Below are positions 1 through 64,000 of a stretch of DNA of 64,000 nucleotides, in pieces. The translations under genes and the position numbers were made by a program. Under the pieces are notes generated by a model. The model made no database searches and had not been told where the DNA came from. It saw only the letters and a program-made list of their open reading frames with translations. Origin of the DNA: Phycisphaerales bacterium (GTDB lineage Bacteria; Planctomycetota; Phycisphaerae; Phycisphaerales; UBA1924); assembly GCA_017642965.1 (NCBI GenBank), contig JAEPOJ010000018.1, positions 1-64,000 on the forward strand. The letters are read 5' to 3'. Numbering within the stretch: position 1 is the stretch's first letter; each line of letters opens with the position of its first letter.

Positions 1-1
1 A

Positions 2-40
2 CTGTCCCACGCTGGTTATCAGGACCTGAACACGACGTAA
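2..40 (+). CDS. possible 3' end of an upstream gene
   Basis: The first bases hold an open frame whose last codons read [12 protein letters not shown] before a TAA at 38-40. It lies just upstream of the GDP-mannose dehydratase start in the same direction. Only twelve codons are visible, so the family cannot be named and a chance frame is possible. Confidence 0.25.
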
Positions 41-65
41 GCGCAGAAGCGGGAGACACACGCAC

Positions 66-1121
66 ATGAGCGACAAACGCGCACTCATCACCGGCATCAC
101 TGGGCAGGACGGCTCCTACCTTGCGGAGTTCCTCCTTGAGAAGGGCTATGAGGTCCACGGCATCATCCGCCGTGCATCCTCGTTCAACACCGAACGAATC
201 GATCACATCTACCAGGACCCCCACAACCCCGATCCGAAGCTCAAGCTGCACTACGGCGACCTGTGCGATGCCAACAACATCAGCAAGATCGTCGAGCACG
301 TGAAGCCGCACGAGGTCTACAACCTCGGCGCCCAGTCACACGTCCGCGTGTCGTTCGACATGCCGATCTACACGGCCGAGACCGTCGCGATGGGCGCGTA
401 CAAGCTCCTTGAGGCGATCCGCGATTTCCAGGACAAGTCGGGCCAGGAAGTCCGCTACTACCAGGCCTCCTCCTCCGAGATGTACGGCAAGGTCGTCGAG
501 ACACCCCAGACCGAGACGACCCCGTTCTACCCACGCTCGCCCTACGCGGTCGCGAAGATGGCCGGGCACTGGATCACGGTCAACTACCGAGAGTCATACA
601 ACATGCACGCGTCGTGCGGTATCCTGTTCAACCACGAGTCCCCGCGCCGCGGCGAGACCTTCGTGACCCGCAAGATCACCCGCGCCGTCGGGCGCATCAA
701 GATGGGGCTGCAGGACAAGGTGTTCCTCGGCAACCTCGACTCGAAGCGTGACTGGGGCTTCGCGGGCGACTACGTCAAGATGATGTGGATGATGCTGCAG
801 CAGGACCAGGCGGACGATTACGTCGTCGCGACCGGGCGCACGATCTCCGTGCGTGAGTTTGCGGACATGGCCTTCAACCACGCGGGCCTGAACTTCGAGG
901 ATCATGTCGAGTTCGATCCGCGTTACCTGCGCCCCGCGGAGGTCGATCTCCTGCTCGGCGATCCGGCCAAGGCCAAGGAGAAGCTGGGCTGGGAGCCCGA
1001 GACGAGCGTTGAGGAACTCGCCGCGATGATGGTCGATCACGACATCGAGCTCGCATCGCGCGAGAAGACCCTCAAGGACGCCGGGCACGTGCTGCCCGAG
1101 TTCTCCGGGCACGACCAGTAG
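66..1121 (+). CDS. gmd: GDP-mannose 4,6-dehydratase
   Basis: This SDR-family enzyme converts GDP-D-mannose to GDP-4-keto-6-deoxymannose, the first step to GDP-L-fucose and GDP-rhamnose in the cytoplasm. Visible motifs are the nucleotide-binding GITGQDGSY (10-18), the active-site SSSEMYG (136-142), the YxxxK pair as SPYAVAK (Y160, K164) and the Gmd-typical FNHESPRRG (188-196). The 351-residue length is normal for the family. A GGGAG lies about 11 bases before the ATG. A strong hairpin terminator follows. The partner enzyme, GDP-fucose synthase, lies about 2.8 kb downstream on the same strand, so the window encodes the complete route from GDP-mannose to GDP-L-fucose, although the two genes are not in one tight operon. 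Confidence 0.97.
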
Positions 1122-1145
1122 TTCAGGCGAGCCAACAGCAAAGAA

Positions 1146-1174
1146 AAGCCCCGCGATGATCGCGGGGCTTTTTT
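1146..1174 (+). terminator. intrinsic terminator after gmd
   Basis: An 11-bp stem (1146-1156 with 1160-1170, AAGCCCCGCGA arm) is followed by a run of T. It closes the gmd transcript and may also serve the convergent gene ending at 1199. Confidence 0.85.
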
Positions 1175-1198
1175 CGTGTTCTCAGTTCATCGCCAGGT

Positions 1199-2572
1199 TC
1201 AGCGAGCTTCTGTGATCCCCTCGCCGGCGACGGAGGGTCGCGTGCGCTGCTGGGTCCGGACGACCTCGGGTGTCAGCCCGTGGAGTCGGTAAAACTCGGA
1301 GTCATCCATGCCCGTCGTGTTCCGGTTGATCACGGTCGTGTTCGGGTCCGACTTGTAGACGACGAACTGGAAGCTGGACTGTGTGCGGGCGTAGCCACTC
1401 AGCGGATCGAGGATGTACACGAGCAGCTCACCAGTTGCAGAGCTGGTGCTGACAAGGCGAGGGTTGCTGCTGGCGGAAGGCGTGATGACAGCCGTGTAGT
1501 TGCTGAAGAAATAGTTCTCATTCTCAATTGCGATGCGATAACGGAGCAGACTGCTTTCCCAGGTGCACGTGAAGTTGCCTGAACCAGAAGCGACCGATCC
1601 GGAGCTGTTGATAAAGCCGTACGCGACAGGAGCCGCGGATGCCTGCGAGGCGTTGCCATACGACTTGTTGATGTTGCCATTCACCAGCACGTCGCCAACG
1701 AAGAGCCCCGCTTCGTTCTCACCGCCGAGGTAGCCGCGGTTTCCGGTGTTGGAGTTAATGGCGGAGACCGCGAAGTAGCCCTCGCCCGCTCCGGTCGCGA
1801 CCTGACCGAGAACGGCGCCGCCCGTGCCCGGCTCGGGGTTCTGCAAGTAGCCGACGATGGGGAACTCGTTGGCCGTGCTGAGAAGACCCACACGCTCATC
1901 GGAGTCGTCGATGCGGATAGCGCCGTTCTGGCTGCCGAAGTCAATCCCATAAGGCAGCGGACCAGTCAGATCGATCATCGGCTCGTTCGTGCTGGTATAC
2001 GTCACCAGCTCGAGGATCGAGCCGCCGAAGTCGCTTTCGAGATAGATCATGGTCGTGGGATCGCCGTCGGGATCGGCGAACGAATCGATGTACGGGAACC
2101 GGAGCGAATCCGAGATCCCCGCGTATTGAGCGCGGGCGCTCCACCCGAGCTTGGCGCGTGTGCCGAGCGTGGTGTACGGCCCGCCCTCGATCTCGCTGAC
2201 CCCGATCTCGAAGTACATCTCCTGATTGCCGATCTCGCGCCAGAATCTCCGCGCTTCGGATGCCGTGCCGCCCATCTGCACATCGAGGTCGAACAACCCA
2301 TCGACGACCGGGATCAGGTCGGATGTGAAGTACAGCTCGTGGGCGATGTCGAACCCAGTGGGATCGTTGAAGGCCTCGAACCGGAATGAGTACATCCCAT
2401 TGGCCGCCTCGCCGTCCACCTCCAGGTAGCCCTGGTAGTTGAAGGTGCCGTCGCTCGCGGTCAGCACCCCGGACTGGACCTCGTATGGTCGTTCCGCGTC
2501 CAGCTGGTGCTGCGCGATCGCGGGGGCTGTCAGCGCCATCATTCCGATAACCAAAGCAGAAGCTCGTTTCAT
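1199..2572 (-). CDS. secreted protein with the N-terminal domain shared with the collagen-like S74 protein
   Basis: This 457-residue protein has a clear Sec signal peptide (MKRASALVIGMMALTAPAIAQ). The next domain, about residues 38-160, has FNYQGYLEVDGEAANGMYSF, VVDGLFDLDVQMG, an EIGV segment and a GPYTTLG segment. The same order of motifs occurs at the N terminus of the 700-residue protein at 9033-11135. The C-terminal half (about 310-430) has no recognisable motif and lacks both the collagen repeats and the S74 chaperone of that relative. The start is supported by GGAGAGGAG about nine bases upstream. It is exported, function unknown; a cell-surface or extracellular structural role is inferred. 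Confidence 0.8.
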   Translation of the reverse strand: MKRASALVIGMMALTAPAIAQHQLDAERPYEVQSGVLTASDGTFNYQGYLEVDGEAANGMYSFRFEAFNDPTGFDIAHELYFTSDLIPVVDGLFDLDVQMGGTASEARRFWREIGNQEMYFEIGVSEIEGGPYTTLGTRAKLGWSARAQYAGISDSLRFPYIDSFADPDGDPTTMIYLESDFGGSILELVTYTSTNEPMIDLTGPLPYGIDFGSQNGAIRIDDSDERVGLLSTANEFPIVGYLQNPEPGTGGAVLGQVATGAGEGYFAVSAINSNTGNRGYLGGENEAGLFVGDVLVNGNINKSYGNASQASAAPVAYGFINSSGSVASGSGNFTCTWESSLLRYRIAIENENYFFSNYTAVITPSASSNPRLVSTSSATGELLVYILDPLSGYARTQSSFQFVVYKSDPNTTVINRNTTGMDDSEFYRLHGLTPEVVRTQQRTRPSVAGEGITEAR

Positions 2573-2625
2573 CGCCAGTATCTCCTCTCCGCGCGATTTG
2601 TCAGGGGCACGAGTGTACAGGAGAT

Positions 2626-3855
2626 TCAGCGAGAGTCGAGTACGATGTCCGCGATTTGGGCCTGATGGTGGGTCTCAGCAGGTCCGAGAAGCTGATACGA
2701 GCTCACCCGGTGCTCCGGCGCGACGAGCGTGAGGTCGATGTGCATCTCCATCAGCGTATTGAACAGGCGCTCCCACCCGGTTGCGCCTGAGACCCGGAAT
2801 GAGCGTGCACGCCCGTGGCCCGCCTGCAGGAACGCGTCGCCAAATCCCGGTGCCAGTGTACTGAGAGAAGCCGACCCGCGCGGCGTGTTGAAATCCCCGA
2901 TGATGAGATCCGGATCCGGGAACGATGCGCCCTCGTTCTGATACTGCTCCCACACGTGGCGGCCCATCTCCCATCCCGAGCCGTCCCAGCCATCGATGGC
3001 AGCGCGTGCCGAGCGCATCGCGTCCATCTTCCAGACCGCGGGGTTGCTGGGCAGGTCGACGAACCAGACCACGAGGGGGTCATCGTCCAGGCGCTCGGGG
3101 TCGAGATCGAACTCTGCAAACAGCACCCATCCCAGCCCGGAGCTGGAATGGCTCATCACCTGCGTCCGGTCATTCGATCCGAACTCCACCATGCCGGTCC
3201 GGGTCATCGGGTATCGCGAGGCGATCAGGGCACCGCCCTCAAGGCGAAAATGCGCGGGATCGGCGTGCACGCGGTAGGAGTAGTTCACCCACCGCACCCG
3301 CTCGTCGGGCGCGTAAGCGGTGAACTGATCGAGCAGGGCCTGTCGTGGTTCTCCCCACTCCGCGTTGGCGATCAGCACGATGTCCGTTTCCAACTCGCGG
3401 ATCCGCGCACCCCACCGCTCCGCGTCGATTGATTTGCCGCCGTGGTTCCAGTGCAGCACCCTGATCGCGCCCGCGTCCTTGGCCTCGCTCGCCGTGATCA
3501 CACGCTGCATGCGCCACACCCCGAAGACAAGGTAGAACGAGCAGCCAACCGCGAGCAGCAGCAGCACCGGACGAAGCAGCAGCCCACCCAGACGCCGTGC
3601 GAGCTTCGCGAAGACCCACGAGAGCACCAGCATGACCCACGCCCCGCCGATCATCAGGATCGGGGGCGACCAGTAGAGATACTGCGACCAGTGATGCTCG
3701 TCCGTCAGCACCCGACCGGTGATCCACGCGCCGAGCAGGAGGAGCCCCAGCAACGCGAACAGGCGCGCCAGGTGCGGCAGAACACGCCGGCGGGCCCAGC
3801 CGATCGGGCCCGGCTTGAAATCCTGTCGCACCAGTTGTTTTGATCGTCGTGGCAT
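2626..3855 (-). CDS. membrane-anchored endonuclease/exonuclease/phosphatase (EEP) family protein
   Basis: The protein is 409 residues. Three hydrophobic segments (about 28-46, 56-80 and 92-112) precede an extracytoplasmic EEP-fold domain. EEP motifs seen are RVLHWNHGG near the domain start, a DIVLIANAEW segment where the catalytic Glu normally lies, and LIIGDFNTPRGS, the GDFN motif of the family. The family includes metal-dependent nucleases and phospho-diesterases, so the substrate is not predictable. No strong ribosome-binding site precedes the ATG. It sits between the secreted gene at 1199-2572 and the divergent GDP-fucose synthase. Confidence 0.85.
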   Translation of the reverse strand: MPRRSKQLVRQDFKPGPIGWARRRVLPHLARLFALLGLLLLGAWITGRVLTDEHHWSQYLYWSPPILMIGGAWVMLVLSWVFAKLARRLGGLLLRPVLLLLAVGCSFYLVFGVWRMQRVITASEAKDAGAIRVLHWNHGGKSIDAERWGARIRELETDIVLIANAEWGEPRQALLDQFTAYAPDERVRWVNYSYRVHADPAHFRLEGGALIASRYPMTRTGMVEFGSNDRTQVMSHSSSGLGWVLFAEFDLDPERLDDDPLVVWFVDLPSNPAVWKMDAMRSARAAIDGWDGSGWEMGRHVWEQYQNEGASFPDPDLIIGDFNTPRGSASLSTLAPGFGDAFLQAGHGRARSFRVSGATGWERLFNTLMEMHIDLTLVAPEHRVSSYQLLGPAETHHQAQIADIVLDSR

Positions 3856-3949
3856 GCGTGGGTCCGGTCGCGGGGTTCGGGGGATATACGCGATTCTACC
3901 GAACTATGATCGTGTCCACCGCAGTTCTTTCATGAGAGAGGTTCGCCGC

Positions 3950-4957
3950 ATGTCATTCAACTGGTCCGATCAACGCATCATCATCACCGGCGGCTCCGGG
4001 TTCCTCGGCCGCCACATCGTCGAGGGGCTCCACGCACGCGGCGTCGCGGACAACCAGATCGTCATCCCCCGCTCCGCCCAGTACGACCTGACGGAGAAGG
4101 ATGCAGTCGTATCGCTCTATAACGATGCGTTCGGATCGGATAAGGCCACCCTCATCGTCCATCTCGCAGCGGAAGTCGGCGGCATCGGCGCCAACCGCGA
4201 GAACCCGGGGCGCTACTTCTACGCCAACATGGCCATGGCGCTCCATCTTATTGAGCAGGCACGCGTCGACGGGCTGATCGAACGCGGCGGCAAGTTCGTG
4301 CAGACCGGAACGATCTGCGCGTACCCGAACCTCACGCCCGTGCCGTTCAAAGAAGACGATCTCTGGAACGGGTACCCGGAGGTCACCAACGCGCCCTACG
4401 GCGTCGCGAAAAAAGCAGCGTGGCAGATGCTCGACGCGTACAAGCTGCAATACGCAATGAAGTCCACCTATGTCCTCCCCGTCAACCTCTACGGCCCGTG
4501 GGACAACTTCAACCTCCACTCCTCGCACGTCATCCCCGCGCTCATCCGCAAGTGCATCGAGGCGATGGACCGAGGCGACGACTTCCTCGAGGTCTGGGGC
4601 ACGGGCAGCGCGTCACGCGAATTCCTCTTCATCGAGGACTGCGCCGATGGCATCCTGACCGCAGCAGAGAAGATGGACGACCCCACGCCCATCAACCTGG
4701 GCACGAACATGGAGATCACCATCCGCGATCTTGTGCACCTGATCGCCAAGCTCACCGGGTTCGCGAGTGAGGACACGATCGAGCAGAAGATCCGCTGGGA
4801 CTCCACCAAGCCCGACGGGCAGCCGCGCCGTTGCCTGGATGTGTCGCGTGCGAAAGATCTGATGGATTGGGAAGCGAAGGTTGGGTTCGAGGAAGGACTC
4901 AAGCGGACGATCGAGTGGTTCAAGGCGCACCGGGATAATCCGGAGGCGCGGATGTGA
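3950..4957 (+). CDS. fcl: GDP-L-fucose synthase
   Basis: This SDR-family epimerase/reductase (335 residues) converts GDP-4-keto-6-deoxymannose, the product of Gmd, to GDP-L-fucose. Visible motifs are GGSGFLG (14-20), HLAAEVGGIGAN, GTICAYP (120-126, matching the usual GSSCIYP) and YGVAK (Y150, K154). The ATG at 3950 is chosen because AGAGAGG lies about eight bases upstream; an in-frame ATG at 3932 would add only six residues. The stop overlaps the GTG start of the next gene by three bases. Confidence 0.95.
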   Translation: MSFNWSDQRIIITGGSGFLGRHIVEGLHARGVADNQIVIPRSAQYDLTEKDAVVSLYNDAFGSDKATLIVHLAAEVGGIGANRENPGRYFYANMAMALHLIEQARVDGLIERGGKFVQTGTICAYPNLTPVPFKEDDLWNGYPEVTNAPYGVAKKAAWQMLDAYKLQYAMKSTYVLPVNLYGPWDNFNLHSSHVIPALIRKCIEAMDRGDDFLEVWGTGSASREFLFIEDCADGILTAAEKMDDPTPINLGTNMEITIRDLVHLIAKLTGFASEDTIEQKIRWDSTKPDGQPRRCLDVSRAKDLMDWEAKVGFEEGLKRTIEWFKAHRDNPEARM

Positions 4958-5922
4958 CTGAGTCAGAACCAAGAATTCAAGTTGGAACATTTGTTGTAGC
5001 TTTCTACGACATTCTCGGCCAAAGCAGCCGTCTTGGTACTTGGAATGGCCATTTATTTCCGAATGGAAAAGATGATTCGGCTTGGGCATCAATGCTTCAA
5101 ACTATCCAAGAGGTTGCTCGCATTCGAGCTGATTTCAACGGCTTCTTAAATGGTTTCAATTCTAGTAGTGATGGTTATCATGTCGCTCATCCCGGCCTAC
5201 AGGAAGAACTCGAGCGATTGCCAAATTATCAAGATATCATGGATGCTTTACCAAGGGGTCGTATTTACAAGCAGGCATTTTCAGATTCTAATATATGGTT
5301 TACTCCGGCGTCGGATGAGCAGGGTAATCATTTCGCTCGACAGATAGCATTTATAGTTATGGGTGTTGCTTTTGCGCACTTATTTGCCTTATCGAGAGGC
5401 ACGGGATGTAGGGGTGGTATTGCGATCGGAAACGGTACTGATGCTCTAAATAAGTTAGGGCTTTCACACGGCGATGAAATCTATGGGCCAGTGCTAAAAT
5501 CTGCTTACGATTTGGAGAATCTTCATGCAGTATATCCACGAGTGGTAGTGGCTGATCAAGTGGTGGAGTTTATGGCAGGTCTGCAAACGGATACAGCTCA
5601 GATGGAGCCGGGCTCTGTCGAGCAGGCGGTGGCAATTAACACCAATGTGGCAGTTCATTACTTACACGGCTTGACGACAATGGACTTTGATGGTGCAATT
5701 GTTGTGGACTATGCGGGCGAACTTGCGTCGTCCTTGTTTAAACCATTGATGGAGAGTAGTGGAATTAGTCCCGAAGAAGTGTTCTTGTCGGCATATCGTT
5801 TCGTGCATAAACAAATTGAACATTTTTCCCAAGATAGAAATTATAAGTTGTCTGGAAGGTATGAATCTGTTATGAGATATTTGCGAGGCCGCTCACAACA
5901 TTGGACAACTCAAGCTCTTTAG
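4954..5922 (+). CDS. AT-rich gene, class III nucleotidyl cyclase-like fold, function unknown
   Basis: The 322-residue protein starts at a GTG overlapping the fcl stop. Its DNA is strikingly AT-rich compared with both neighbours, which suggests horizontal acquisition. I do not recognise an assigned family, but the motif order matches class III adenylate/guanylate cyclases: AFYDILGQ with D19 where the first metal-binding Asp lies, FSDSNIWF with D111 at the second, RGGIAIGNG (153-161) like the central RxGIHxG strand, and YGPVLKSAYDLEN (177-189) like the NxAARLE helix. The usual Asn of that helix is replaced, and the gap between the two Asp residues is about twice the canonical one. Catalysis is therefore uncertain. 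It could be a cyclase, a degenerate nucleotide-binding sensor, or part of an accessory or defence gene set. Confidence 0.75.
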   Translation: MTESEPRIQVGTFVVAFYDILGQSSRLGTWNGHLFPNGKDDSAWASMLQTIQEVARIRADFNGFLNGFNSSSDGYHVAHPGLQEELERLPNYQDIMDALPRGRIYKQAFSDSNIWFTPASDEQGNHFARQIAFIVMGVAFAHLFALSRGTGCRGGIAIGNGTDALNKLGLSHGDEIYGPVLKSAYDLENLHAVYPRVVVADQVVEFMAGLQTDTAQMEPGSVEQAVAINTNVAVHYLHGLTTMDFDGAIVVDYAGELASSLFKPLMESSGISPEEVFLSAYRFVHKQIEHFSQDRNYKLSGRYESVMRYLRGRSQHWTTQAL

Positions 5923-5929
5923 GCTGCTT

Positions 5930-6397
5930 GTGTGGCAAGCAATGATGCAAATTGGCCCATACCAGCCCGACACCCTCCCCGCCTGGCTCGCGATGCGTGC
6001 CAAACTCTTCGACGACGAAGATCCCGCGCTCCTCGACGAGGAAGTCCGCCAGATCGCACGGGACAACACACTCAAGTCGCAACCCTTCCAATGCCTCCTC
6101 GCGTTCGAGGGCGAGACCCCGATCGGGTTCATCGAGCTCACGATCCGTTCGTCCGCGGAGGAGTGCATGAGCTCGCCCGTCCTCTATATCGAGGGGTGGT
6201 ATGTCGACCCAGCGCGTCAGGGCAAGGGCGTCGGGCGGGCGCTCATGGACGCGGCTTTCGCGTGGGGACGCGAGCACGGGTGCACCGAAGCGGCTTCCGA
6301 CGCGCGCCCGGACAACACCGGATCGATCAACGCGCACCACGCGCTCGGGTTCGAAGACGCGGGGGTGATCCAGTGTTTTCGTCGATCGATCGATTGA
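5930..6397 (+). CDS. GNAT acetyltransferase, AAC(6')-like
   Basis: A 155-residue acetyl-CoA-dependent N-acetyltransferase. The sequence LYIEGWYVDPARQGKGVGRA carries the GNAT acetyl-CoA-binding motif (QGKGVG). The segments EAASDARPDN, AHHALGFED and IQCFRRSID match the pattern of aminoglycoside 6'-N-acetyltransferases of the AAC(6')-I type. The resemblance alone does not prove antibiotic substrates. The GTG start lies seven bases after the cyclase-like gene, with ATGATG at 5942 as an alternative. Unlike that gene, its composition is GC-rich like the rest of the window. A bidirectional hairpin terminator follows. Confidence 0.85.
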   Translation: MWQAMMQIGPYQPDTLPAWLAMRAKLFDDEDPALLDEEVRQIARDNTLKSQPFQCLLAFEGETPIGFIELTIRSSAEECMSSPVLYIEGWYVDPARQGKGVGRALMDAAFAWGREHGCTEAASDARPDNTGSINAHHALGFEDAGVIQCFRRSID

Positions 6398-6448
6398 GAA
6401 CGTCCGCGCGCCGAGCGGACCCCTGCGTGGAGGTGTGGGCGCATAAAG

Positions 6449-6470
6449 AACCCCCGCGTGTGCGGGGGTT
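6449..6470. terminator. hairpin between convergent genes
   Basis: A perfect 9-bp stem (AACCCCCGC / GCGGGGGTT) with loop GTGT lies between the acetyltransferase and the convergent VPLPA-CTERM gene. It probably serves both transcripts. Confidence 0.75.
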
Positions 6471-6498
6471 GGAGTTCAGCACATTGCTGTGTGAATGA

Positions 6499-7167
6499 TC
6501 AGCGCCGACGGTACGTGCGCAGCCCTGCGCACATGCCGAGCATGCCCAATCCTGCCCACACCGACGCCGGCAGCGGAACCACATAGAGCATGTCCTGCTC
6601 GCCCTGCGCCACGATCGCACGCAGCCGATTGGCCATCAGGTTACGTGTGCCCGAGTCGAGCGACTGGGCGCTGAGCGTGCCGATCGCGTTCTGCACGTCC
6701 GTGTCCGACGATGATGCGCTACCGAACAACGCGGCCCAGATCGATGCCTGGATCGCGGAGATCTGGGCGCTGGTGCCGCCCGCGTTCTGCAGGTTGATAT
6801 CGATCCAGCCCAGCGAGACCGCGTTCGAAACCACATCGATGACCGCGTCGGCCTGCGCCTGCGTGTAGGTCGAGCCGCCCAGATCCGGGTCCGGCGCACT
6901 CGTCAGGTCCACGATCTGGTAGGTCGACACCCCGTTGTTCGCGTTCTCGCCCAGCTCAATACAGAACGTCTGGAACGACCCAACCGGTGTGGCACCGTTA
7001 TAGATCGTGTGGTTCATGTGCCCCGCGGAGAACGTGCTCCCGGGAGTCACCGTGACCCCGATTCCCCCGCTGATCCCGGTGTACTCAAGATCGATCGAAT
7101 CCGCATGCACGATCGATACGCTCGTCACCACCGCGCATAGCGCGGCCATCCCTTTTCTACGTGACAT
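6499..7167 (-). CDS. VPLPA-CTERM exported protein, paralog 1
   Basis: The 222-residue protein has a signal peptide (MSRRKGMAALCAVVTSVSIV), a globular body and a C-terminal sorting tail: VVPLPASVWAGLG, a hydrophobic helix, then RTYRRR. This is the VPLPA variant of the PEP-CTERM signal, recognised by exosortases; none lies in this window. The body shares AGHMNHTIYNG, FCIELGENANNG and QISAIQASIWAALFG with the proteins at 11439-12110 and 13074-13751. The start at 7167 is chosen because AGAGGGA lies upstream and the signal peptide begins there. The function of the body is unknown. Confidence 0.85.
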   Translation of the reverse strand: MSRRKGMAALCAVVTSVSIVHADSIDLEYTGISGGIGVTVTPGSTFSAGHMNHTIYNGATPVGSFQTFCIELGENANNGVSTYQIVDLTSAPDPDLGGSTYTQAQADAVIDVVSNAVSLGWIDINLQNAGGTSAQISAIQASIWAALFGSASSSDTDVQNAIGTLSAQSLDSGTRNLMANRLRAIVAQGEQDMLYVVPLPASVWAGLGMLGMCAGLRTYRRR

Positions 7168-7488
7168 TGTCGTTCCCTCTACAAGCGCGGCGTTCAGCCG
7201 CAATCCGGAAGAATGTAAAAAACAAACGAGATATGCATGCTAAAGCAAGCTGGGTAAATCTCCTCATAAGAATGGTCGGGTGGAAATAGAAATGATATTT
7301 TTTTCATCCGGCACTGACCGAATAAGGGTGGTGGTTTACACCCCTTATTTGGGTAGCTGGGTTCAGTGAAGAACCCTGCCGATGAATTGCGTAGGGCTTG
7401 TAGAGGATGAAGAATCGCACCAGGTGCATCCTGCGCGCAGCAACAGCCCCGCACGTGTGCAGGGCCATCGCCAAGTAACGGATTCAGA
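7168..7488. other. gene-free stretch upstream of VPLPA paralog 1
   Basis: No convincing coding frame is present. The stretch is locally AT-rich and holds an imperfect inverted repeat around 7321-7350 (AATAAGGG...CCCTTATT). It includes the C-rich/TGGG motif at 7335-7353 that also occurs upstream of the other VPLPA genes. It probably carries the promoter of the gene starting at 7167. Confidence 0.5.
7335..7353 (-). promoter_or_regulatory. candidate shared regulatory motif, site A
   Basis: The plus strand reads TTTACACCCCTTATTTGGG, about 170 bases upstream of the VPLPA gene starting at 7167. It aligns with similar sites at 12171-12190, 12935-12954 and 13907-13926, each upstream of another VPLPA gene. 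The protein that binds it is unknown. Confidence 0.4.
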
Positions 7489-7725
7489 TCACGCTTTCAC
7501 ATCATCCAAAGATGCGCCAAAGTTGATGTGCAGCGCCCGCCCTTCGACGACGAGCGCCGGCACGGATATGACGCCCCTCGACTCGGCCTCCGCGATCCGA
7601 TCGCGTGCCTCTCTCAGGTGCACGATCTCGACGTCGTAGCGGTCCCTGTCGATGACCGTGGTGATGGACTCTTCAGCCGACACGCACACGGGGCAGCCGG
7701 CGTGGTAAAACATTGCGTTCTTCAT
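7489..7725 (-). CDS. glutaredoxin/thioredoxin-like protein
   Basis: A 78-residue single-domain redoxin. It has a CPVC active site (YHAGCPVCVSAEESI, C10 and C13) and a cis-proline segment SVPALVV before the last strand, both typical of glutaredoxin/NrdH-type thiol oxidoreductases. The ATG at 7725 is preceded by an excellent AAGGAG. It lies 38 bases downstream of the exported protoglobin gene in the same direction, so the two are likely co-transcribed. The redoxin has no signal peptide and would act in the cytoplasm. Confidence 0.85.
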   Translation of the reverse strand: MKNAMFYHAGCPVCVSAEESITTVIDRDRYDVEIVHLREARDRIAEAESRGVISVPALVVEGRALHINFGASLDDVKA

Positions 7726-7763
7726 GGTGTAACTCCTTTTCAATGCGATTCTCGTTTCACGGC

Positions 7764-8441
7764 TCAGTAATCGCCGTCGTTCACGTACGGATAGCTCCAT
7801 AGGATCGATTGCAGCAGCACACTCTTGACCCACGCGGCGTGCATCTTGTTGACTTCCTCCGCGCTGTGCCCGCCCCGCTCCAGGAACGGGCGCAGGGTCG
7901 TGGTCACCGGGATCGTCAGCGCGGGCAGGTGGCGGAAGTGGATGTGGTCGATCGCGTCCGCGTTGTCCGTGGTGTTCTTGTTCACGCGGTGATGACGCCG
8001 ACCAATCTCGAACTGGTAGTCCAACCACTCCTGGTCATACTCCGCCTCGGCGGTGTCCAGCACCCAGCGCTCAAAGCGAGCACGCACACGCGCGAGGTAT
8101 TCTCCATCCGGCTTGCCCGCGCTGTTGGAGAAGTATCTCAGCAGGTGCGGGTTGTCGCCCACGAAGCCGTACCACACCCCGACAAGCTCCTCGACGTGCG
8201 GCTCAAGCACATCGCGCGACATCCGCAGGTACTTGATGTCCTCGTCGCTCATCAGCAGCGACTTCTGGATCTCCTCCAGCTCGCCCAGCGTGATCGGTGC
8301 TTTGCGGACTGTGCGTTTGCCCAGCGTGTAGCCCGGGATCTCCGGCTCGGCAGTATCCACATGTTGAACGGATGCGCAGGCGTGCATCGGCAGAAGCCCG
8401 GCGAGGATCAGGGTGATTGCGATCGGGGGGCGTGCGTGCAT
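7764..8441 (-). CDS. exported protoglobin-domain protein
   Basis: The 225-residue protein begins with a hydrophobic signal (ITLILAGLLPMHACAS) that could be lipoprotein-type, with Cys at about residue 22, although the lipobox is weak. The rest matches the protoglobin/globin-coupled-sensor haem domain: LGELEEIQKSLLMSDEDIKY, FSNSAGKPDGEYLARVRARF, then IGRRHHRVN, the segment holding the proximal haem histidine, and a C-terminal helix WVKSVLLQSILWSYPYV. Protoglobins bind O2, CO or NO and are normally cytoplasmic, so an exported one is unusual. Neighbours are a redoxin downstream and a divergent HxlR regulator, which suggests a redox- or gas-responsive unit (inference). Confidence 0.85.
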   Translation of the reverse strand: MHARPPIAITLILAGLLPMHACASVQHVDTAEPEIPGYTLGKRTVRKAPITLGELEEIQKSLLMSDEDIKYLRMSRDVLEPHVEELVGVWYGFVGDNPHLLRYFSNSAGKPDGEYLARVRARFERWVLDTAEAEYDQEWLDYQFEIGRRHHRVNKNTTDNADAIDHIHFRHLPALTIPVTTTLRPFLERGGHSAEEVNKMHAAWVKSVLLQSILWSYPYVNDGDY

Positions 8442-8531
8442 GGTGTCTCCTTGTGTTCGTGTTCTTCGTGCACGCCTCTCGCGTGCTCACGGGTATGATC
8501 ACGAGCCAGCCCACACCTATTTGCACGGGAT

Positions 8532-8555
8532 ACAAAGTGCCATACGCACAAAGTG
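8532..8555. promoter_or_regulatory. candidate HxlR operator (direct repeat)
   Basis: The 8-base sequence ACAAAGTG occurs at 8532-8539 and again at 8548-8555, a 16-base period, immediately upstream of the HxlR start and within the divergent promoter region. Autoregulation is inferred from position only. Confidence 0.35.
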
Positions 8556-8568
8556 GTCACCATCATTT

Positions 8569-8934
8569 ATGAGCACAGAACCGACCAGCCCCGACGAACG
8601 ACCCACCGATGCCGCCTCGGGCTACGACCAGACCGAGGCTTTCCACCGCGTCACGGACGTGCTCAAGTGCAAGTGGACATTGGCGATCGTGAACGCCATG
8701 GGCAACGACGCCGCCCGCCCCAGCGAGCTGCAGCGCACGCTCCCGGGCCTGAGCGCCAAGGTGCTGACCGACCGGCTCAAGAAACTCGAGTCGTTCGGGC
8801 TCATCGAGCGGCAGGTCTTCGCCGAGGTCCCGCCGCGCGTGGAGTACACCCTGACCCCGCGCGGCGCCGAGCTCGCCCGCGTGCTGGGCGACCTGGTCGC
8901 CTTCATCAACCGCTGGGAGCCGAGCGAGCCCTGA
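8569..8934 (+). CDS. HxlR-family transcriptional regulator
   Basis: A 121-residue winged-helix protein of the HxlR/DUF24 family. Visible features are the helix LKCKWTLAIVNAM, the recognition region LPGLSAKVLTDRLKKLESFG and the wing VEYTLTPRGAEL. Family members often sense electrophiles or redox state through a Cys near the N terminus. Here the candidate is the Cys in LKCKW, a position later than usual. The ATG at 8569 is chosen because the fold starts shortly after it. It is transcribed away from the protoglobin-redoxin pair, its likely target. Confidence 0.88.
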   Translation: MSTEPTSPDERPTDAASGYDQTEAFHRVTDVLKCKWTLAIVNAMGNDAARPSELQRTLPGLSAKVLTDRLKKLESFGLIERQVFAEVPPRVEYTLTPRGAELARVLGDLVAFINRWEPSEP

Positions 8935-9032
8935 GCCCGCTTGCTGGGTTTCCCTTGTATCGCGGGCAGATTTCCCCATAATGGGGACGAACGCACGCTG
9001 GGATGCGTTGATCTGACGAGAGGGGATATCAA

Positions 9033-11135
9033 GTGAACTTCAAGACCTTCACCGCCATCATTGCTGCGGGCGCTGCAAGTGCGCTCGTCTCACCCGCTGC
9101 CGCGCAGTCCGCGACGACCTTCACCTATCAGGGGCGCCTGACCGATGCCGGAAGCCCGGCCGACGGGATGTACGAGTTCCAGGTCCGCCTGCTCGATGGA
9201 TCGGGCGTACAAGTCGCCCTCACCAAGGCGATGCTGGCCGATGTCAGCGAGGGCATGTTCATGCTCGATCTGGACTTTGGCAGTTCAGCGTTCAATGGCA
9301 GCTATCGCGAGCTGGAGATCGGCGTCCGCTCTGTCATGAGCGGCGGCGCGTACACCATCCTCACGCCCAACACACCAGTCACAAGCACCCCGGTCGCGCA
9401 GTTCGCGCTCGATGGAAATCAAGGGCCACAGGGACCCGTCGGCCCTCAAGGTCCACAGGGCGCTCAGGGTCCGCAAGGGCCTCAGGGCAACAACGGCCCG
9501 CAGGGCGACACGGGCCCCGAAGGCGCACAGGGTGAACCCGGCCCGACCGGACCGCAGGGGCCGGAAGGCCCAGAGGGACCGGTCGGCCCGCCCGGCACGA
9601 CGAGCTGGTCGGGCCTCAACGACATCCCCGCCGATCTTCTCGACGGTGATGACAACACGACCTACAACGCTGGTCAGGGGCTCGCGCTCTCTGGCAACCA
9701 GTTCACGATCCCGGCCAACGCCGTCGTCCCGAGCATGATCGAGTCGAACGCGGATTCGCTCGCCCGGGTATCGCAGAACCGGATCGTCTACAACGCCGCC
9801 GGCACAGGCGACCTTTCAATGCCCATCGCGGACCTGAGCATCGGCTCGACGAACTCCGCGTCCTCGCCGCTGCACGTCTGGAACGGCACCGATGTGAACG
9901 GCAGCACGGGCGGGTACATCACGATCGGGCCCAACTCCTCACGCATGATCATCGACGACAACGAGATTGCGGCCCGTGCGCTGGGTAACCCGTCAGATCT
10001 CAATCTCAACGCAGACGGCGGCGACATCATCCTCGGCAACACGACCGACGACGGTTCCGTGGGTATCGGCGAGAGCAACCCCTCTGACCGCCTCCATATC
10101 AGCACCGCCGCCGGTCAGTCCGCCTTCCGCGTCCAGCAGGATGGGCAGACCCGCTTCCGCATCAATGCCAACGGCGGGCTCTCGCTTGGTGCGAACAACA
10201 CATCCGTTGCCAACTCCAATGTCTACATGTCGCAGTGGCTCGGTGTCGGCACCCCCACCCCGCAGACATCTGTTCATGTCGAAGTCGGCGACGAATCGGA
10301 CCACGGGCTGCTGATCGCGGAAGCCGGCAGCGGCCCATCGCTCATGCTCTCCACTCGACAGTTCATTGCGGACAGCAACTTCACATTCAACAACGATTTC
10401 GACTTCAGTTTCCGCCCGATGGACTTCTTCGTCATTGCGGACAGGAACATCAATATGGATGCGGCATCAACCATTGATCTCGACGCGGGCATCAACCTGA
10501 ACCTCGACGCCGCGAGCGAGGTCGATATCTCCAGCGACAACCTTGTGGATATCAACTCGACCGGGATTGTCGATATCGATGCCGGAACGAGCGTGCTGAT
10601 CGAGGGCGCGACGTTCACCGGCAACGACGTCACCATCGCCGACGACCTCACGGTGAACAACGACATCGTTGTGTCAAGCGTTGCAACCATCGGTGGTGCC
10701 AAGGCCTTCACATACACGCTCAACTGCTACGGCGATGCCGGCAAGCCCGGCGGCGGGCTCTGGTCCGTCTTCTCCGACCGACGCCTCAAGGAGAACATCC
10801 ACACCATGGGCGGCTCGCTCGATACCCTCGATGCCCTCCGCCCCGTCACCTTCAACTACAACGACCCAGGGCACTTCTCCTACGTCGACGGCACCATCCC
10901 GGGCTTCATCGCTCAAGAGGTCCAGCAAGTCATCCCGCAATGGGTCGAGCAGGGAAGCGACGGCTACCTCTATCTCAACCCGGTCGGGTACGAGGCCATG
11001 GTCGTCGACGCCATCCAGGAACTCCGCGACGAGAAGGATGCGCAGATCGAATCGCTGCAGCGCGAGAACGACGAGCTTCGAGCCCGACTCGAACGGCTCG
11101 AGGCGATGATGCTTGGAATCAAGCCTGCGAGGTGA
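9033..11135 (+). CDS. secreted collagen-like protein with C-terminal S74 intramolecular chaperone
   Basis: A 700-residue modular protein with a GTG start behind GAGAGGGG. Order: signal peptide (to about 25); a domain shared with the protein at 1199-2572 ([20 protein letters not shown]); about 20 collagen-type Gly-X-Y triplets (residues 128-188); a long repetitive stretch rich in D, N and S, likely beta-helical (about 300-560); an S74 chaperone domain starting at SDRRLKENI; and a coiled coil (about 660-695). S74 domains trimerise fibres and cleave themselves with a Ser-Lys dyad, which fits S581 and K586 here. The architecture resembles phage tail spikes and bacterial surface fibres. A trimeric extracellular fibre is inferred. 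Confidence 0.88.
9414..9596 (+). repeat. collagen-like Gly-X-Y repeat tract
   Basis: About 20 consecutive Gly-X-Y triplets are encoded, most often GPQ, GPE and GPV. The tract contains no lysine or arginine but does include glutamate and aspartate. It would form a trimeric collagen helix. Confidence 0.9.
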
Positions 11136-11165
11136 TCGCCCCGCCGCGGGTGTGTATCCTCCAGT

Positions 11166-11390
11166 ATGCCCGATGAGCCGAGCGATTCCAGAATCCGCTT
11201 CTGCGTCAACAACCCGCGCACGCTCGCGGAGCGCAATGCGCTCATCGAAGCGGGGCACGAGTGCGTCGGGTGTCTGGGCAACTGCACCCGCTGCTTCGAG
11301 ACGCGTTTCCTCGAAGTCCACGACGTGTTCATCGAAGGCGATTCGTACGACGAGATCCTGAAGAACGCGAGTGATCAGGAAGGCGCATGA
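11166..11390 (+). CDS. small DUF1450/YuzB-like protein
   Basis: A 74-residue protein. The sequence ECVGCLGNCTRCFETRF, with four cysteines, followed by a short strand and FIEGDSYDEIL, resembles the CLGNCxxC core and C-terminal half of DUF1450 (YuzB-like) proteins, which have a thioredoxin-like, possibly metal- or [2Fe-2S]-binding fold. Function in the family is not established. It follows the collagen-like gene by 30 bases and is followed by a terminator. Confidence 0.7.
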   Translation: MPDEPSDSRIRFCVNNPRTLAERNALIEAGHECVGCLGNCTRCFETRFLEVHDVFIEGDSYDEILKNASDQEGA

Positions 11391-11392
11391 AA

Positions 11393-11416
11393 AACGCCCC
11401 GGAGTACCGGGGCGTT
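11393..11416. terminator. bidirectional terminator
   Basis: A perfect 10-bp stem (AACGCCCCGG / CCGGGGCGTT) with loop AGTA lies between the convergent genes ending at 11390 and 11439. Confidence 0.85.
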
Positions 11417-11438
11417 CTCATATGCAAAGCAGTCAGGA

Positions 11439-12110
11439 TCAGCGGCGACGCAGCGTGCGAACGCCGGCGATACCGCCGAGAAGGCCCAGGCCCGCGAGCG
11501 CGGAGCTGGGGAGCGGAACGATCCAGAGCTGGTCCTGCTGACCGTCGGCAACTGCCGCACGCAGCCCGGCCATGCGGAGCGAGCTGTCGAACGAGTTCTC
11601 GTTGGTGAGCAGGTTGTACTGTGCACGCAGCGCGCTGCTGGTGCCCGAGCTGTTGACCTGGAAGTCGTGACCCAGGGCTTCCCAGATCGCCGCCTGGATG
11701 GCGCCCATCTTCGCGAGGTAGTCTGCCTGCGCGGCGTTGGCCTGCAGGTTCGCATCGATCCAGCCCATCGCGAACGCGTTGGCGACGACGGCGCTCACCG
11801 CGTCAGCGACGGTCTGCCCGTAGGGCGTGCCCGGGTTGGGCGCGTCCGCGAGGTCGATGATGTCGTACGTTGCCGAGCCGTGATCAGCGAACTCGCCGAT
11901 CTCGATGCAGAACGTGTAGAACGTTTCACCGGCGCGATCGCCGCTGGTGATGGTGTGGTTCATGTGACCCGCGTAGTAGGTGCTCGAACCGATACGAGCC
12001 GTCGCAGCGTTCGTGCCGCCCGCCACGCCGACGTAATCCAAATCCACAGACGCCGCGTTTGCCACGCCCGATGCCGCGATGATCGCGAAAAGTGTTGCGT
12101 TGATCCGCAT
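11439..12110 (-). CDS. VPLPA-CTERM exported protein, paralog 2
   Basis: The 223-residue protein has a signal peptide (MRINATLFAIIAASGVANA). The body shares YYAGHMNHTITSGDRAGE, FCIEIGEFADHG and YLAKMGAIQAAIWEALG with paralogs 1 and 3. The C-terminal tail is IVPLPSSALAGLGLLG followed by RTLRRR. GGAGAGG precedes the start. Export followed by exosortase processing is expected from the tail. The body has no assigned function. Confidence 0.87.
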   Translation of the reverse strand: MRINATLFAIIAASGVANAASVDLDYVGVAGGTNAATARIGSSTYYAGHMNHTITSGDRAGETFYTFCIEIGEFADHGSATYDIIDLADAPNPGTPYGQTVADAVSAVVANAFAMGWIDANLQANAAQADYLAKMGAIQAAIWEALGHDFQVNSSGTSSALRAQYNLLTNENSFDSSLRMAGLRAAVADGQQDQLWIVPLPSSALAGLGLLGGIAGVRTLRRR

Positions 12111-12170
12111 TGTGCCTCTCCAGTCTTCCAGAACAAATCACCCCTCAAACATATGAGAAGGGGCCCTAGG

Positions 12171-12190
12171 ATAAACCCCCTAGTCTGGGG
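12171..12190 (-). promoter_or_regulatory. candidate shared regulatory motif, site B
   Basis: The plus strand reads ATAAACCCCCTAGTCTGGGG, about 60-80 bases upstream of the VPLPA gene starting at 12110. It is the clearest copy of the motif also found at 7335, 12935 and 13907. Confidence 0.45.
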
Positions 12191-12254
12191 ATCAATAGCC
12201 GACACACGAAAACGCGCAAAATATGCCTGAGCTTGAAGTTATCGGGCATGCACG

Positions 12255-12282
12255 AAAAACTCCCGCTCCTGCGGGGGTTTGA
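12255..12282 (-). terminator. terminator of the small VPLPA gene
   Basis: The stem AAACTCCCGC / GCGGGGGTTT, with a short loop, lies about 25 bases beyond the stop of the gene at 12307-12741. Read on the minus strand it is followed by T residues. Confidence 0.7.
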
Positions 12283-12306
12283 AATCTGACCGTGTCAGAT
12301 GTGTCG

Positions 12307-12741
12307 TTAGTTCCTGGCGTTGCGCAGGTAGCGGATGCCCGCGAAGCCAGCGAGGAGCCCGAAGCCGGCCAGTGCAGCCGGAGGCAGGGGCACCACGTTC
12401 AGGTTATCGGTCTTGGGTGTCACGAAGCCGCTCGCGTTCGCGCCTTGCTGGTTGCGCCCGCGGTTCGTGAAGTCGTTGCTGCCGCCGGCATCGTTGATGC
12501 CGTCGAAGCTGAACCGGTCCTGCTGGGTTGAGTTGTTCAGCAGCAGCGTGATCGATCGGGTCAGACTCCCGAACTCGTTGCTCTCGATCTGTACAACGAC
12601 GTCCTGATTCAGCTGCTCCAAGATCGAGTTCTGCATGGAGAACGCGATGCCCTGAGTGCCTGACTGAGCGGCAGATACGGTTGTCAGTGATGCGAGGCTT
12701 AGCTGCGCCAGTAGTTTCGTAGTTGAATTTTGGGCCTTCAT
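12307..12741 (-). CDS. small VPLPA-CTERM exported protein
   Basis: A 144-residue protein with a signal peptide (about 1-25), a short body rich in N, Q and S, and the tail VVPLPPAALAGFGLLAG followed by RYLRNARN. The body lacks the AGHMNHT and FCIE motifs, so it is not a paralog of the three larger VPLPA proteins, but it uses the same sorting signal. The start at 12741 is chosen for the signal peptide and an upstream GAGAG. Function is unknown. Confidence 0.8.
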   Translation of the reverse strand: MKAQNSTTKLLAQLSLASLTTVSAAQSGTQGIAFSMQNSILEQLNQDVVVQIESNEFGSLTRSITLLLNNSTQQDRFSFDGINDAGGSNDFTNRGRNQQGANASGFVTPKTDNLNVVPLPPAALAGFGLLAGFAGIRYLRNARN

Positions 12742-12934
12742 GGCAACTCTCTCAGTCCGGGCATCTGCCCGGATAACACTGTTTGGATTCCCTCCGTACG
12801 AGCCAACGGGCCGCACGATCCAGCCGAGGAACACACACTCGGTCAGCACCGTTAAAATTAGTCGATTGTGCCGGTAAGTCAATATAAATCAGTGCATTCC
12901 GTGAGAATGAACACAAAACAGGTCAACCTGGTCC

Positions 12935-12954
12935 CGTAACCCCCATATTCTGGG
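12935..12954 (-). promoter_or_regulatory. candidate shared regulatory motif, site C
   Basis: The plus strand reads CGTAACCCCCATATTCTGGG, about 195 bases upstream of the VPLPA gene starting at 12741. It is flanked by GTCCC...GGGAC, giving an extended dyad. Confidence 0.45.
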
Positions 12955-13007
12955 ACATGGTTTTATCGGACCCTGCTTTGCTCGCCAGAGCGTGCCGAAA
13001 TGAAAAA

Positions 13008-13038
13008 GCCCCACACGCCGGGGGTATCCGGCGTGTGG
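13008..13038 (-). terminator. terminator of VPLPA paralog 3
   Basis: The stem CCCACACGCCGG / CCGGCGTGTGGG lies about 35 bases after the stop of the gene at 13074. It is followed on the minus strand by CTTTTTCA. Confidence 0.85.
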
Positions 13039-13073
13039 GTTGAGTTGGAGAGACGATTGGTGTCGGTCGCGGC

Positions 13074-13751
13074 TTACTTGCGGCGACGGATGGTGCGGAC
13101 GCCCGCGATGCCGCCGAGCATGCCCAGACCAGCCAGTGCTGCCGGGGGGAGCGGCACGACGTAGAGCATGTCCTGCTGCCCTTCGGAGACCATCGCCTTG
13201 AGCCCGTTGAGGCGGAGCGAGGAATCGAAGGTGTTGTCGTCCATCAGGATGCTGTAGTAGTGCTCGAGCGAGTTGCTAGTGCGGTGGCTGCCAACCTCGA
13301 TGTTGCTGCCAAACGCTTCCCAGATCGCGGCCTGGATTGCACCCATCTTGCCGAGGTAGTCGGCCTGGTTCTCGTCGGCCTGGAGGTCCTCACCGATCCA
13401 GCCAAGCTCGACCGCGTTGGCGACGACGGCGTTGATCTGGCCCGCGATGGTCTGGCCGTACGGCGTGCCGGGCTTGGGTGCTTCGGCGATATCAACGATC
13501 TCGTAGGAGAGGTTGCGCCCGCTGTATGCGTTCTCGCTGAAGTCGATGCAGAACGTGTTGAACTGCTCGCCCGCACGATCGCCCGAGGTGATGGTGTGGC
13601 TCATGTGACCGGCGTAGTAGGTGCCGCCCTCAACACGGAGCTGCATCGCGCTGGAGCCGCCCTCGATACCGGTGTACGTTGCGTGGACCGTGTCCGCCAG
13701 AGCAACACCCGAAGCGACACACACTGCGAACATGGCGATTGAAGTCTTCAT
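13074..13751 (-). CDS. VPLPA-CTERM exported protein, paralog 3
   Basis: The 225-residue protein has a signal peptide (MKTSIAMFAVCVASGVALA). The body shares YYAGHMSHTITSGDRAGE, FCIDFSENAYSG and YLGKMGAIQAAIWEAFG with paralogs 1 and 2, and is closest to paralog 2. The tail is VVPLPPAALAGLGMLGG followed by RTIRRRK. The tight spacing of the three paralogs, with other exported genes between them, suggests local duplication. AGGAGAGA precedes the start. Confidence 0.87.
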   Translation of the reverse strand: MKTSIAMFAVCVASGVALADTVHATYTGIEGGSSAMQLRVEGGTYYAGHMSHTITSGDRAGEQFNTFCIDFSENAYSGRNLSYEIVDIAEAPKPGTPYGQTIAGQINAVVANAVELGWIGEDLQADENQADYLGKMGAIQAAIWEAFGSNIEVGSHRTSNSLEHYYSILMDDNTFDSSLRLNGLKAMVSEGQQDMLYVVPLPPAALAGLGMLGGIAGVRTIRRRK

Positions 13752-13906
13752 CTCTTTCTCTCCTGTCTTGAACTCATGTGCGAGCCGCTGATCTCAGCCG
13801 CGGCTACACGTGGAATATGCACTCAAGTCCTTGAAAGACAAGAAGATGTGATTCTTCGTGGCGAACTCTGCGCCGTCCTGTGCGGGTTATTCAATCCGGG
13901 TAGAGC

Positions 13907-13926
13907 GATAACACCACCTGCCAGGG
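13907..13926 (-). promoter_or_regulatory. candidate shared regulatory motif, site D (weak)
   Basis: The plus strand reads GATAACACCACCTGCCAGGG, about 160-175 bases upstream of the gene starting at 13751. It matches sites A-C in the flanks (ATAAC-CACC and GGG) but is the most divergent copy. Confidence 0.3.
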
Positions 13927-13981
13927 AACGCGCCCGTGTTATCGGGGAATGAACCGGCTCATGCGTCGCCCAAACAACGAA

Positions 13982-14008
13982 CAACGCCGACCCGGTGGGT
14001 CGGCGTTG
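13982..14008 (-). terminator. terminator of the H1-like gene
   Basis: A perfect 12-bp stem (CAACGCCGACCC / GGGTCGGCGTTG) with a 3-base loop lies about 50 bases after the stop at 14058. Confidence 0.85.
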
Positions 14009-14057
14009 CGCGTGGTTTCAAACAAGAAAGAGAGGATGGATCGGCGTGGTGGACCGA

Positions 14058-14777
14058 TCAGGCTGCGCGGCGACGACGGGTCATGGTCTTGCGTGCAGCG
14101 GGCTTGCGGGTGATGCGTCCGGCGACGCTCTTGCGAGCCGTGGTCTTCCGCGCGGTGGTCTTACGGGCCGCGGGCTTGCGGACCGTGGTCTTGCGAGCGG
14201 CCTTGCGGACCGGGCTCTTGCGTGCGGTGGTCTTGCGGGTTGAAGTCTTCTTTGCCACGGGCTTGCGGGTTGCCGTCTTGCGTGCGGCGGGCTTGCGCGT
14301 GGTGGACTTCTTGGTTGCGGCCTTGCGGACGGGGCTCTTGCGAGCCGTGCTCTTCTTGGCGACCGTCTTGCGTGCTGCGGTCTTCTTCGCGGCTGGCTTG
14401 CGGGTTGACGACTTGCGTGCGGTGGTCTTCTTTGCTGCCGTCTTACGAACCGGGCTCTTGCGTGCGGCGGTCTTCTTGGCCGTGGTCTTCTTCGCGGCGG
14501 GCTTACGAGTCGCTGCCTTGCGGGTGGTGGTCTTACGAGCCGTGGTCTTCTTGGCGGTGGTCTTGCGGGTCGAAGCCTTCTTTGCAGCGGTCTTGCGGGT
14601 CGAAGCCTTCTTTGCAGCGGTCTTGCGGGTCGCGGTCTTCTTCGCGGTTGCCTTCTTGGCGGCGGGCTTGCGAGTGGTGGTCTTGCGTGCCGTGGTCTTC
14701 TTTGCAGCCGGCTTGCGGGTGCTGGTCTTCCTGGCGGTAGTTTTCTTTGCGGGATGTTTCTTGGTGCGAGTCGCCAT
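14058..14777 (-). CDS. histone H1-like DNA-binding protein (Ala/Lys/Arg repeats)
   Basis: The 239-residue protein consists almost entirely of variants of the five-to-six-residue unit KKTxARK/TRKPAAKK, ending in RRRRAA. At least three KSPVRK units occur, resembling the SPxK DNA-binding motif of eukaryotic H1 tails. It resembles chlamydial Hc and pseudomonad AlgP-type proteins, which bind and condense DNA without a folded domain. The start at 14777 (MATRTKKHPAKK) is chosen because the repeat composition begins there and GGAG lies upstream. A role in nucleoid compaction is inferred. Confidence 0.88.
   Translation of the reverse strand: MATRTKKHPAKKTTARKTSTRKPAAKKTTARKTTTRKPAAKKATAKKTATRKTAAKKASTRKTAAKKASTRKTTAKKTTARKTTTRKAATRKPAAKKTTAKKTAARKSPVRKTAAKKTTARKSSTRKPAAKKTAARKTVAKKSTARKSPVRKAATKKSTTRKPAARKTATRKPVAKKTSTRKTTARKSPVRKAARKTTVRKPAARKTTARKTTARKSVAGRITRKPAARKTMTRRRRAA
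14068..14760 (-). repeat. degenerate tandem repeat encoding Lys/Ala/Arg/Thr units
   Basis: The coding sequence is built of imperfect tandem units of roughly 15-18 bases, which on the plus strand read as variants of GGTCTTCTTTGCAGC or CTTGCGGGT. A near-exact duplication occurs around 14566-14630. Such tracts are prone to length change. Confidence 0.8.
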
Positions 14778-15031
14778 GTGTGTAACTCCGTGTGCCCATC
14801 GTCCGGGCAGTTGTGGTGCTGGGTCCCACGCGTGGGCGTGAGGACCGATATGTTCTGTGCCGCCACTTCTACAAGATGGCAACACACGGCGCGCCGCATC
14901 GGCGGTGCGTGGCTTCTCAATCGTCGCGCAATCTGCGCACGCTGAACTTTGGGAACCAAGAAACACGCACAACTTGTTCAAGAAGTACGGGATTTCACTT
15001 TTGTGCGCAAGTTTCGCGCTCTGCGGCGCGT

Positions 15032-17689
15032 TCAGGGGCCTTCGAGCCCGCGGCGGCGCTCCGCTTCCGCGTACCACGCCTGCGCCTCGTCCTCGAGCTC
15101 CATGCGGGTGAGCAGATCGCCCGCGCGCTGCGCCAGCGCCGCATTGCGATCGCTCGCGCGTGCCGCGCCCTCGATGTGCGTGCGCGCCGCACCGAACTGC
15201 CCCAGCTGCGCATAGATGCCCGCCAGGTCGGCCTGGATGATCGTCATCCCCGGGTGCTCCTCAACGATCCCCTCGATGATCTCGAGCCCCTCGGCGAGCA
15301 TCGACTGCGATCCGAGCGCGCTGCCCGCCGCCGCCATGCCCCGCGCGATCGTGTACCGCTCGAAGGGGTCCTCCGATGCCTCCACGCCCCGCCGGAGCAG
15401 CTCGTGCCCCTGCTGGATCTGATCGGGCGTCAGCGTCGCGTTGGCCGCCCGGGCCATGAGCATCGGGTGGTCCTCGAAGCGGGGCATCGTCATCGCCTGC
15501 GCAACCCGCTCGCGCCCGATATCGAACTGCCCGCTGAAGCTGGCGATCTCCGCGGCGGCGACCCATGTCATCGCGGACGCGTCCTCGGTCTCGATCGCGA
15601 GCTGTGCCTGCCCTCGCGCGAAGTCCGCGAGCCCGAACTGCAACGCCGTCCGACCGATATCGATGTAGACACCCGCGGCGTCATCGCTCTCGTGCGCGTT
15701 CGCGCTCGCCTCCTCGAAGAGTCTCAGGGCCTCCGCCTGCTCTCCCACGAACGCGTGCATCGATGCGTGGGAGAGGATGAATAGCGGATCGGTCTTGGAG
15801 TCCTCGATGAATTCCTCCAGGCGTTCGCTGATCTTGCGGCTTTCCTCGGCGTCCGCATCGTTGCCCTCCTGAGCGTACGCCTCGGCCAGCTGGGCGTAGC
15901 GCTCGGCTTGCCACTCGATATCCCAGTAGAGCTCAGCGCCCTGCGCATCGCCGGTTGTTGCAACGCTCTTGGCCAGCTCGGCGCGGATGGCGTGCAGGCG
16001 CGGATGCACCTGCAGCGCGTTCGCGTACAGGTCCAGCAGGGCGAGGCGCTTCGCGTTTTCGTGCTCCGCGTCGTTCACTTCCCCGCGTGCGTCGTCCATC
16101 GAGCGGATGAGCACCTGCCCCGCCTGCAGCACGAGCGACTCCGTCGGCTCGCCTTCCTCGATCACGAGCCGCAGCTGAGAGAACGCTTCCTCGTGTCGAT
16201 CGAGCATGCTCAGGAAGTAGGACAGACGCAGGCGGTGCTCCGCGTTGAGCTTCCAGCCGATACCACCCAACGACGGGCTATCCGCGCGGGTGTACGCGCC
16301 CACGGCCGTCTCGGCTCGCTCACGCTGCGCCGGAGACGGATCGAACTCGGGGCGGACCAGCGTATCACCCGGAACGAGCGATTGGTTGAACTGCATGTCC
16401 CCGCGCCAGCGCAGGAACTTGGCGTTGCCAGACCAGATGCTCCCGCCCACGAAGAACAACGCGACAAGCGCGAGCACGAGACCAGCGCCACGGACACGCC
16501 CCTGCTGCTTGAACTGCAGCTTATAGAGGCGGACGTTGGGCTGGTGAAGCATCTTGATGGCGAGGACGAGCACCATCGTGCAGATCGCGGCGACACCGCC
16601 GGCGAGCAGCATCGGGATGGCGTCGAGCATGCCGCGCGTCGCGTAGAAGAACCAGAGCATCAGCCCGGCCGCGACCAGCTCCTCCCAGAGCGACAGGTCG
16701 TAGCGACCGCGCCGTTTCTTGAGCGCCGCCTTGCGTGCTTCCTTTGAATCTTCCTTGGGCTTCGCGCCAAGCGCGATCTTGCCGAATCCCAGCGAGAGCG
16801 CATCGTTGGGGCACGCGCTGATGCAGTCGAGGGTCTTCATGCAGCCCGGGTCCACGACCATGCCGAAGTCGCGGACCTCCTCGGAGACACGCACATTCGA
16901 GGTGCACACGCTGGTGCAGTATCCGCACTGGTGGCAGTTGTCATTGACCCGGACACGGACCGGGGCGACGTAGTCGATGGGCTTGAAGAATGCCGCGTAC
17001 GGGCAGCCGTAGGTGCAGAAGCCCTTCGCGCCCAGGAAGTAGACGCATGCGAACCCGCAGATGAGCAGGAACGGCACCGCGATGTACCACGCGGGGAAGG
17101 TGGCCCAGAAATCCTCGACGATCAGCCCGTTGGAGAGCTGGTGCAGCGGCTCGACCGGGCGGAGCCAGTACGGCCAGTCGATCGAGGCGGCCTCCAGCGC
17201 CGGCTGGAGCACGATCCGCTTGAAGCTGGGCCAGAGGAACATGTAGAACCCCAGCCCGATCGGGAAATAGACCAGCAGGCGAGAACGGAACGGCTTGGGG
17301 CGGATGCCCACCTTGGTCATCATCCACGCGCACAGGTCCTGCAGCGCCACAACATGGCAGGCCCACCCGCAGAAGAAGCGTCCGAATAACAGCGTGGAGA
17401 GGATCGCGACCAGGAAGAAGATGGCCCCGGCGTTCACCACGCCCACCTCGAGCGTCTCCATGGTCTCGGAGGGCTCGACCGGGGAGACGGTCATCCCCAT
17501 GATCGCCCACTGGATCAGATGGATGATCATCAGCACATTAATAAGGATGAGCACGCCGGCTCGCCAGCGGGCCCGTTTGGTGCGTCCCATCATCGGCGCA
17601 CGGGAATCTCCGCACTCCAGCACAGGCAGCGCGACGGATCGGCCGATGCCTTCACTATTCGTTTGCGGCTCGTCGTGGGGTTTACTCAT
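15032..17689 (-). CDS. NapH/NosR-type 4Fe-4S membrane protein fused to TPR-like repeats
   Basis: An 885-residue fusion. The N-terminal 420 residues hold about six membrane helices, FFCGWACHV and FCTYGCPYAAFF (the CGWxC and CxxxCP motifs of NapH/NosR/CcoG-type ferredoxins) and two 4Fe-4S clusters (CHQCGYCTSVC; CMKTLDCISACP). The remaining 450 or so residues form helical repeats resembling TPRs with the HEEAFSQLRLV pattern, probably on the outer face of the membrane. The ferredoxin part fits electron transfer from quinol to periplasmic partners. The repeats may recruit those partners. No reductase gene lies beside it, so the pathway is unknown. Start-site support is weak. Confidence 0.85.
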   Translation of the reverse strand: MSKPHDEPQTNSEGIGRSVALPVLECGDSRAPMMGRTKRARWRAGVLILINVLMIIHLIQWAIMGMTVSPVEPSETMETLEVGVVNAGAIFFLVAILSTLLFGRFFCGWACHVVALQDLCAWMMTKVGIRPKPFRSRLLVYFPIGLGFYMFLWPSFKRIVLQPALEAASIDWPYWLRPVEPLHQLSNGLIVEDFWATFPAWYIAVPFLLICGFACVYFLGAKGFCTYGCPYAAFFKPIDYVAPVRVRVNDNCHQCGYCTSVCTSNVRVSEEVRDFGMVVDPGCMKTLDCISACPNDALSLGFGKIALGAKPKEDSKEARKAALKKRRGRYDLSLWEELVAAGLMLWFFYATRGMLDAIPMLLAGGVAAICTMVLVLAIKMLHQPNVRLYKLQFKQQGRVRGAGLVLALVALFFVGGSIWSGNAKFLRWRGDMQFNQSLVPGDTLVRPEFDPSPAQRERAETAVGAYTRADSPSLGGIGWKLNAEHRLRLSYFLSMLDRHEEAFSQLRLVIEEGEPTESLVLQAGQVLIRSMDDARGEVNDAEHENAKRLALLDLYANALQVHPRLHAIRAELAKSVATTGDAQGAELYWDIEWQAERYAQLAEAYAQEGNDADAEESRKISERLEEFIEDSKTDPLFILSHASMHAFVGEQAEALRLFEEASANAHESDDAAGVYIDIGRTALQFGLADFARGQAQLAIETEDASAMTWVAAAEIASFSGQFDIGRERVAQAMTMPRFEDHPMLMARAANATLTPDQIQQGHELLRRGVEASEDPFERYTIARGMAAAGSALGSQSMLAEGLEIIEGIVEEHPGMTIIQADLAGIYAQLGQFGAARTHIEGAARASDRNAALAQRAGDLLTRMELEDEAQAWYAEAERRRGLEGP

Positions 17690-17773
17690 CGGTTCACTCT
17701 ATCATGGGGGGTGGCATTGTAATCGAACCACGCGCCCTGTCACCCTTTTTTCCACACTTCTCCAGATCACACC

Positions 17774-19180
17774 ATGTCCGATCATCCGCTCAACGCCCAA
17801 CCTGAACGCGATACTGCACCCTGGACGCCCGGCTCGTGGTCTTCGACCCCCGGCGCGCGGGCGACGCAGTTCCAGTACCCGGACAACGGCGCACTGGAAA
17901 CCGCCCGCACACGCCTGAAACAGCTCCCCCCGCTCGTGACCTCGTGGGAGATCGAGAAGCTCCGCGAGCAGATCGCCCAGGCCCAGCGCGGCGAGCGGTT
18001 CATCCTCCAGGGCGGCGACTGCGCCGAGATGCTCGAGCTGTGCCGCTCGGACCTGATCACCAACAAGCTCAAGATCCTGCTGCAGATGTCGCTGGTGCTG
18101 ATCCATGGGCTGCGCATGCCCGTCACCCGCGTGGGGCGCTTCGCGGGGCAGTACGCCAAGCCCCGATCGTCGCCCACCGAGACCAAAGAGATCGACGGGC
18201 AGTCCTGCACGCTCCCCAGCTACTTCGGCGACCTGGTCAACCGGATCGACTTCAACGAAATCGCCCGCACCCCCGACCCCATGCTCATGGTCGAGGGGTA
18301 CATGCACGCGGCCATGACGCTCAACTTCATCCGCTCGCTGCTCGATGGCGGCTTTGCCGACCTGCACCACCCCGAGTACTGGGACCTCTCCTTCTTCCAC
18401 AACGCGAGCGTCTCCGACCAACGCCGGGCGCAGTACCTCAACATGTCCCGCACGCTCGCGGACGGCATCGCCTTCATGCAGAACCTGGGCGAGCAGCGCG
18501 TAGAAGAAGCCACCCGCGTGGACTTCTACACCTCCCACGAGGGGCTCAATCTCTACTACGAGGAGGCCCAGACCCGCACCGTACCGCGCCGTGAGGGGTA
18601 CTACGACCTCTCAACGCACCTGCCGTGGATCGGTGAGCGCAACCGCCAGCTCGACGGGCCGCACATCGAGTTCTTCCGCGGCGTGCGCAACCCAGTGGGC
18701 GTCAAGGTCGGCCCGACCATGGACCCGGGCGAGCTGATCGAGCTGATCGACGCCCTCAACCCGCACAACACACCCGGCAAGCTCGTGCTCATCACCCGCA
18801 TGGGCGCGGGCAAGATCGCCGACAACCTGCCGCGACTGCTGGAGAAGGTCAAGGACGAGGAGCGCCACGTGCTCTGGATGTCCGACCCGATGCACGGCAA
18901 CGGCATCACGACATCCGCGGGCATCAAGACCCGCAGCTTCGACGACATCCTCAGCGAGCTGGAGCAGGCCGTCGATTGCCACAAGCAGGCCGGCACCATC
19001 CTCGGCGGCGTGCACTTCGAGCTGACAGGTGAGGATGTCACCGAGTGCATCGGCGGCGGATCGGGTATCACCGAGGATGACCTGGGCAAGAACTATGTCT
19101 CGCTGTGCGACCCGCGATTGAACTACCAGCAATCGCTGGAGCTGGGGTTCCTGCTGGCGCAGAAGATGGGAAGCGAATAA
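17774..19180 (+). CDS. aroF: 3-deoxy-7-phosphoheptulonate (DAHP) synthase, class II
   Basis: A 468-residue plant-type (class II) enzyme condensing phosphoenolpyruvate with erythrose 4-phosphate, the first step of the shikimate pathway. Visible signatures are LQGGDCAEM, GRFAGQYAKPRS, DFYTSHEGLNLYYEEA, GVRNPVGVKVGPTM, RMGAGKI, WMSDPMHGN, and GGVHFELTGEDVTECIGG near the C terminus. The length is normal for the class. The gene stands alone, followed by a long hairpin. It supplies chorismate for anthranilate synthase (trpE), which lies 18 kb away. Confidence 0.96.
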   Translation: MSDHPLNAQPERDTAPWTPGSWSSTPGARATQFQYPDNGALETARTRLKQLPPLVTSWEIEKLREQIAQAQRGERFILQGGDCAEMLELCRSDLITNKLKILLQMSLVLIHGLRMPVTRVGRFAGQYAKPRSSPTETKEIDGQSCTLPSYFGDLVNRIDFNEIARTPDPMLMVEGYMHAAMTLNFIRSLLDGGFADLHHPEYWDLSFFHNASVSDQRRAQYLNMSRTLADGIAFMQNLGEQRVEEATRVDFYTSHEGLNLYYEEAQTRTVPRREGYYDLSTHLPWIGERNRQLDGPHIEFFRGVRNPVGVKVGPTMDPGELIELIDALNPHNTPGKLVLITRMGAGKIADNLPRLLEKVKDEERHVLWMSDPMHGNGITTSAGIKTRSFDDILSELEQAVDCHKQAGTILGGVHFELTGEDVTECIGGGSGITEDDLGKNYVSLCDPRLNYQQSLELGFLLAQKMGSE

Positions 19181-19193
19181 GTGCATAGGGTGC

Positions 19194-19233
19194 CATGCTT
19201 ACGCCCCGATGTATTCATCGGGGTTTAAGCATG
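19194..19233 (+). terminator. long hairpin after DAHP synthase
   Basis: A two-part stem: CATGCTTA with TAAGCATG outside, and CCCCGATG with CATCGGGG inside, loop TATT. It lies between the convergent genes ending at 19180 and 19250. The T-tract is weak, so it may act bidirectionally. Confidence 0.6.
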
Positions 19234-19249
19234 TTCGTTGCTGCTCGCC

Positions 19250-19768
19250 TCAGGAATCGGTGTCCGTCACCTGGTCGCGATAGTCCGACCACTGCCCGAA
19301 TGCTTCACCGATCCGTTTGAACAACGCTTCCGCGCTGTCGGCGACTTCGGCCTCCGGCCAGCGGGATTCGACTTTCTTCTTCGTCTTGTCACTCGTCGCG
19401 AGGATGACGAGTGGATCGGCGACCACGTGCATGATCAGATTGCCATGATCGGCAACTTCGAAGATTACCTCCGCGACAGCGGGATTGATCGAACGCAACT
19501 CAAGCGAGCCACCATCGCAGTCGCTGTCACCGTCCAGGTCTTTGAAGTGTGCGACCACTCGGCTTCCATCATTCGCCTTGAGCGCTACAAAGCCAAATTC
19601 GTCGGGCTCTTCGCCCCTCTCGGCGAGCAACTCGTGGACCGCCGATCGTTCCTCGGGCGTCATCGTTTCGCCCACCGGCTTGTCGTATTCCTTGCCCGTG
19701 AACGGATCTTTCGCCTTCTCGGTGACGTCGCTCAGATTGCTGGTCTGCAGAAAGATATCGAAACTCAT
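19250..19768 (-). CDS. conserved hypothetical protein
   Basis: A 172-residue soluble, acidic protein starting MSFDIFLQTSNLSDV. It contains PFTGKEYDKPVGETMTPEER and GNLIMHVVADPLVILATSD. There is no signal peptide or membrane helix. I do not recognise the family. GAGG precedes the start at 19768. It lies downstream of the HIT gene in the same direction, about 60 bases apart, so it may share that transcript. Confidence 0.75.
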   Translation of the reverse strand: MSFDIFLQTSNLSDVTEKAKDPFTGKEYDKPVGETMTPEERSAVHELLAERGEEPDEFGFVALKANDGSRVVAHFKDLDGDSDCDGGSLELRSINPAVAEVIFEVADHGNLIMHVVADPLVILATSDKTKKKVESRWPEAEVADSAEALFKRIGEAFGQWSDYRDQVTDTDS

Positions 19769-19827
19769 GGTGATCGCCTCGTGCGCAGTGAGCAGTGTGT
19801 TCGAATACCTCGCCCTTCGGTACTGAG

Positions 19828-20433
19828 CTATTGGTCGTTTGCTGCTTTCACATACCGCTCGTACATCATCTCCAGCGCCGACGGGATCACCCGCACGCCC
19901 CCCACCGTCGAGATGAAGTTCGTGTCCCCCACCCAGCGCGGCATCACGTGCACGTGCAGGTGGCTGGGCACCCCCGCGCCGCCGGCGATGCCCTGGTTGA
20001 TGCCGACGTTGAGCCCCTGGGGCTCCAGCGCCTTCTCGCACAGGGCCACCGCCCGCTCCACCAGCAGCCACAGCTCACCCCGCTGGGCAGGCTCGTAATT
20101 GCTCAGCGACGGGCGCGCGTCGCCCAGCGCGATCAGCAGGTGCCCGTTGGTGTAGGGATACTTGTTGAGCAGGATCATGCCGTGCTCGTTGCGGACGATG
20201 ACATGGTTGGCTTCGTCGTCCTCGGGCGTGCGCCAGTAGTCGAGCAGGAAGCTCCCGCTCGAGTCCGCCGGCTTGCCGCGCTTGGGATCGACCCGTTTAT
20301 CGGGCTCCGAATCCGGGGAGTCGCCGTCACCGTCGCCACCGTTGAGCGACTCCATGTACGCCATACGCCACGGCGCCCAGAGGGCGTCCGGCCCAAACGG
20401 TACAGACCCACCATCACGACCATCGGTTCCCAT
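19828..20433 (-). CDS. HIT-family hydrolase/transferase (Ap4A phosphorylase-like)
   Basis: A 201-residue histidine-triad protein. It has LWAPWRMAYMESL near the N terminus, PYTNGHLLIALGDARPSL, and the catalytic triad region HLHVHVMPRWVGDTNF. HIT proteins act on nucleoside phosphates such as Ap4A or nucleoside phosphoramidates. A low-complexity insert (about 30-55, GDGDGDSPDSEPDKR) separates the first motif from the core. I use the ATG at 20433. A GTG at 20454 would extend it by seven residues, and neither start has a clear ribosome-binding site. Confidence 0.88.
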   Translation of the reverse strand: MGTDGRDGGSVPFGPDALWAPWRMAYMESLNGGDGDGDSPDSEPDKRVDPKRGKPADSSGSFLLDYWRTPEDDEANHVIVRNEHGMILLNKYPYTNGHLLIALGDARPSLSNYEPAQRGELWLLVERAVALCEKALEPQGLNVGINQGIAGGAGVPSHLHVHVMPRWVGDTNFISTVGGVRVIPSALEMMYERYVKAANDQ

Positions 20434-20493
20434 AAACCAGTCTAGGTCGCTCACCGGAGCGCCGATGGTTCATACCAGACACAGGAGAGACCC

Positions 20494-20958
20494 GTGCCCA
20501 CCCTCATCGTTGCCGACATCATGACCACCCCCGTCCAGACGGTGTCCATGGACGATTCCGTCGGTGATATCCGAGAGGTCTTCGAGCGTTCGCAGTATCA
20601 CCACCTGGTGGTGCTCGGCGATCAGGGCGAATGCGCCGGCGTGATCTCGGACCGGGACCTGCTCAAGAACATCTCGCCCTTCGTCGGCAAGATGCAGGAG
20701 CGCGCCTCGGACCTCAACTGCCTCAAGCGGCGTGCACACCAGATCATGACCCGCCAGCTCGTCGCGGTGCGCAAGAACACCTCGCTGCGGGCCGCCGCAC
20801 GCGTCATGCTCGATCATCGCATCTCGTGCCTCCCCGTCGTGGATGCCCACAAGAACTGCATCGGCATCGTGACGCTGCGAGACGTGGTCCGCTGGGCCGT
20901 CGTCGAGCTTGAGCGCGATCACGATGCGGGCTACGGCCACTCCGGGCTCGCGGCCTGA
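20494..20958 (+). CDS. CBS-domain pair protein
   Basis: A 154-residue protein made of two CBS motifs: VADIMTTPVQTVSMDDSVGD with GVISDRDLLKNI, and AHQIMTRQLVAVRKNTSLRA with GIVTLRDVVRWAV. CBS pairs bind adenosyl nucleotides and report energy or redox state to a partner protein. No effector domain is fused, so the partner is unknown. The GTG start is preceded by AGGAGAG. Confidence 0.9.
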   Translation: MPTLIVADIMTTPVQTVSMDDSVGDIREVFERSQYHHLVVLGDQGECAGVISDRDLLKNISPFVGKMQERASDLNCLKRRAHQIMTRQLVAVRKNTSLRAAARVMLDHRISCLPVVDAHKNCIGIVTLRDVVRWAVVELERDHDAGYGHSGLAA

Positions 20959-20966
20959 GCGTCCGG

Positions 20967-21191
20967 TCAGGGCCGCTCGTCACCCTCTTTGAACTCGACT
21001 TCCTCGATCGTCGTCCGGCGCAGGATGACCTTCTTGCCGTTCACCTCGCCCTCGCCCTCCTCGGTCTCGCGGCGCATCTCGTGGCGCTGGGGCTCGTCCT
21101 TGGCGACTGGCTTGGTGCTCGCGCCCCACAGGTGACCGAAGAACTGCCCCACGGCTCGCGAGATCGAGATATCCTTATCGTCCTTGCTCAC
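20967..21191 (-). CDS. small conserved hypothetical protein
   Basis: A 74-residue protein starting from GTG (MSKDDKDISISRAVGQFFGHLWGAS). It ends in a charged region, GKKVILRRTTIEEVEFKEG. Codon use and open length support it as coding. It is divergent from the glycosylase gene, with only 24 bases between starts. No family is recognised. Confidence 0.6.
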   Translation of the reverse strand: MSKDDKDISISRAVGQFFGHLWGASTKPVAKDEPQRHEMRRETEEGEGEVNGKKVILRRTTIEEVEFKEGDERP

Positions 21192-21215
21192 ACACCATCA
21201 TACGCGAGTCAGCAC

Positions 21216-21797
21216 ATGACCGACACCCCACTTTGCCGATGCGCCTGGGCCCGAAGCGAGATCGAGATCGAGTATCACGACACGGAATGGGGCGTCCCCA
21301 ACCGCGATGAGCACCACATGTTCGAGATGCTCACCCTTGAGGGGGCGCAGGCGGGCCTGAGCTGGGAGACGATCCTGCGCAAACGCGAGGGATACCGACG
21401 CCTGTTCAAGGGCTTCGACCCCGCCAAGGTCGCCAAGTTCAACGACAAAGACTTCGAGCGACTGATGCAAGACGCCTCGATCGTCCGCAACCGCCTCAAG
21501 ATCGATTCCACGATCAACAACGCCCGCGCCACACTCGAGCTGTACGAATCGGGCACGACCCTCTCGCAGCTTGTCTGGTCGTTCGTGGACAACACGCCCA
21601 TCGTCAACGCGTACACATCGCTCAAACAGCTCCCCGCGCAGACGGACGTCTCCAAGGACCTGAGTAAGGGGCTCAAGAAACGCGGCTTCCGCTTTGTTGG
21701 CCCCACCACCATGTACGCCATGATGCAGGCCATCGGCATGGTCAACGATCACACGATCGATTGCCACCGACACGCGATCTGCGCAAAGATGAAGTGA
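21216..21797 (+). CDS. tag: DNA-3-methyladenine glycosylase I
   Basis: A 193-residue base-excision repair enzyme removing 3-methyladenine from alkylated DNA. Diagnostic features are the N-terminal CAWA motif, YHDTEWGVPNRDEHHMFEML, the QAGLSWETIL helix-hairpin region, GFRFVGPTTMYAMMQAIGMVNDH, and the C-terminal CHRH, the cysteine and histidines binding the structural zinc. Length is normal. The start at 21216 is chosen because the conserved N terminus begins six residues later. Its stop overlaps the next ATG by one base. Confidence 0.95.
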   Translation: MTDTPLCRCAWARSEIEIEYHDTEWGVPNRDEHHMFEMLTLEGAQAGLSWETILRKREGYRRLFKGFDPAKVAKFNDKDFERLMQDASIVRNRLKIDSTINNARATLELYESGTTLSQLVWSFVDNTPIVNAYTSLKQLPAQTDVSKDLSKGLKKRGFRFVGPTTMYAMMQAIGMVNDHTIDCHRHAICAKMK

Positions 21798-22351
21798 TGG
21801 ATTCCCAAGAGTATGGTGAGATGACCGACCCTCGCGACATCGCGTTCAACGAGACCCAGCACGCGTGGCGGAACCGATTCATCGTCACCATCATCGCGTG
21901 CGAGACGCTGATCCTGAGCATGATCCTCGGCGGCTTCGCCCTCAAGTACACCGGGCAGCAGCGCACCGAGATCATCATCGCCTGGGTCGTGTGCGTGATC
22001 ATCATGCCCGGGCTCATCCTCAGCTTCCGCCAGCGTACCAAAGTCGTCGGCACCACCCTCCGCGTCTGGTTCCCGCCCTTCCCGGGCTGGAAGATCGACA
22101 TGTCGCGTATCCGCTGCGCCGAGCAACGAAAACTCAGCCCGATGGGCGACCTGGGCGGCTGGGGCTACAAGATCACCCGCAAGCACGGGCACGCGATGAA
22201 CACCCACGGCGATCAGTTCGTCATCATCACCCTCGACAACGACAAGAAACGCACCATCGGGACGCAACGACCCGAGGAACTCCTGGCCGCGATCAGGGTG
22301 CTGGCAGAACTGCCACCGGATGAATCGGAACTCGAATCGATCGAGGGTTAG
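21797..22351 (+). CDS. two-helix membrane protein of unknown function
   Basis: A 184-residue protein with two membrane helices (about 27-48 and 57-75), followed by a cytoplasmic domain with WFPPFPGWKIDMSRIRCAE and DQFVIITLDNDKKRTIGTQRPEELLAAI. The latter pattern resembles PH-like domains of bacterial membrane proteins, where a strand-rich domain ends in a helix (inference). It is translationally coupled to tag through the ATGA overlap. Confidence 0.75.
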   Translation: MDSQEYGEMTDPRDIAFNETQHAWRNRFIVTIIACETLILSMILGGFALKYTGQQRTEIIIAWVVCVIIMPGLILSFRQRTKVVGTTLRVWFPPFPGWKIDMSRIRCAEQRKLSPMGDLGGWGYKITRKHGHAMNTHGDQFVIITLDNDKKRTIGTQRPEELLAAIRVLAELPPDESELESIEG

Positions 22352-22352
22352 A

Positions 22353-22925
22353 TCAGAGATCTTCCTTTACCGCGCCGGAGCCGCCCTTGGTGTAGGAGCC
22401 GTCGCGGACCTGATCGATCAGTGAGCAGATGCGATCGGGGGTCAGGTTCTCGTGCAGGTCGTCGTTCACCAGCGCCACGGGGGCGGTGCCGCACGATCCG
22501 AGGCACTCAAGCTCGACGAGCGTGAACTTGCCGTCGTCGGTGGTCTGGCCCACGTCGATCCCCAGCTTGGTCTTGACCGCCTCGGTGCAGGCCGTGGCTT
22601 CGCAGAACTCGCACGCGATCGAGCGGCACACGGAGATCAGGTGCTCGCCCTTCGGGTGCTCCCAGTACTCCTCATAGAAGCTCACGGTATCGAGCACTTC
22701 CGAGGGCGCGATGTTGAGGACCTTGGCGATCTCCTTCATCGCCTGCGGCGGGACCCACCCGTAGGCGTGCTGGATCATGTGCAGCGCCGGCAGGAGCGCC
22801 CCCTTGGGCTTCTCATACCGCGGCATGTAGACCTCGCGGAGCTGCTTCTCCATATCCGCCGTCAGGTACGGCTCGTCGCGCAGCTCGATCTTGGTGTTCG
22901 CGGAGTCTTTGGTGATCCAGGCCAT
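22353..22925 (-). CDS. nuoE: NADH-quinone oxidoreductase subunit E
   Basis: A 190-residue thioredoxin-fold [2Fe-2S] subunit of the NADH-input module of respiratory Complex I. Ligands are visible as CRSIAC (C-x4-C) and ECLGSC (C-x3-C). LLPALHMIQHAYGWVP and VLDTVSFYEEYW are typical NuoE segments. AAAGGA precedes the ATG. nuoF, usually next, is not here: transcription runs into a convergent gene. The gene follows an SGNH esterase rather than nuoD. Confidence 0.95.
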   Translation of the reverse strand: MAWITKDSANTKIELRDEPYLTADMEKQLREVYMPRYEKPKGALLPALHMIQHAYGWVPPQAMKEIAKVLNIAPSEVLDTVSFYEEYWEHPKGEHLISVCRSIACEFCEATACTEAVKTKLGIDVGQTTDDGKFTLVELECLGSCGTAPVALVNDDLHENLTPDRICSLIDQVRDGSYTKGGSGAVKEDL

Positions 22926-22982
22926 CTACCGGTCCTTTGCGTACAGAAGTGCTGATCCGGACGGATCATAGCGCCGAGCGGG

Positions 22983-23921
22983 TCAATCGTCCGCTTTCCC
23001 GGTTTCCAGCGCGTGCATCGCGCCCGCGAACCGCTCGCCCAGATCGAGATACCCCTCGCTGTCGTAGTGGTACGGGTCGGAGTAGCCGTAGCCGTCCGTG
23101 CTGGTCACCAGCAACGCGTTCGGGTCCGTGTCGCAGAACCGCTTCTGGGCCGCCCGGACCTGATCACCGAACCGCCACACCGGCTGATCGCCGTCGCGCA
23201 GGTTCGAGTCGCTGATCCGCCCGATGACCACCGGAAGCCCGTCCGCCCGCATCGCCGCACGGAAGAGCTCCATGAGCTCGGACAGGTTGTCGAAATACCG
23301 CCCCGCCGGGCCCTGCTGCGTGGCGTCGGACTCGCCCTGCATCCAGACAATGCCGGCGGGGATGAGCGTGTCATCCTCGCCGTCGCCGTCGATATCCCTG
23401 GCCCGCATCGCGTTGTCGATGGTCTTGAGGGCGAAGTCATACTGGTTGGTTCCCACGTTGCCGTTGATGGTGCGTGTGTCGTGCGGGTCCCAGCACGGGC
23501 TGCCCGTGCCGCCCGCGATCGTGGAGCCGCCGCGTGAGAACTTGATGATGGCGATGTTGCGATCTGGGAACCGCTCCCGCATCGTCCGCCCGAAGGTCAA
23601 CTCGGGCCCGAATCGGTCGCTCAGGCGGTTGGCCTTGCCGCTCGAACCGAACCCAACCCCATGCCCCGGGGTGAGCGTCGCCCAGATCCCCAGCCCGCGG
23701 GGTGTATCGCCCGCGTTCTGATTGTTGCCGTGGAAGATCACGCATCGCTCGACCGGCTCGCGCTGCGCATCGCTGAGGTCGCCAACCTGTCCGAAGCCGT
23801 CCATGTTCGACTGCCCGCCGAGGTAATAGACGTGGTACACCCTGGCCTGCAGCGAGCTGCAGACGCAGAGGAGCACAGCACATGTGATGGAGAGGCTCAG
23901 GCGGCGGGTTGCGTGTGTCAT
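22983..23921 (-). CDS. secreted SGNH-type carbohydrate esterase (CE6/sialate acetylesterase-like)
   Basis: A 312-residue exported protein with a signal peptide (about 1-26). YLGGQSNMDGFG carries the catalytic Ser in the GQSNM motif. PAGIVWMQGESDATQQG matches the WxQGE(S/T)D block of this family. The C-terminal DPYHYDSEGYLDLGERFA supplies the DxxH pair. Enzymes of this family remove acetyl groups from xylan or sialic acid. Its place between Complex I genes is unexpected and probably not functional coupling. Confidence 0.88.
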   Translation of the reverse strand: MTHATRRLSLSITCAVLLCVCSSLQARVYHVYYLGGQSNMDGFGQVGDLSDAQREPVERCVIFHGNNQNAGDTPRGLGIWATLTPGHGVGFGSSGKANRLSDRFGPELTFGRTMRERFPDRNIAIIKFSRGGSTIAGGTGSPCWDPHDTRTINGNVGTNQYDFALKTIDNAMRARDIDGDGEDDTLIPAGIVWMQGESDATQQGPAGRYFDNLSELMELFRAAMRADGLPVVIGRISDSNLRDGDQPVWRFGDQVRAAQKRFCDTDPNALLVTSTDGYGYSDPYHYDSEGYLDLGERFAGAMHALETGKADD

Positions 23922-23940
23922 GTACGGATGCTACCGCGCA

Positions 23941-24360
23941 TCAGTCGTCGCTGCCCGCGTCCGCCTCATCCTCGACCAGCGGCTCGTCCGCCTTGCGGAC
24001 GCTCAGCTCGTAGGTGCCCCAGCTGGTCATGGACCCCGCATCGATGGTCACGACCCACTCACCCCGGCGCAGCTCCACCGACTCGGGCAGCGCGTGCAGG
24101 TCGGTGCGGTCGCCGATGACAAGGTACACCCGCTCCAGCGGACGGGCGGTGCTCGGGCCAAGGATGCGCGACTCGTTGGGTCCGACCTTCGCCGAGTCCA
24201 TCGAGATGATCTCGTTAATCGTCGGGCGCCGCTCCAGTGTGGCGCGGAGCGGGCGGTTGGACTCGTTCTCGACGCGGACGGTGTAGGTCGGGCTGATGGA
24301 GCAGCCGGTGAGCGTCGCAGCGCCAGCGATCATCAGCGAAGCGAGTAGGAGCTTTTTCAT
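23941..24360 (-). CDS. lipoprotein of unknown function
   Basis: A 139-residue protein with a lipoprotein signal (MKKLLLASLMIAGAATLTGC, Cys at 20). A single beta-rich domain follows, with TYTVRVENESNRPLRATLER and WVVTIDAGSMTSWGTYEL, and the tail is acidic. Its ATG overlaps the nuoD stop by four bases, so it is translated with nuoD. Function is unknown. Confidence 0.85.
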   Translation of the reverse strand: MKKLLLASLMIAGAATLTGCSISPTYTVRVENESNRPLRATLERRPTINEIISMDSAKVGPNESRILGPSTARPLERVYLVIGDRTDLHALPESVELRRGEWVVTIDAGSMTSWGTYELSVRKADEPLVEDEADAGSDD

Positions 24361-25646
24361 CGATCCAGCTCAGCCGCAACGATGTTCAGCGAGCCGATCA
24401 CCGCGACGATGTCCGACAGCAGGTGGCCCTCGATCATCTTGGCCGTCAGCGAGAAGTTGATGAAGCTCGGCGGGCGGGTCTTGACGCGCCAGGCGCGGGG
24501 CGAGCCGTCCGCGACCACGTAGTAGCCCAGCTCGCCGTTGGCCGTCTCGTGGGCGCCGTAGGCCTCGGCGACCGGGGCGTCCCAGCCGCGGTTGGTCATG
24601 ATCAGCTCGAAGTGCTGGATCAGGCCCTCGATGGAGCCGTAGACCTCCTCCTTGGGCGGCTTGGTCATTTTCTCATCGACGTACACATCCGCGGGGCCCT
24701 GGGGGATGTTGTCGATCAGCTGATCGATGATCTTGATCGACTGCTTGATCTCCTCCAGGCGGACCAAGAATCGTGCGTACACGTCGCCGTCGTGGCAGAT
24801 CGGGACGGAGAACTTGACCGCCTCGGCGCCCTCGCCGTCCCAGTTGTCCGCGTAGCACAGGTAGGGCTCGTCCTTGCGCAGGTCGCGCCGCACGCCCGAG
24901 GCCCGCGCGATCGGGCCCGATGCGCTGAACGCGATGGCCTCGTCGTGCGTGAGGATGCCGATGCCCTGCGTGCGGTCCATGAAGATGCGGTTGCGGTTGA
25001 CCAGGTTCTCCAGGTCCGCGACCGCCTGCTCCAGGTCGGCGTGCAGGAAGTTCTTCACCATCCGCTTGAACTTCTCCTCGTCGGGGATCTCCTTCATGAT
25101 CCCGCCGACGCGGGTCCAGTCCGGGTGGAACCGCTGGCCTGAGATGTAATCCATGATGTCGTAGATCTTCTCACGCGGGTTGAACGCGTAGAGGAAGCCC
25201 GTGAACGCGTTGAGGTCCAGGGCCGCCGCGCCAACGCACAGCAGGTGGTCCTGGATACGCCCCAGCTCGGCCATGATGGTCCGCAGCACCTTGCATCGCG
25301 GGGTGAGCTCGATCCCGAAGAGCTTCTCGACCGCGCCGTGCCAGCAGATGTCGTTGCTCACCGGGCTCAGGTAGTTCATCCGCGACACGATCGTCACGTA
25401 CTGGTTGTAGTCGAGGTGCTCGCCCAGCTTCTCGAAGCCCGAATGCAGGTACCCGATGTGCGGCGTGCACCGCGCGATCCGCTCGCCGTCGAGCTCGAGC
25501 ACCAGGCGCAGCGTCGTGTGCGTCGCGGGGTGCTGGGGGCCGAAGTTCAGGACCCAGCGATCGCCCGTGTCGACGTGGTCCTTGAGGTAGTTCAGGTTGT
25601 CGGCGTTGGGATCAATCCCAGTATCGGGCGTCAGTGTGTACGGCAT
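24357..25646 (-). CDS. nuoD: NADH-quinone oxidoreductase subunit D
   Basis: A 429-residue (49 kDa-type) subunit that forms the quinone site of Complex I at the cytoplasmic face. Typical segments are FGPQHPATHTTLRLVLELDGE, CTPHIGYLHSGFEKLGEHLDYNQ, YGAHETANGELGYYVVADG and RPPSFINFSLTAKMIEGHLLSDI. It starts a four-gene unit with a lipoprotein, an esterase and nuoE, lacking nuoC upstream. Confidence 0.96.
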   Translation of the reverse strand: MPYTLTPDTGIDPNADNLNYLKDHVDTGDRWVLNFGPQHPATHTTLRLVLELDGERIARCTPHIGYLHSGFEKLGEHLDYNQYVTIVSRMNYLSPVSNDICWHGAVEKLFGIELTPRCKVLRTIMAELGRIQDHLLCVGAAALDLNAFTGFLYAFNPREKIYDIMDYISGQRFHPDWTRVGGIMKEIPDEEKFKRMVKNFLHADLEQAVADLENLVNRNRIFMDRTQGIGILTHDEAIAFSASGPIARASGVRRDLRKDEPYLCYADNWDGEGAEAVKFSVPICHDGDVYARFLVRLEEIKQSIKIIDQLIDNIPQGPADVYVDEKMTKPPKEEVYGSIEGLIQHFELIMTNRGWDAPVAEAYGAHETANGELGYYVVADGSPRAWRVKTRPPSFINFSLTAKMIEGHLLSDIVAVIGSLNIVAAELDR

Positions 25647-25864
25647 ATCGGCGTCCTTCTGGCTCGCTCAGCGGCTGGCGTTCGCAACCCCATTGTAGAG
25701 GCGCAGTTCGAGCCGGTCAGCCGATCCGATCCACACCCTGCCCCAGCCGAGACCCCGCCTGTGGCCACGGGAGCACCACTCCAAAGCGGAATTTCCCTTG
25801 GCCGGGAGGGGGGCAGTCATTATGATTGCTGCAGAGCGATAATCATTCGAGCGGAGACCATCGC

Positions 25865-26473
25865 ATGCTGATCCGATCCCCAAGAACTTTGGCCGTTTTC
25901 ACCGGGATTGCCTGCGCGATCTCCGGCGCATCCGCGGCCCCCCTTGTCTTCCGGGCATCCGGGACCATTGAGATGTTCTCCCACTTCAGTGGCTCGGAGT
26001 TCCACCCATTCACCGGCGTCGCCGACAACGACCCGGTTCTCTTTCACTTTGAGTTCGATACCGACGCGACACCCAGCTCGATCGACGGCGACTGGTACCG
26101 GTACAGCTTCGATGGGTCGAGTTCGTATGTCGAGCTTGGCACGAACCGGGCATACTTTGAAACCATCGTGCTCGGCACCGGCGTGACCTCGAGTGGTTAC
26201 GGCGGGATCACCTTCACCGGCGAGAACCAGGGCCTGAGATTCTCGGCCGGGGCGGGCCTGTTCAGTTACTCGCCGCTCTCCGGCGAGATCCCCACCTCGC
26301 TCGATTTCGATGAGTTTACATCACAAAGGGACTTCTACGCCGACTCATACTCGAACCAGTTCCTGCTCCCGATTGCGTTCGGATCACTCGACTCAGCGAG
26401 CATCACCCCGACGCCATCGAGTGCGCTCCCGATCGCATGCGGCGCGCTGCTCATGACCCGACGAAGGCGTTAA
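25865..26473 (+). CDS. PEP-CTERM-like exported protein
   Basis: The 202-residue protein has a signal peptide (about 1-28), a strand-rich body (DDPVLFHFEFD-like segment near 57-68 and VLGTGVTSSGYGGI), and a tail TPTPSSALPIACGALLMTRRRR. That tail is a PEP-CTERM-like layout (Pro-containing motif, hydrophobic helix, basic end), distinct from the VPLPA tails at 6.5-13.8 kb. GGAGA lies upstream of the ATG. Function of the body is unknown. Confidence 0.8.
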   Translation: MLIRSPRTLAVFTGIACAISGASAAPLVFRASGTIEMFSHFSGSEFHPFTGVADNDPVLFHFEFDTDATPSSIDGDWYRYSFDGSSSYVELGTNRAYFETIVLGTGVTSSGYGGITFTGENQGLRFSAGAGLFSYSPLSGEIPTSLDFDEFTSQRDFYADSYSNQFLLPIAFGSLDSASITPTPSSALPIACGALLMTRRRR

Positions 26474-26630
26474 CCCAGGCGACCCCGGATGGTCCTGGCG
26501 ACCTCGAACGCGTCCAGGAACGCGTTCTCGACGGCCGGCAACGCCCAGTTATCCTGATTCACGAAGTGCATCGACTCGCGGTATACCGAGCCCTCCCTTG
26601 AGTACTTCGCGACGCGTCGGCATAAAATTG
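26470..26630 (-). pseudogene. possible 3' gene remnant
   Basis: On the minus strand a frame reads about 52 codons ending VYRESMHFVNQ, NWALPAVENAFLDAFEVA and TIRGRLG before a TAA overlapping the stop of the PEP-CTERM-like gene. Composition looks coding, but no suitable start is present upstream and the frame is short. It could be the 3' remnant of a larger gene. No family is recognised with confidence. Confidence 0.3.
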
Positions 26631-26738
26631 CCCCCTGTGCTGTTGTAACAATGCGATATGGCGAGTTGCTGTATTCATCTTCTTCAATCGGAGCTGATAT
26701 TCAAGCGAATTTCAGCGAATGACGCGTAACCTCCCCTG

Positions 26739-28028
26739 ATGACACGCTTCTTCCAAGAACTCTGGATGATCCTCGTTGAGTCCTCCGTCTGGCTGATCGT
26801 CGGCTTTGCGATCGCCGGAGCCATCCATGCGCTGATCCCTCGCGAGTGGATGCTCAGGCATCTCTCCGGGCGGGGCTTCTGGCCGATCGCCAAGGCCTCG
26901 ATGCTCGGCATTCCCCTCCCGCTCTGCTCATGCTCGGTCATCCCCGTGGCCGCAGGCTTGCGCAATGAAGGCGCAAGCAAGGGTGCTTCCGCCGCGTTCG
27001 CAATTTCCACACCCCAAACGGGGGAAGAGTCGATCCCGATTACCTGGGCGCTCTTCGGCCCCGTCTACGCCTTTACCCGCCCGGTCGTGGCCGTCATCAC
27101 CGGGCTGCTCGCAGGCATCCTGATCGATCTCACCGATCGGCGCGATGCATCCGAACCCGAGCCCCAGGCGGAACCCGCTCCCGATCCCGGGGCGATCTCC
27201 CTCTCGATCACCAACGCCGACGAAGCGGGCAAGGCCATCCAGTCTGTAGAAACCCGCGCCACGCCCCAAGGGTCGTGCTGCTCGACCAAGCAGCCCGAGC
27301 CCGCTGCCTCGTGCTGCTCAGGGACGACGCCCGAGCCGGCCAGCTCATGCTGCGCGACGACGCCGACACCATCGCAGTCGACACTCGGTCAGAAGTTCAG
27401 ATCCGGGCTGACGCACGGCTTCAAAACCATGCCGATCGATCTCGCGATCTGGCTCTCGATCGGGCTGCTGCTGGCCGCGGCAATCGGCGCGTTCGTCCCC
27501 GAGTCCTTCTTCACCGAGTATGCCGGGGATGGCATCGGCGCGAAGTTCGTGATGCTCTTCGTCGGAATCCCGCTCTACATCTGCGCCACGAGCTCGACCC
27601 CGCTCGCCTGGTCGCTGGTCGCAGCCGGGCTCTCGCCGGGCGCCGCGCTCGTCATGCTCCTCTCCGGGCCCGCGACCAACGTCGCGACCATGTCGTGGAT
27701 CATCAAGGATCTGGGCATGCGGGCGCTCGTGATCTACATCGGCGTCATCGCGGCGGTGGCGCTGGCCGCGGGCATCCTCTTTGATGCGATGCTCGCCCGG
27801 TTTGTGCAGATCGCGGACGCCGCGGAACTCCACAACCACGCGTCTGGTTTCGGGATCAAAGAGATCGCCGCGATACTGTTCGTCCTCCTGATGGCCTGGG
27901 CGCTGGGCATGAAGATGCGTGCGTACATGAACGACAAGGGATGGGGCACGACCACCCCAGCGCCGACCACCGCCTCGTGCTGCTCGTCCACGCCAACCGA
28001 ATCTTCCTGCGGGTGCTCCAAAGCATGA
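26739..28028 (+). CDS. SO_0444-type metal efflux permease with Cys-rich linkers
   Basis: A 429-residue permease of the DUF318/ArsP superfamily, SO_0444 type, implicated in Cu/Zn efflux. Two homologous membrane blocks (about 1-130 and 225-400) carry GIPLPLCSCSVIPVAAGLRNEG and GIPLYICATSSTPLAWSL. The linker between them contains repeated CC pairs (SCCSTKQ, SCCSGTT, SCCATTP), and the C terminus adds SCCSSTP and SCGCSKA, probably metal-binding. Its stop overlaps the start of the DUF2237 gene. Confidence 0.88.
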   Translation: MTRFFQELWMILVESSVWLIVGFAIAGAIHALIPREWMLRHLSGRGFWPIAKASMLGIPLPLCSCSVIPVAAGLRNEGASKGASAAFAISTPQTGEESIPITWALFGPVYAFTRPVVAVITGLLAGILIDLTDRRDASEPEPQAEPAPDPGAISLSITNADEAGKAIQSVETRATPQGSCCSTKQPEPAASCCSGTTPEPASSCCATTPTPSQSTLGQKFRSGLTHGFKTMPIDLAIWLSIGLLLAAAIGAFVPESFFTEYAGDGIGAKFVMLFVGIPLYICATSSTPLAWSLVAAGLSPGAALVMLLSGPATNVATMSWIIKDLGMRALVIYIGVIAAVALAAGILFDAMLARFVQIADAAELHNHASGFGIKEIAAILFVLLMAWALGMKMRAYMNDKGWGTTTPAPTTASCCSSTPTESSCGCSKA

Positions 28029-28420
28029 TCGCCGACAACACCCAACCCGAGGTTCGCGATCGCAACGTGCTGGGCGGCCCGCTCATCACGTGCTCGACCG
28101 AGCCGCTCACCGGGTTCTACCGCAACGGGTGCTGCTCGACGGGCCCCGAGGACGCGGGCAACCACACCGTGTGCTGCGTGATGACCGAGGAGTTCCTGGC
28201 CTTTAGCGTGGCCCAGGGCAACGACCTCGTGACACCACGAGCCGAGTGGGGCTTCCCCGGGCTCAAGGCGGGCGATCGCTGGTGCCTGTGCGCCATACGC
28301 TGGGTCGAGGCGCTGCTCGCCGACTGCGCGCCCAGGGTCGTGCTGGCGGCAACGCACGAGCGGGCGCTGCGCCTGATCGAGATCGAGGACCTCAAGGCAC
28401 ACGCCGTCGAAATCGAGTGA
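28025..28420 (+). CDS. DUF2237 family protein
   Basis: A 131-residue soluble protein. RNVLGGPLITCSTEPLTGFY, RNGCCSTGPEDAGNHTVCCVM, EFLAFSVAQGNDL and PGLKAGDRWCLCAIRW are the characteristic blocks of DUF2237. Cys residues are frequent. Function in the family is unknown. The ATGA overlap with the permease indicates translational coupling, which suggests a metal-related role (inference). Confidence 0.88.
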   Translation: MIADNTQPEVRDRNVLGGPLITCSTEPLTGFYRNGCCSTGPEDAGNHTVCCVMTEEFLAFSVAQGNDLVTPRAEWGFPGLKAGDRWCLCAIRWVEALLADCAPRVVLAATHERALRLIEIEDLKAHAVEIE

Positions 28421-28451
28421 ACCACCCACCGCACGGATCAGTACACCCGTC

Positions 28452-29078
28452 ATGGGTGAGACCGCTTCAGAGATCAATCAGCACGCACCGGCCAGTCGGG
28501 GCGCGTGGCCGTGGTCCCTGCTGCTGGGATGTTCCGCGGCTTGGCTGATCGGTGCGGTCATCGCCTTTTCTCACATCGCGATCGACATGCTCTGGTTCAT
28601 GGCCCTCGCGTTCTTCGGCGGCGTTATCGCCCTCATGTGGTGCATCATGACGGTACTTGAGATCGTCGCGCGTGTGCGCGCACGCCCGCAACGTCTCGAG
28701 ATGACCCGCCGTCGTGTGCTGGCGTGGGTGGCGATCCCAATCGTTGGTTTCATCGGGTTGCTGCTCGCGTACAGCGACCTCGATCTCGCCCTTCGTGTCA
28801 AGCTCAGCAACGCTCCGCTCACCGAGCGCGCGCAGGCCATCCTTCAGTCCGGCTCAACGGATCCGGTCACCATCAACGATCACATCGGCCTGTTCTATGT
28901 CCGTGATGCCCAAGCACAGGGAGACGGGACCGTCCACTTCACGATGCAGTACCCATGGATCTTCACCGAGACGGGGCTGATCTACAACCCGAATGAGGCC
29001 GTCTGGATCGGCAAGGAATGGCCGACTGAAACCAAGCGGGTTGACAAGGACTGGGTTTCATTCGTCTGGTCAGACTGA
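28452..29078 (+). CDS. membrane protein of unknown function
   Basis: A 208-residue protein with three hydrophobic segments (about 20-43, 47-72 and 88-108), followed by a C-terminal extracytoplasmic domain with NDHIGLFYVRDAQAQG and FTMQYPWIFTETGLIYNP. No family is recognised. It follows the DUF2237 gene by 31 bases and may be in the same transcript. Confidence 0.75.
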   Translation: MGETASEINQHAPASRGAWPWSLLLGCSAAWLIGAVIAFSHIAIDMLWFMALAFFGGVIALMWCIMTVLEIVARVRARPQRLEMTRRRVLAWVAIPIVGFIGLLLAYSDLDLALRVKLSNAPLTERAQAILQSGSTDPVTINDHIGLFYVRDAQAQGDGTVHFTMQYPWIFTETGLIYNPNEAVWIGKEWPTETKRVDKDWVSFVWSD

Positions 29079-29099
29079 TCACCCACCCTACAATCGCCC

Positions 29100-29876
29100 A
29101 TGATCCAGCTCGGCGTCAACATCGACCACGTCGCAACCCTCCGCCAGGCCCGCTACCCCGGTGCCGCAGACCCCATGAACTCGGGCTCCGAGCCCGACCC
29201 GGTCCGCGCCGCCCACGAGGCCGAGCTCGGGGGGGCCGACGGCATCACCGTCCACCTCCGCGAGGACCGGCGCCACATCTGCGATCGGGACGTGGAGATG
29301 CTGCGCCGCCTGGTGCGTGTGAAGCTCAACCTGGAGATGGCCGCCACGGATGAGATGATCGCCATCGCCTGCAAAACCGGCCCGCACACCTCCATGCTCG
29401 TTCCCGAGGGGCGCGAGGAGGTCACCACCGAGGGCGGGCTGAACGTCGCTGGGCAGATGGACCGCATGCGTGACGTCGTCGCCCGCCTCAAGGAGGGTGA
29501 CATGATTGTCAGCGCCTTCATCGACCCTGATCCGCGCCAGGTCGCGGCGTGCGCGGAGGCGGGATTCGATGTCTGCGAGGTGCACACCGGGCCCTACGCG
29601 CACGCATTTATGATGCACGGCGGCGACATGCGTCGCAAAGAGCTGGTCCAGCAACTCAAACTTGTGGAGGACGCGGGCAGCGCGATCCTTGATGCCGGCA
29701 TGCGTTTTAACGCGGGCCACGCCCTGAACTACCACAACGTGCAACCCATCGCGGCACTGCCGGGGATCGACGAGCTCCACATCGGGCATTCGATCGTCTG
29801 CCGATCGGTCTTTGTGGGGCTGCGACAGTCAGTGGCCGACATGAAGGCGCTGATGATGAGTGCCGCACGCCGTTGA
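29100..29876 (+). CDS. pdxJ: pyridoxine 5'-phosphate synthase
   Basis: A 258-residue TIM-barrel enzyme that condenses 1-deoxyxylulose 5-phosphate with aminoacetone phosphate to form pyridoxine 5'-phosphate (vitamin B6, DXP-dependent route). Typical blocks are LGVNIDHVATLRQAR, GADGITVHLREDRRHI, KLNLEMAAT, SAFIDPDPRQV, VEDAGSAILDAGMRFNAGHALNY and ELHIGHSIVCRSVF. Length is normal. No ribosome-binding site is evident. Confidence 0.97.
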   Translation: MIQLGVNIDHVATLRQARYPGAADPMNSGSEPDPVRAAHEAELGGADGITVHLREDRRHICDRDVEMLRRLVRVKLNLEMAATDEMIAIACKTGPHTSMLVPEGREEVTTEGGLNVAGQMDRMRDVVARLKEGDMIVSAFIDPDPRQVAACAEAGFDVCEVHTGPYAHAFMMHGGDMRRKELVQQLKLVEDAGSAILDAGMRFNAGHALNYHNVQPIAALPGIDELHIGHSIVCRSVFVGLRQSVADMKALMMSAARR

Positions 29877-29955
29877 TCCGATAAGAACATGGTCCAAGTG
29901 GGAGGTTCGCAGGGAAAGCCCTTGTGTTTTCCGTTGATCCCGCTACGATCGTGGC

Positions 29956-31377
29956 ATGCATGGGGCGTCCGATTCGAACAACAACCCAATCAGGAAACGC
30001 GGCAGGTCTCGATCGACCGGTCCATTCGTGAACCACGATGCCGCCATCGAGTTCCTCAACTCCACCATCAACATCGAGCGTATCCGCCCGGACAAGGTCA
30101 GCTCCGAGGTCTGGAAGCTTGATCGCATGCGCGCACTCATGCGCCAGCTCGGTGACCCGCAGAACGACCTTGAGATCGTGCACATCGCCGGATCCAAGGG
30201 CAAGGGCTCGACGTGCAACATGCTCGAGGGCGCGCTGCAGGGATGCGGGTACACCACCGGCGTCTTCACAAGCCCGCACCTCATCGACGTGCGCGAGCGC
30301 GTGCGTGTGGGCGGCTTCCCGATCACGGAGCAGGCCTTCGACGACGCGCTCGCCGAGTGCCGAAGCGCCGCGGCCGAGATCGAGAAAACGCACGGCAAGC
30401 CGACATACTTCGAACTGCTGACCGCGCTCGCCCTCGTGGTGTTCGCGCAGCAGGCCGTCGATATCGCCATCCTCGAAACCGGGCTCGGCGGTCGGCTCGA
30501 CTGCACCAACATCGTCAGCCCGCGCATCGTGGGGCTCACGCACATCCAGCTCGAGCACACCCAGATCCTCGGCGATACGCTCGAGAAGATCGCCGCAGAG
30601 AAAGCGGGCATCATCAAGCCCGGCTGCGTGGCCATCTCCGTGCCCCAGCCCGATGAGGTCGTGGAGGTCTTCCGCACAAAGGCGGACGAGGTCGGTGCAA
30701 CGCTGCAGGTCCTCGGGCAGGACGTCATCTACACCCAGCGCTTCCAGTCGGGCATCCAGTCGGGCCCGTCCGGGCTCATCTGTGTTGGCGACGAGGACAT
30801 CGGCTTCGAGCACGTCACCGTCCCGCTGATGGGCATGCACCAGGCGCCAAACTGTGCCCTCGCGCTCGCGATCATGATCCAGCTCCGCCAGCTGGGCTAC
30901 GACCTGTCCGAGCGGGGCATCGTCGCCGGGCTGGCGCAGATCGAGCACCGCGGGCGTCTGGAATGCGTCATGGAGCGCCCACGCATCTACGTCGACGGTG
31001 CGCACACCCCCGACAGTGTCCGCAGCGCGATCCAGGCGGTAGCCGCGCACCTCGATTACGACTCGCTGATCGTGGTCTTCGGCTGCGCCAGCGACAAGGA
31101 CATCCCGGGCATGATCGAGGCGTTGTCGACCGGCGCAGACAAGGTCATCTTCACCCGCGCCAGCGCCAACCCCCGGGCCATGGACCCCGAGGAACTCAAG
31201 GCACAGAGCCTGGACGCAAACGGGGTGATGTGCGAAACCGCCCCAACGGTCAAGGACGCGATCAACGCCGCGGCGAGCGTCTGCGATCACGCCCAGGACC
31301 TCATCCTGATCACGGGCAGCTTCTATGTCGTCGGCGAAGCCAAGCAGCTGATTGAAAGCCGTCCCGCACGCAGATAA
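29956..31377 (+). CDS. folC: folylpolyglutamate synthase / dihydrofolate synthase
   Basis: A 473-residue ATP-dependent ligase of the Mur family that adds glutamate to dihydropteroate or folate. It has the P-loop HIAGSKGKGSTCNML, the FTSPHLIDVRERVRVGG block, AILETGLGGRLDCTN, GLTHIQLEHTQILGDTLEKI and VDGAHTPDS of the ligase fold. The N terminus has about 25 extra polar residues (NNNPIRKRGRSRSTG) before the conserved start, so a later start is possible. Confidence 0.94.
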   Translation: MHGASDSNNNPIRKRGRSRSTGPFVNHDAAIEFLNSTINIERIRPDKVSSEVWKLDRMRALMRQLGDPQNDLEIVHIAGSKGKGSTCNMLEGALQGCGYTTGVFTSPHLIDVRERVRVGGFPITEQAFDDALAECRSAAAEIEKTHGKPTYFELLTALALVVFAQQAVDIAILETGLGGRLDCTNIVSPRIVGLTHIQLEHTQILGDTLEKIAAEKAGIIKPGCVAISVPQPDEVVEVFRTKADEVGATLQVLGQDVIYTQRFQSGIQSGPSGLICVGDEDIGFEHVTVPLMGMHQAPNCALALAIMIQLRQLGYDLSERGIVAGLAQIEHRGRLECVMERPRIYVDGAHTPDSVRSAIQAVAAHLDYDSLIVVFGCASDKDIPGMIEALSTGADKVIFTRASANPRAMDPEELKAQSLDANGVMCETAPTVKDAINAAASVCDHAQDLILITGSFYVVGEAKQLIESRPARR

Positions 31378-31499
31378 CCTCTGCGAGTGCAACCGCCGGG
31401 ACTATCCCGTCATATAAGCACAAAAACATGAACACAGATTGCGACGCTCGCGCGCTCATCGCGCCGGTCTCACGCGATCCGCACCACGACGGAGAACCC

Positions 31500-32993
31500 A
31501 TGTTCGAATCGATCAAGACTACCACCCGCGGCAAGGCCAGCGTCCTCGTCGTAGCCCACTTCAGCGGCGAGGGGCTCAGCCCGGAAACCAAAGCACTCGA
31601 CACCGATGGCTCGATCGCCGAAGCCGCCAAACGCAAAGACGCGACCGGAGACCTCGGCTCAGTCGTCGAGATCCATGGCTCCAACGGCTATGAGCGAGCA
31701 CTGCTCGTTGGTCTCGGCAAGCGGGACGGCTTCAAGCCAGGGGCGCTGCGTTCGGCGGCGGGCGCAGCCGGCCGCGCAATCGCCAAGGCCAAGGCAACCA
31801 ACATCGAGATGCAGGTCGTCCCCGCGCTGAGCAAGCTCAAGAAGGCCGACGCCGTCGACGCCTTCACCGCCGGAGCGATGATGGGCGAGGGGCTCGGGCT
31901 CCTCTCCTGGCGCTACGACGATCTGCGCGGCTCCAAGACCGAGCTGACACCCAAGCTCAAGCTCAGCATCCAGGGCTGCTGCAAGGCCTACAACGATGGC
32001 TTCGAGCGCGGGCTCGGCTTCGCCGAGGGCGCGAACATCACGCGCACCCTCTCGCAGACACCGCCCAACATCGCCACGCCCATGTGGATCGCCAACGAGG
32101 CCAAGAAGATGGCCCGCAAGAGCAAGAACCTCAGCGTGAGCGTCTTCAGCGGCAAGAAGCTCGAGGACGAGAAGCTTACCGGGCACATCAACGTCGGCAA
32201 GGCCTCCGAGAACAAGCCCTGCATGATCCGCATCGCCTACACCCCGGCACGCGGCAAGTCCAAGAAGCCCATCGTCCTCATCGGCAAGACCATCAGCTAC
32301 GACTCGGGCGGGCTTTCAATTAAGGTCGGCGGCGGCATGCGCGGCATGAAGCGAGACAAGGACGGCGGCTGCGGCGTCTTCGGCGCGATGCACATCATCG
32401 CCAACGTCATCAAGCCCAACCGACCCGTCGTCGCCCTGCTCGTCTCCGCCGAGAACTCCATCTCCGACGAGGCCTACCGCCCCGACGACGTGCTCGAGTT
32501 CCGCAACGGCACCACCGTTGAGATCACCAACACCGACGCCGAGGGGCGCCTGGTGCTCGCCGACGGGCTCTGCTACGCCTGCGACAAGGAGAACCCCGAG
32601 TACATCGTCGACATGGCCACCCTCACCGGCGGCGTGGTCGTCGCGCTGGGCAAGGTCTTCGCGGGCGTCTGGTGCGACGACGACGAGCTGTGCAAGCGCG
32701 TCGAGGACGCGGGCAACGCCACCGGCGAGCGCTGCTGGCGACTGCCACACGACGCCGAGTACAACGCCATGATGAAGTCGCCCGTCGCCGACATCGTCAA
32801 CTCCGCGCCCGTCCGCGAGGCACACCCGATCCAGGGTGCCGCGTTCCTCTCGCACTTCGTGCAGGAGGGCGTGAAGTGGGCCCACATCGACATCGCGGGC
32901 ACCCACGCCAGCGACAAGGAACAGCCATACATGATCGCCGGCCCCACCGGCTTCGGTGCCCGCCTGCTCGCCGAACTCGTCGAGCGCAGCTGA
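31500..32993 (+). CDS. pepA: leucyl aminopeptidase (M17)
   Basis: A 497-residue two-metal cytosolic aminopeptidase. The active-site signature NTDAEGRLVLADGL is intact. SYDSGGLSIKVGGGMRGMK matches the preceding metal-ligand block, though it continues RDKDGG where most relatives have YDMxGA. The N-terminal macro-like domain (about 1-150) precedes the catalytic domain. The ATG at 31500 is chosen because GGAG lies about six bases upstream and the domain begins there. A terminator follows. Confidence 0.95.
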   Translation: MFESIKTTTRGKASVLVVAHFSGEGLSPETKALDTDGSIAEAAKRKDATGDLGSVVEIHGSNGYERALLVGLGKRDGFKPGALRSAAGAAGRAIAKAKATNIEMQVVPALSKLKKADAVDAFTAGAMMGEGLGLLSWRYDDLRGSKTELTPKLKLSIQGCCKAYNDGFERGLGFAEGANITRTLSQTPPNIATPMWIANEAKKMARKSKNLSVSVFSGKKLEDEKLTGHINVGKASENKPCMIRIAYTPARGKSKKPIVLIGKTISYDSGGLSIKVGGGMRGMKRDKDGGCGVFGAMHIIANVIKPNRPVVALLVSAENSISDEAYRPDDVLEFRNGTTVEITNTDAEGRLVLADGLCYACDKENPEYIVDMATLTGGVVVALGKVFAGVWCDDDELCKRVEDAGNATGERCWRLPHDAEYNAMMKSPVADIVNSAPVREAHPIQGAAFLSHFVQEGVKWAHIDIAGTHASDKEQPYMIAGPTGFGARLLAELVERS

Positions 32994-33021
32994 CACGGTG
33001 CCGATCCTGCTTCACTCACTC

Positions 33022-33046
33022 GCCCCGGCAATGCCGGGGCGTTTTT
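33022..33046 (+). terminator. intrinsic terminator after pepA
   Basis: The stem GCCCCGGC / GCCGGGGC with loop AAT is followed by GTTTTTG. Confidence 0.9.
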
Positions 33047-33067
33047 GAATGGATGAGTGAGCCAGCT

Positions 33068-33658
33068 TCACTCATGTTCAGGACCACCGGGCCACTCGGC
33101 AGTCTCCCTATAGCGCCCGAGCCCGAGCTCATCCCACGCATCGAGTTCGCCGTCCGCCACTACACCAAGCATGACAAGCAACTGGTCCGTATGTGTAGGC
33201 ATACTGGCTTGATTGCGAACTTCGTGTTCATCGTTCTGGCCACGCAGTCTCTTCCACAGGTCACCTAGCCCGCTGGAACTCTGTGATTCGGCACTTTTAC
33301 TCCAAGCAGTATCCCACATGCTGCGATCGAAGACTCTCTCTTCATCCCGATAAGCCAGCCCCAGCTTGTGGCACACCCCACCCGCGCAGTCCGCACGCAG
33401 AAACACAGAGGTCCCGCCGCGACTCAGTTCTCGCAGCAACACAGCGAGCCGATCCCCGTAGTACACCTCGACCGACTTGATCGGAATCGTGTGTTCCAAC
33501 GCATCGTCCCAGAGATTGCTCGCCTCCCAGGCGGGTTCGTGCAACGGAAGCATCGAGAAACCCTGATTCAGCTGGACGACGTACCGGTACCAGCTCGCAT
33601 CTCGGTACCGATCAAATGCATCAGTTCTCGCGATGATGGCCTGCAGCTCGTAGCCCAT
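33068..33658 (-). CDS. hypothetical protein
   Basis: A 196-residue soluble protein starting MGYELQAIIARTDAF. It contains VQLNQGFSMLPLHEPAWE, IKSVEVYYGDRLAVLLREL and TSVFLRADCAGGVCHKLG. There is no signal peptide or membrane helix. The frame stays open upstream of 33658, but the chosen ATG gives a sensible N terminus, with GGGAG about 15 bases upstream. No family is recognised. Confidence 0.65.
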   Translation of the reverse strand: MGYELQAIIARTDAFDRYRDASWYRYVVQLNQGFSMLPLHEPAWEASNLWDDALEHTIPIKSVEVYYGDRLAVLLRELSRGGTSVFLRADCAGGVCHKLGLAYRDEERVFDRSMWDTAWSKSAESQSSSGLGDLWKRLRGQNDEHEVRNQASMPTHTDQLLVMLGVVADGELDAWDELGLGRYRETAEWPGGPEHE

Positions 33659-33905
33659 TGAATCTGTTGACTCCCATCTCAAGGTGCCACTACTCGACGC
33701 GTAGCGGCGCAGTAGTGCTCTTGGATCGTTCAGAAGACACGACTGCGCGTCTTCGACGCGAGTCGTGGCACCCAGATCAAGATCCCCTCCGTCTCGCTTA
33801 GCTCGACACCTCCCCCGGATGACCGGGGGAGGAAACATGACCATCGCAGGCCTATTGCCTATTGCCTACCAAAGGTCCGCCTCTGGCGGATTGCTTCATC
33901 TCCAC

Positions 33906-35969
33906 TCATCGCCGCACGCGAGCGATCGCACGATCCAGCTGCGCCCGCTGACTCTCCGACAGATCCGCGCGCAGCGATTCGAGCACGCCCAGCGCCGCGT
34001 CCAGCGAACGCTTGCGCAGCTGCATCGCCAGGCGCTCGGCATCACGGATCTCCTGGCGTGATCGCAGACTCGAACGCAGCAACGCCTCCGTGCGTGCCCG
34101 GAGCGAGGCGTCCTGCTCCCCGCGGGCCAGGACATACGGCGAGACGAGCCAGAGCAGGTCCTGCATCATCCCGTCCGCACGCCCCTCGCTGCCAAGGCGC
34201 TCGTAGCAGTCCACCATCTCGACGAAGTACCCCGCCCGCTGCAGGGCGCCCATCGCCGCGAGCGCGGCTTCGGGTGTGAAGGCCTCCGCCTTGTCGTTCA
34301 TGAGCGCGATCGCCAGTCGCGAAGCGTCCTCGTCACGCCCGAGGAGCACCAGATCGCTGATCGCGCCCGCGAACTCCTCGTCCTGCAGGCGCTGCTTGAG
34401 GCGGTCATCCAGATCGACGAGCGTGTCGATCGCCAGCTCCGCGTCGATACGCTGCCCGGCCGTGCCCACCGTGATCAGCGGATCACCGAGCACCGCAATC
34501 TTCCACAGCTGAAACTCCGGGTGACGGACCGCCGCCGCGAAGCTCACACCTCCCGCCAGACGCTTCGCGACGTCCGGAGTCGGCACAAACGCGTTGAGGA
34601 AGGGCTCATCGACCGACCCAACGTACGCGTACACCCCGCGCTCCAGCAGGCGCCCGCCGACGGTGTTGCGATTCGTCGGGCGGTAGAGCGAGTACGAGTG
34701 CACCAGGTGCAGCAGCGCGGGCACCCGCAGCATGGGCACGTCGCCGCTGTAGCCCTCCTCGCTCTGGCCCCCCTCGAGATCGAACCGCCAGGGCGAGCCC
34801 TTCGAGTTCATCAGCATCAGCAGCGACGATCCCGGCCCGCCCTCGCCGTCACCGATCGGGCGGACGAGGCGGAGGTACCAGTCATCGATCGTGTTGCGGG
34901 GCAGATCGTGCGACTCAACGCGCATGTCCTTGTCCTCCAGCTCCTGCGCGGCCTGCGATCCGTCGTAAAACGACCACGGGCGACCCGCTGGGTACCCATC
35001 CCACACGAACGCCTGATCGATCTCCAGGAACAGGGCGCACATGGCCCGGTAGACCGTCTGCGATTCATTGCCGATCAGCTGCCCGCAGTATGCCCATCGC
35101 TCACCGATCCCGTTGCTCCCGTGGCGACCGATGCGGTCGCTGGTCGCGAAACGATCGTTCTTGCCGGGGCCGGTCTGGATGGTCGTGCCGGTGTTCATCG
35201 CCAGCGTGATCGCGTCGATCTCATCGCCCATCGCGTTCCAGCTCGCCCCGGTGCTCCGCGCGAGCAGGATCGCCTGGTTCTCGATCTGGGTTGCCAGCTC
35301 GACATCCAGCTTCTCGTGCGGACGCGCGGGGCGACGCATGTATCCAATCGCCTGGTACCGCCCGGCGCTCAGCGCGGCCGCACCGGCCCACGCCTGCTCG
35401 CTCGGGTCCGTGAGGACAATGCCCGGCGAGACGATCCCCTGCTCACGCAGGGAACGGAGCACCGGGCGCCAGTCCGACTGCTGCTCGTTGAGCGCCTTGC
35501 CGATCGCGCGATCGATCGCTTCCGATCGACCGTCCGCGTCATCCGGGAAGGCCCACCCGCCGTCGTCCTTGAGACTGAGCACGTGCTCCGGCTTGTACGC
35601 GCGAACAAAGCGGGCGTTGTTCTCGCGGGACTCGACGCTCCCGTCGTCCCACAGGATGGGGAAGCGCGCCATCCCCTCCCACTGGCTCAACGCGTAGAGA
35701 TAGCTCTCCGCGTCGTCCACGAGCACCACGAACGGGAGGGTCTTCTGCGCCTGTCGCAGCAGCCCCGCCTTCTGCCCGGCTCGGATCAGCGGGTCCGATT
35801 CATTGATTTTCGTAAACAGGGCGGGCAGCGAGCCGCTGATCTGCTTCCCACTGTCCTGCTGAGCCCCCTGCGGGGTCGGGATGACCGGCGGGGTGTTCTG
35901 CTGCGCACCGCAGACGCAGTTGGCAAACATCACAAAGCCCAGCCCGACGGTGCGCATCGATCGTCTCAT
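33906..35969 (-). CDS. large secreted protein, gingipain/TIGR03790-like
   Basis: A 687-residue protein with a signal peptide (MRRSMRTVGLGFVMFANCV). The central part contains PFVVLVDDAESYLYALSQW, PRNTIDDWYLRLVRPIGDG and LLMLMNSKGSPWRFDLEGG. The following YAYVGSVDEPFLNAFVPTPDVA and FQLWKIAVLGDPLITV resemble the end of caspase-fold C25-like/TIGR03790 proteins, where this region closes the catalytic sheet. No Cys-His pair typical of a C25 protease is apparent, so it may be inactive. The C-terminal 180 residues are helical repeats. Start support is weak; an ATG at 35957 is an alternative. Confidence 0.72.
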   Translation of the reverse strand: MRRSMRTVGLGFVMFANCVCGAQQNTPPVIPTPQGAQQDSGKQISGSLPALFTKINESDPLIRAGQKAGLLRQAQKTLPFVVLVDDAESYLYALSQWEGMARFPILWDDGSVESRENNARFVRAYKPEHVLSLKDDGGWAFPDDADGRSEAIDRAIGKALNEQQSDWRPVLRSLREQGIVSPGIVLTDPSEQAWAGAAALSAGRYQAIGYMRRPARPHEKLDVELATQIENQAILLARSTGASWNAMGDEIDAITLAMNTGTTIQTGPGKNDRFATSDRIGRHGSNGIGERWAYCGQLIGNESQTVYRAMCALFLEIDQAFVWDGYPAGRPWSFYDGSQAAQELEDKDMRVESHDLPRNTIDDWYLRLVRPIGDGEGGPGSSLLMLMNSKGSPWRFDLEGGQSEEGYSGDVPMLRVPALLHLVHSYSLYRPTNRNTVGGRLLERGVYAYVGSVDEPFLNAFVPTPDVAKRLAGGVSFAAAVRHPEFQLWKIAVLGDPLITVGTAGQRIDAELAIDTLVDLDDRLKQRLQDEEFAGAISDLVLLGRDEDASRLAIALMNDKAEAFTPEAALAAMGALQRAGYFVEMVDCYERLGSEGRADGMMQDLLWLVSPYVLARGEQDASLRARTEALLRSSLRSRQEIRDAERLAMQLRKRSLDAALGVLESLRADLSESQRAQLDRAIARVRR

Positions 35970-36022
35970 ACACCATGGTACGGGCACGCGGGCCGCGAGT
36001 TCTTCGCATAGACTCTGGGCCG

Positions 36023-37645
36023 ATGCCCAGCACCAGCAGAGATGATTTTGTTCAGCATGTCCGTGAGGCACGGGCCAGCGATCAGGGGATCATGGTCGTG
36101 CCGATCGCGATCCGCGTGCTCGCCGATCAGCTCACCCCCGTGCTGGCCTATCGCCGACTCGTCTCGCGTGACCAGCGTACCGCGCCGTCGTTCCTCCTCG
36201 AATCGGTCGAGAACGGCAACCAGCAGGGGCGCTACTCCATCCTCGGCGCGCACCCGGTCATCGAGTTCAGCGCCCGCAACCACACCACCCGCGTCATCGA
36301 CCATGAGCAGGGCAGCGATGAGTCATCCCCATCCGACGACCCTCTTGCCGATCTCAGAAACCTCAGCGCCGGGTGGTCTTACCACGCGCCACAGGAGGCG
36401 ATCGACCGCGGGCTGCTCCCGGAGTGCGTGCTCGGCGGATGGTTCGGCTACAGCGCCTACGACTCGGTCCGCTACGCCGAGCCGAAGAAGCTGAGCTTCG
36501 ATCACGCGCCGGAGGACGACCGGAACCTGCCCGAGGTGAGCTTCGGCTTCTACGACGAGCTGGTCGTCTTCGACCACGTTGAGAAGCTCGTCCATCTGAT
36601 CAAGCTCGTTCGCATCGCGCCGGGGCAGGACCCGTCGCAGCGCTACGACGAGGCGATGGATGCGCTCGATGCGCTCGCGAAGCAGGTGCAGGAGCATTCC
36701 AAACCGCTCTCGCTGGGGCGCGTGCACTCGACCGCCGCCAGCCGCAACGAGCCGATGCCCTGCAACATCACACGCGATGAGCACGCGCAGATGATCGCCC
36801 GGGCAAAGGACTACATCGAGGCGGGCGACATCTTCCAGGTCGTGCTCGGGCACCGCTTCGAGCGCCGCGCCAGCACCGACCCGTTCGATGTGTACCGCGC
36901 GCTGCGTGCCGTGAACCCCTCGCCCTACATGGTCTACATGCAGACCGGCGGGTGCATCCTCGTCGCCTCAAGCCCGGAAATCCTCTGCCGCGTCCGCAAC
37001 GATGAGCACGGCCGCAGCATCGTCACCAACCGCCCGCTCGCCGGCACACGCCGGCGCGGACGCACGCCAGAGGATGATCTCGCGATGGAGCGGGACCTGC
37101 TCGATGATCCCAAGGAAGTCGCGGAGCACTCCATGCTCGTCGACCTCGGTCGCAACGACGTGGGCATCGTGGCCCAGCCCGGGACCATCGAGCTCTCCAA
37201 GCTCATGTCGATCGAGCGCTACTCGCACGTCATGCACATCTCCTCGACCGTCACAGGCGTCATCCGCGATGGGCTGGACTGCTGGGACGCGCTCCGCGCC
37301 GCCCTGCCGGTCGGTACCATCTCCGGCGCTCCCAAGGTCCGCGCTATGCAGATCATCGACGAGCTCGAGAAGGTCCGGCGCGGGCCCTACGGCGGCGGGC
37401 TTGGGTGGGTCTCGCTCGACAAGCAGATGGACATCGCCCTCGCGCTCCGCACCATGGTCGTGCCGATCGACCGCTTCGACGAATCCAACCCCGACGGCGC
37501 GTGGGAGTACCACATCCAGGCGGCCGGCGGCATCGTCGCGGACTCGGTCCCCGAGCTCGAGTTCAAGGAGACGGTCAACAAGGCCGCCGCGCTGGGGGCC
37601 GCGATCGACCTGGCCCAGCGTGCCTTCAGCGTTACATCTGATTAA
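36023..37645 (+). CDS. trpE: anthranilate synthase component I
   Basis: A 540-residue chorismate-utilising enzyme of tryptophan synthesis. N-terminal SFLLESVENGNQQGRYSILG includes the LLES motif binding the tryptophan feedback inhibitor. The catalytic domain shows GDIFQVVLGHRFE, SPYMVYMQTGGCILVASSPE, RPLAGTRRRGRTPEDDL, VDLGRNDVGIV and the C-terminal GTISGAPKVRAMQIIDELE. The start at 36023 places the conserved IRVLADQLTPVLAYRRL near residue 30. The glutamine amidotransferase partner (trpG) is not next to it. Confidence 0.95.
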   Translation: MPSTSRDDFVQHVREARASDQGIMVVPIAIRVLADQLTPVLAYRRLVSRDQRTAPSFLLESVENGNQQGRYSILGAHPVIEFSARNHTTRVIDHEQGSDESSPSDDPLADLRNLSAGWSYHAPQEAIDRGLLPECVLGGWFGYSAYDSVRYAEPKKLSFDHAPEDDRNLPEVSFGFYDELVVFDHVEKLVHLIKLVRIAPGQDPSQRYDEAMDALDALAKQVQEHSKPLSLGRVHSTAASRNEPMPCNITRDEHAQMIARAKDYIEAGDIFQVVLGHRFERRASTDPFDVYRALRAVNPSPYMVYMQTGGCILVASSPEILCRVRNDEHGRSIVTNRPLAGTRRRGRTPEDDLAMERDLLDDPKEVAEHSMLVDLGRNDVGIVAQPGTIELSKLMSIERYSHVMHISSTVTGVIRDGLDCWDALRAALPVGTISGAPKVRAMQIIDELEKVRRGPYGGGLGWVSLDKQMDIALALRTMVVPIDRFDESNPDGAWEYHIQAAGGIVADSVPELEFKETVNKAAALGAAIDLAQRAFSVTSD

Positions 37646-37655
37646 GCCGAAGCCA

Positions 37656-38528
37656 TCAGGAGATCAGGATCGTTCCAAGGATCGTGTTCGTCCAGGGCGA
37701 GAGCAGGAACGAGAGCATCAGCAGCACGTAGCACGACGCGAACATGCCGTTCATGATCCGGTACGTCAGCGACACATCGCCATCGTTGGCGTTTCGCTTC
37801 GAAGTTGAGCCCAGGCTCTGCTCCCCGATGCCCATCACCCGGACCCCGATCGCGGTCATCACCGGGTACGCGAGCATCGCGATCCCCAGGTACAGCATCA
37901 CAAGGGTCGGCCAGCTCATGGAGAGCGTCTGGCGCGCAACGTAGTACTGCTGCATCTCCGAACCCACTTGTGTCGCCCGCGCGATCAGGGCGTTGTCGAT
38001 CCCCGTGAGGAACACGCGGAAGAGCATGAAGCCGATGCCCAGGAGTATCCCCCCGGCGCACACACCAACCGAAGCCTGCAGCAGGCTCCGCCGCCCCGAA
38101 TCGGGGTGGGTCCGTGCGTGACCGCGTCGCGCGAGCGTCAGCGTGAGCATGGACAGGGCACCCATGAGCGTCAGCACACCCGGGAGCACGAGGCGCTCCT
38201 TCTTCGCCGAGATGATGCGCGGGGCCGGCTCCACGGGCTGGTCGAGGTACGCCGGGCGTTTCGAGGGCAGGCTGTAGTAGGACGCGGGCTCGATGCGAAC
38301 GAACTGGTTGCTGAAGCGGTGCGATCCGATATCGTCGCCGGTAGGCACGACCTTGCTGAACCGGTAGCCGGCGTTATGCACGGAGACGTACAGCGCATCG
38401 ACGCGCACGCTCAGCGTGACCAGCCAGATCAGGGCAAAGCCCAGCGTAAACACGAGAAGGATCTTGAGGACCTGCATCGCCCCGAGTATACCGGCTTTCG
38501 CCGCCCGCGGGGCATCCAGATCGCTCAT
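37656..38528 (-). CDS. membrane protein of unknown function
   Basis: A 290-residue protein with about five hydrophobic segments (near 20-42, 112-132, 148-172, 206-228 and 260-285). An extracytoplasmic loop (about 45-110) contains YVSVHNAGYRFSKVVP. No family is recognised. It converges with trpE with no clear terminator between them, and its ATG at 38528 overlaps no other gene. Confidence 0.75.
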   Translation of the reverse strand: MSDLDAPRAAKAGILGAMQVLKILLVFTLGFALIWLVTLSVRVDALYVSVHNAGYRFSKVVPTGDDIGSHRFSNQFVRIEPASYYSLPSKRPAYLDQPVEPAPRIISAKKERLVLPGVLTLMGALSMLTLTLARRGHARTHPDSGRRSLLQASVGVCAGGILLGIGFMLFRVFLTGIDNALIARATQVGSEMQQYYVARQTLSMSWPTLVMLYLGIAMLAYPVMTAIGVRVMGIGEQSLGSTSKRNANDGDVSLTYRIMNGMFASCYVLLMLSFLLSPWTNTILGTILIS

Positions 38529-38538
38529 CCCACGCCGA

Positions 38539-39423
38539 TCATCCGTCCGGTGTGGGCGGGCACTCGGTCATGCCGCCGGTGATGATGACACTGACTTCTT
38601 CGACCTGGATATAGGTTTCGGGCTGGGCCGGCGAGCCGACATCGCAGTTCTCGCAGTCCTCGGGGTAGAGCCCCTCCTGCCAGAACGTGTGGACCGTGAT
38701 GCGGGTGTAGTCGCAGTGGATGATGCCGCTGCTGTCCACAGAACGCGCGATGGTCCACTCGCCGACATCGGCGGTCGCCGTGACCTCGCAGATGCACTCG
38801 CCGCACATCGCGGAGCGATTCAGGCGGATGCAATCCAGGATCAGCTTCGTCGCCTGGTTCATGTTCACATTCACGCCGGCGGTCCCGCTGACCAGATGCT
38901 CGGTCATGCCCGGGGCCACGGGGTAGCTCACATCCGCGAGCAGATCGATCAGCGGCTCAGGGTCGGTCAGAGAGCCGGCGGTGTCCACCAGCGGGTCGCC
39001 GATGATAAACCCTTTGTCGATAAGTCCTTGGACGCCGCCGTCAATGTCTTCCCCCGCGAACATTTCCTTCGCGAGATGCTCACGCCACTTGAAGAAGGTC
39101 ATCGATGAGCTGCTCATGCCATCGATCTGCAGCTCCTGGGCCTTCGCGAGGGCGTGGGTTGGCTCGTAGGCGTAGACCTCCCAGTCGCCGTTGGGCTGCG
39201 ATTCGAACCACATGCGCCGAATGTTGCCCACGCTCAGCTGCTCACGCGGGATCGCCCAGAAGCCCATCAGCGTGCCGTCGGTGTGGTAGACCTCGTTGAG
39301 CTCCCAGCCGCCAACCATGAACGATTGATGGTCTGCAGGAACCGCCTGCGCCGAGGCCAGGCTTGTCCCCAACAAAAGGATAGGCGCAGTTATAAAGAAC
39401 AAAAGTCGCTGTAAGTGCTTCAT
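38539..39423 (-). CDS. secreted protein of unknown function
   Basis: A 294-residue protein with a signal peptide (MKHLQRLLFFITAPILLLGTSLASA). ECICEVTATADVG, a CDYTRITVHT segment and ENCDV suggest disulfide-forming cysteines in the second half. The start at 39423 is preferred over the ATG six bases earlier because AAGGA lies at a better distance. Function is unknown. Confidence 0.75.
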   Translation of the reverse strand: MKHLQRLLFFITAPILLLGTSLASAQAVPADHQSFMVGGWELNEVYHTDGTLMGFWAIPREQLSVGNIRRMWFESQPNGDWEVYAYEPTHALAKAQELQIDGMSSSSMTFFKWREHLAKEMFAGEDIDGGVQGLIDKGFIIGDPLVDTAGSLTDPEPLIDLLADVSYPVAPGMTEHLVSGTAGVNVNMNQATKLILDCIRLNRSAMCGECICEVTATADVGEWTIARSVDSSGIIHCDYTRITVHTFWQEGLYPEDCENCDVGSPAQPETYIQVEEVSVIITGGMTECPPTPDG

Positions 39424-39527
39424 TTTCATCGTCCTTGCGTGCAGGTAGAGTGTGCTAGAATTGCACAACGGGCACCATAGTCAAGATCAGAAACACAAAA
39501 AACCCCAAAATGAAGGGGATCAATCAT

Positions 39528-39550
39528 CAAAAACACCCCAGGCGGGGTGT
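39528..39550 (-). terminator. terminator of the HU gene
   Basis: On the minus strand ACACCCC-GCCT-GGGGTGT is followed by TTTTT, about 45 bases after the HU stop. Confidence 0.75.
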
Positions 39551-39591
39551 GGGGTGTGTTTCTTTCGGATGTAACGAGCACGAACGCCTGG

Positions 39592-39891
39592 TCAGTGCTG
39601 CATCGCCATGGGCTTTGGCTCGTGCAGCGAATCCTTCAGGTGCTGCGACGGCTTGAACGAGCAGGTGGTGCTCTCGCCGATCTGGATCGGCTCCTTGGTC
39701 GCGGGGTTCATGCCCACACGCGCCGCCCGGTGCTTCTTGGTAAAGGTCCCGAACCCGCTGATCGCGACCTTCTCTTCGGACTTGAGCCCGTCTGAGATCG
39801 CATTGATCACCGCTTCGATCATCTTGCTTGCCTCGGCCTTCGAGCTCTCAAGCTCGGATGCCACTGCTTCGATCAGGTCAGATTTGTTCAT
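39592..39891 (-). CDS. hup: HU-family DNA-binding protein
   Basis: A 99-residue nucleoid protein that bends DNA. It has MNKSDLIEAVASELESSKAE at the N terminus, VAISGFGTFTKKHRAARVG before the arm, and MNPATKEPIQI in the beta arm. GGAGG sits seven bases upstream of the ATG. The window therefore encodes two architectural DNA proteins, HU and the H1-like protein. Confidence 0.96.
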   Translation of the reverse strand: MNKSDLIEAVASELESSKAEASKMIEAVINAISDGLKSEEKVAISGFGTFTKKHRAARVGMNPATKEPIQIGESTTCSFKPSQHLKDSLHEPKPMAMQH

Positions 39892-40080
39892 CGCGAAGCC
39901 TCCATGCTGCGAGTTCGTCTTCTGTTCCGGGCGTCGTGTCGGCTTCGAAACGGCCCCCATCGCAGATCCCAGCATCGGTTGCCCTCCCCGAGAACCTTGA
40001 ATTATCCCCATGCGTCCACCCCTTATCCCCAATCATGGGGTGGCTCAACGGCGGACAGACACATCCCGGTGGATAGCATC

Positions 40081-41028
40081 ATGGGTATGCCTCAACCCAT
40101 TGTGCTCATCACCGAACCGCTCGCAGCCGAACCGCTCGATTGGATCCGCGATCGTGCAGACGTGCGTGAGATCCACAACACACGCCCGACCGAGCAGGAC
40201 CTGATGACCGCCGAAGCGCTCGTGGTGCGCACCTACACCACTGTCGATGAAGTGATGCTGGACCGCGCCCCGAACCTCCGCGTCGTCGCCCGCGCCGGCG
40301 TCGGGCTGGACAACATCGATGTCGAGGCCTGCCGAGCCCGCGGCGTCCGGGTCGTCCACACACCCGCGGCCAACACCGAGGCCGTGGTCGAGTACGTGAT
40401 CTCGATGATGCTCGACACCCTCCGCCCCATCGAGCGCCTCGAGCGGCCCATCAGCGGGGCCGACTGGAAAGACCAGCGCGACCGTGCGATCTCACCCCGC
40501 TCGTGCGTTGGGACCAAGCTCGGGCTGGTCGGCATGGGACGCATCGGCTCCCGCGTTGCGCGCTGCGGCGCAGCGCTCTCGATGCGTGTCGCCTACAACG
40601 ATCTGCTCGAGATCGACCCGCAGCTCCGCGCCGGCGCGACGCCCACGCAGCTCGACACGCTGGCGAAAGAGTCCGAAGTCATCAGCGTGCACGTCGACGG
40701 TCGAGACGAGAACACGCACCTGCTCGGCGCGTCCTTCTTCAGCTCACTCCGAAGGGATGTGGTCCTGATCAACGCGTCCCGCGGGCACGTCATCGACACG
40801 GACGCCGCCATCGCGTTCGCGGCATCGAACCCGGAGGCCCGCCTCATCCTCGATGTGCACGACCCCGAGCCGGTCCCGCCGGATTCGGCGCTATGGAACC
40901 AGCCCAACATCACCATCACGCCCCACATCGGGGCGGGGACCCGCCAGGCCAAGGAGACCATGAGCTGGGTCGTGCGCGATGTGATGCGTGTGCTCGACGG
41001 CGAGACCCCCCACCACCCCGCCTGGTAA
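40081..41028 (+). CDS. D-2-hydroxyacid dehydrogenase (phosphoglycerate dehydrogenase-like)
   Basis: A 315-residue NAD-dependent dehydrogenase of the SerA/2-hydroxyacid family. ARAGVGLDNIDVEACRARG and VVHTPAANTEAVVEYVISMML precede the Rossmann motif LGLVGMGRIGSRVA. VLINASRGHVIDTDA and ITPHIGAGTRQAKE hold the catalytic Arg/His region. The C-terminal ACT domain of long SerA enzymes is absent. Substrate is likely a 2-hydroxyacid such as 3-phosphoglycerate, not provable from sequence alone. GGTGGA lies upstream of the ATG. Confidence 0.9.
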   Translation: MGMPQPIVLITEPLAAEPLDWIRDRADVREIHNTRPTEQDLMTAEALVVRTYTTVDEVMLDRAPNLRVVARAGVGLDNIDVEACRARGVRVVHTPAANTEAVVEYVISMMLDTLRPIERLERPISGADWKDQRDRAISPRSCVGTKLGLVGMGRIGSRVARCGAALSMRVAYNDLLEIDPQLRAGATPTQLDTLAKESEVISVHVDGRDENTHLLGASFFSSLRRDVVLINASRGHVIDTDAAIAFAASNPEARLILDVHDPEPVPPDSALWNQPNITITPHIGAGTRQAKETMSWVVRDVMRVLDGETPHHPAW

Positions 41029-41029
41029 A

Positions 41030-43573
41030 TCACCAACCACCGAACCAGGAGCGGTGTGTGAGCGTCCCGTCCGGATCCAGCTCGATCACGATCGCGCCGC
41101 CGCGTGCGGTGGTGTACCAGTCCCGCCCACGCCGCTGCGCATCCCATCGCGCATCATCGAGTCGCTCGGGCCCGGTGGACTGCATGATCACGCCCGGATC
41201 GACCCAATCGATGAACGCGTACGCCTCGTCGCGAGCACTGCCGTGGTGCGGCATCTCGATCGCACCCCCGCCCAGGGCTTGCGGCAACTCCGGATACAGC
41301 GCCTGGATCCGGCCCATCGCATCGCCCTCGATATCGCCCGTGAGCAGGATCCCACGGTGCGCCTCGCCCGGCACACCGATCAGCGCCACGATCGACGTGT
41401 CGTTGTCATCCAGGCTATCGGGGATCAGCTCGCTCGGCCAGAGGATCTCGATGCTGGCCCGACCGACGCGCACCGAGTCGCCGTCACGAATGATCTCGAA
41501 ACGCACGCCTCGTGCTTCCAAATCGTGGCGCACACGCGACCACGCGGCCGACGGGTGCTGGTCAAGCCGATCCGTGATCGATACCACGGGGATCTCATAG
41601 ACCTCCGCGAGATCCGGGAGCGCGTTGTAATGGTCCAGGTTATCGTGCGTCACGATCACGCCCGCAAGACGCGTGACGCCCATCGTCCGCAGTGCGCGGG
41701 CGACCGGCGCGCCCACCCGCCGGTCGAGCGAGCCGCAGTCCCAGAGCAGCGCGGCGTTCCCCGATTGAACGACCACGCACGATCCGTCGCCGACGTCGAT
41801 CATCACGACGCGAACACGAGCGCTCGGGTGGCTGAGCACGGGCTGTGCGATGCCCCATCCGATGACCAGCAGCAACGCTACGAGCGTCGACGCACGCCGC
41901 AGCCGCAAGGCGCGGGTCACGACACCCGCGAGCACCACCGTCGCGACCAGCGCCCACAGCGGACCAACACGCGGCACGTGCGCCCACGAGAACGCGAACC
42001 CGTCGAACCACGCGATCAGATCCAGCACCCACGCGCTCGGCGCTTCGATCAGCCACATCGTGCGCGTGGCCAGAGCGGGCGCGAAAATGCCAAAGAGGAC
42101 CTGCGCGTACCCCAGCGCCATCATCAACGCGATGAGCGGCACCAGCACGATCGACGCCAGCGGCGCCAGCAGCCCCACTACACCCGCGTGGTACGAGATG
42201 ATCGGCAGCGCCACGAGCCAGCACGCGAAATGCACGCGCAGGAGTTCACCGAACCAGCCGAGGAACGCACGCCAACGTGAGCGCTGCTGCGGGAACAACC
42301 GCGCGCCAGTGTGCAGTTCCAGCAGTCGTTTCGTGCGCACCTGGCTGAGCGCGACGAGCAGGGCGGTGATGCCCATGCTCAGCTGGTAGCCCAGCGAGGT
42401 GGTGTCCATCGGCCGCCAGACCAGCAGGCCGAGCCCCACCCACGCGAGCACGGTCATGCGGTCGTAGCGACGCCCGAAACGGTTCGCGAGCAGTAGCGCC
42501 GCCAGGATCACCGAAGCTCGAACGATCGGCGGGCGCAGCGGGATCAGCACCAGCACGCCGATCAGGATCGTGACCGCGACCGCCGTTTCCAGGCGCGGGT
42601 GCTCCCCGCTCAGACGAACCGCGAGCGTGCACATCATCACCACCAGCGCGAGGTGGAATCCGGAGATCGCGAGCACGTGCGCGACGCCGACCCGCTGAAA
42701 CCTGCTGTAGACCTCATCAAAGCGAGGGTCACGCTCACCGAGCAGCAGCGCCGCGCGTGTGGCGCTACGCGCATCACTGGGGCGCGACTCATCGATGCCG
42801 ATGCTCCGCAGCGCTCGATCCCGGATCGTCGCGCGCAGCCCGAGCAGCGCATCGTGCGAACGCACGAGCAGCCCGCCGGGTTGGCTCGTTGTGATGTGGT
42901 CGGCGTGCTCGACGATCAGCGTGCCCTCGTCGCCGCGCTGCGCCGCGAGCAGCCGCCAGGGCGCTTCGCCCGGGTTGCTCCGGGGCTGCACGGGTAGGTA
43001 CCGCCCGAGCAGTTCCACACGCTCGCCCGCCCGCAGCGAGATCTCCGGCGCAAGCAGCAGGCGGAGCGTGCCGCCCGATGATTGCCATTCGGCGCGCGTC
43101 GCGGAGCGGTGCACGAGCAGCCCGGTCACGTCCAGCTCCGCCTGATTGACCGAGGCTGGCCACATGGGCGGGTCCGCGAGCCCCGGGATTCGGTGGACGG
43201 TGCGGCTCGCCTGGGTGACCACGCCGCGCACTTCGATCGGGACACGCCCGCGCATGTCCTGCCCGTGCGGGCTCAGCGCGCGGACCATGGTTCCGACTCG
43301 CCCCGGGCGATCCGGGTCCAGACGCAGGATGGTCCAGCCCATGCCAATCAGCAGCACGCTGCACGCGAGCATGCATGTGCGGGCTCGCCCACGCACGACA
43401 ACGCCCGCGGCGACGCTCAGCCCCGCCAGCCCCAGCGCGACGGTGGACATGTGCTGCAGCTCGTGCTGAACCAGATGCTGAGCGGCGTACGCGCCGAATG
43501 CAAACAGCGCGAGCGCGGTGAGCGCGCGCCGGCGCGCGTAAACAACTGATTGGTGTGCGTCCCCGTGATCCAC
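41030..43573 (-). CDS. comEC: ComEC/Rec2-family DNA uptake channel
   Basis: An 847-residue integral membrane protein. The N-terminal helices and OB-like domain (about 1-240) are followed by the competence domain with YSRFQRVGVAHVLAISGFHL and about nine helices. The C-terminal metallo-beta-lactamase-like domain (about 590 on) has VVMIDVGDGSCVVVQSG and VTHDNLDHYNALPDL. ComEC forms the inner-membrane channel for transforming DNA. The GTG start at 43573 is used because the preceding gene's terminator (43618-43650) excludes an earlier one. A hairpin-free junction separates it from the dehydrogenase. Confidence 0.9.
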   Translation of the reverse strand: MDHGDAHQSVVYARRRALTALALFAFGAYAAQHLVQHELQHMSTVALGLAGLSVAAGVVVRGRARTCMLACSVLLIGMGWTILRLDPDRPGRVGTMVRALSPHGQDMRGRVPIEVRGVVTQASRTVHRIPGLADPPMWPASVNQAELDVTGLLVHRSATRAEWQSSGGTLRLLLAPEISLRAGERVELLGRYLPVQPRSNPGEAPWRLLAAQRGDEGTLIVEHADHITTSQPGGLLVRSHDALLGLRATIRDRALRSIGIDESRPSDARSATRAALLLGERDPRFDEVYSRFQRVGVAHVLAISGFHLALVVMMCTLAVRLSGEHPRLETAVAVTILIGVLVLIPLRPPIVRASVILAALLLANRFGRRYDRMTVLAWVGLGLLVWRPMDTTSLGYQLSMGITALLVALSQVRTKRLLELHTGARLFPQQRSRWRAFLGWFGELLRVHFACWLVALPIISYHAGVVGLLAPLASIVLVPLIALMMALGYAQVLFGIFAPALATRTMWLIEAPSAWVLDLIAWFDGFAFSWAHVPRVGPLWALVATVVLAGVVTRALRLRRASTLVALLLVIGWGIAQPVLSHPSARVRVVMIDVGDGSCVVVQSGNAALLWDCGSLDRRVGAPVARALRTMGVTRLAGVIVTHDNLDHYNALPDLAEVYEIPVVSITDRLDQHPSAAWSRVRHDLEARGVRFEIIRDGDSVRVGRASIEILWPSELIPDSLDDNDTSIVALIGVPGEAHRGILLTGDIEGDAMGRIQALYPELPQALGGGAIEMPHHGSARDEAYAFIDWVDPGVIMQSTGPERLDDARWDAQRRGRDWYTTARGGAIVIELDPDGTLTHRSWFGGW

Positions 43574-43617
43574 CCGGCCGTTGTACCAGATAATCAGCGT
43601 GCGTTGAGCGCGCGCAT

Positions 43618-43650
43618 GAAAAACCCCGCGTCTGTGCGACGCGGGGTTTG
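43618..43650 (-). terminator. terminator of the pseudopilin-like gene
   Basis: The stem AACCCCGCGTC / GACGCGGGGTT with a short loop lies just beyond the stop at 43671 and upstream of comEC. Confidence 0.8.
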
Positions 43651-43670
43651 TTTGACTCAGAAATGAGTTG

Positions 43671-44864
43671 TCAGTTGACGGACTGGATGATGTCGTCGAA
43701 CTCATCGATCACATCGAGGTTGGTGTACTGCCCGTCCTCTTCGGTATGGCGGCCGCCGTCTGTGTTGACGAAGTTGCTCCCGAAGGGGAGGTGATAATCG
43801 CCGCCGTTGGTCTTGGCGTTCGCGCGCCAGCCCGGATCGTTGATGCCCAGGAAGTAGCCGTCGGCACCCGCGGACTGCACGATCAGGCTCCCTCGTGGGC
43901 GGGAGGGAAAGATGTTGTCAACGCCAGCTGACTCAAGATTCCCTTGGTCGTTGGATCGCAGCGCGTAGTACGACGGGCTGGCGAGCAAGGTGGTGAGCGT
44001 TTTGATGCGGTCGATCGCGTCGATCTGGCTGTTGTTGTTCAGCGGGCGGGTGCTCAGGGCGCTGAACGCGTTCTGGTTCACGTTGCCCTGACCGATGGTC
44101 GTGGTGTTGTTGCCGATGAAGCACGCGTTGCTCGCGAGGTAGAACCACGCGGGCCCGGAGAAGCCGCCGCTGCCGTCGGAGTTGCGGCTCGCGAACTGGA
44201 GGAACACGTCGTCCGAAGGGCCGGCGTCGGGATCGATCGACCCGCGGGCGCTGACGTCCTGAACCCATGCGAGCAGCGGGTTTTCGAAGGCGTCGACCAG
44301 GTCGGGCATGAACTGCTGACCCGCGGACGTGTTGCCGACGACCTGCTGGCCGTCCCCGGCGTCGAGCACCTTGAGGAACTGCGAATCGGGCGCGAAGTAA
44401 GCACCGTTGGCACCGATGAGCTTGGAGTTAATGACCACGGCCTCGTCATCACCGCTCCCGATCATGAACGGCGAGACCGCGATGATGCCGCCCTGCTCGT
44501 TGATCTGGCTCGAGTAATCCGAGTAGTTGCCGATGACCACGTCCGGCCCGCCCAGTTCGATGAGCACGTTCTCCATCGCGGAGAGCCCGGATTCCTCGTT
44601 GTCCGAGTGGCCCATCTGCGATTCGGAGAAGTAGCCGGGCATGCGCGAGCCGTTGTCGTTGCTGAACGAGCTGACGGCGTTGGTGAACGCGTTCATCATG
44701 TTCTGGGTCGCGGACTTCCTGCCCGCCCGGCTCACCCCGGCCAACGCGGGGAGCAGCAGCGCGATCAGGACCGCGATGATCGCGATCACGACGAGCAGCT
44801 CGACGAGCGTAAACGCACGCCGGTTCACGGGAGTGGTCTGGTTGGGTGCGGGCAGATTGAACAT
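43671..44864 (-). CDS. prepilin-type N-terminal cleavage/methylation protein (pseudopilin-like)
   Basis: A 397-residue protein with the type IV prepilin motif RRAFTLVELLVVIAIIAVLI (Phe at +1, Glu at +5) for PilD-type cleavage, then a large extracytoplasmic domain rich in N, S and Q. Many large type II secretion or type IV pilus-like proteins of planctomycetes have this layout. The start at 44864 has GGAG upstream. comEC, for DNA uptake, lies directly downstream, so the pilin-like protein may serve competence (inference). Confidence 0.88.
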   Translation of the reverse strand: MFNLPAPNQTTPVNRRAFTLVELLVVIAIIAVLIALLLPALAGVSRAGRKSATQNMMNAFTNAVSSFSNDNGSRMPGYFSESQMGHSDNEESGLSAMENVLIELGGPDVVIGNYSDYSSQINEQGGIIAVSPFMIGSGDDEAVVINSKLIGANGAYFAPDSQFLKVLDAGDGQQVVGNTSAGQQFMPDLVDAFENPLLAWVQDVSARGSIDPDAGPSDDVFLQFASRNSDGSGGFSGPAWFYLASNACFIGNNTTTIGQGNVNQNAFSALSTRPLNNNSQIDAIDRIKTLTTLLASPSYYALRSNDQGNLESAGVDNIFPSRPRGSLIVQSAGADGYFLGINDPGWRANAKTNGGDYHLPFGSNFVNTDGGRHTEEDGQYTNLDVIDEFDDIIQSVN

Positions 44865-44983
44865 TGAAAAACTCCGTTGGGACCCCCATGGAGGGTCGTG
44901 ATAACGCCCGGCATATCCCCACACCGGCCGCGCTCGCGTGTCATCGACCCGCAACTATACGGCCCGATTCAGCTTACGGATGC

Positions 44984-45304
44984 TCAGAACGCCCAGAAGA
45001 GCAGGATCACGATCAGCCCCACCACGCTCACGAATACCCACAGCGAGACGCTCTTTTCAACCTCTCCGAGGTACCAGCCGCACTCCGGGCACATCTCCGA
45101 CTGGTCATAGATGGTGGATTTGCAGTTGGGGCAATGGTCAAGCTCGGAGCCGAAGCGGTCCAGATCCTGGGCGCTGGGGCCCTCGGGGTCGAGGCCCTCG
45201 GACAGGTCCCAATCGCGGTCCTCGGGCTCGTGGCCGCCGGCGCCCCCCCAGCCCCCGGGGTCGCGCGGGTGATCATTGCCGGAATCGTGGCGGACGCGTC
45301 GCAT
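44984..45304 (-). CDS. small zinc-ribbon membrane protein
   Basis: A 106-residue protein with a Pro/Gly-rich N terminus, a zinc ribbon (CPNCKSTIYDQSEMCPECGWY, CxxC pairs) and one C-terminal membrane helix (about 85-106). Function is unknown. It is divergent from the flagellin gene, with the starts only about 70 bases apart. Confidence 0.75.
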   Translation of the reverse strand: MRRVRHDSGNDHPRDPGGWGGAGGHEPEDRDWDLSEGLDPEGPSAQDLDRFGSELDHCPNCKSTIYDQSEMCPECGWYLGEVEKSVSLWVFVSVVGLIVILLFWAF

Positions 45305-45376
45305 GGGGTCATCGTATGCCCCGGGAATCCCCTACTCTGTCTTCAGTCGCGTCTGGTAACGTCCGATGATCAGCGC

Positions 45377-46162
45377 ATGTACGCCTACGGGATCTCCAAC
45401 ATGTTCGGCTTCGGGCTGCGACAGCTCGCCCAAAACCAGCAGGATATCCAGACCTCGCTGGAGCGTCTGAGCACCGGCAAGCAGGTGAACCGGGCGGCCG
45501 ATGACCCCAGCGGCATCGTCGCGATCGAGGAGCACGAAGCCGAGATCTACTCGCTGAACAAGGAACTGGACGCCATCTCGCGTCACGAGTCCTACCTCGG
45601 TGCGAAGGAAGGCGGCCTGAGTGTCCTGAGCGATTTCATGATCGAGCTCGAGTCGATCGTGGTGCAGGCCGCGAACAGCGCCGGCAACACGGACGATGAG
45701 CTTGCCGCCCTTCAGGATGAGGCCAACTCGATCATCGCCGGGATCGACAACATCGCGCGGACCACGACATTCAACGGGCAGTCCGTGATGCAGGAGTACA
45801 CCAGCACCTTCCTCGACGAGGACCTCGCGAATATCGCGGATCTGCTCGCGAGCGACCCCGAGAAGGCGCAGGAGGTCGCCGAGGACGCACGCAACCGCGT
45901 CAGCACGACCCGGGCCGCGATCGGCGGGCAGCTCAAAGAGATGGACTCGCGGAAGAACGTGATCGGCGAGCAGCTGATCAACCTCAACGCGTCGCTCTCG
46001 TCGATCCAGGACACCGATATCGCGAAGGAGAGCGCCAAGCTCGTCCGCGCCCAGATCCTCGAGTCCGCCACCATCGCCGCCATCGACATCTCCCGCCAGA
46101 GCGCGCAGCAGATGATCGGCCTGCTCGAGAACAACGTGCAGACCCAGAAGGCACTCGCGTAA
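45377..46162 (+). CDS. fliC: flagellin-like protein
   Basis: A 261-residue flagellin. The N-terminal D0/D1 helices (LRQLAQNQQDIQTSLERLSTG, KQVNRAADDPSGIVAIEEHE) and C-terminal helix (LNASLSSIQDTDIAKESAKL, ATIAAIDISRQSAQQMIGLL) are conserved. The variable D2/D3 region is absent, so this is a minimal flagellin. It has an extended N terminus MYAYGISNMFGFG. No other flagellar gene lies in the window. The start at 45377 is chosen from the domain pattern. Confidence 0.9.
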   Translation: MYAYGISNMFGFGLRQLAQNQQDIQTSLERLSTGKQVNRAADDPSGIVAIEEHEAEIYSLNKELDAISRHESYLGAKEGGLSVLSDFMIELESIVVQAANSAGNTDDELAALQDEANSIIAGIDNIARTTTFNGQSVMQEYTSTFLDEDLANIADLLASDPEKAQEVAEDARNRVSTTRAAIGGQLKEMDSRKNVIGEQLINLNASLSSIQDTDIAKESAKLVRAQILESATIAAIDISRQSAQQMIGLLENNVQTQKALA

Positions 46163-46667
46163 CTGTTCAAAAGAACCAGATACCCAGGTGGCCCGATGGA
46201 GACGAAGTCTCCTTCGGGATCGTTGAATATGTACGCGTACAGCTGTGTTCTATCGATGAGGACCCCGAAGGAACCCTGCGGGTTCCATGGGGCCACCCCA
46301 AGGACGCTGGCGATCCGGTGTGCGCATAAAAAAGGCGGTATCCCCCACGAGAAGACACCGCCCGTTGTGTCTCATCGCTCGAGCGGCCCAGGAGGAGTAG
46401 CCTCGCGACGAGACACAGTTCGCAGCACCAGAGGCATCGCATTGTGTGCAGAGCGCGATGCCTATACCCCTCAGAGACCCCATCAGGTGCGTTCGGCCTG
46501 TGTGTGCGGCAGGCCGAAACAGCGACGAGGGCGATGCTGCGAATCAGTTGTCATCGGCCGACCACGACGCCGGCGATGGACCAGCATCCCCGAAATCGGT
46601 CCCGGTGTCAAAGGGATTTCGCGCGAATCTCTGCGTAAATCTGCTTCCAGGTGCAACCAGCGTGGTA
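46163..46667. other. gene-free stretch with folded elements after flagellin
   Basis: No frame here is convincing. It holds a structured element at 46187-46297 and a hairpin at 46333-46362 with GGCGGT / ACCGCC preceded on the minus strand side by T residues. The rest up to the DUF721 stop at 46668 shows nothing recognisable. Confidence 0.5.
46187..46297. ncRNA. candidate structured RNA element
   Basis: Positions 46187-46199 (GGTGGCCCGATGG) pair with 46285-46297 (CCATGGGGCCACC) in 12 of 13 positions. Inside lie a 5-bp hairpin (CGAAG-TCTC-CTTCG, 46203-46216), a 10-base palindrome GTACGCGTAC (46231-46240) and a strong hairpin (GGAACCC-TGC-GGGTTCC, 46270-46286) that partly competes with the outer stem. 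It may be a 3' UTR element of the flagellin transcript or an independent RNA. No family is recognised. Confidence 0.4.
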
Positions 46668-47045
46668 TCAGGGGCGCGAAACAATGCGGAATCGCACGCC
46701 GCGGACGGGGATCTTCGCCAGCGCCGACAGCTCCATGAGCCCCCCACTGCGCAGCCAGCGGTCCGCCTGGTACCGCGTCGGGGCGTCGGGCACCGCGATC
46801 TCGACCTGCCCGGCCTTGATGCCGATGAGCGTGCACCGGTCCGCGATTGCATCGGGGGCCGCGGCGGACCACGCCTGCGCGATCGCCGATTCGGCGCGTG
46901 AGACCTTCCGGATCGATTTCATCTGCGTCGCCATGTCCTCGTGCAGATCGCGCGCCCGCTCCGGGCGCACACGCATCGTGCGCAGTCGATCCAGCGGATC
47001 GAGGCGCCGGGGCGTGTGTAAAGATCGGGGGTCGGTGCTGCCCAT
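46668..47045 (-). CDS. DUF721/DciA-like protein
   Basis: A 125-residue protein. It starts with an N-terminal polar helix (about 1-50), then a DUF721 core: AIAQAWSAAAPDAIADRCTL, IGIKAGQVEIAVPDAPTRYQ and ALAKIPVRGVRFRIV. DciA is the ancestral loader of the replicative helicase in many bacteria, but a role in replication here is inferred from family resemblance only. It is divergent from the ABC transporter gene, 50 bases apart. Confidence 0.82.
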   Translation of the reverse strand: MGSTDPRSLHTPRRLDPLDRLRTMRVRPERARDLHEDMATQMKSIRKVSRAESAIAQAWSAAAPDAIADRCTLIGIKAGQVEIAVPDAPTRYQADRWLRSGGLMELSALAKIPVRGVRFRIVSRP

Positions 47046-47095
47046 GAGCGGAGTCTATCACGACGCATCCGGGTTCGTTGCTATCATTGGCGACG

Positions 47096-48190
47096 ATGGG
47101 CACACGAATCACGATCGAGAATCTCGTCAAGGTCTTCGGCTCGGGGAAGAGCGCCGCCACCGCGGTCGATCAGCTCTCGCTGACGATCGAGCCGGGCGAG
47201 CTGTTCTTCCTGCTCGGGCCCTCGGGGTGCGGCAAAACCACGCTCCTGCGGATGATCGCCGGGTTCATCGATCCGACGCGCGGGAAGATCGCGTTCGACG
47301 GCAAGGACGTGACCCATGATCCGCCCAACAAGCGCAACACGGGCATGGTCTTCCAGTCCTACGCGCTGTGGCCGCACATGACCGTGGCCCAGAACGTGGC
47401 GTTCGGGCTCAATGTGCGGAAGGTTGCGAACCCGGAGAAGGACCAGCGTGTGCTCGATGCGCTCGCGGCGGTGCAGATGGAGCAGTACGCTTCGCGCAAG
47501 CCCAACCAGCTTTCGGGCGGTCAGCAGCAGCGTGTGGCGCTGGCGCGGGCGCTGGTGATCAAGCCGGCCGTGTTGCTGCTCGACGAGCCGCTGTCCAACC
47601 TCGATGCGAAGCTGCGCAACGACCTGCGCCTGCAGATCCGCCGGATCTGCAAGGACTCCGGGATCACCACGGTCTACGTGACCCACGATCAGAAGGAAGC
47701 CCTGTCGATGGCGGACCGGGTGGCGCTGCTCAAGAACGGGCACATCGAGCAGATCGGCTCGCCTCGCGCGTTGTACCGGGCTCCGCGGAATCGATTTGTC
47801 GCCGAGTTCCTTGGTGAAACGAACCTGATCGAGGCCAAACCCCGCGAAATCGCGCACGATCGCATCGAGTTTGAGGTCGAAGCCGGGCGCTTCAATGCAG
47901 CCACAACTGGTGATGCGGAGCTTACAAATACCGAACAAGCACTATTGTCGATCCGACCTGAGGCGATTCGGCTGCGCAAGCCGAACACGGAAAACACGCT
48001 CCCGGGGACCCTGCTTGAGACGACCTACCTTGGTGAGACGGCTCAGCACCTGGTGGAGGTGAAGGGCTGTCCGCCGATCAAGATCGCGGAAATGAACCCG
48101 TACAGTGCCAGCAGCGCGGTCCATCCTGAGCCGGGCGATCCGGTCTGGGTCGAGCTGATACCAACGGACATTGTTCCGGTTGAGCGTTGA
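47096..48190 (+). CDS. ABC transporter ATP-binding protein (PotA/UgpC-like)
   Basis: A 364-residue ATPase of the sugar/polyamine importer class. It has Walker A LGPSGCGKTT, the signature LSGGQQQRVALARAL, Walker B VLLLDEPLSNLDAKL, the H-loop YVTHDQKEAL and a C-terminal TOBE domain (about 240-364) with LLSIRPEAIRLR. The TOBE domain indicates an importer. No permease or binding protein lies nearby, so it is an orphan whose substrate is unknown. The ATG at 47096 has only a weak ribosome-binding site. Confidence 0.92.
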   Translation: MGTRITIENLVKVFGSGKSAATAVDQLSLTIEPGELFFLLGPSGCGKTTLLRMIAGFIDPTRGKIAFDGKDVTHDPPNKRNTGMVFQSYALWPHMTVAQNVAFGLNVRKVANPEKDQRVLDALAAVQMEQYASRKPNQLSGGQQQRVALARALVIKPAVLLLDEPLSNLDAKLRNDLRLQIRRICKDSGITTVYVTHDQKEALSMADRVALLKNGHIEQIGSPRALYRAPRNRFVAEFLGETNLIEAKPREIAHDRIEFEVEAGRFNAATTGDAELTNTEQALLSIRPEAIRLRKPNTENTLPGTLLETTYLGETAQHLVEVKGCPPIKIAEMNPYSASSAVHPEPGDPVWVELIPTDIVPVER

Positions 48191-48196
48191 GTTGGT

Positions 48197-49021
48197 CTAC
48201 GCGGCTGGGCGGACCTGTTCGCTCTTGGTGTCGCGGGCCGGGACCAGCAGGGTCATGCGTGTGCCTTTGCTGGGCGTCGACTCGCAGTTGATCGACCCCC
48301 CCACCGATTCGATGAGCACCTTGCAGACCCGCATGCCCAATCCGTGGCGCGGGTAGCGTTGATTGTGTGGCCCGGCGCTGCGGTGGTTGGTGTTGGGTCC
48401 GAAGAGCGAACTGAGCTGTGCCTTGGTCATGCCGATCCCGGTATCCTCAACACAGATGCGCAGCATGGGTTGAGCGTTCGTGTTCCACGTGGAACAGTGG
48501 GGGGCGTGGTCAGACCGCACGGTGATCGTGTGGTCAGTTTCGTCGGTTCCGTTGTGCTCATCGATGGCGCGAAGGGCGTTTCGGATCAGGTTGTCGATCA
48601 CCTGCTCGAGCACAATGGGGGGGACGGCGGGGTCCGGAGCGGACTGGACCTCGTGCAGATCGATCGGGATCTGGGCCGCGTTGATGGGCTCGATTCCTGC
48701 TCGCACGTGATCGAAGACCGTCCGGAGCGTGGTGTGGTCCGCTGGATCTGAAACGGTGGCGCAGGGGGTCAGGAAGAGCTCCGACAGTCGGGCCGCCCGG
48801 TCGCATCCCTCGACGATGGTGTTGAGCACCTGGGCGACCAGTTCCGGGTTGTCCGGCTTCATCAGCGCGAGCTGTGCCCGCCCCGAGAGCTGCGTGATGA
48901 GGTTGTTGATCTCGTGCGCATAGAGGGGTGCCATCGCGCCGAGTTCTGCGAGCTCGGAGGCACGCTGGTCACGCATGCTCTGTGGTGGGGAGTCCGGATG
49001 GTGCTCTGCGGGTTCGGGCAT
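48197..49021 (-). CDS. sensor-less histidine kinase-like protein
   Basis: A 274-residue GHKL ATPase protein. The H-box helix LGAMAPLYAHEINNLITQLS has the phospho-acceptor His at about 35. IDNLIRNALRAID is the N box, CVEDTGIGMTKAQ the G1 box and HGLGMRVCKVLIESVGG the G2 box. The N terminus has no membrane helix or PAS-like domain. No response regulator lies beside it. It follows the NUDIX gene by 56 bases. A start at 48976 (MRDQRASELAELG) is possible. Confidence 0.82.
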   Translation of the reverse strand: MPEPAEHHPDSPPQSMRDQRASELAELGAMAPLYAHEINNLITQLSGRAQLALMKPDNPELVAQVLNTIVEGCDRAARLSELFLTPCATVSDPADHTTLRTVFDHVRAGIEPINAAQIPIDLHEVQSAPDPAVPPIVLEQVIDNLIRNALRAIDEHNGTDETDHTITVRSDHAPHCSTWNTNAQPMLRICVEDTGIGMTKAQLSSLFGPNTNHRSAGPHNQRYPRHGLGMRVCKVLIESVGGSINCESTPSKGTRMTLLVPARDTKSEQVRPAA

Positions 49022-49077
49022 CCGAAAGGGATATCGGATGTTTGGAATGGGCGATGAACCGGGATCTGGAAAGTGGG

Positions 49078-49557
49078 TCAGGAACCGGCGGCCAGGTCCG
49101 CTGGGACGGAGCTGAGCATGGGGCCGGTGTGGTCTTCGACCCCCCCGCCGCTCATCAGCCAAGCCTTCATCGAGGCGGGTCGGAGATCTACATCGATCAG
49201 CTCCGCGAGGTCGGCCCAGACAAAGTCGATGTGGTCTTCCTCGCTGGGGACGTCCGCCGGTGGGTTTGATTGTCCGCCGAGTTGTTCCATGTGGAACACC
49301 ATGTTGATTTCGTGGTGCGCGCGCTTGGGTCCCTGGAAGACTTCCTCGGTGGTGAGTAGGAGGGGGCCGACTTCGACGCCGAGGCCGCACTCCTCGATCA
49401 TCTCTCGGTTGAGGGCGACGCGGGCGGGCTCGGCGAACTCGACGTGCCCGCCGGGCAGGTAGGTGTAGCCGTGCTCGATGTTCCGGCACAGGAGGACGCG
49501 GGCGTCGTGGATGAGAACTCCACGCGCAATGATCTCGATCTTCGGGGACTTTGGCAT
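49078..49557 (-). CDS. NUDIX hydrolase
   Basis: A 159-residue protein with YTYLPGGHVEFAEPARVAL and NREMIEECGLGVEVGP, which together form the GxxxxxEx5-REUxEExGU Nudix box (metal-binding glutamates). The family hydrolyses nucleoside diphosphate derivatives; substrate unknown. The start at 49557 is chosen because the first strand (IEIIARGVLIHD) begins there. Confidence 0.9.
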   Translation of the reverse strand: MPKSPKIEIIARGVLIHDARVLLCRNIEHGYTYLPGGHVEFAEPARVALNREMIEECGLGVEVGPLLLTTEEVFQGPKRAHHEINMVFHMEQLGGQSNPPADVPSEEDHIDFVWADLAELIDVDLRPASMKAWLMSGGGVEDHTGPMLSSVPADLAAGS

Positions 49558-49637
49558 CGGTTGATGATATTCTCTCTTCAGACGCCTCGCACGGTCCGGA
49601 GCGGATCGTGCGTCCAATTGCAGCAGGGAGGTTCGCG

Positions 49638-50553
49638 ATGGGCACCGCCGACAAAAAGCAACCGAAAAAGACCAAGCGTGCACGCCTCGGGCGTGGGCTG
49701 AGTTCACTCGTGGATCCGGCACCACTCAAAGTTGAGGCACCCAGCAGCCCAGTTTCCGAACAAAGTACGGACAATACTGGCCAATCCACACCACAAGGTC
49801 CGGTTGAGGACGGTTCGCGCGTGCTCGGACTCGATCAGGACGCACGGGCTGATGCAGCCGATCGTCGTTCGAAAGGCGGACGAGGGGTACGAGCTGATCG
49901 CCGGTGAGCGGCGTTGGCGAGCGACGAAGCTTGCGGGATTGAAGACCATCCGAGCTGTGCTCGATGAGGCGGACGATGAGCGTTCCGCGGAGCTGGCGCT
50001 GATCGAGAACATCCAACGCGCGGACCTGAACCCGATCGAACGCGCGATGGGGCTTCGCCAGCTGATGGATCGCTACGGGAGTACGCAACAGCAGGTCGCG
50101 GAGCGGATGGGCATGAGCCGGCCAGCGCTGGCCAACCTTGTTCGTCTGTTGGATCTGGAAAGTGACCTGCAGGAGCTGGTCGCGGCGGGCACGTTGAGCA
50201 CGGGGCACGCGAAGGTGCTGCTCTCGGTCGATGATCCTGCTCAGCGCCGAGCTCTCGCGAAAAAGGCGGCAGAGCTTAACTGGACCGTTCGTCTATTGGA
50301 AACTGAGTGTCAGCAGTTATTACGACAGCCCGCGGAGTCTACAACGAGTGAAGAATCTCAGGATCAGCACCCGGACAGGGTATCTTCGGTGTTACGTGAT
50401 CTTGAGCGATCGCTGAGCGAGCATTTCGGAACGAACGTCATGCTCAAGACGAACCGGCAGGGCACCAAGGGGCGTGTGATGATCGAGTTCTACGATCTGG
50501 ACCAGTTTGACGGTTTGTTAAGCAAGCTGGGCATCCAGGGCGGGTCGATCTGA
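49638..50553 (+). pseudogene. parB: parB chromosome partitioning gene with a frameshift
   Basis: Two overlapping frames together encode a ParB. The first, from the ATG at 49638 behind GGGAGG, carries the basic start and ARLGRGLSSLV motif (to about 49760). The second, readable from about 49735, carries ILANPHHKV, SIRTHGLMQPIVVR, ELIAGERRWRATKLAGL (the ParB/CTPase motif), the helix-turn-helix TQQQVAERMGMSRPALANLV and the C-terminal dimer region. A one-base shift around 49740-49765 joins them. The segment just before SIRTHG also looks degraded (about 49790-49830). The cause may be a sequencing error, genuine mutation or translation from the internal TTG at 49732. No parA adjoins it. Confidence 0.8.
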
Positions 50554-50827
50554 TTTCAAGTCAGTTCGGTTCTGGTCGCTTGATCACGCTTCAGGGCGTT
50601 CGACACGCGGGCTTTGGGTAATCTTGCCCAACAAGAATTGCAGAACACTTCTAAGAAATCATTTCGTGGGCACATTGCTTTTATGTGCGCATGAATATAT
50701 CGTTGTGCACTGTGCAAACCACATTGTTCCGCACAGGTCTTACATGCGTGCCTCATATATTCGGCAGCCGCAGCGTCGGCACTGAACACCCAACCGTCCA
50801 CTCTAATCACACCAGAATCGGAACAAC

Positions 50828-51256
50828 ATGCCAAAGAAAAAGAAGACAACAACGAAGCGCCGCAGCACGAAGGAAACCTCGAGCCCCGCGAGCATGTCGA
50901 CCGCGGAACTGCAGGCAGAACTGCAGCGTCGCGAGCGTAACGTCAAGCGCCTCGAGCGTCGGCGCGAGAAGCTCCTGAGCGATCTCTCCGAGGTCGAGCA
51001 GGCGCTCGCGGCAGAGGGGGCACTGAGCGCAACCGGGGGTATTCGTCGTCGCCCGCGCAACGAGATGAACCTGGTTGATTCGCTCGCCGAGGTGCTCAAG
51101 GGCAAGGAGATGAGCGTGACCGAGGTGACCCAGGCCGTGCAGAACGCCGGGTACATGACGACCGCGGCGAACTTCCGCACGATCGTCAACCAGGCGCTGA
51201 TTCGTGAGAACAAGCGCTTCAAGAAGGTCGCCCGCGGACGCTACACCGCGCGGTGA
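50828..51256 (+). CDS. basic coiled-coil protein with a HARE-HTH-like winged helix
   Basis: A 142-residue protein: a lysine-rich start (MPKKKKTTTKRRSTKET), a coiled coil (about 28-65: ELQAELQRRERNVKRLERR), and a C-terminal helix-turn-helix domain with NLVDSLAEVLKGKEMSVTEV and an ALIRENKRFKKVARGRYTAR wing. The C-terminal part resembles the HARE-HTH type (inference). DNA binding and oligomerisation are likely. It is preceded by a 274-base gene-free stretch holding a small hairpin (GCACAT / ATGTGC near 50669-50690). Confidence 0.75.
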   Translation: MPKKKKTTTKRRSTKETSSPASMSTAELQAELQRRERNVKRLERRREKLLSDLSEVEQALAAEGALSATGGIRRRPRNEMNLVDSLAEVLKGKEMSVTEVTQAVQNAGYMTTAANFRTIVNQALIRENKRFKKVARGRYTAR

Positions 51257-51320
51257 TCACCCGGTCGCCCTGCCTCAGAGTTGTGCCACAAGTTTGAGGC
51301 GCGCTCATGGGACAAAAATG

Positions 51321-51355
51321 AAAAACCGCCGCACCTCAGGGGTGTGGCGGTTTTT
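51321..51355 (+). terminator. intrinsic terminator
   Basis: The stem AAAAACCGCC-G-CACC / GGTG-T-GGCGGTTTTT lies after the winged-helix gene and also before the convergent lipoprotein stop at 51382. Confidence 0.85.
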
Positions 51356-51381
51356 GTTGGTCGGTGCTTCTGGATGCCAGA

Positions 51382-51669
51382 TCAGGGCTTGATGCCGTGG
51401 TGCAGGCGCGAGGGACGATCGAGGAAGAAGATGTGATCGATGTCCTCTGAGATGATCCGGAAGTTCTGATCCTTCATGCGTGCGTGATTGTTGTAGCGGT
51501 CGTCGCTCCGCTGGGCCAGCGTGTGCAGGGCGGGTGTCGGGTCCGAGCGGATCGAATCGATATCACCCGCGTGGCGAGGCCCGGAGGAGCTTGAGCACCC
51601 GATGAGCGCGGCGGGGACAACGAACAGGGCAGCGGCGGTCAGTCTGCGTGCGATGCGATTGGTCTTCAT
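51382..51669 (-). CDS. small lipoprotein
   Basis: A 95-residue protein with a lipoprotein signal ending LIGCSSSSG (Cys at about 25). A short polar tail with NNHARMKDQNFRIISEDIDH follows. The start at 51669 (MKTNRIARRLTAAALF) is chosen for the signal. Function is unknown. Confidence 0.8.
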   Translation of the reverse strand: MKTNRIARRLTAAALFVVPAALIGCSSSSGPRHAGDIDSIRSDPTPALHTLAQRSDDRYNNHARMKDQNFRIISEDIDHIFFLDRPSRLHHGIKP

Positions 51670-52362
51670 GGGTACGGGCCTTTGTTCCAGTGTGTTGCCG
51701 TTGTCGCTCGCTCGCGACGACGGGGTGTGATCAGTGGTCACGAGCATAGCGGAGAAAGACTGTTTTGTCACGCCCCGTATGGATCGTGGATGCGCGGGGC
51801 TGCGTCCGATACGCACCCGAGGCGTTTGGGTTGCGTGCCACAGGGAATCGGGCCTAACTCTTGACTGTTGATGATTTTAAGAGCGAGGCGAGCTGGTGGG
51901 TTTTCCACAATTGGACAATTTGTGCCCATCGGGTCGAATTGAAGGGATCAACTCGCGTGCTCGCGCAGTATGTTGTGACAAGGCGCGGCGTATCGCGGTC
52001 GGTCAGACAAGTTCGATCCCTTTGAGTCTCTGATTGGGAGCCGAGCGATTCTGGGCGAAGACCAGGCCTCCAACGAGTGGAAGGTCGGGATCCGGACCTG
52101 GGCACCCCCCTGTTCATCAGGGTTTCGGACACTGACACCGACTGCGATACGCCGCGTTTTCTCATGCGCTGAATCCATCAGATGTGCTAGACCGTCCGGT
52201 CTGCCAGAGCGGCAGTGGGGGGCGTCGCGTGTGCCAAATCCGGCTGCAGTGACACCATTCAGGGCCTCAGTTCGCTGTTCTCAGGCTGGCGCGCCAGTTG
52301 CACCCTGAGCTTCGGTGATGGTGCACAAGGCGTGCTCATCGCAGCAGTTAGGAGGAACTGAC
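51670..52362. other. gene-free stretch upstream of clpB
   Basis: About 690 bases without a supported gene. A single DnaA-box-like TTTTCCACA occurs at 51901-51909. A dyad TAGACCGTCCGGTCTG lies at 52188-52203. No CIRCE (GAGTGCTAA type) element was seen. An open plus-strand frame around 51980-52312 has no start codon and is probably chance. Confidence 0.45.
52188..52203. promoter_or_regulatory. candidate TetR-type operator
   Basis: The dyad TAGACCGTCCGGTCTG resembles the TAGACCN4GGTCTA operators of NemR-type TetR regulators. It lies about 160 bases upstream of the clpB start. A TetR-family gene occurs at 59590-60252; any link is speculative. Confidence 0.35.
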
Positions 52363-55074
52363 ATGCGAATGGATAAACTCACAACGCTCGCACAGCAGGC
52401 GCTGGCCCAGGCGCAGCAAACCGCCATGGGCAACAGCAACCCCGAGGTGGGTGGGCTGCACGTGCTTGATGCGTTGATTGATGATCAGAACGGGCCGGTG
52501 GTTGCGATTCTCAAGAAGGTCGGAGCCCCCGTGGCCCAGCTAACACAGATCGTGAAGAGCGAGCTGGGGCGGCTGTCGACGACTTCGTCCGGTGCGGGCA
52601 GCAGCGGGCGTGAGATCATGGAAGTTCTCGGCAAGGCCGACAAGGCTGCCGAGTCGATGGGCGATCAGTTCATCTCCTGCGAGCACCTGCTGATCGCGCT
52701 GAGTGAGATCGGCGGCAACGTCAGAGAGATCCTCAAGACGCACCACGCGGACACCAAGTCCATCAAGCAGGCGATCGAGGAGATCCGGAAGGCATCGGGC
52801 GTGCAGAACATCAATGATCCGAACGCCGAGGCATCGTTCGAGTCGCTCAAGAAGTACGGCATCGACCTGACTGATCGGGCGCGCGATGGCAAGCTCGACC
52901 CGGTGATCGGTCGCGATGAGGAGATCCGTCGGTGCATGCAGGTGCTCTCGCGTCGGACGAAGAACAACCCGGTGCTGATCGGTGAGCCCGGCGTGGGCAA
53001 GACCGCGATCGCAGAAGGCATCGCCCTGCGGATCATTAACGGCGACTGCCCTGATGGGATGAAGGACAAGCGGATCATCGCGCTTGATGTCGGTCAGCTG
53101 CTCGCGGGCGCGAAGTACCGCGGCGAGTTCGAGGATCGCCTCAAGGCGGTCCTGCGCGAGGTCGAGGGCTCCGACGGGCAGGTGATCCTATTTATCGACG
53201 AGCTGCACACGATCATCGGTGCGGGGGCTGCCGAGGGCGCGGTGAGCGCGGGCAACCTGCTCAAGCCGGCCCTGGCACGCGGCGAGCTGCGCTGCATCGG
53301 CGCGACGACGCTGGACGAGTACCGCAAGCACATCGAGAAGGACGCGGCGTTCGAGCGCCGCTTCCAGAAGGTCCTCGTCGACGCCCCGAGCGTCGAGGAG
53401 ACCGTGGCGATCCTGCGCGGCTTGAAGGAGCGCTACGAAGCGCACCACGGCGTGCGGATCCAGGACAGCGCGATCCTCGCGGCCGCGTCGCTGAGCGATC
53501 GCTACATCACGGACCGGTTCCTCCCCGACAAGGCGATCGACCTCGTGGACGAGGCGGCGAGTTCGCTGCGCATGGAGATCGACTCGATGCCCGTGGAGCT
53601 CGATGAGCTGCGCCGGAGGATCATGCAGCTGGAGATCGAGCGCGAGGCGCTCAAGCTGGATGCTGAGAGCGACAGCAGCAAGAAGGAGATCCAGCGCGTG
53701 GAGTCCGAGCTGGCCGGGCTGCGCGAGCAGAACAACGCGCTGACCGCCCGCTGGGAGGAAGAGAAGCAGGACCTCGACGTGGTGCGGAGCATCAAGAACG
53801 ACATCGACGCGAAGCGGACCGAGCTGGAGCAGGTGCAGCGCGTCGGTGACTTGGAGCGGGCCGCACGGATCCAGTACGGCGACCTGGTGGAGTTGCAGAA
53901 GCAGCTCGATCAGGCGGAGGCGAACATCGACGAGCGTCAGGCCAAGGGCGAGGTCCTCATCAAGGAGGAGGTTGACCCGGAGGCGGTGGCGCGAATCGTC
54001 GGTCGCTGGACGGGCATCCCCGTGAGCAAGCTCGTCGAGGGTGAGCGTGAGAAGCTCGTGCGCATGGAGGAGCACCTCAAGTCGCGCGTGGTCGGTCAGG
54101 ACGACGCGCTGGTCGAGGTGTCCAACGCGGTGCGCCGCTCGCGCGCGGGGCTGGGCGATCCGAGCAAGCCGATCGGCAGCTTCCTGTTCCTGGGCCCGAC
54201 GGGCGTGGGGAAGACGGAGACCTGCAAGGCGCTCGCGGAGTTCCTGTTCGACACGGAAGACGCGCTGGTGCGGATCGACATGAGCGAGTACATGGAGAAG
54301 CACGCGGTGAGCCGCCTGATCGGTGCGCCTCCCGGCTATGTCGGGTACGAGGAGGGCGGTGCGCTCACGGAGGCGGTCCGTCGCCGCCCGTACGCGGTGA
54401 TCCTGCTCGACGAGGTCGAGAAGGCGCACCCGGACGTGTTCAACGTGCTGCTGCAGCTGCTCGACGACGGTCGTCTGACCGACGGTCAGGGTCGGACGGT
54501 GGACTTCAAGAACACCATCGTGGTGATGACGAGCAACATCGGCAGCCAGAAGATCCTCGAGATGGCCGAGCGCGGCAGCGAGGACTGGGAGATCGAGGCG
54601 GCGGTACGCGACCTGATCCGTCGCGGCCCCGGTGCGGACTTCGATGCCCAGGGGCTCAAGCCGGATCTGGAGTCGGGTAAGCTCAACGCGAACCTGAATG
54701 TCGGGATGCGTGAGCAGTTCTTCCGCCCCGAGCTGCTCAACCGGATCGACGAGGTCGTGGTATTCCACCAGCTCAAGAAGGAGGTCCTCGACGGGATCGC
54801 GGAGATCATGCTCCAGGGTTTGCGTCAGCGTCTGAGCGAGCGTGATATTGAGCTGGAGATGACCGATGCCGCCAAAGCCCAGCTCATCAGCGAGGGCTAC
54901 GACCCGGCGTACGGTGCGCGCCCGCTGGCACGCACGATCCAGAAGCGGATCGAGAACCCGCTGGCGAGCCGGATCCTGTCGGGCGAGTTCGACGCGGGCG
55001 ATCGGGTGATCGTGGACGCGGCGGGCACGAGCTTTAGCTTCAGCAAGGGCAGTGCGGAGCACGCGGGCGCGTAA
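52363..55074 (+). CDS. clpB: ATP-dependent disaggregase ClpB
   Basis: A 903-residue AAA+ chaperone that, with DnaK, resolubilises aggregated proteins. Order: Clp N domain (about 1-150), first AAA+ module with [20 protein letters not shown] and [13 protein letters not shown], the coiled-coil middle domain (about 400-540), and the second AAA+ module with [19 protein letters not shown] and [13 protein letters not shown]. Length is slightly above the usual 860. The start at 52363 has a strong AGGAGG upstream. A hairpin terminator follows. Confidence 0.97.
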
Positions 55075-55102
55075 TCACAAGCTCTCTCTCCCTGTGTGTG
55101 CG

Positions 55103-55133
55103 CAAGCCGCCGGCTGGAATGGTCGGCGGCTTG
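55103..55133 (+). terminator. terminator after clpB
   Basis: The 10-bp stem CAAGCCGCCG / CGGCGGCTTG has an 11-base loop and a weak T-tract. Confidence 0.7.
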
Positions 55134-55254
55134 TTCCTGCGCCAAAATCGTGTTGGTTATAAATAGGTATCCATGAAAATGGACACCGTTGACTGTTCGA
55201 TTTTCGGTACGGACGTATTGCCCCTGATCGCTGTGAATCGAAGTATGGCCCACT

Positions 55255-56631
55255 ATGGCCGGACCTATCGACATCCCGAAGTCAGATCGTGATCTTCACC
55301 CGACCGCCGCGGACCGCCTGCTTTCACCGTTCCATCGGTTCATGAAGTTCGAAGCCGCGGGCGGCGTGCTGCTCATCCTTTGCGCCTTGGGCGCGATGAT
55401 CTGGGCCAACTCGGGCTGGGCCACAAGCTACAACGAGCTGTTCTATCAGAGCATGGTCACGGTCGGCTTTGGCGACTGGGCGCTGAGCAAGCCATTCATC
55501 CTGTGGATCAACGATCTGCTGATGGCGGTGTTCTTCCTGCTTGTTGGTTTGGAGATCAAGCGGGAGGTGCTGGTGGGCGAGCTGCGGAGCCCGAAGAAGG
55601 CGGCTCTGCCTATCGCGGCGGCGATCGGTGGCATGGCCATCCCCGGGCTGGTCTACGCGCTGGTGAACATGGGGCAGGAATCGATGAACGGCTGGGGCGT
55701 GCCGATGGCGACGGATATCGCGTTCGCGCTGGGCGTGCTCGCGCTGTGCGGGTCTCGCGTGCCGCTCTCGGTGCGTGTGTTCCTTACGTCGCTGGCGATC
55801 GTGGATGACCTGGGGGCGTTGATGGTCATCGCGATTTTCTATACCGAGGAGATCGGTTTGGATTATCTCGGGTACGCGGGCGGGTTGCTGGTGCTGATGG
55901 CGATCCTCAACGCGATCGGTGTGCGGCGTGTGCTGGTGTACATGCTGCTCGGCCTGGTCGTGTGGTACTTCGTGCTCAAGAGCGGCGTGCACGCGACGAT
56001 CGCGGGCGTGATGATCGCGATGACCATCCCCGCCAAGACACGCGTCGATCAGGCGCGGTACAGCGGGTTCGTGCGCTCGATGCTCGACCGGTTTGATGGC
56101 GACTCCAAGGGCAGCGAGCGCGCGTGGACAACCGGAAAACAGCAGTCCGCGGTGCTCGCTATCGAGGACGCGGGTCACAAGGTCGAGACGCCCGTGCGTC
56201 GCCTTGAGCACTCGCTGATCCCGTGGGTCGCGTTCCTGATCCTGCCCGTGTTTGCATTGGCGAACGCGGGTGTTCCGATCAGTGGCGGCGGCGAGGAAGA
56301 AGCAGCCGGTTCTGTCTGGTCGAGCCGGGCGCTGTGGGGCGTGGTGCTGGGGCTGCTCGTGGGCAAGCCGGTTGGCGTGTTCGGCTTCGCCTGGGTCGCC
56401 AACAAGATGGGCATCGGTGTGCTGCCCGAGGGCGCGAGCTGGCGTCACGTGTTCGGTGCGGCGTGGCTGTCGGGCATCGGGTTCACGATGGCGCTGTTTA
56501 TCGCGAACCTCGCGTTCAGGAGCGCGACGGATCTTGACGCGGCCAAGCTGGGCGTGCTCGGCGCGTCGGTGGTTGCGGGCATCGTGGGGTTTGCAATCCT
56601 GATCACCGCGCCCAAGCCGCAGCCGTCCTGA
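55255..56631 (+). CDS. nhaA: Na+/H+ antiporter NhaA
   Basis: A 458-residue antiporter that exports Na+ in exchange for H+ at the inner membrane. Twelve helices are predicted by eye. Family blocks are FFLLVGLEIKREVLVGEL, MATDIAFALGVLALCGSRVP, and FLTSLAIVDDLGALMVIAIF with the paired Asp residues of the ion site. The cytoplasmic loop (about 250-310) is longer than in E. coli. No ribosome-binding site is clear. A terminator follows. Confidence 0.96.
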   Translation: MAGPIDIPKSDRDLHPTAADRLLSPFHRFMKFEAAGGVLLILCALGAMIWANSGWATSYNELFYQSMVTVGFGDWALSKPFILWINDLLMAVFFLLVGLEIKREVLVGELRSPKKAALPIAAAIGGMAIPGLVYALVNMGQESMNGWGVPMATDIAFALGVLALCGSRVPLSVRVFLTSLAIVDDLGALMVIAIFYTEEIGLDYLGYAGGLLVLMAILNAIGVRRVLVYMLLGLVVWYFVLKSGVHATIAGVMIAMTIPAKTRVDQARYSGFVRSMLDRFDGDSKGSERAWTTGKQQSAVLAIEDAGHKVETPVRRLEHSLIPWVAFLILPVFALANAGVPISGGGEEEAAGSVWSSRALWGVVLGLLVGKPVGVFGFAWVANKMGIGVLPEGASWRHVFGAAWLSGIGFTMALFIANLAFRSATDLDAAKLGVLGASVVAGIVGFAILITAPKPQPS

Positions 56632-56647
56632 TGATGTTCACAAAGAT

Positions 56648-56672
56648 GAAGACACCCATAGTGGGTGTCTTC
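56648..56672 (+). terminator. terminator between convergent genes
   Basis: A perfect 11-bp stem (GAAGACACCCA / TGGGTGTCTTC) with a 3-base loop lies 16 bases after the nhaA stop. Confidence 0.85.
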
Positions 56673-56697
56673 TCAAGTGCGGGTTGTCGGCTGATGC

Positions 56698-57384
56698 TCA
56701 GCGCTTGCGTCGTGTCGAGATCAGGCCACCCAGGGCCAGCATCGAGAGTGCGGACGGGGTCGGCACGCCCCAGGTCACGTCGTCGAACGCGACGTAGTCC
56801 GCGATGCCGGTGTTCCCGATGACCGGGATGTTGATGCGGATGGTGTCGAAGGCGTTCGCGGTGATGATCCCGTAGAACTCGATCGAGAAGAACTGGTTCG
56901 AGGGGTAGAAGAAGTCATCGACGATCTGGCCGTTCTCGAATGTCGTGACATTGAACCCGTTGGCCGAGGGCGCGAACTCGGCGCCCGAGAGGTCGAAGCC
57001 GAAAGCGCTGATCGCGTTTGCGAACGTGAACTCTGCTGAGTAGGAGCCGGTCTGCGGCATGTCGGGGGCACCCGGCACGATGATGTTGCGCCCGAACGCG
57101 AGGTAGTTCCGCCCGTTGAAGGTGGTGTTCTCGAAGCCGTTGCCGTTGGGATCGCCCGCATCGATGTACGATGAGACATTCCCGGAGGGCAACGCCACGC
57201 CCAGGCCCGAGTCGAGGATGGTGGGGAGCGCAAGATCGCCAAGCGATTCGGACTCGAATGTTTCGATGCTCAGTGCGCCCGCGTCTGCGTTGAAACTGTT
57301 GCGGTCCGCGTACGTGCTGTACCCGCCGGCGTTGGCGAGTGTTGCGGTGAGCGTGAGCGCGGTGATTGCGTTGCTGATCTTCAT
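56698..57384 (-). CDS. PEP-CTERM-like exported protein
   Basis: A 228-residue protein with a signal peptide (MKISNAITALTLTATLANA), a strand-rich body (FTFANAISAFGFDLSGAEFA, YVAFDDVTWG) and a tail PTPSALSMLALGGLISTRRKR, of the PEP-CTERM class like that at 25865-26473. The body resembles the common PEP-CTERM beta-sandwich with FDDV near the tail. GAGAGG precedes the start at 57384. Confidence 0.85.
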   Translation of the reverse strand: MKISNAITALTLTATLANAGGYSTYADRNSFNADAGALSIETFESESLGDLALPTILDSGLGVALPSGNVSSYIDAGDPNGNGFENTTFNGRNYLAFGRNIIVPGAPDMPQTGSYSAEFTFANAISAFGFDLSGAEFAPSANGFNVTTFENGQIVDDFFYPSNQFFSIEFYGIITANAFDTIRINIPVIGNTGIADYVAFDDVTWGVPTPSALSMLALGGLISTRRKR

Positions 57385-57965
57385 GGGATTCCTCTCGTGC
57401 TTGATGCATTGGTTGATGGGTTGCGCGGGCCTCGTGACACACGAGGCGACGCCCACGCTTCAAAGCGAGAGGAGCGGTATCTGAGGGACACGCTGGTTGG
57501 AATATTTGCACACAAGCTGATCTCAATGTTGCGAGGCAACTGTTTACCTGTTTTGACAGACGCGGTCTCGCGTGGTGGATGCGGGGGCGCAAGTGGTGCT
57601 GCGTGAAGGGATAGTGGCGGGAATTGCACCGAATTCGGGAATTGTCTCCCGGGGGTGCAACCCGGCCCGGAACCGCGGGTGGGGGGGTGCGTATAGGGGC
57701 ACGGATCATGTCAGATCCGATGAACGCGTCGAGCAGATTCCGCTCTTTCCTGAGCATTCGGCGTATTGAAAAGTTGCAAAGCAGGCGATTCGTCCTGAGC
57801 ATCGGATGTGTGTGTGCGATCCGCTGACGATTGGGATGGATCACCATCGCGCTTCGGTCCTGCGTCCCCGGGACCGAGCGCTTCAGAACGTGTGTTGCCC
57901 GTCGCCGGGTGGGTAGGTCTCACGACAGAGCGATTGCTCGTCGTCACTCGCAATAACGGCATAAT
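57385..57965. other. gene-free stretch
   Basis: About 580 bases without a supported frame. Short runs such as CCCGGGGG and GGGTGGGGGGG occur. The downstream end leads into the RNA candidate; a CATAAT near 57960 could be its -10 box. Confidence 0.45.
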
Positions 57966-58196
57966 GCACGGCTGAACCTGGGCGGGTTGACTCGCATGGT
58001 GTGTGATGCGATCGCCCTCAGGAATGCTCTCGGTACCTCGCGTGTGTGTGCGGGTATCCGGCGGGGGAGGCCGAGAGCTGTATTGGGTCGGGTGTGTGTG
58101 CGGGGAGAGAGAAACGCCCCGACCCCGACTCGCCGGGGTGGATGACCGGCGAGTACCAGCCGGGCTGAGCTGTCCCCCTCAGCCCGGCTCTTTTTC
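57966..58196 (+). ncRNA. candidate non-coding RNA with four stems and an intrinsic terminator
   Basis: Four consecutive stems lie on the plus strand: (1) GCTCTCGG 58026-58033 with CCGAGAGC 58071-58078; (2) GGGTCGGG 58085-58092 with CCCGACCC 58118-58125; (3) ACTCGCCGG 58128-58136 with CCGGCGAGT 58146-58154; (4) AGCCGGGCTGAG 58158-58169 with CTCAGCCCGGCT 58178-58189. Stem 4 is followed by CTTTTTC, a Rho-independent terminator for a plus-strand transcript, yet no plus-strand gene lies upstream. The 5' end is only estimated, from a weak -10-like CATAAT near 57960. No match to SRP, RNase P or tmRNA signatures was seen. Confidence 0.6.
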
Positions 58197-58209
58197 TGCG
58201 CCGATCGCG

Positions 58210-58716
58210 TTAGCCCTGATCGTCCTGATACGCGCCTGAGGAATACGTCAGCTCGTAGCTGTGCGAGTAGATCTCGATGAGGTTCCCGAATGGGTCCTCG
58301 CAGTACACCATGCGATAGGGCTTCTCGCCCGGGTAGTACTCACGGATCGGCATACGCTGCTTGCCGCCGTGCTCGACGATCTTCTTTGCGAGCCCTTCGA
58401 CGTCCGGGTCCTGCACACAGAAATGGAAGACGCCCGTCTTCCAGTACTCGAAGTTGTTCTCTCGCCGCTCGGCGTTGCGGAACTCGAAGAGCTCCACGCC
58501 CACACGATCGCCCGTCGCGAGGTGCGCGATCCGGAAGCTGCCCCAGCCCTTACCAAAGACATCGTCGCACATGACGCCGATCGCCGAGTCGTCCGAGACA
58601 ATCTCGGTGGGGGGCATGATGACGTACCAGCCCAGCACGCTGGTGTAGAAATCGACGGCCTTCTCGAGGTCCGTGACGGAGATGCCGATGTGGGAGAACG
58701 TGCGTGGGTAGGTCAT
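58210..58716 (-). CDS. VOC-family (glyoxalase/bleomycin-resistance fold) protein
   Basis: A 168-residue vicinal-oxygen-chelate protein. FSHIGISVTDLEKAVDFYTS, GVFHFCVQDPDVEGLAKKIV and YCEDPFGNLIEIYSHSYE carry the paired beta-alpha-beta modules with metal-binding His and Glu positions. Substrates of the family vary (glyoxalase I, dioxygenases, resistance proteins). AAGGA precedes the start at 58716. Confidence 0.9.
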   Translation of the reverse strand: MTYPRTFSHIGISVTDLEKAVDFYTSVLGWYVIMPPTEIVSDDSAIGVMCDDVFGKGWGSFRIAHLATGDRVGVELFEFRNAERRENNFEYWKTGVFHFCVQDPDVEGLAKKIVEHGGKQRMPIREYYPGEKPYRMVYCEDPFGNLIEIYSHSYELTYSSGAYQDDQG

Positions 58717-58878
58717 GGGAAGTCCTTTCGGGGTGGTTCGCCTGTTCGCGGGCTCAAGAGAGAGAACGCGGCGCACCCGTGATCATTCCACTGTGCGTTG
58801 GGATTGGCAGGATTGGGTGTGGAATCGGGGCCCTCGGCCGGTGGGGCGCGGAGCTATCCTTCTGGCGTGGAAGATGCG

Positions 58879-59295
58879 ATGAGTGCTCCATCCGAGACCA
58901 AGCCTCCCAGAAAGCTGTTCCGGCGTCGCCATCGCCTGGCGGGCAGCGGGTACGCCCCGGTGTTCGAGGCCAAGCTGCGGAAGTCGCGTGGCGCGATCAC
59001 GGTGCACCTGCGGCCCAACGGGCTCGATGAGCACCGCCTTGGGCTGTCCGTTGGGCGTCGGTTTGGGAACGCGGCTGCTCGGTCGCGGTTCAAGCGGATG
59101 ATCCGTGAGGTGTTCCGCCTCGAGCGTTTCCGCCTCCCCATGGAGCGCGGGGGGGCCTACGACATCGTGGTCACGGCGCGGGCGCACGAGGGCGTCGGTC
59201 AGGATGTCTACCGGGCCTGGATGCTTGAGGCGATCGATGCGGCGCACCGGGTGCACGCGCGTCGGGTGGGCCGCTCGGGTGATGTCGATGGCTGA
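58879..59295 (+). CDS. rnpA: ribonuclease P protein component
   Basis: A 138-residue basic protein that assists the RNase P RNA in maturing tRNA 5' ends. LGLSVGRRFGNAAARSRFKR, MIREVFRLERFRLP, and GAYDIVVTARAHEG are the conserved blocks (the RNR-type motif is ARSRFKR). The start at 58879 has GGAAG upstream; a GTG at 58867 is an alternative. rpmH, usually upstream, is not present here. Confidence 0.93.
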   Translation: MSAPSETKPPRKLFRRRHRLAGSGYAPVFEAKLRKSRGAITVHLRPNGLDEHRLGLSVGRRFGNAAARSRFKRMIREVFRLERFRLPMERGGAYDIVVTARAHEGVGQDVYRAWMLEAIDAAHRVHARRVGRSGDVDG

Positions 59296-59593
59296 TCGGC
59301 GACTGGTGTTGTGGAAGAGGATCGCCAATCTCCCGTTCATCGGGCTGATCCTGCTGTATCGCGCGACGCTCTCGCACCTGATCGGCGGCCAGTGCCGCTA
59401 CGAGCCCACGTGCAGCCGCTACGGGCTCGATGCGTACAGGGCGTACGGGCCGGTCCGCGGGACGCGCCTGACGATCGGGCGGATCATGCGTTGCCATCCG
59501 TTTGTCAAGGGTGGGTATGATCCTGTGCCGATCCCTGATGGTGAAGAGCACGTACAGATGGACCAAGACGAGAAAGGGGCTTCGCGCCGATGA
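59288..59593 (+). CDS. yidD: membrane protein insertion efficiency factor YidD
   Basis: A 101-residue protein that aids YidC-dependent membrane insertion. IGLILLYRATLSHLIGGQCR, EPTCSRYGLDAYRAYG and IMRCHPFVKGGYDPVP are its conserved blocks. It overlaps the end of rnpA (ATG at 59288; ATG at 59282 is equally possible), as in the conserved rnpA-yidD order. Confidence 0.93.
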   Translation: MADRRLVLWKRIANLPFIGLILLYRATLSHLIGGQCRYEPTCSRYGLDAYRAYGPVRGTRLTIGRIMRCHPFVKGGYDPVPIPDGEEHVQMDQDEKGASRR

Positions 59594-60252
59594 GTCGACT
59601 CCCAGCCGCCCAACGCCGAGAGCAGCTGCTTGATGTCGCTGCGCAGCTTTTTTCTTCCCGCGGCTACGCCGGCGCGACGACGGCGCAGATCGCGAAGGAG
59701 GCGGGGATCACGGAGCCGATCATCTACCGCCATTTCAAGTCCAAGCGGGACCTGTTCGTGGCGCTGATCGAGCGAACGGGCAAGCAGACGCTGGACCAGT
59801 GGGAGACGGACCTCAAGGGGGTGGACGACCCCGGCGCCCGCCTCATGAAGATCATCGGGGAGAACCCCATGGTGTCCGAGAAGGGGCGTGACGGGTACCG
59901 GGTGCTGCTGCAGTCGATCTCCGAGGTCGAGGACCCGCTGATCCACAAGGCCGTGTCCGACCACATGACGCGCCTGCACGCGTTCATCACGCGTGAGATC
60001 GAGCGGGCGCAGGAGGCCCACAAGGTGACTGGGCGCTTCAGCGCGGGGGTTATCGCGTGGGTGCTGGTGAACGTGGGCATGGGCTACGGCGTGCTGACGG
60101 CCATGGGTGTCCCCGGGCACGGGTTCGATTCCTCGGGCGTGCACGTCAAGGACGTGCTCGCACGGATCCTTGTCGGGCGCGAGGGCCAGAAGCAAGACAA
60201 AACGACACCCAGCACCGACAAGAACGAGTCCTTCAAGCACGACGACGCTTAA
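59590..60252 (+). CDS. TetR/AcrR-family transcriptional regulator
   Basis: A 220-residue repressor with the DNA-binding helices LLDVAAQLFSSRGYAGATTA and QIAKEAGITEPIIYRHFKSK at the N terminus, and a helical ligand domain (about 75-200). It overlaps the yidD stop by four bases, so it belongs to the rnpA unit. Ligand and targets are unknown. Confidence 0.9.
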   Translation: MSRLPAAQRREQLLDVAAQLFSSRGYAGATTAQIAKEAGITEPIIYRHFKSKRDLFVALIERTGKQTLDQWETDLKGVDDPGARLMKIIGENPMVSEKGRDGYRVLLQSISEVEDPLIHKAVSDHMTRLHAFITREIERAQEAHKVTGRFSAGVIAWVLVNVGMGYGVLTAMGVPGHGFDSSGVHVKDVLARILVGREGQKQDKTTPSTDKNESFKHDDA

Positions 60253-60258
60253 CACGCT

Positions 60259-61443
60259 ATGGAGCAGGTGTACCTCGATCATCACGCGACGACCAGGCCC
60301 TGCGCCGCGTGCGTGGAGGCGGTGTCGCGTGCGCTGACCGAGCACTGGGCAAATCCGTCGAGCGTGCACCGCATGGGGCAGCAGGCGGCTCATGCGCTGG
60401 AGCACGCGCGTGGGCAGGTCGCCAAGCTGCTGGGCGCCCGCTCACGGGATATCACCTTTACCGGTTCCGGCACCGAGGCGATTGATCTCTCAATCCGGGG
60501 GGTGCTGGGCGCGCTCGCCCGCGTCAGCCCCGAGAAGCGCGTGATCATCACCAGCGAGCTTGAGCACAGCGCGGTGCGCAACCTCTGCAAGCAGCTTTCG
60601 GATCTGGGTCGGGCGCAGGTCGAGATGATCCCCATCGAGCCCGGCGGGCGCGTCTCGGTTGATGGGCTCGACGCGTTGCTCCGTGCGCATCGCGAGCGGG
60701 TGGCGCTGGTGAGTGTGCAGTGGGTGAACAACGAGACGGGTGTGATCCAGCCGGTGCACGCGATCGGCGAGTTGTGCCGCTCGGCGGGGGTGATACTGCA
60801 TTGCGACGCGACGCAATGGGTGGGCAAGATGGCGACGGACCTCGGCGGCGAGGACGCCCCGAAGATTGATCTGCTCAGCTGCAGTGCGCATAAGTTCCAC
60901 GGGCCCAAGGGTGCGGGAGCGCTGTACGTGCGCCGTGGTGTTCGCCTGCTGCCGACGATGCCGGGCTCCCAGGAGCTTGGACGACGGGGGGGGACGCACG
61001 CGCTGCCGGCGATCGTTGGGATGGGGGCAGCCGCTGAGGCCGCGGTGGGCTGGTTGTCGGACGCTACCGGGCGTGAACGCATGACGACCCTTCGTGACCG
61101 CCTCGAATCGGGGATAGTGGAGCGGTGCGCCGGTGCGCAGATCAATGGCGAACGCGACGAGCGGATCTGGAGCGCGGTGAACGTGGGCTTCCCGGGGCTG
61201 TCATCTGAGGCGTTGCTGCTGGCGCTGAGCGAGCGGGGCGTGTACATGAGCGCGGGCGCGGCGTGCGCGTCGGGGTCGCTGGAGCCGTCGCCGGTTCTGC
61301 TGGCGATGGGCGTGCCCGAGCGGGTGGCGTACGGCTCGATCCGGCTGAGTCTGTGCCGGGACACGACAGAAGCGGAAATCGAGCATGGTTGCGATGAAAT
61401 CGCGCGTGTCGTGGCGCAACTTTCGCGCGCGATGCCCGGGTGA
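60259..61443 (+). CDS. cysteine desulfurase (NifS/IscS family)
   Basis: A 394-residue PLP enzyme that removes sulfur from cysteine for Fe-S cluster or thiouridine formation. YLDHHATTRPCAACVEAV, SGTEAIDLSIRG, SAHKFHGPKGAGALYVRRG (PLP lysine) and GAACASGSLEPSPVLLAMG (catalytic Cys) are the diagnostic blocks. The gene starts six bases after the TetR gene, so it is likely in the same transcript. No iscU or iscA lies beside it. Confidence 0.95.
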   Translation: MEQVYLDHHATTRPCAACVEAVSRALTEHWANPSSVHRMGQQAAHALEHARGQVAKLLGARSRDITFTGSGTEAIDLSIRGVLGALARVSPEKRVIITSELEHSAVRNLCKQLSDLGRAQVEMIPIEPGGRVSVDGLDALLRAHRERVALVSVQWVNNETGVIQPVHAIGELCRSAGVILHCDATQWVGKMATDLGGEDAPKIDLLSCSAHKFHGPKGAGALYVRRGVRLLPTMPGSQELGRRGGTHALPAIVGMGAAAEAAVGWLSDATGRERMTTLRDRLESGIVERCAGAQINGERDERIWSAVNVGFPGLSSEALLLALSERGVYMSAGAACASGSLEPSPVLLAMGVPERVAYGSIRLSLCRDTTEAEIEHGCDEIARVVAQLSRAMPG

Positions 61444-61504
61444 TTTTTTCGTGATTCGTGCGGGTGCAGTGGTTTAGGGCACAAAAAACCGCTACGCTGG
61501 GCGC

Positions 61505-62344
61505 ATGAGCGAATACCCGAATGCCTACGGCAACCCCGACGTCCAGCTGTATCAGGAGCCCGAGCGCACGAGCATCATGGCGATCCTTTCGCTGGTGATG
61601 AGTCTGCTCGGTTGCTGCGTCTTCATCACGGCACCGATCGGGGTGCTGCTGGGGATCTTCGGTCTGATCGGGACGAGCAAGAGCAACGGGCGCGTCGGTG
61701 GTAAGGGCCTGGCGATCGGCGGCATCATCGTCGGCGTGCTCGCCATGGCCATCTGGGCGGGCATCGTCTTCGGCTTCGGCGGCATGATGAATGTCGCCAT
61801 CAAGCAGTTCGGCAGCACCACCGAGAGCATCCTGTCGGATATTCAGAGTGGCGATTATGACGCCGCACGGGCGAATATGGCCGGCCCGGGCAGCTTGACG
61901 AGCGACGAGGACCTCGCGGCCTTCAACGCGGCGTACACCGCGGACCTGGGCAGCTATGTGAGCATGCCCAGCGGGTTTGGCGAGATGATCAACGGGTACA
62001 TGGCGCTCGGCCCGCTGATGCAGCCCTATCAGAACCGAGGGGGCTATGTGCCGATGCCGGCGCAGTTCGATTCGGGCTGGGTGCTGGTGCTGTACGTGAT
62101 GGATCCGAGCGGTCAGGGCCCTGTCGGTGCGAACGGCATGCCGCTGCCCGAGGGCCTGATCCTGATCGGGTCTGACGGGACGGAGTACTCGATCCCGCTC
62201 GGTTCGGGCTCTAACACGTGGCCGCGGACGGGCTCGGGGTCTGATGCGGGCGATTCGGATGCTGATTCGGACGAAGATTCGGCAACGCCGGGCGATGAAT
62301 CTGCCGAAGAAGAGGGGACGGAAGAGCCCGACGAGGGCCCGTGA
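61505..62344 (+). CDS. DUF4190-like membrane protein
   Basis: A 279-residue protein. Two membrane helices (about 22-56 and 70-92) with SLVMSLLGCCVFITAPIGVL and GKGLAIGGIIVGVLAM match the DUF4190 pattern. An extracytoplasmic domain (about 95-240) follows, and the C-terminal 40 residues are acidic (D, E, S). Function is unknown. Confidence 0.8.
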   Translation: MSEYPNAYGNPDVQLYQEPERTSIMAILSLVMSLLGCCVFITAPIGVLLGIFGLIGTSKSNGRVGGKGLAIGGIIVGVLAMAIWAGIVFGFGGMMNVAIKQFGSTTESILSDIQSGDYDAARANMAGPGSLTSDEDLAAFNAAYTADLGSYVSMPSGFGEMINGYMALGPLMQPYQNRGGYVPMPAQFDSGWVLVLYVMDPSGQGPVGANGMPLPEGLILIGSDGTEYSIPLGSGSNTWPRTGSGSDAGDSDADSDEDSATPGDESAEEEGTEEPDEGP

Positions 62345-62411
62345 TCTGACGGGCACCCGCCCCGGTAGCGCGCGTGCGCCTCGGGCGGTCGGTGCCTGAG
62401 GGAATCGTGAC

Positions 62412-63344
62412 GTGCGCATGGATGAAGCACCCAAGGACAACGCGTCTCGCAGCGCCAAGGGCTCCGAGCCGATCGTCCGCCTGCGCAATGTGGTCAAGCG
62501 TTTCGGCGACCAGACGGTGCTCTCGGGTGTCAATCTGGATGTGTACCCCGGCGAGACCATGGTGATCATGGGGGGGTCCGGCTCTGGCAAGTCGACGATG
62601 CTGCGGACCATGATCGGCACGCACAACGCGGACGAGGGCAGCGTGGAGCTGTTCGGACAGAACATCTGCGGCCTCGGCGAGGAGGCCCTCAACGAGGTCC
62701 GCAAGAAGTTCGGCATCCTGTTCCAGTCCGGGGCGTTGTTCAACTCCATGACCATCGGCGAGAACGTGGCGCTGCCGCTACGTGAGCACACGGACCTCGA
62801 CGACGAGATCATCGATATCCAGGTGAAGATTAAGCTCGAGCTGGTGGGGCTGCGCGAGGACGCGCACAAGTACCCGGCGCAGATCTCGGGCGGCATGAAG
62901 AAACGGGCCGGGCTGGCGCGGGCGCTGGCGCTGGACCCCAAGATCCTGTTTTATGACGAGCCCAGCGCCGGGCTCGACCCGGTCACCAGCGCGCAGATCG
63001 ATCAGCTGATCATCGCGCTCACGCGCCAGCTCGGCGTGACGAGCATCGTCGTCACGCACGAGATGGACAGCGCGTTCACCATCGCGGACCGCATGGCGAT
63101 GCTCGATCGTGGCGTGATGCTCTGCCTTGAGGAACGAGCGTGGTTTGAGCGGCTGCGGGATACATCGGGCGCGGATGCTGGCGGGCTTGATGAGAACAAG
63201 CGCCTGGTGCGTCAGTTCCTCCGTGGTGACGCGGACGGCCCGCTCGCGGCGCGTCGTGACGAGGCGTCGTACAGCGCCGATCTGTTCGGGATGACGATGG
63301 ACCGGGTGACGCGCACGCCCAGCGTGGAGCCGACGCGCGGCTAG
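62412..63344 (+). CDS. mlaF: phospholipid-transport ABC ATPase (MlaF-like)
   Basis: A 310-residue ATPase of the Mla/MCE retrograde lipid-transport type. It has Walker A MGGSGSGKSTMLRTMIG, the signature ISGGMKKRAGLARALALDP, Walker B ILFYDEPSAGLDPVTS and the D/H-loop region VTHEMDSAF. The typical Mkl sequence FGILFQSGALFNSMTIGENV is present. The GTG at 62412 is used; an ATG at 62418 is an alternative. It is followed by the MCE protein without an mlaE permease between. Confidence 0.93.
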   Translation: MRMDEAPKDNASRSAKGSEPIVRLRNVVKRFGDQTVLSGVNLDVYPGETMVIMGGSGSGKSTMLRTMIGTHNADEGSVELFGQNICGLGEEALNEVRKKFGILFQSGALFNSMTIGENVALPLREHTDLDDEIIDIQVKIKLELVGLREDAHKYPAQISGGMKKRAGLARALALDPKILFYDEPSAGLDPVTSAQIDQLIIALTRQLGVTSIVVTHEMDSAFTIADRMAMLDRGVMLCLEERAWFERLRDTSGADAGGLDENKRLVRQFLRGDADGPLAARRDEASYSADLFGMTMDRVTRTPSVEPTRG

Positions 63345-63404
63345 GGATCTGGGACAGGCATTGGACACGCCCGGCGGACGGACGAGCCGGGAAGGGGAAC
63401 CTTG

Positions 63405-64000
63405 ATGAGCACGCAACTGATCAGCCGGAACAACGTTGTCGCGGGGTTGTTTGTGATCCTGAGCATTATCCTGGCGGTCGCGATCGCGTTCATCCTGTCG
63501 GACGTGCAGGACAAGTTCGCCAGCCGGACGGAGTACATCGCCCGCTTCCCGACCAGCGTTGGCGTCGCCGGGCTGCAGCCGGGCGCGGACGTGACCTTCG
63601 GCGGGATGACGGTGGGGCGGGTCAAGTCGATCCATGAGAACATGGAGACGGACCCCGCGACGGGCATGGACATCGTGCGTTCGCACGATGTGGTGATCGC
63701 GTTGAGCAGCGATCTGGTGATTTATGAGGACGCTTACGCGGATCTCACGCTGCCGCTGCTCGGCGGCGTCTCGCGGATCAACATCGCCTCGCCCGGCACC
63801 GGTGCGTACGAGGGTGGGCCTGAGGACGCGAATCCGACGCTCGATCCGGGGGAGGCGCTGCGGGGGCGTTTTGCGCCATCGATCCTGACGCAGCTGGGGT
63901 TCACGACGGAAGAGGCGTTGGCGATCAAGGAGACGATTCACGAGGTGCGCGGCATCTCGGAGAACGTTGGCGAGGTCTCGGAATCGATGAAGCGCATGGC
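63405..64000 (+). CDS. mlaD: MCE-domain protein (MlaD-like), cut off by the window end
   Basis: The visible 198 residues start at an ATG preceded by AAGGGG. One N-terminal membrane helix (about 10-33: NVVAGLFVILSIILAVAIAF) precedes an MCE domain (about 42-150: FPTSVGVAGLQPGADVTFGG, GRVKSIHEN, YEDAYADLTLPLLGG). The downstream part enters a helical region. MCE proteins form hexameric rings that carry lipids between membranes with the MlaF ATPase. The gene runs past the end of the window. Confidence 0.93.
   Translation, partial: MSTQLISRNNVVAGLFVILSIILAVAIAFILSDVQDKFASRTEYIARFPTSVGVAGLQPGADVTFGGMTVGRVKSIHENMETDPATGMDIVRSHDVVIALSSDLVIYEDAYADLTLPLLGGVSRINIASPGTGAYEGGPEDANPTLDPGEALRGRFAPSILTQLGFTTEEALAIKETIHEVRGISENVGEVSESMKRM

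Follow-up and report, generated by a model that had tools for sequence, protein, structure and literature searches.

A conserved structured RNA of about 495 nt with an ECF-type promoter-like element and its own intrinsic terminator in one genus of Phycisphaerales

The locus and the extent of the RNA

We describe here a structured RNA that we propose is encoded on the plus strand of the window, the whole stretch of 64,000 nucleotides that was analysed, which belongs to contig C9 of a genome assembled in 82 contigs (G000) and holds one full copy of the RNA. The preliminary description had placed at this locus an independent small RNA of about 230 bases, built from four stems of 8, 8, 9 and 12 bp and ending in a T tract, and all of these elements are found where they were claimed to be (P8 to P11, Table 1). 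The open reading frame list agrees with its statement that there is no plus-strand gene upstream to be terminated, as a plausible plus-strand gene just upstream of the RNA is absent from the list and the nearest, an nhaA-like gene, ends at 56631; the neighbouring VOC gene does lie on the minus strand. The proposed size and 5’ end did not stand. Conservation among relatives continues 5’ of 57966, with conserved, covarying hairpins for about another 265 nt upstream to about 57703, preceded by an ECF-like promoter, so that a start at 57966 is too late. We favor an RNA of about 495 nt, and in the 16 genomes measured the length between the T tract and a point just 5’ of the -10 box ranges from 408 to 532.

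Table 1. Positions in the window of the proposed RNA, its predicted hairpins and nearby features
Feature	Position	Strand	Basis and remarks
Lipoprotein-like ORF	51382-51816	-	
Copy of the promoter pattern	51809-51834	-	Before the lipoprotein-like ORF
6S-like RNA	51982-52159	+	5.5 kb upstream, just 5’ of a clpB-like gene
ECF-sigma-like promoter	57668-57695	+	CGGAAC 57668-57673, 16-bp spacer, CGTATA 57690-57695
Proposed RNA gene	57702-58196	+	About 495 nt; 5’ end placed from the promoter and P1
P1, hairpin	57703-57718	+	At the proposed 5’ end; compensatory changes in two of four counted pairs
P2	57724-57764	+	Inner hairpin 57742-57755, one of four pairs compensatory; outer part from folding and by eye
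P3, hairpin	57803-57823	+	GUGUGUGUGCG loop; fold of the window sequence only, stem by eye in relatives
P4, hairpin	57853-57878	+	UGCGUCCCC loop; compensatory changes in 5 of 10 pairs (9 sequences)
P5, hairpin	57898-57916	+	Followed by GGGUGGGUAG (57907-57916); changes one-sided; 91% of cells paired
P6, hairpin	57923-57943	+	C-G to U-A and C-G to A-U replacements (8 sequences)
P7, hairpin	57993-58010	+	Fold of the window sequence; within an insertion of the window’s sub-group
P8, hairpin	58027-58077	+	First of the four stems (8-bp outer stem); GUGUGUGUGCG inside; outer pairs partly supported
P9, hairpin	58085-58125	+	8-bp stem; loop GGGGAGAGA at 58102-58110; compensatory changes in 6 of 11 pairs
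P10, hairpin	58128-58154	+	9-bp stem; GGUGGAUGACC at the tip; compensatory changes in 8 of 11 pairs
P11, intrinsic terminator	58158-58196	+	12-bp stem 58158-58189; loop UGUCCCC; CTTTTTC 58190-58196 directly 3’ of the stem, T tract 58191-58195; compensatory changes in 6 of 11 pairs, 100% of cells paired
Glyoxalase/VOC gene	58210-58776	-	Pfam Glyoxalase, 67.6 bits

P11 is the only plus-strand terminator-like site between 57400 and 58300. Counting both strands there are two such sites in this interval, against a shuffle mean of 0.6 (sd 0.9), and a match to the terminator consensus is therefore weak evidence by itself; it is the comparison with relatives that shows the stretch to exceed chance.

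Covariation and conserved loops

When 61 genomes, the window’s own and 60 of its relatives, were searched at the DNA level, matches appeared in the genus; five loci (L021, L022, L024, L025, and L026) were judged on inspection to be chance and were removed before alignment. A longer stretch was aligned for 14 genus members and also domain by domain, which brought out the additional hairpins upstream. For the 3’ domain (alignment A1, 15 sequences, the window’s own and 14 others) RNAalifold predicts three hairpins with 33 pairs, 20 of which are changed on both sides; 94.9% of the cells are paired as compared with 83.0% in shuffles, and there are 58 double-change cells as compared with 16.4. None of the five measures was reached by any of 500 shuffles, and sliding the partner by one to three columns lowers the pairing to 29–48%. 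The 3’ domain thus bears out the compensatory changes that the preliminary description had suggested looking for in related genomes, and the Rho-independent terminator that it recognized is conserved as P11.

The 5’ domain, aligned in nine sequences, has compensatory changes in 8 of 23 pairs, located in P1, P4 and the inner hairpin of P2, with P5 varying on one side only; none of 500 shuffles reached four of the five measures, whereas 64 of 500 reached the remaining one, further pair types. P3 and P7 stand on the fold and, for P3, on a stem seen by eye, outside the covariation count. The support for P8 is also by eye, because it aligns with slips, and MAFFT shifts the P9 loops of different sub-groups against one another. 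Two further pairings were not believed: RNAalifold pairs the promoter region with P5, in columns that are invariant or almost so and include promoter bases, and a 16-pair outer helix in alignment A3 likewise includes promoter bases.

The structure is not uniform within the genus. The P7 stretch is missing from four genomes (G009, G015, G012, and G005), and in a sub-group, most clearly in G007, G004, G001, and G006, a different short loop replaces the GUCCCC loop of P4. Several strings are constant: GGGUGGGUAG, the longest string common to every genome holding the region, is present in 18 of 18, and in the 3’ domain both GGGGAGAGA in the P9 loop and UGUCCCC in the P11 loop are found in all 19 genomes, with the UGGAUGA of P10 in 18 of 19 (missing in G003).

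The conserved region does not behave as coding sequence. In comparisons with three close relatives (76–86% identity), 55 of 61 gaps have lengths that three does not divide. Thirteen open stretches reach 40 codons or more, and none of them is both stop-free and frame-keeping in all three relatives. One 44-codon stretch on the minus strand is free of stops in all three relatives, with its length shifted by one base in each. That there is no RNA gene here, and that GC-rich intergenic or coding DNA folds by chance, is scarcely credible. GC-rich sequence does fold readily, and the 235-nt stretch alone only modestly beats shuffles (-118.4 kcal/mol, z -2.64, with 2 of 200 shuffles equal or better), although the compensatory changes, the non-triplet gaps, the conserved loop strings and the conserved promoter described below all argue against a chance fold. 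The enlarged 495-nt RNA has a fold z-score of -3.61, with none of 100 shuffles as good. The comparison of sequences strongly supports the existence, in one genus, of a conserved structured RNA gene about 495 nt long.

Neighbouring genes

The next plus-strand gene is rnpA in 15 of the 18 loci with visible downstream sequence, the sequence of G013 ending too early. In the window and in G018 the RNA is separated from rnpA by a VOC gene on the opposite strand, and no VOC gene intervenes in the other 13; G010 and G020 have an aminotransferase-like gene downstream instead, and no rnpA was found downstream in G003. Among the 18 loci only those of the window genome and G018 have the VOC gene at this place, which is suggestive of a recent insertion. 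We also note that in G009 (L028, about 1634–1759) GGGACTAGGGATT-like repeats, which Rfam weakly reads as a microRNA-like hairpin, lie between the terminator and rnpA; these units are probably a simple-repeat expansion.

The prevalence of this order raises the idea that the RNA is a leader or attenuator of an rnpA operon, with the RNA and its terminator setting how far transcription continues into rnpA. The 13 loci in which rnpA follows without an intervening VOC gene are in keeping with this, but the RNA is retained in five loci that depart from the simple order (the window and G018 with the VOC gene, G010 and G020 with the aminotransferase-like gene, and G003), and because the downstream gene varies the RNA is not simply an rnpA leader; we consider the attenuator model quite unlikely. 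The covarying hairpins, the conserved terminator, the lack of a conserved frame and the varying downstream gene are together those of an independent, intrinsically terminated RNA gene, and it is the independence of the RNA, as opposed to its size, that holds from the earlier proposal.

Distribution

Of the 21 genus members, 19 give a single match each to a covariance model (R1), and the two without a match are 56% and 61% complete. With stricter filters and 22 scored candidates per genome, R1 matches none of 142 genomes from elsewhere in the family, and with filters off the best E-value at 28 rnpA loci of other genera is 0.43. A motif pattern searched in 397 genomes of the class matched six, four from the genus and two judged from their letters to be chance. 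A longer three-motif pattern, applied to 84,980 species genomes, returned 18 stretches, of which R1 confirms 17 (L090 is unconfirmed); the titles of these 17 name Phycisphaerales or Phycisphaeraceae in 14 cases, Planctomycetota in one, and only a bacterium in two. A pattern search of viral contigs gave no matches. The searches relied on exact patterns and, in the R1 scan of the genus and family, on 22 scored candidates per genome under stricter filters, and may have overlooked diverged relatives in other genera; so far as tested, the RNA appears to be confined to one genus of Phycisphaerales.

Relationship to known RNA families

At the gathering score, Rfam has no matches in the whole window. 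The preliminary description had looked for signatures of RNase P RNA, tmRNA and SRP RNA and set these families aside, rightly, as each is located elsewhere in the genome (RF00010, 214.3 bits; RF00023, 162.3 bits; and RF00169, 57.4 bits, respectively). 6S RNA (RF00013) has no match at 57600–58300. A 6S-like RNA is nonetheless present upstream (Table 1; 44.2 bits, E 1.2e-7), and was missed by the standard scan because its score is slightly under the gathering score of 46.4. Among relatives, 4 of 13 genomes have 6S matches at E-values up to 1, two of them over the cut-off, and in G014, G012, G006, and G007 the 6S match lies 3.5–6.7 kb upstream of the new RNA.

Permissive scans list SorX, Scr3202, sR-tMet, and CrfA in the window, and MOSES4, Rhizobiales-2, ctRNA_pGA1, and others in relatives, all under their gathering scores. 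Within the short stretch of L033 the lowest E-value belongs to ctRNA_pGA1 (7.3e-5; 31.2 bits, with a gathering score of 45). SorX (RF02784) is the best of these in the window at 23.6 bits over P10 and the terminator, although its gathering score is 46.6 and the match covers the last two hairpins only. We read such matches as the similarity of GC-rich hairpins with a terminator, and keep Rhizobiales-2 (RF01723) as the sole lead because it shares the UGUCCCC loop. In two relatives scanned as short stretches it scores 34.6 bits (L033) and 31.7 bits (L028), short of its gathering score of 40, and aligns in the 3’ domain as hairpins ending in a terminator-like hairpin with that loop; however, the interior of the middle hairpin is unaligned and the model has 103 positions as compared with about 495 nt here. 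Rhizobiales-2 is not listed for the window, nor among the 19 loci under stricter filters.

OLE, GOLLD, and ROOL are large bacterial noncoding RNAs with unknown or ribonucleoprotein roles, and the new RNA resembles them in being large, multi-hairpin, conserved and not coding, but differs in lacking an Rfam gathering match and in being found in one genus in the searches made. The parts of the literature covered by our search, including parts of PMC8103513, PMC6767563, and PMC2864571, hold no description of this RNA.

Promoter and possible regulon

The element upstream of P1 is conserved as NGNAAC and CGTAT boxes, with a spacer of 16 bp in 15 genomes and 17 bp in three, and CGTAT in 17 of 18 (CGAAAA in G010). 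The AAC of the -35 box and CGT of the -10 box are given as hallmarks of ECF promoters in a review (PMC8103513), and of the 18 genomes holding the region all have the AAC and the spacing and 17 have the CGT. Spacers of 16 and 17 bp were used for Streptomyces sigma-E promoters in PMC6767563. Our counting script sought the NGNAAC–CGTAT form, but these bases are also conspicuous in the unconstrained alignment. No match to a sigma-70-type promoter was found in 57400–58300. P1 starts seven bases 3’ of the -10 box and should therefore open the transcript, and an ECF-type promoter likely drives the RNA.

The pattern GNAACC-N14-GCGTAT occurs at 51 sites in the 21 genomes of the genus as compared with 16 for a reversed control. 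Fourteen of these are at this RNA, and the remaining 37 against 16 are only about two- to three-fold over the control. In four genomes (G000, G018, G002, and G014) the pattern is 24–29 bases before the start codon of a 456–467-residue protein with an export-like start, whose G000 copy has a weak transglutaminase-core match below cut-off (21.9 bits against 23), and in three (G000, G018, and G002) it precedes a gene for a small protein without a Pfam match, whose start is lipobox-like by eye. We note that a copy in the window faces away from the 6S-like RNA and stands before a lipoprotein-like ORF (Table 1), an arrangement that is the same in G018 and G002. Most of the remaining sites occur once each and could be fortuitous.

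Mode of action

Several models of its action were considered. In the one that we place highest, at about even chances, an independent RNA gene of about 495 nt, limited in our searches to one genus, is transcribed from its ECF-type promoter to its own terminator and acts in trans as an output of an ECF regulon. When an ECF sigma factor is free the RNA would be transcribed on the plus strand, ending at P11, and would constitute the noncoding output of an envelope- or stress-type regulon. It would act by presenting its invariant loops, of which the terminator loop UGUCCCC would be the likeliest seed, pairing with ribosome-binding sites of the GGGGA type. The P9 loop GGGGAGAGA could pair with UGUCCCC over 5 bp and keep the terminator loop closed, although this mutual pairing is beyond proof by covariation because both loops are invariant. 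GGGGA is found within 60 bases 5’ of the start in three of the four copies of the exported-protein gene and in none of the three copies of the lipoprotein-like gene, so that we can only suggest that the UCCCC loop pairs with these mRNAs.

RybB and MicA are ECF-sigma-dependent small RNAs, and the proposed ECF-type promoter and own terminator of the new RNA are reminiscent of them. The new RNA differs in size, with nine or more hairpins in about 495 nt, in that its dependence on a sigma factor is putative, and in its setting, as Hfq was found in none of the 21 genus members as compared with 5 of 14 control genomes. A more elaborate version of the model, which we think unlikely as a whole, would make it the founding member of a new half-kilobase RNA class, controlled by an ECF sigma factor, with a kissing switch between P9 (GGGGA) and the terminator (UCCCC), repeated UGUGUG loops carrying a protein, and a place as the noncoding output of an envelope-stress regulon in Phycisphaerales with no recognisable Hfq.

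A second set of models proposes that the RNA binds proteins rather than pairing with mRNAs, the repeated UGUGUG and other conserved loops forming a scaffold or sponge within a ribonucleoprotein. Runs of at least three UG number 45 in 18 genomes as compared with 8.6 expected from shuffles, and the large size and many hairpins suit a scaffold, but four genomes (G004, G017, G010, and G019) are near expectation, and we consider this a serious though clearly less probable reading than a trans-acting RNA. Our search for protein partners covered CsrA and Hfq. RNAs of the CsrB/RsmZ type bind CsrA, and here too there is a chain of hairpins ending in a terminator, with CsrA encoded in all 21 genomes of the genus (two copies in 19), GGAUG at the P10 tip, and an excess of GGAUG in some genomes (G015 and G012, reached by none of 200 shuffles). 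However, GGA itself is over-represented at the 5% level in none of 18 genomes (9 in G000 as compared with 11.7 expected), and by eye the P9 and P10 tips lack an A(N)GGA context, which makes a CsrA sponge very improbable.

The RNA thus probably regulates in trans or, failing that, binds protein, and our best reading of these comparisons is of a new genus-limited regulatory RNA that is probably under the control of an ECF sigma factor. To our knowledge, regulatory RNAs of this bacterial group have been little described. Being large, single-copy and well preserved, with invariant loops and a promoter that can be recognized, the RNA offers a handle on RNA regulation in these bacteria, and makes it directly testable whether their ECF stress responses include an RNA arm.
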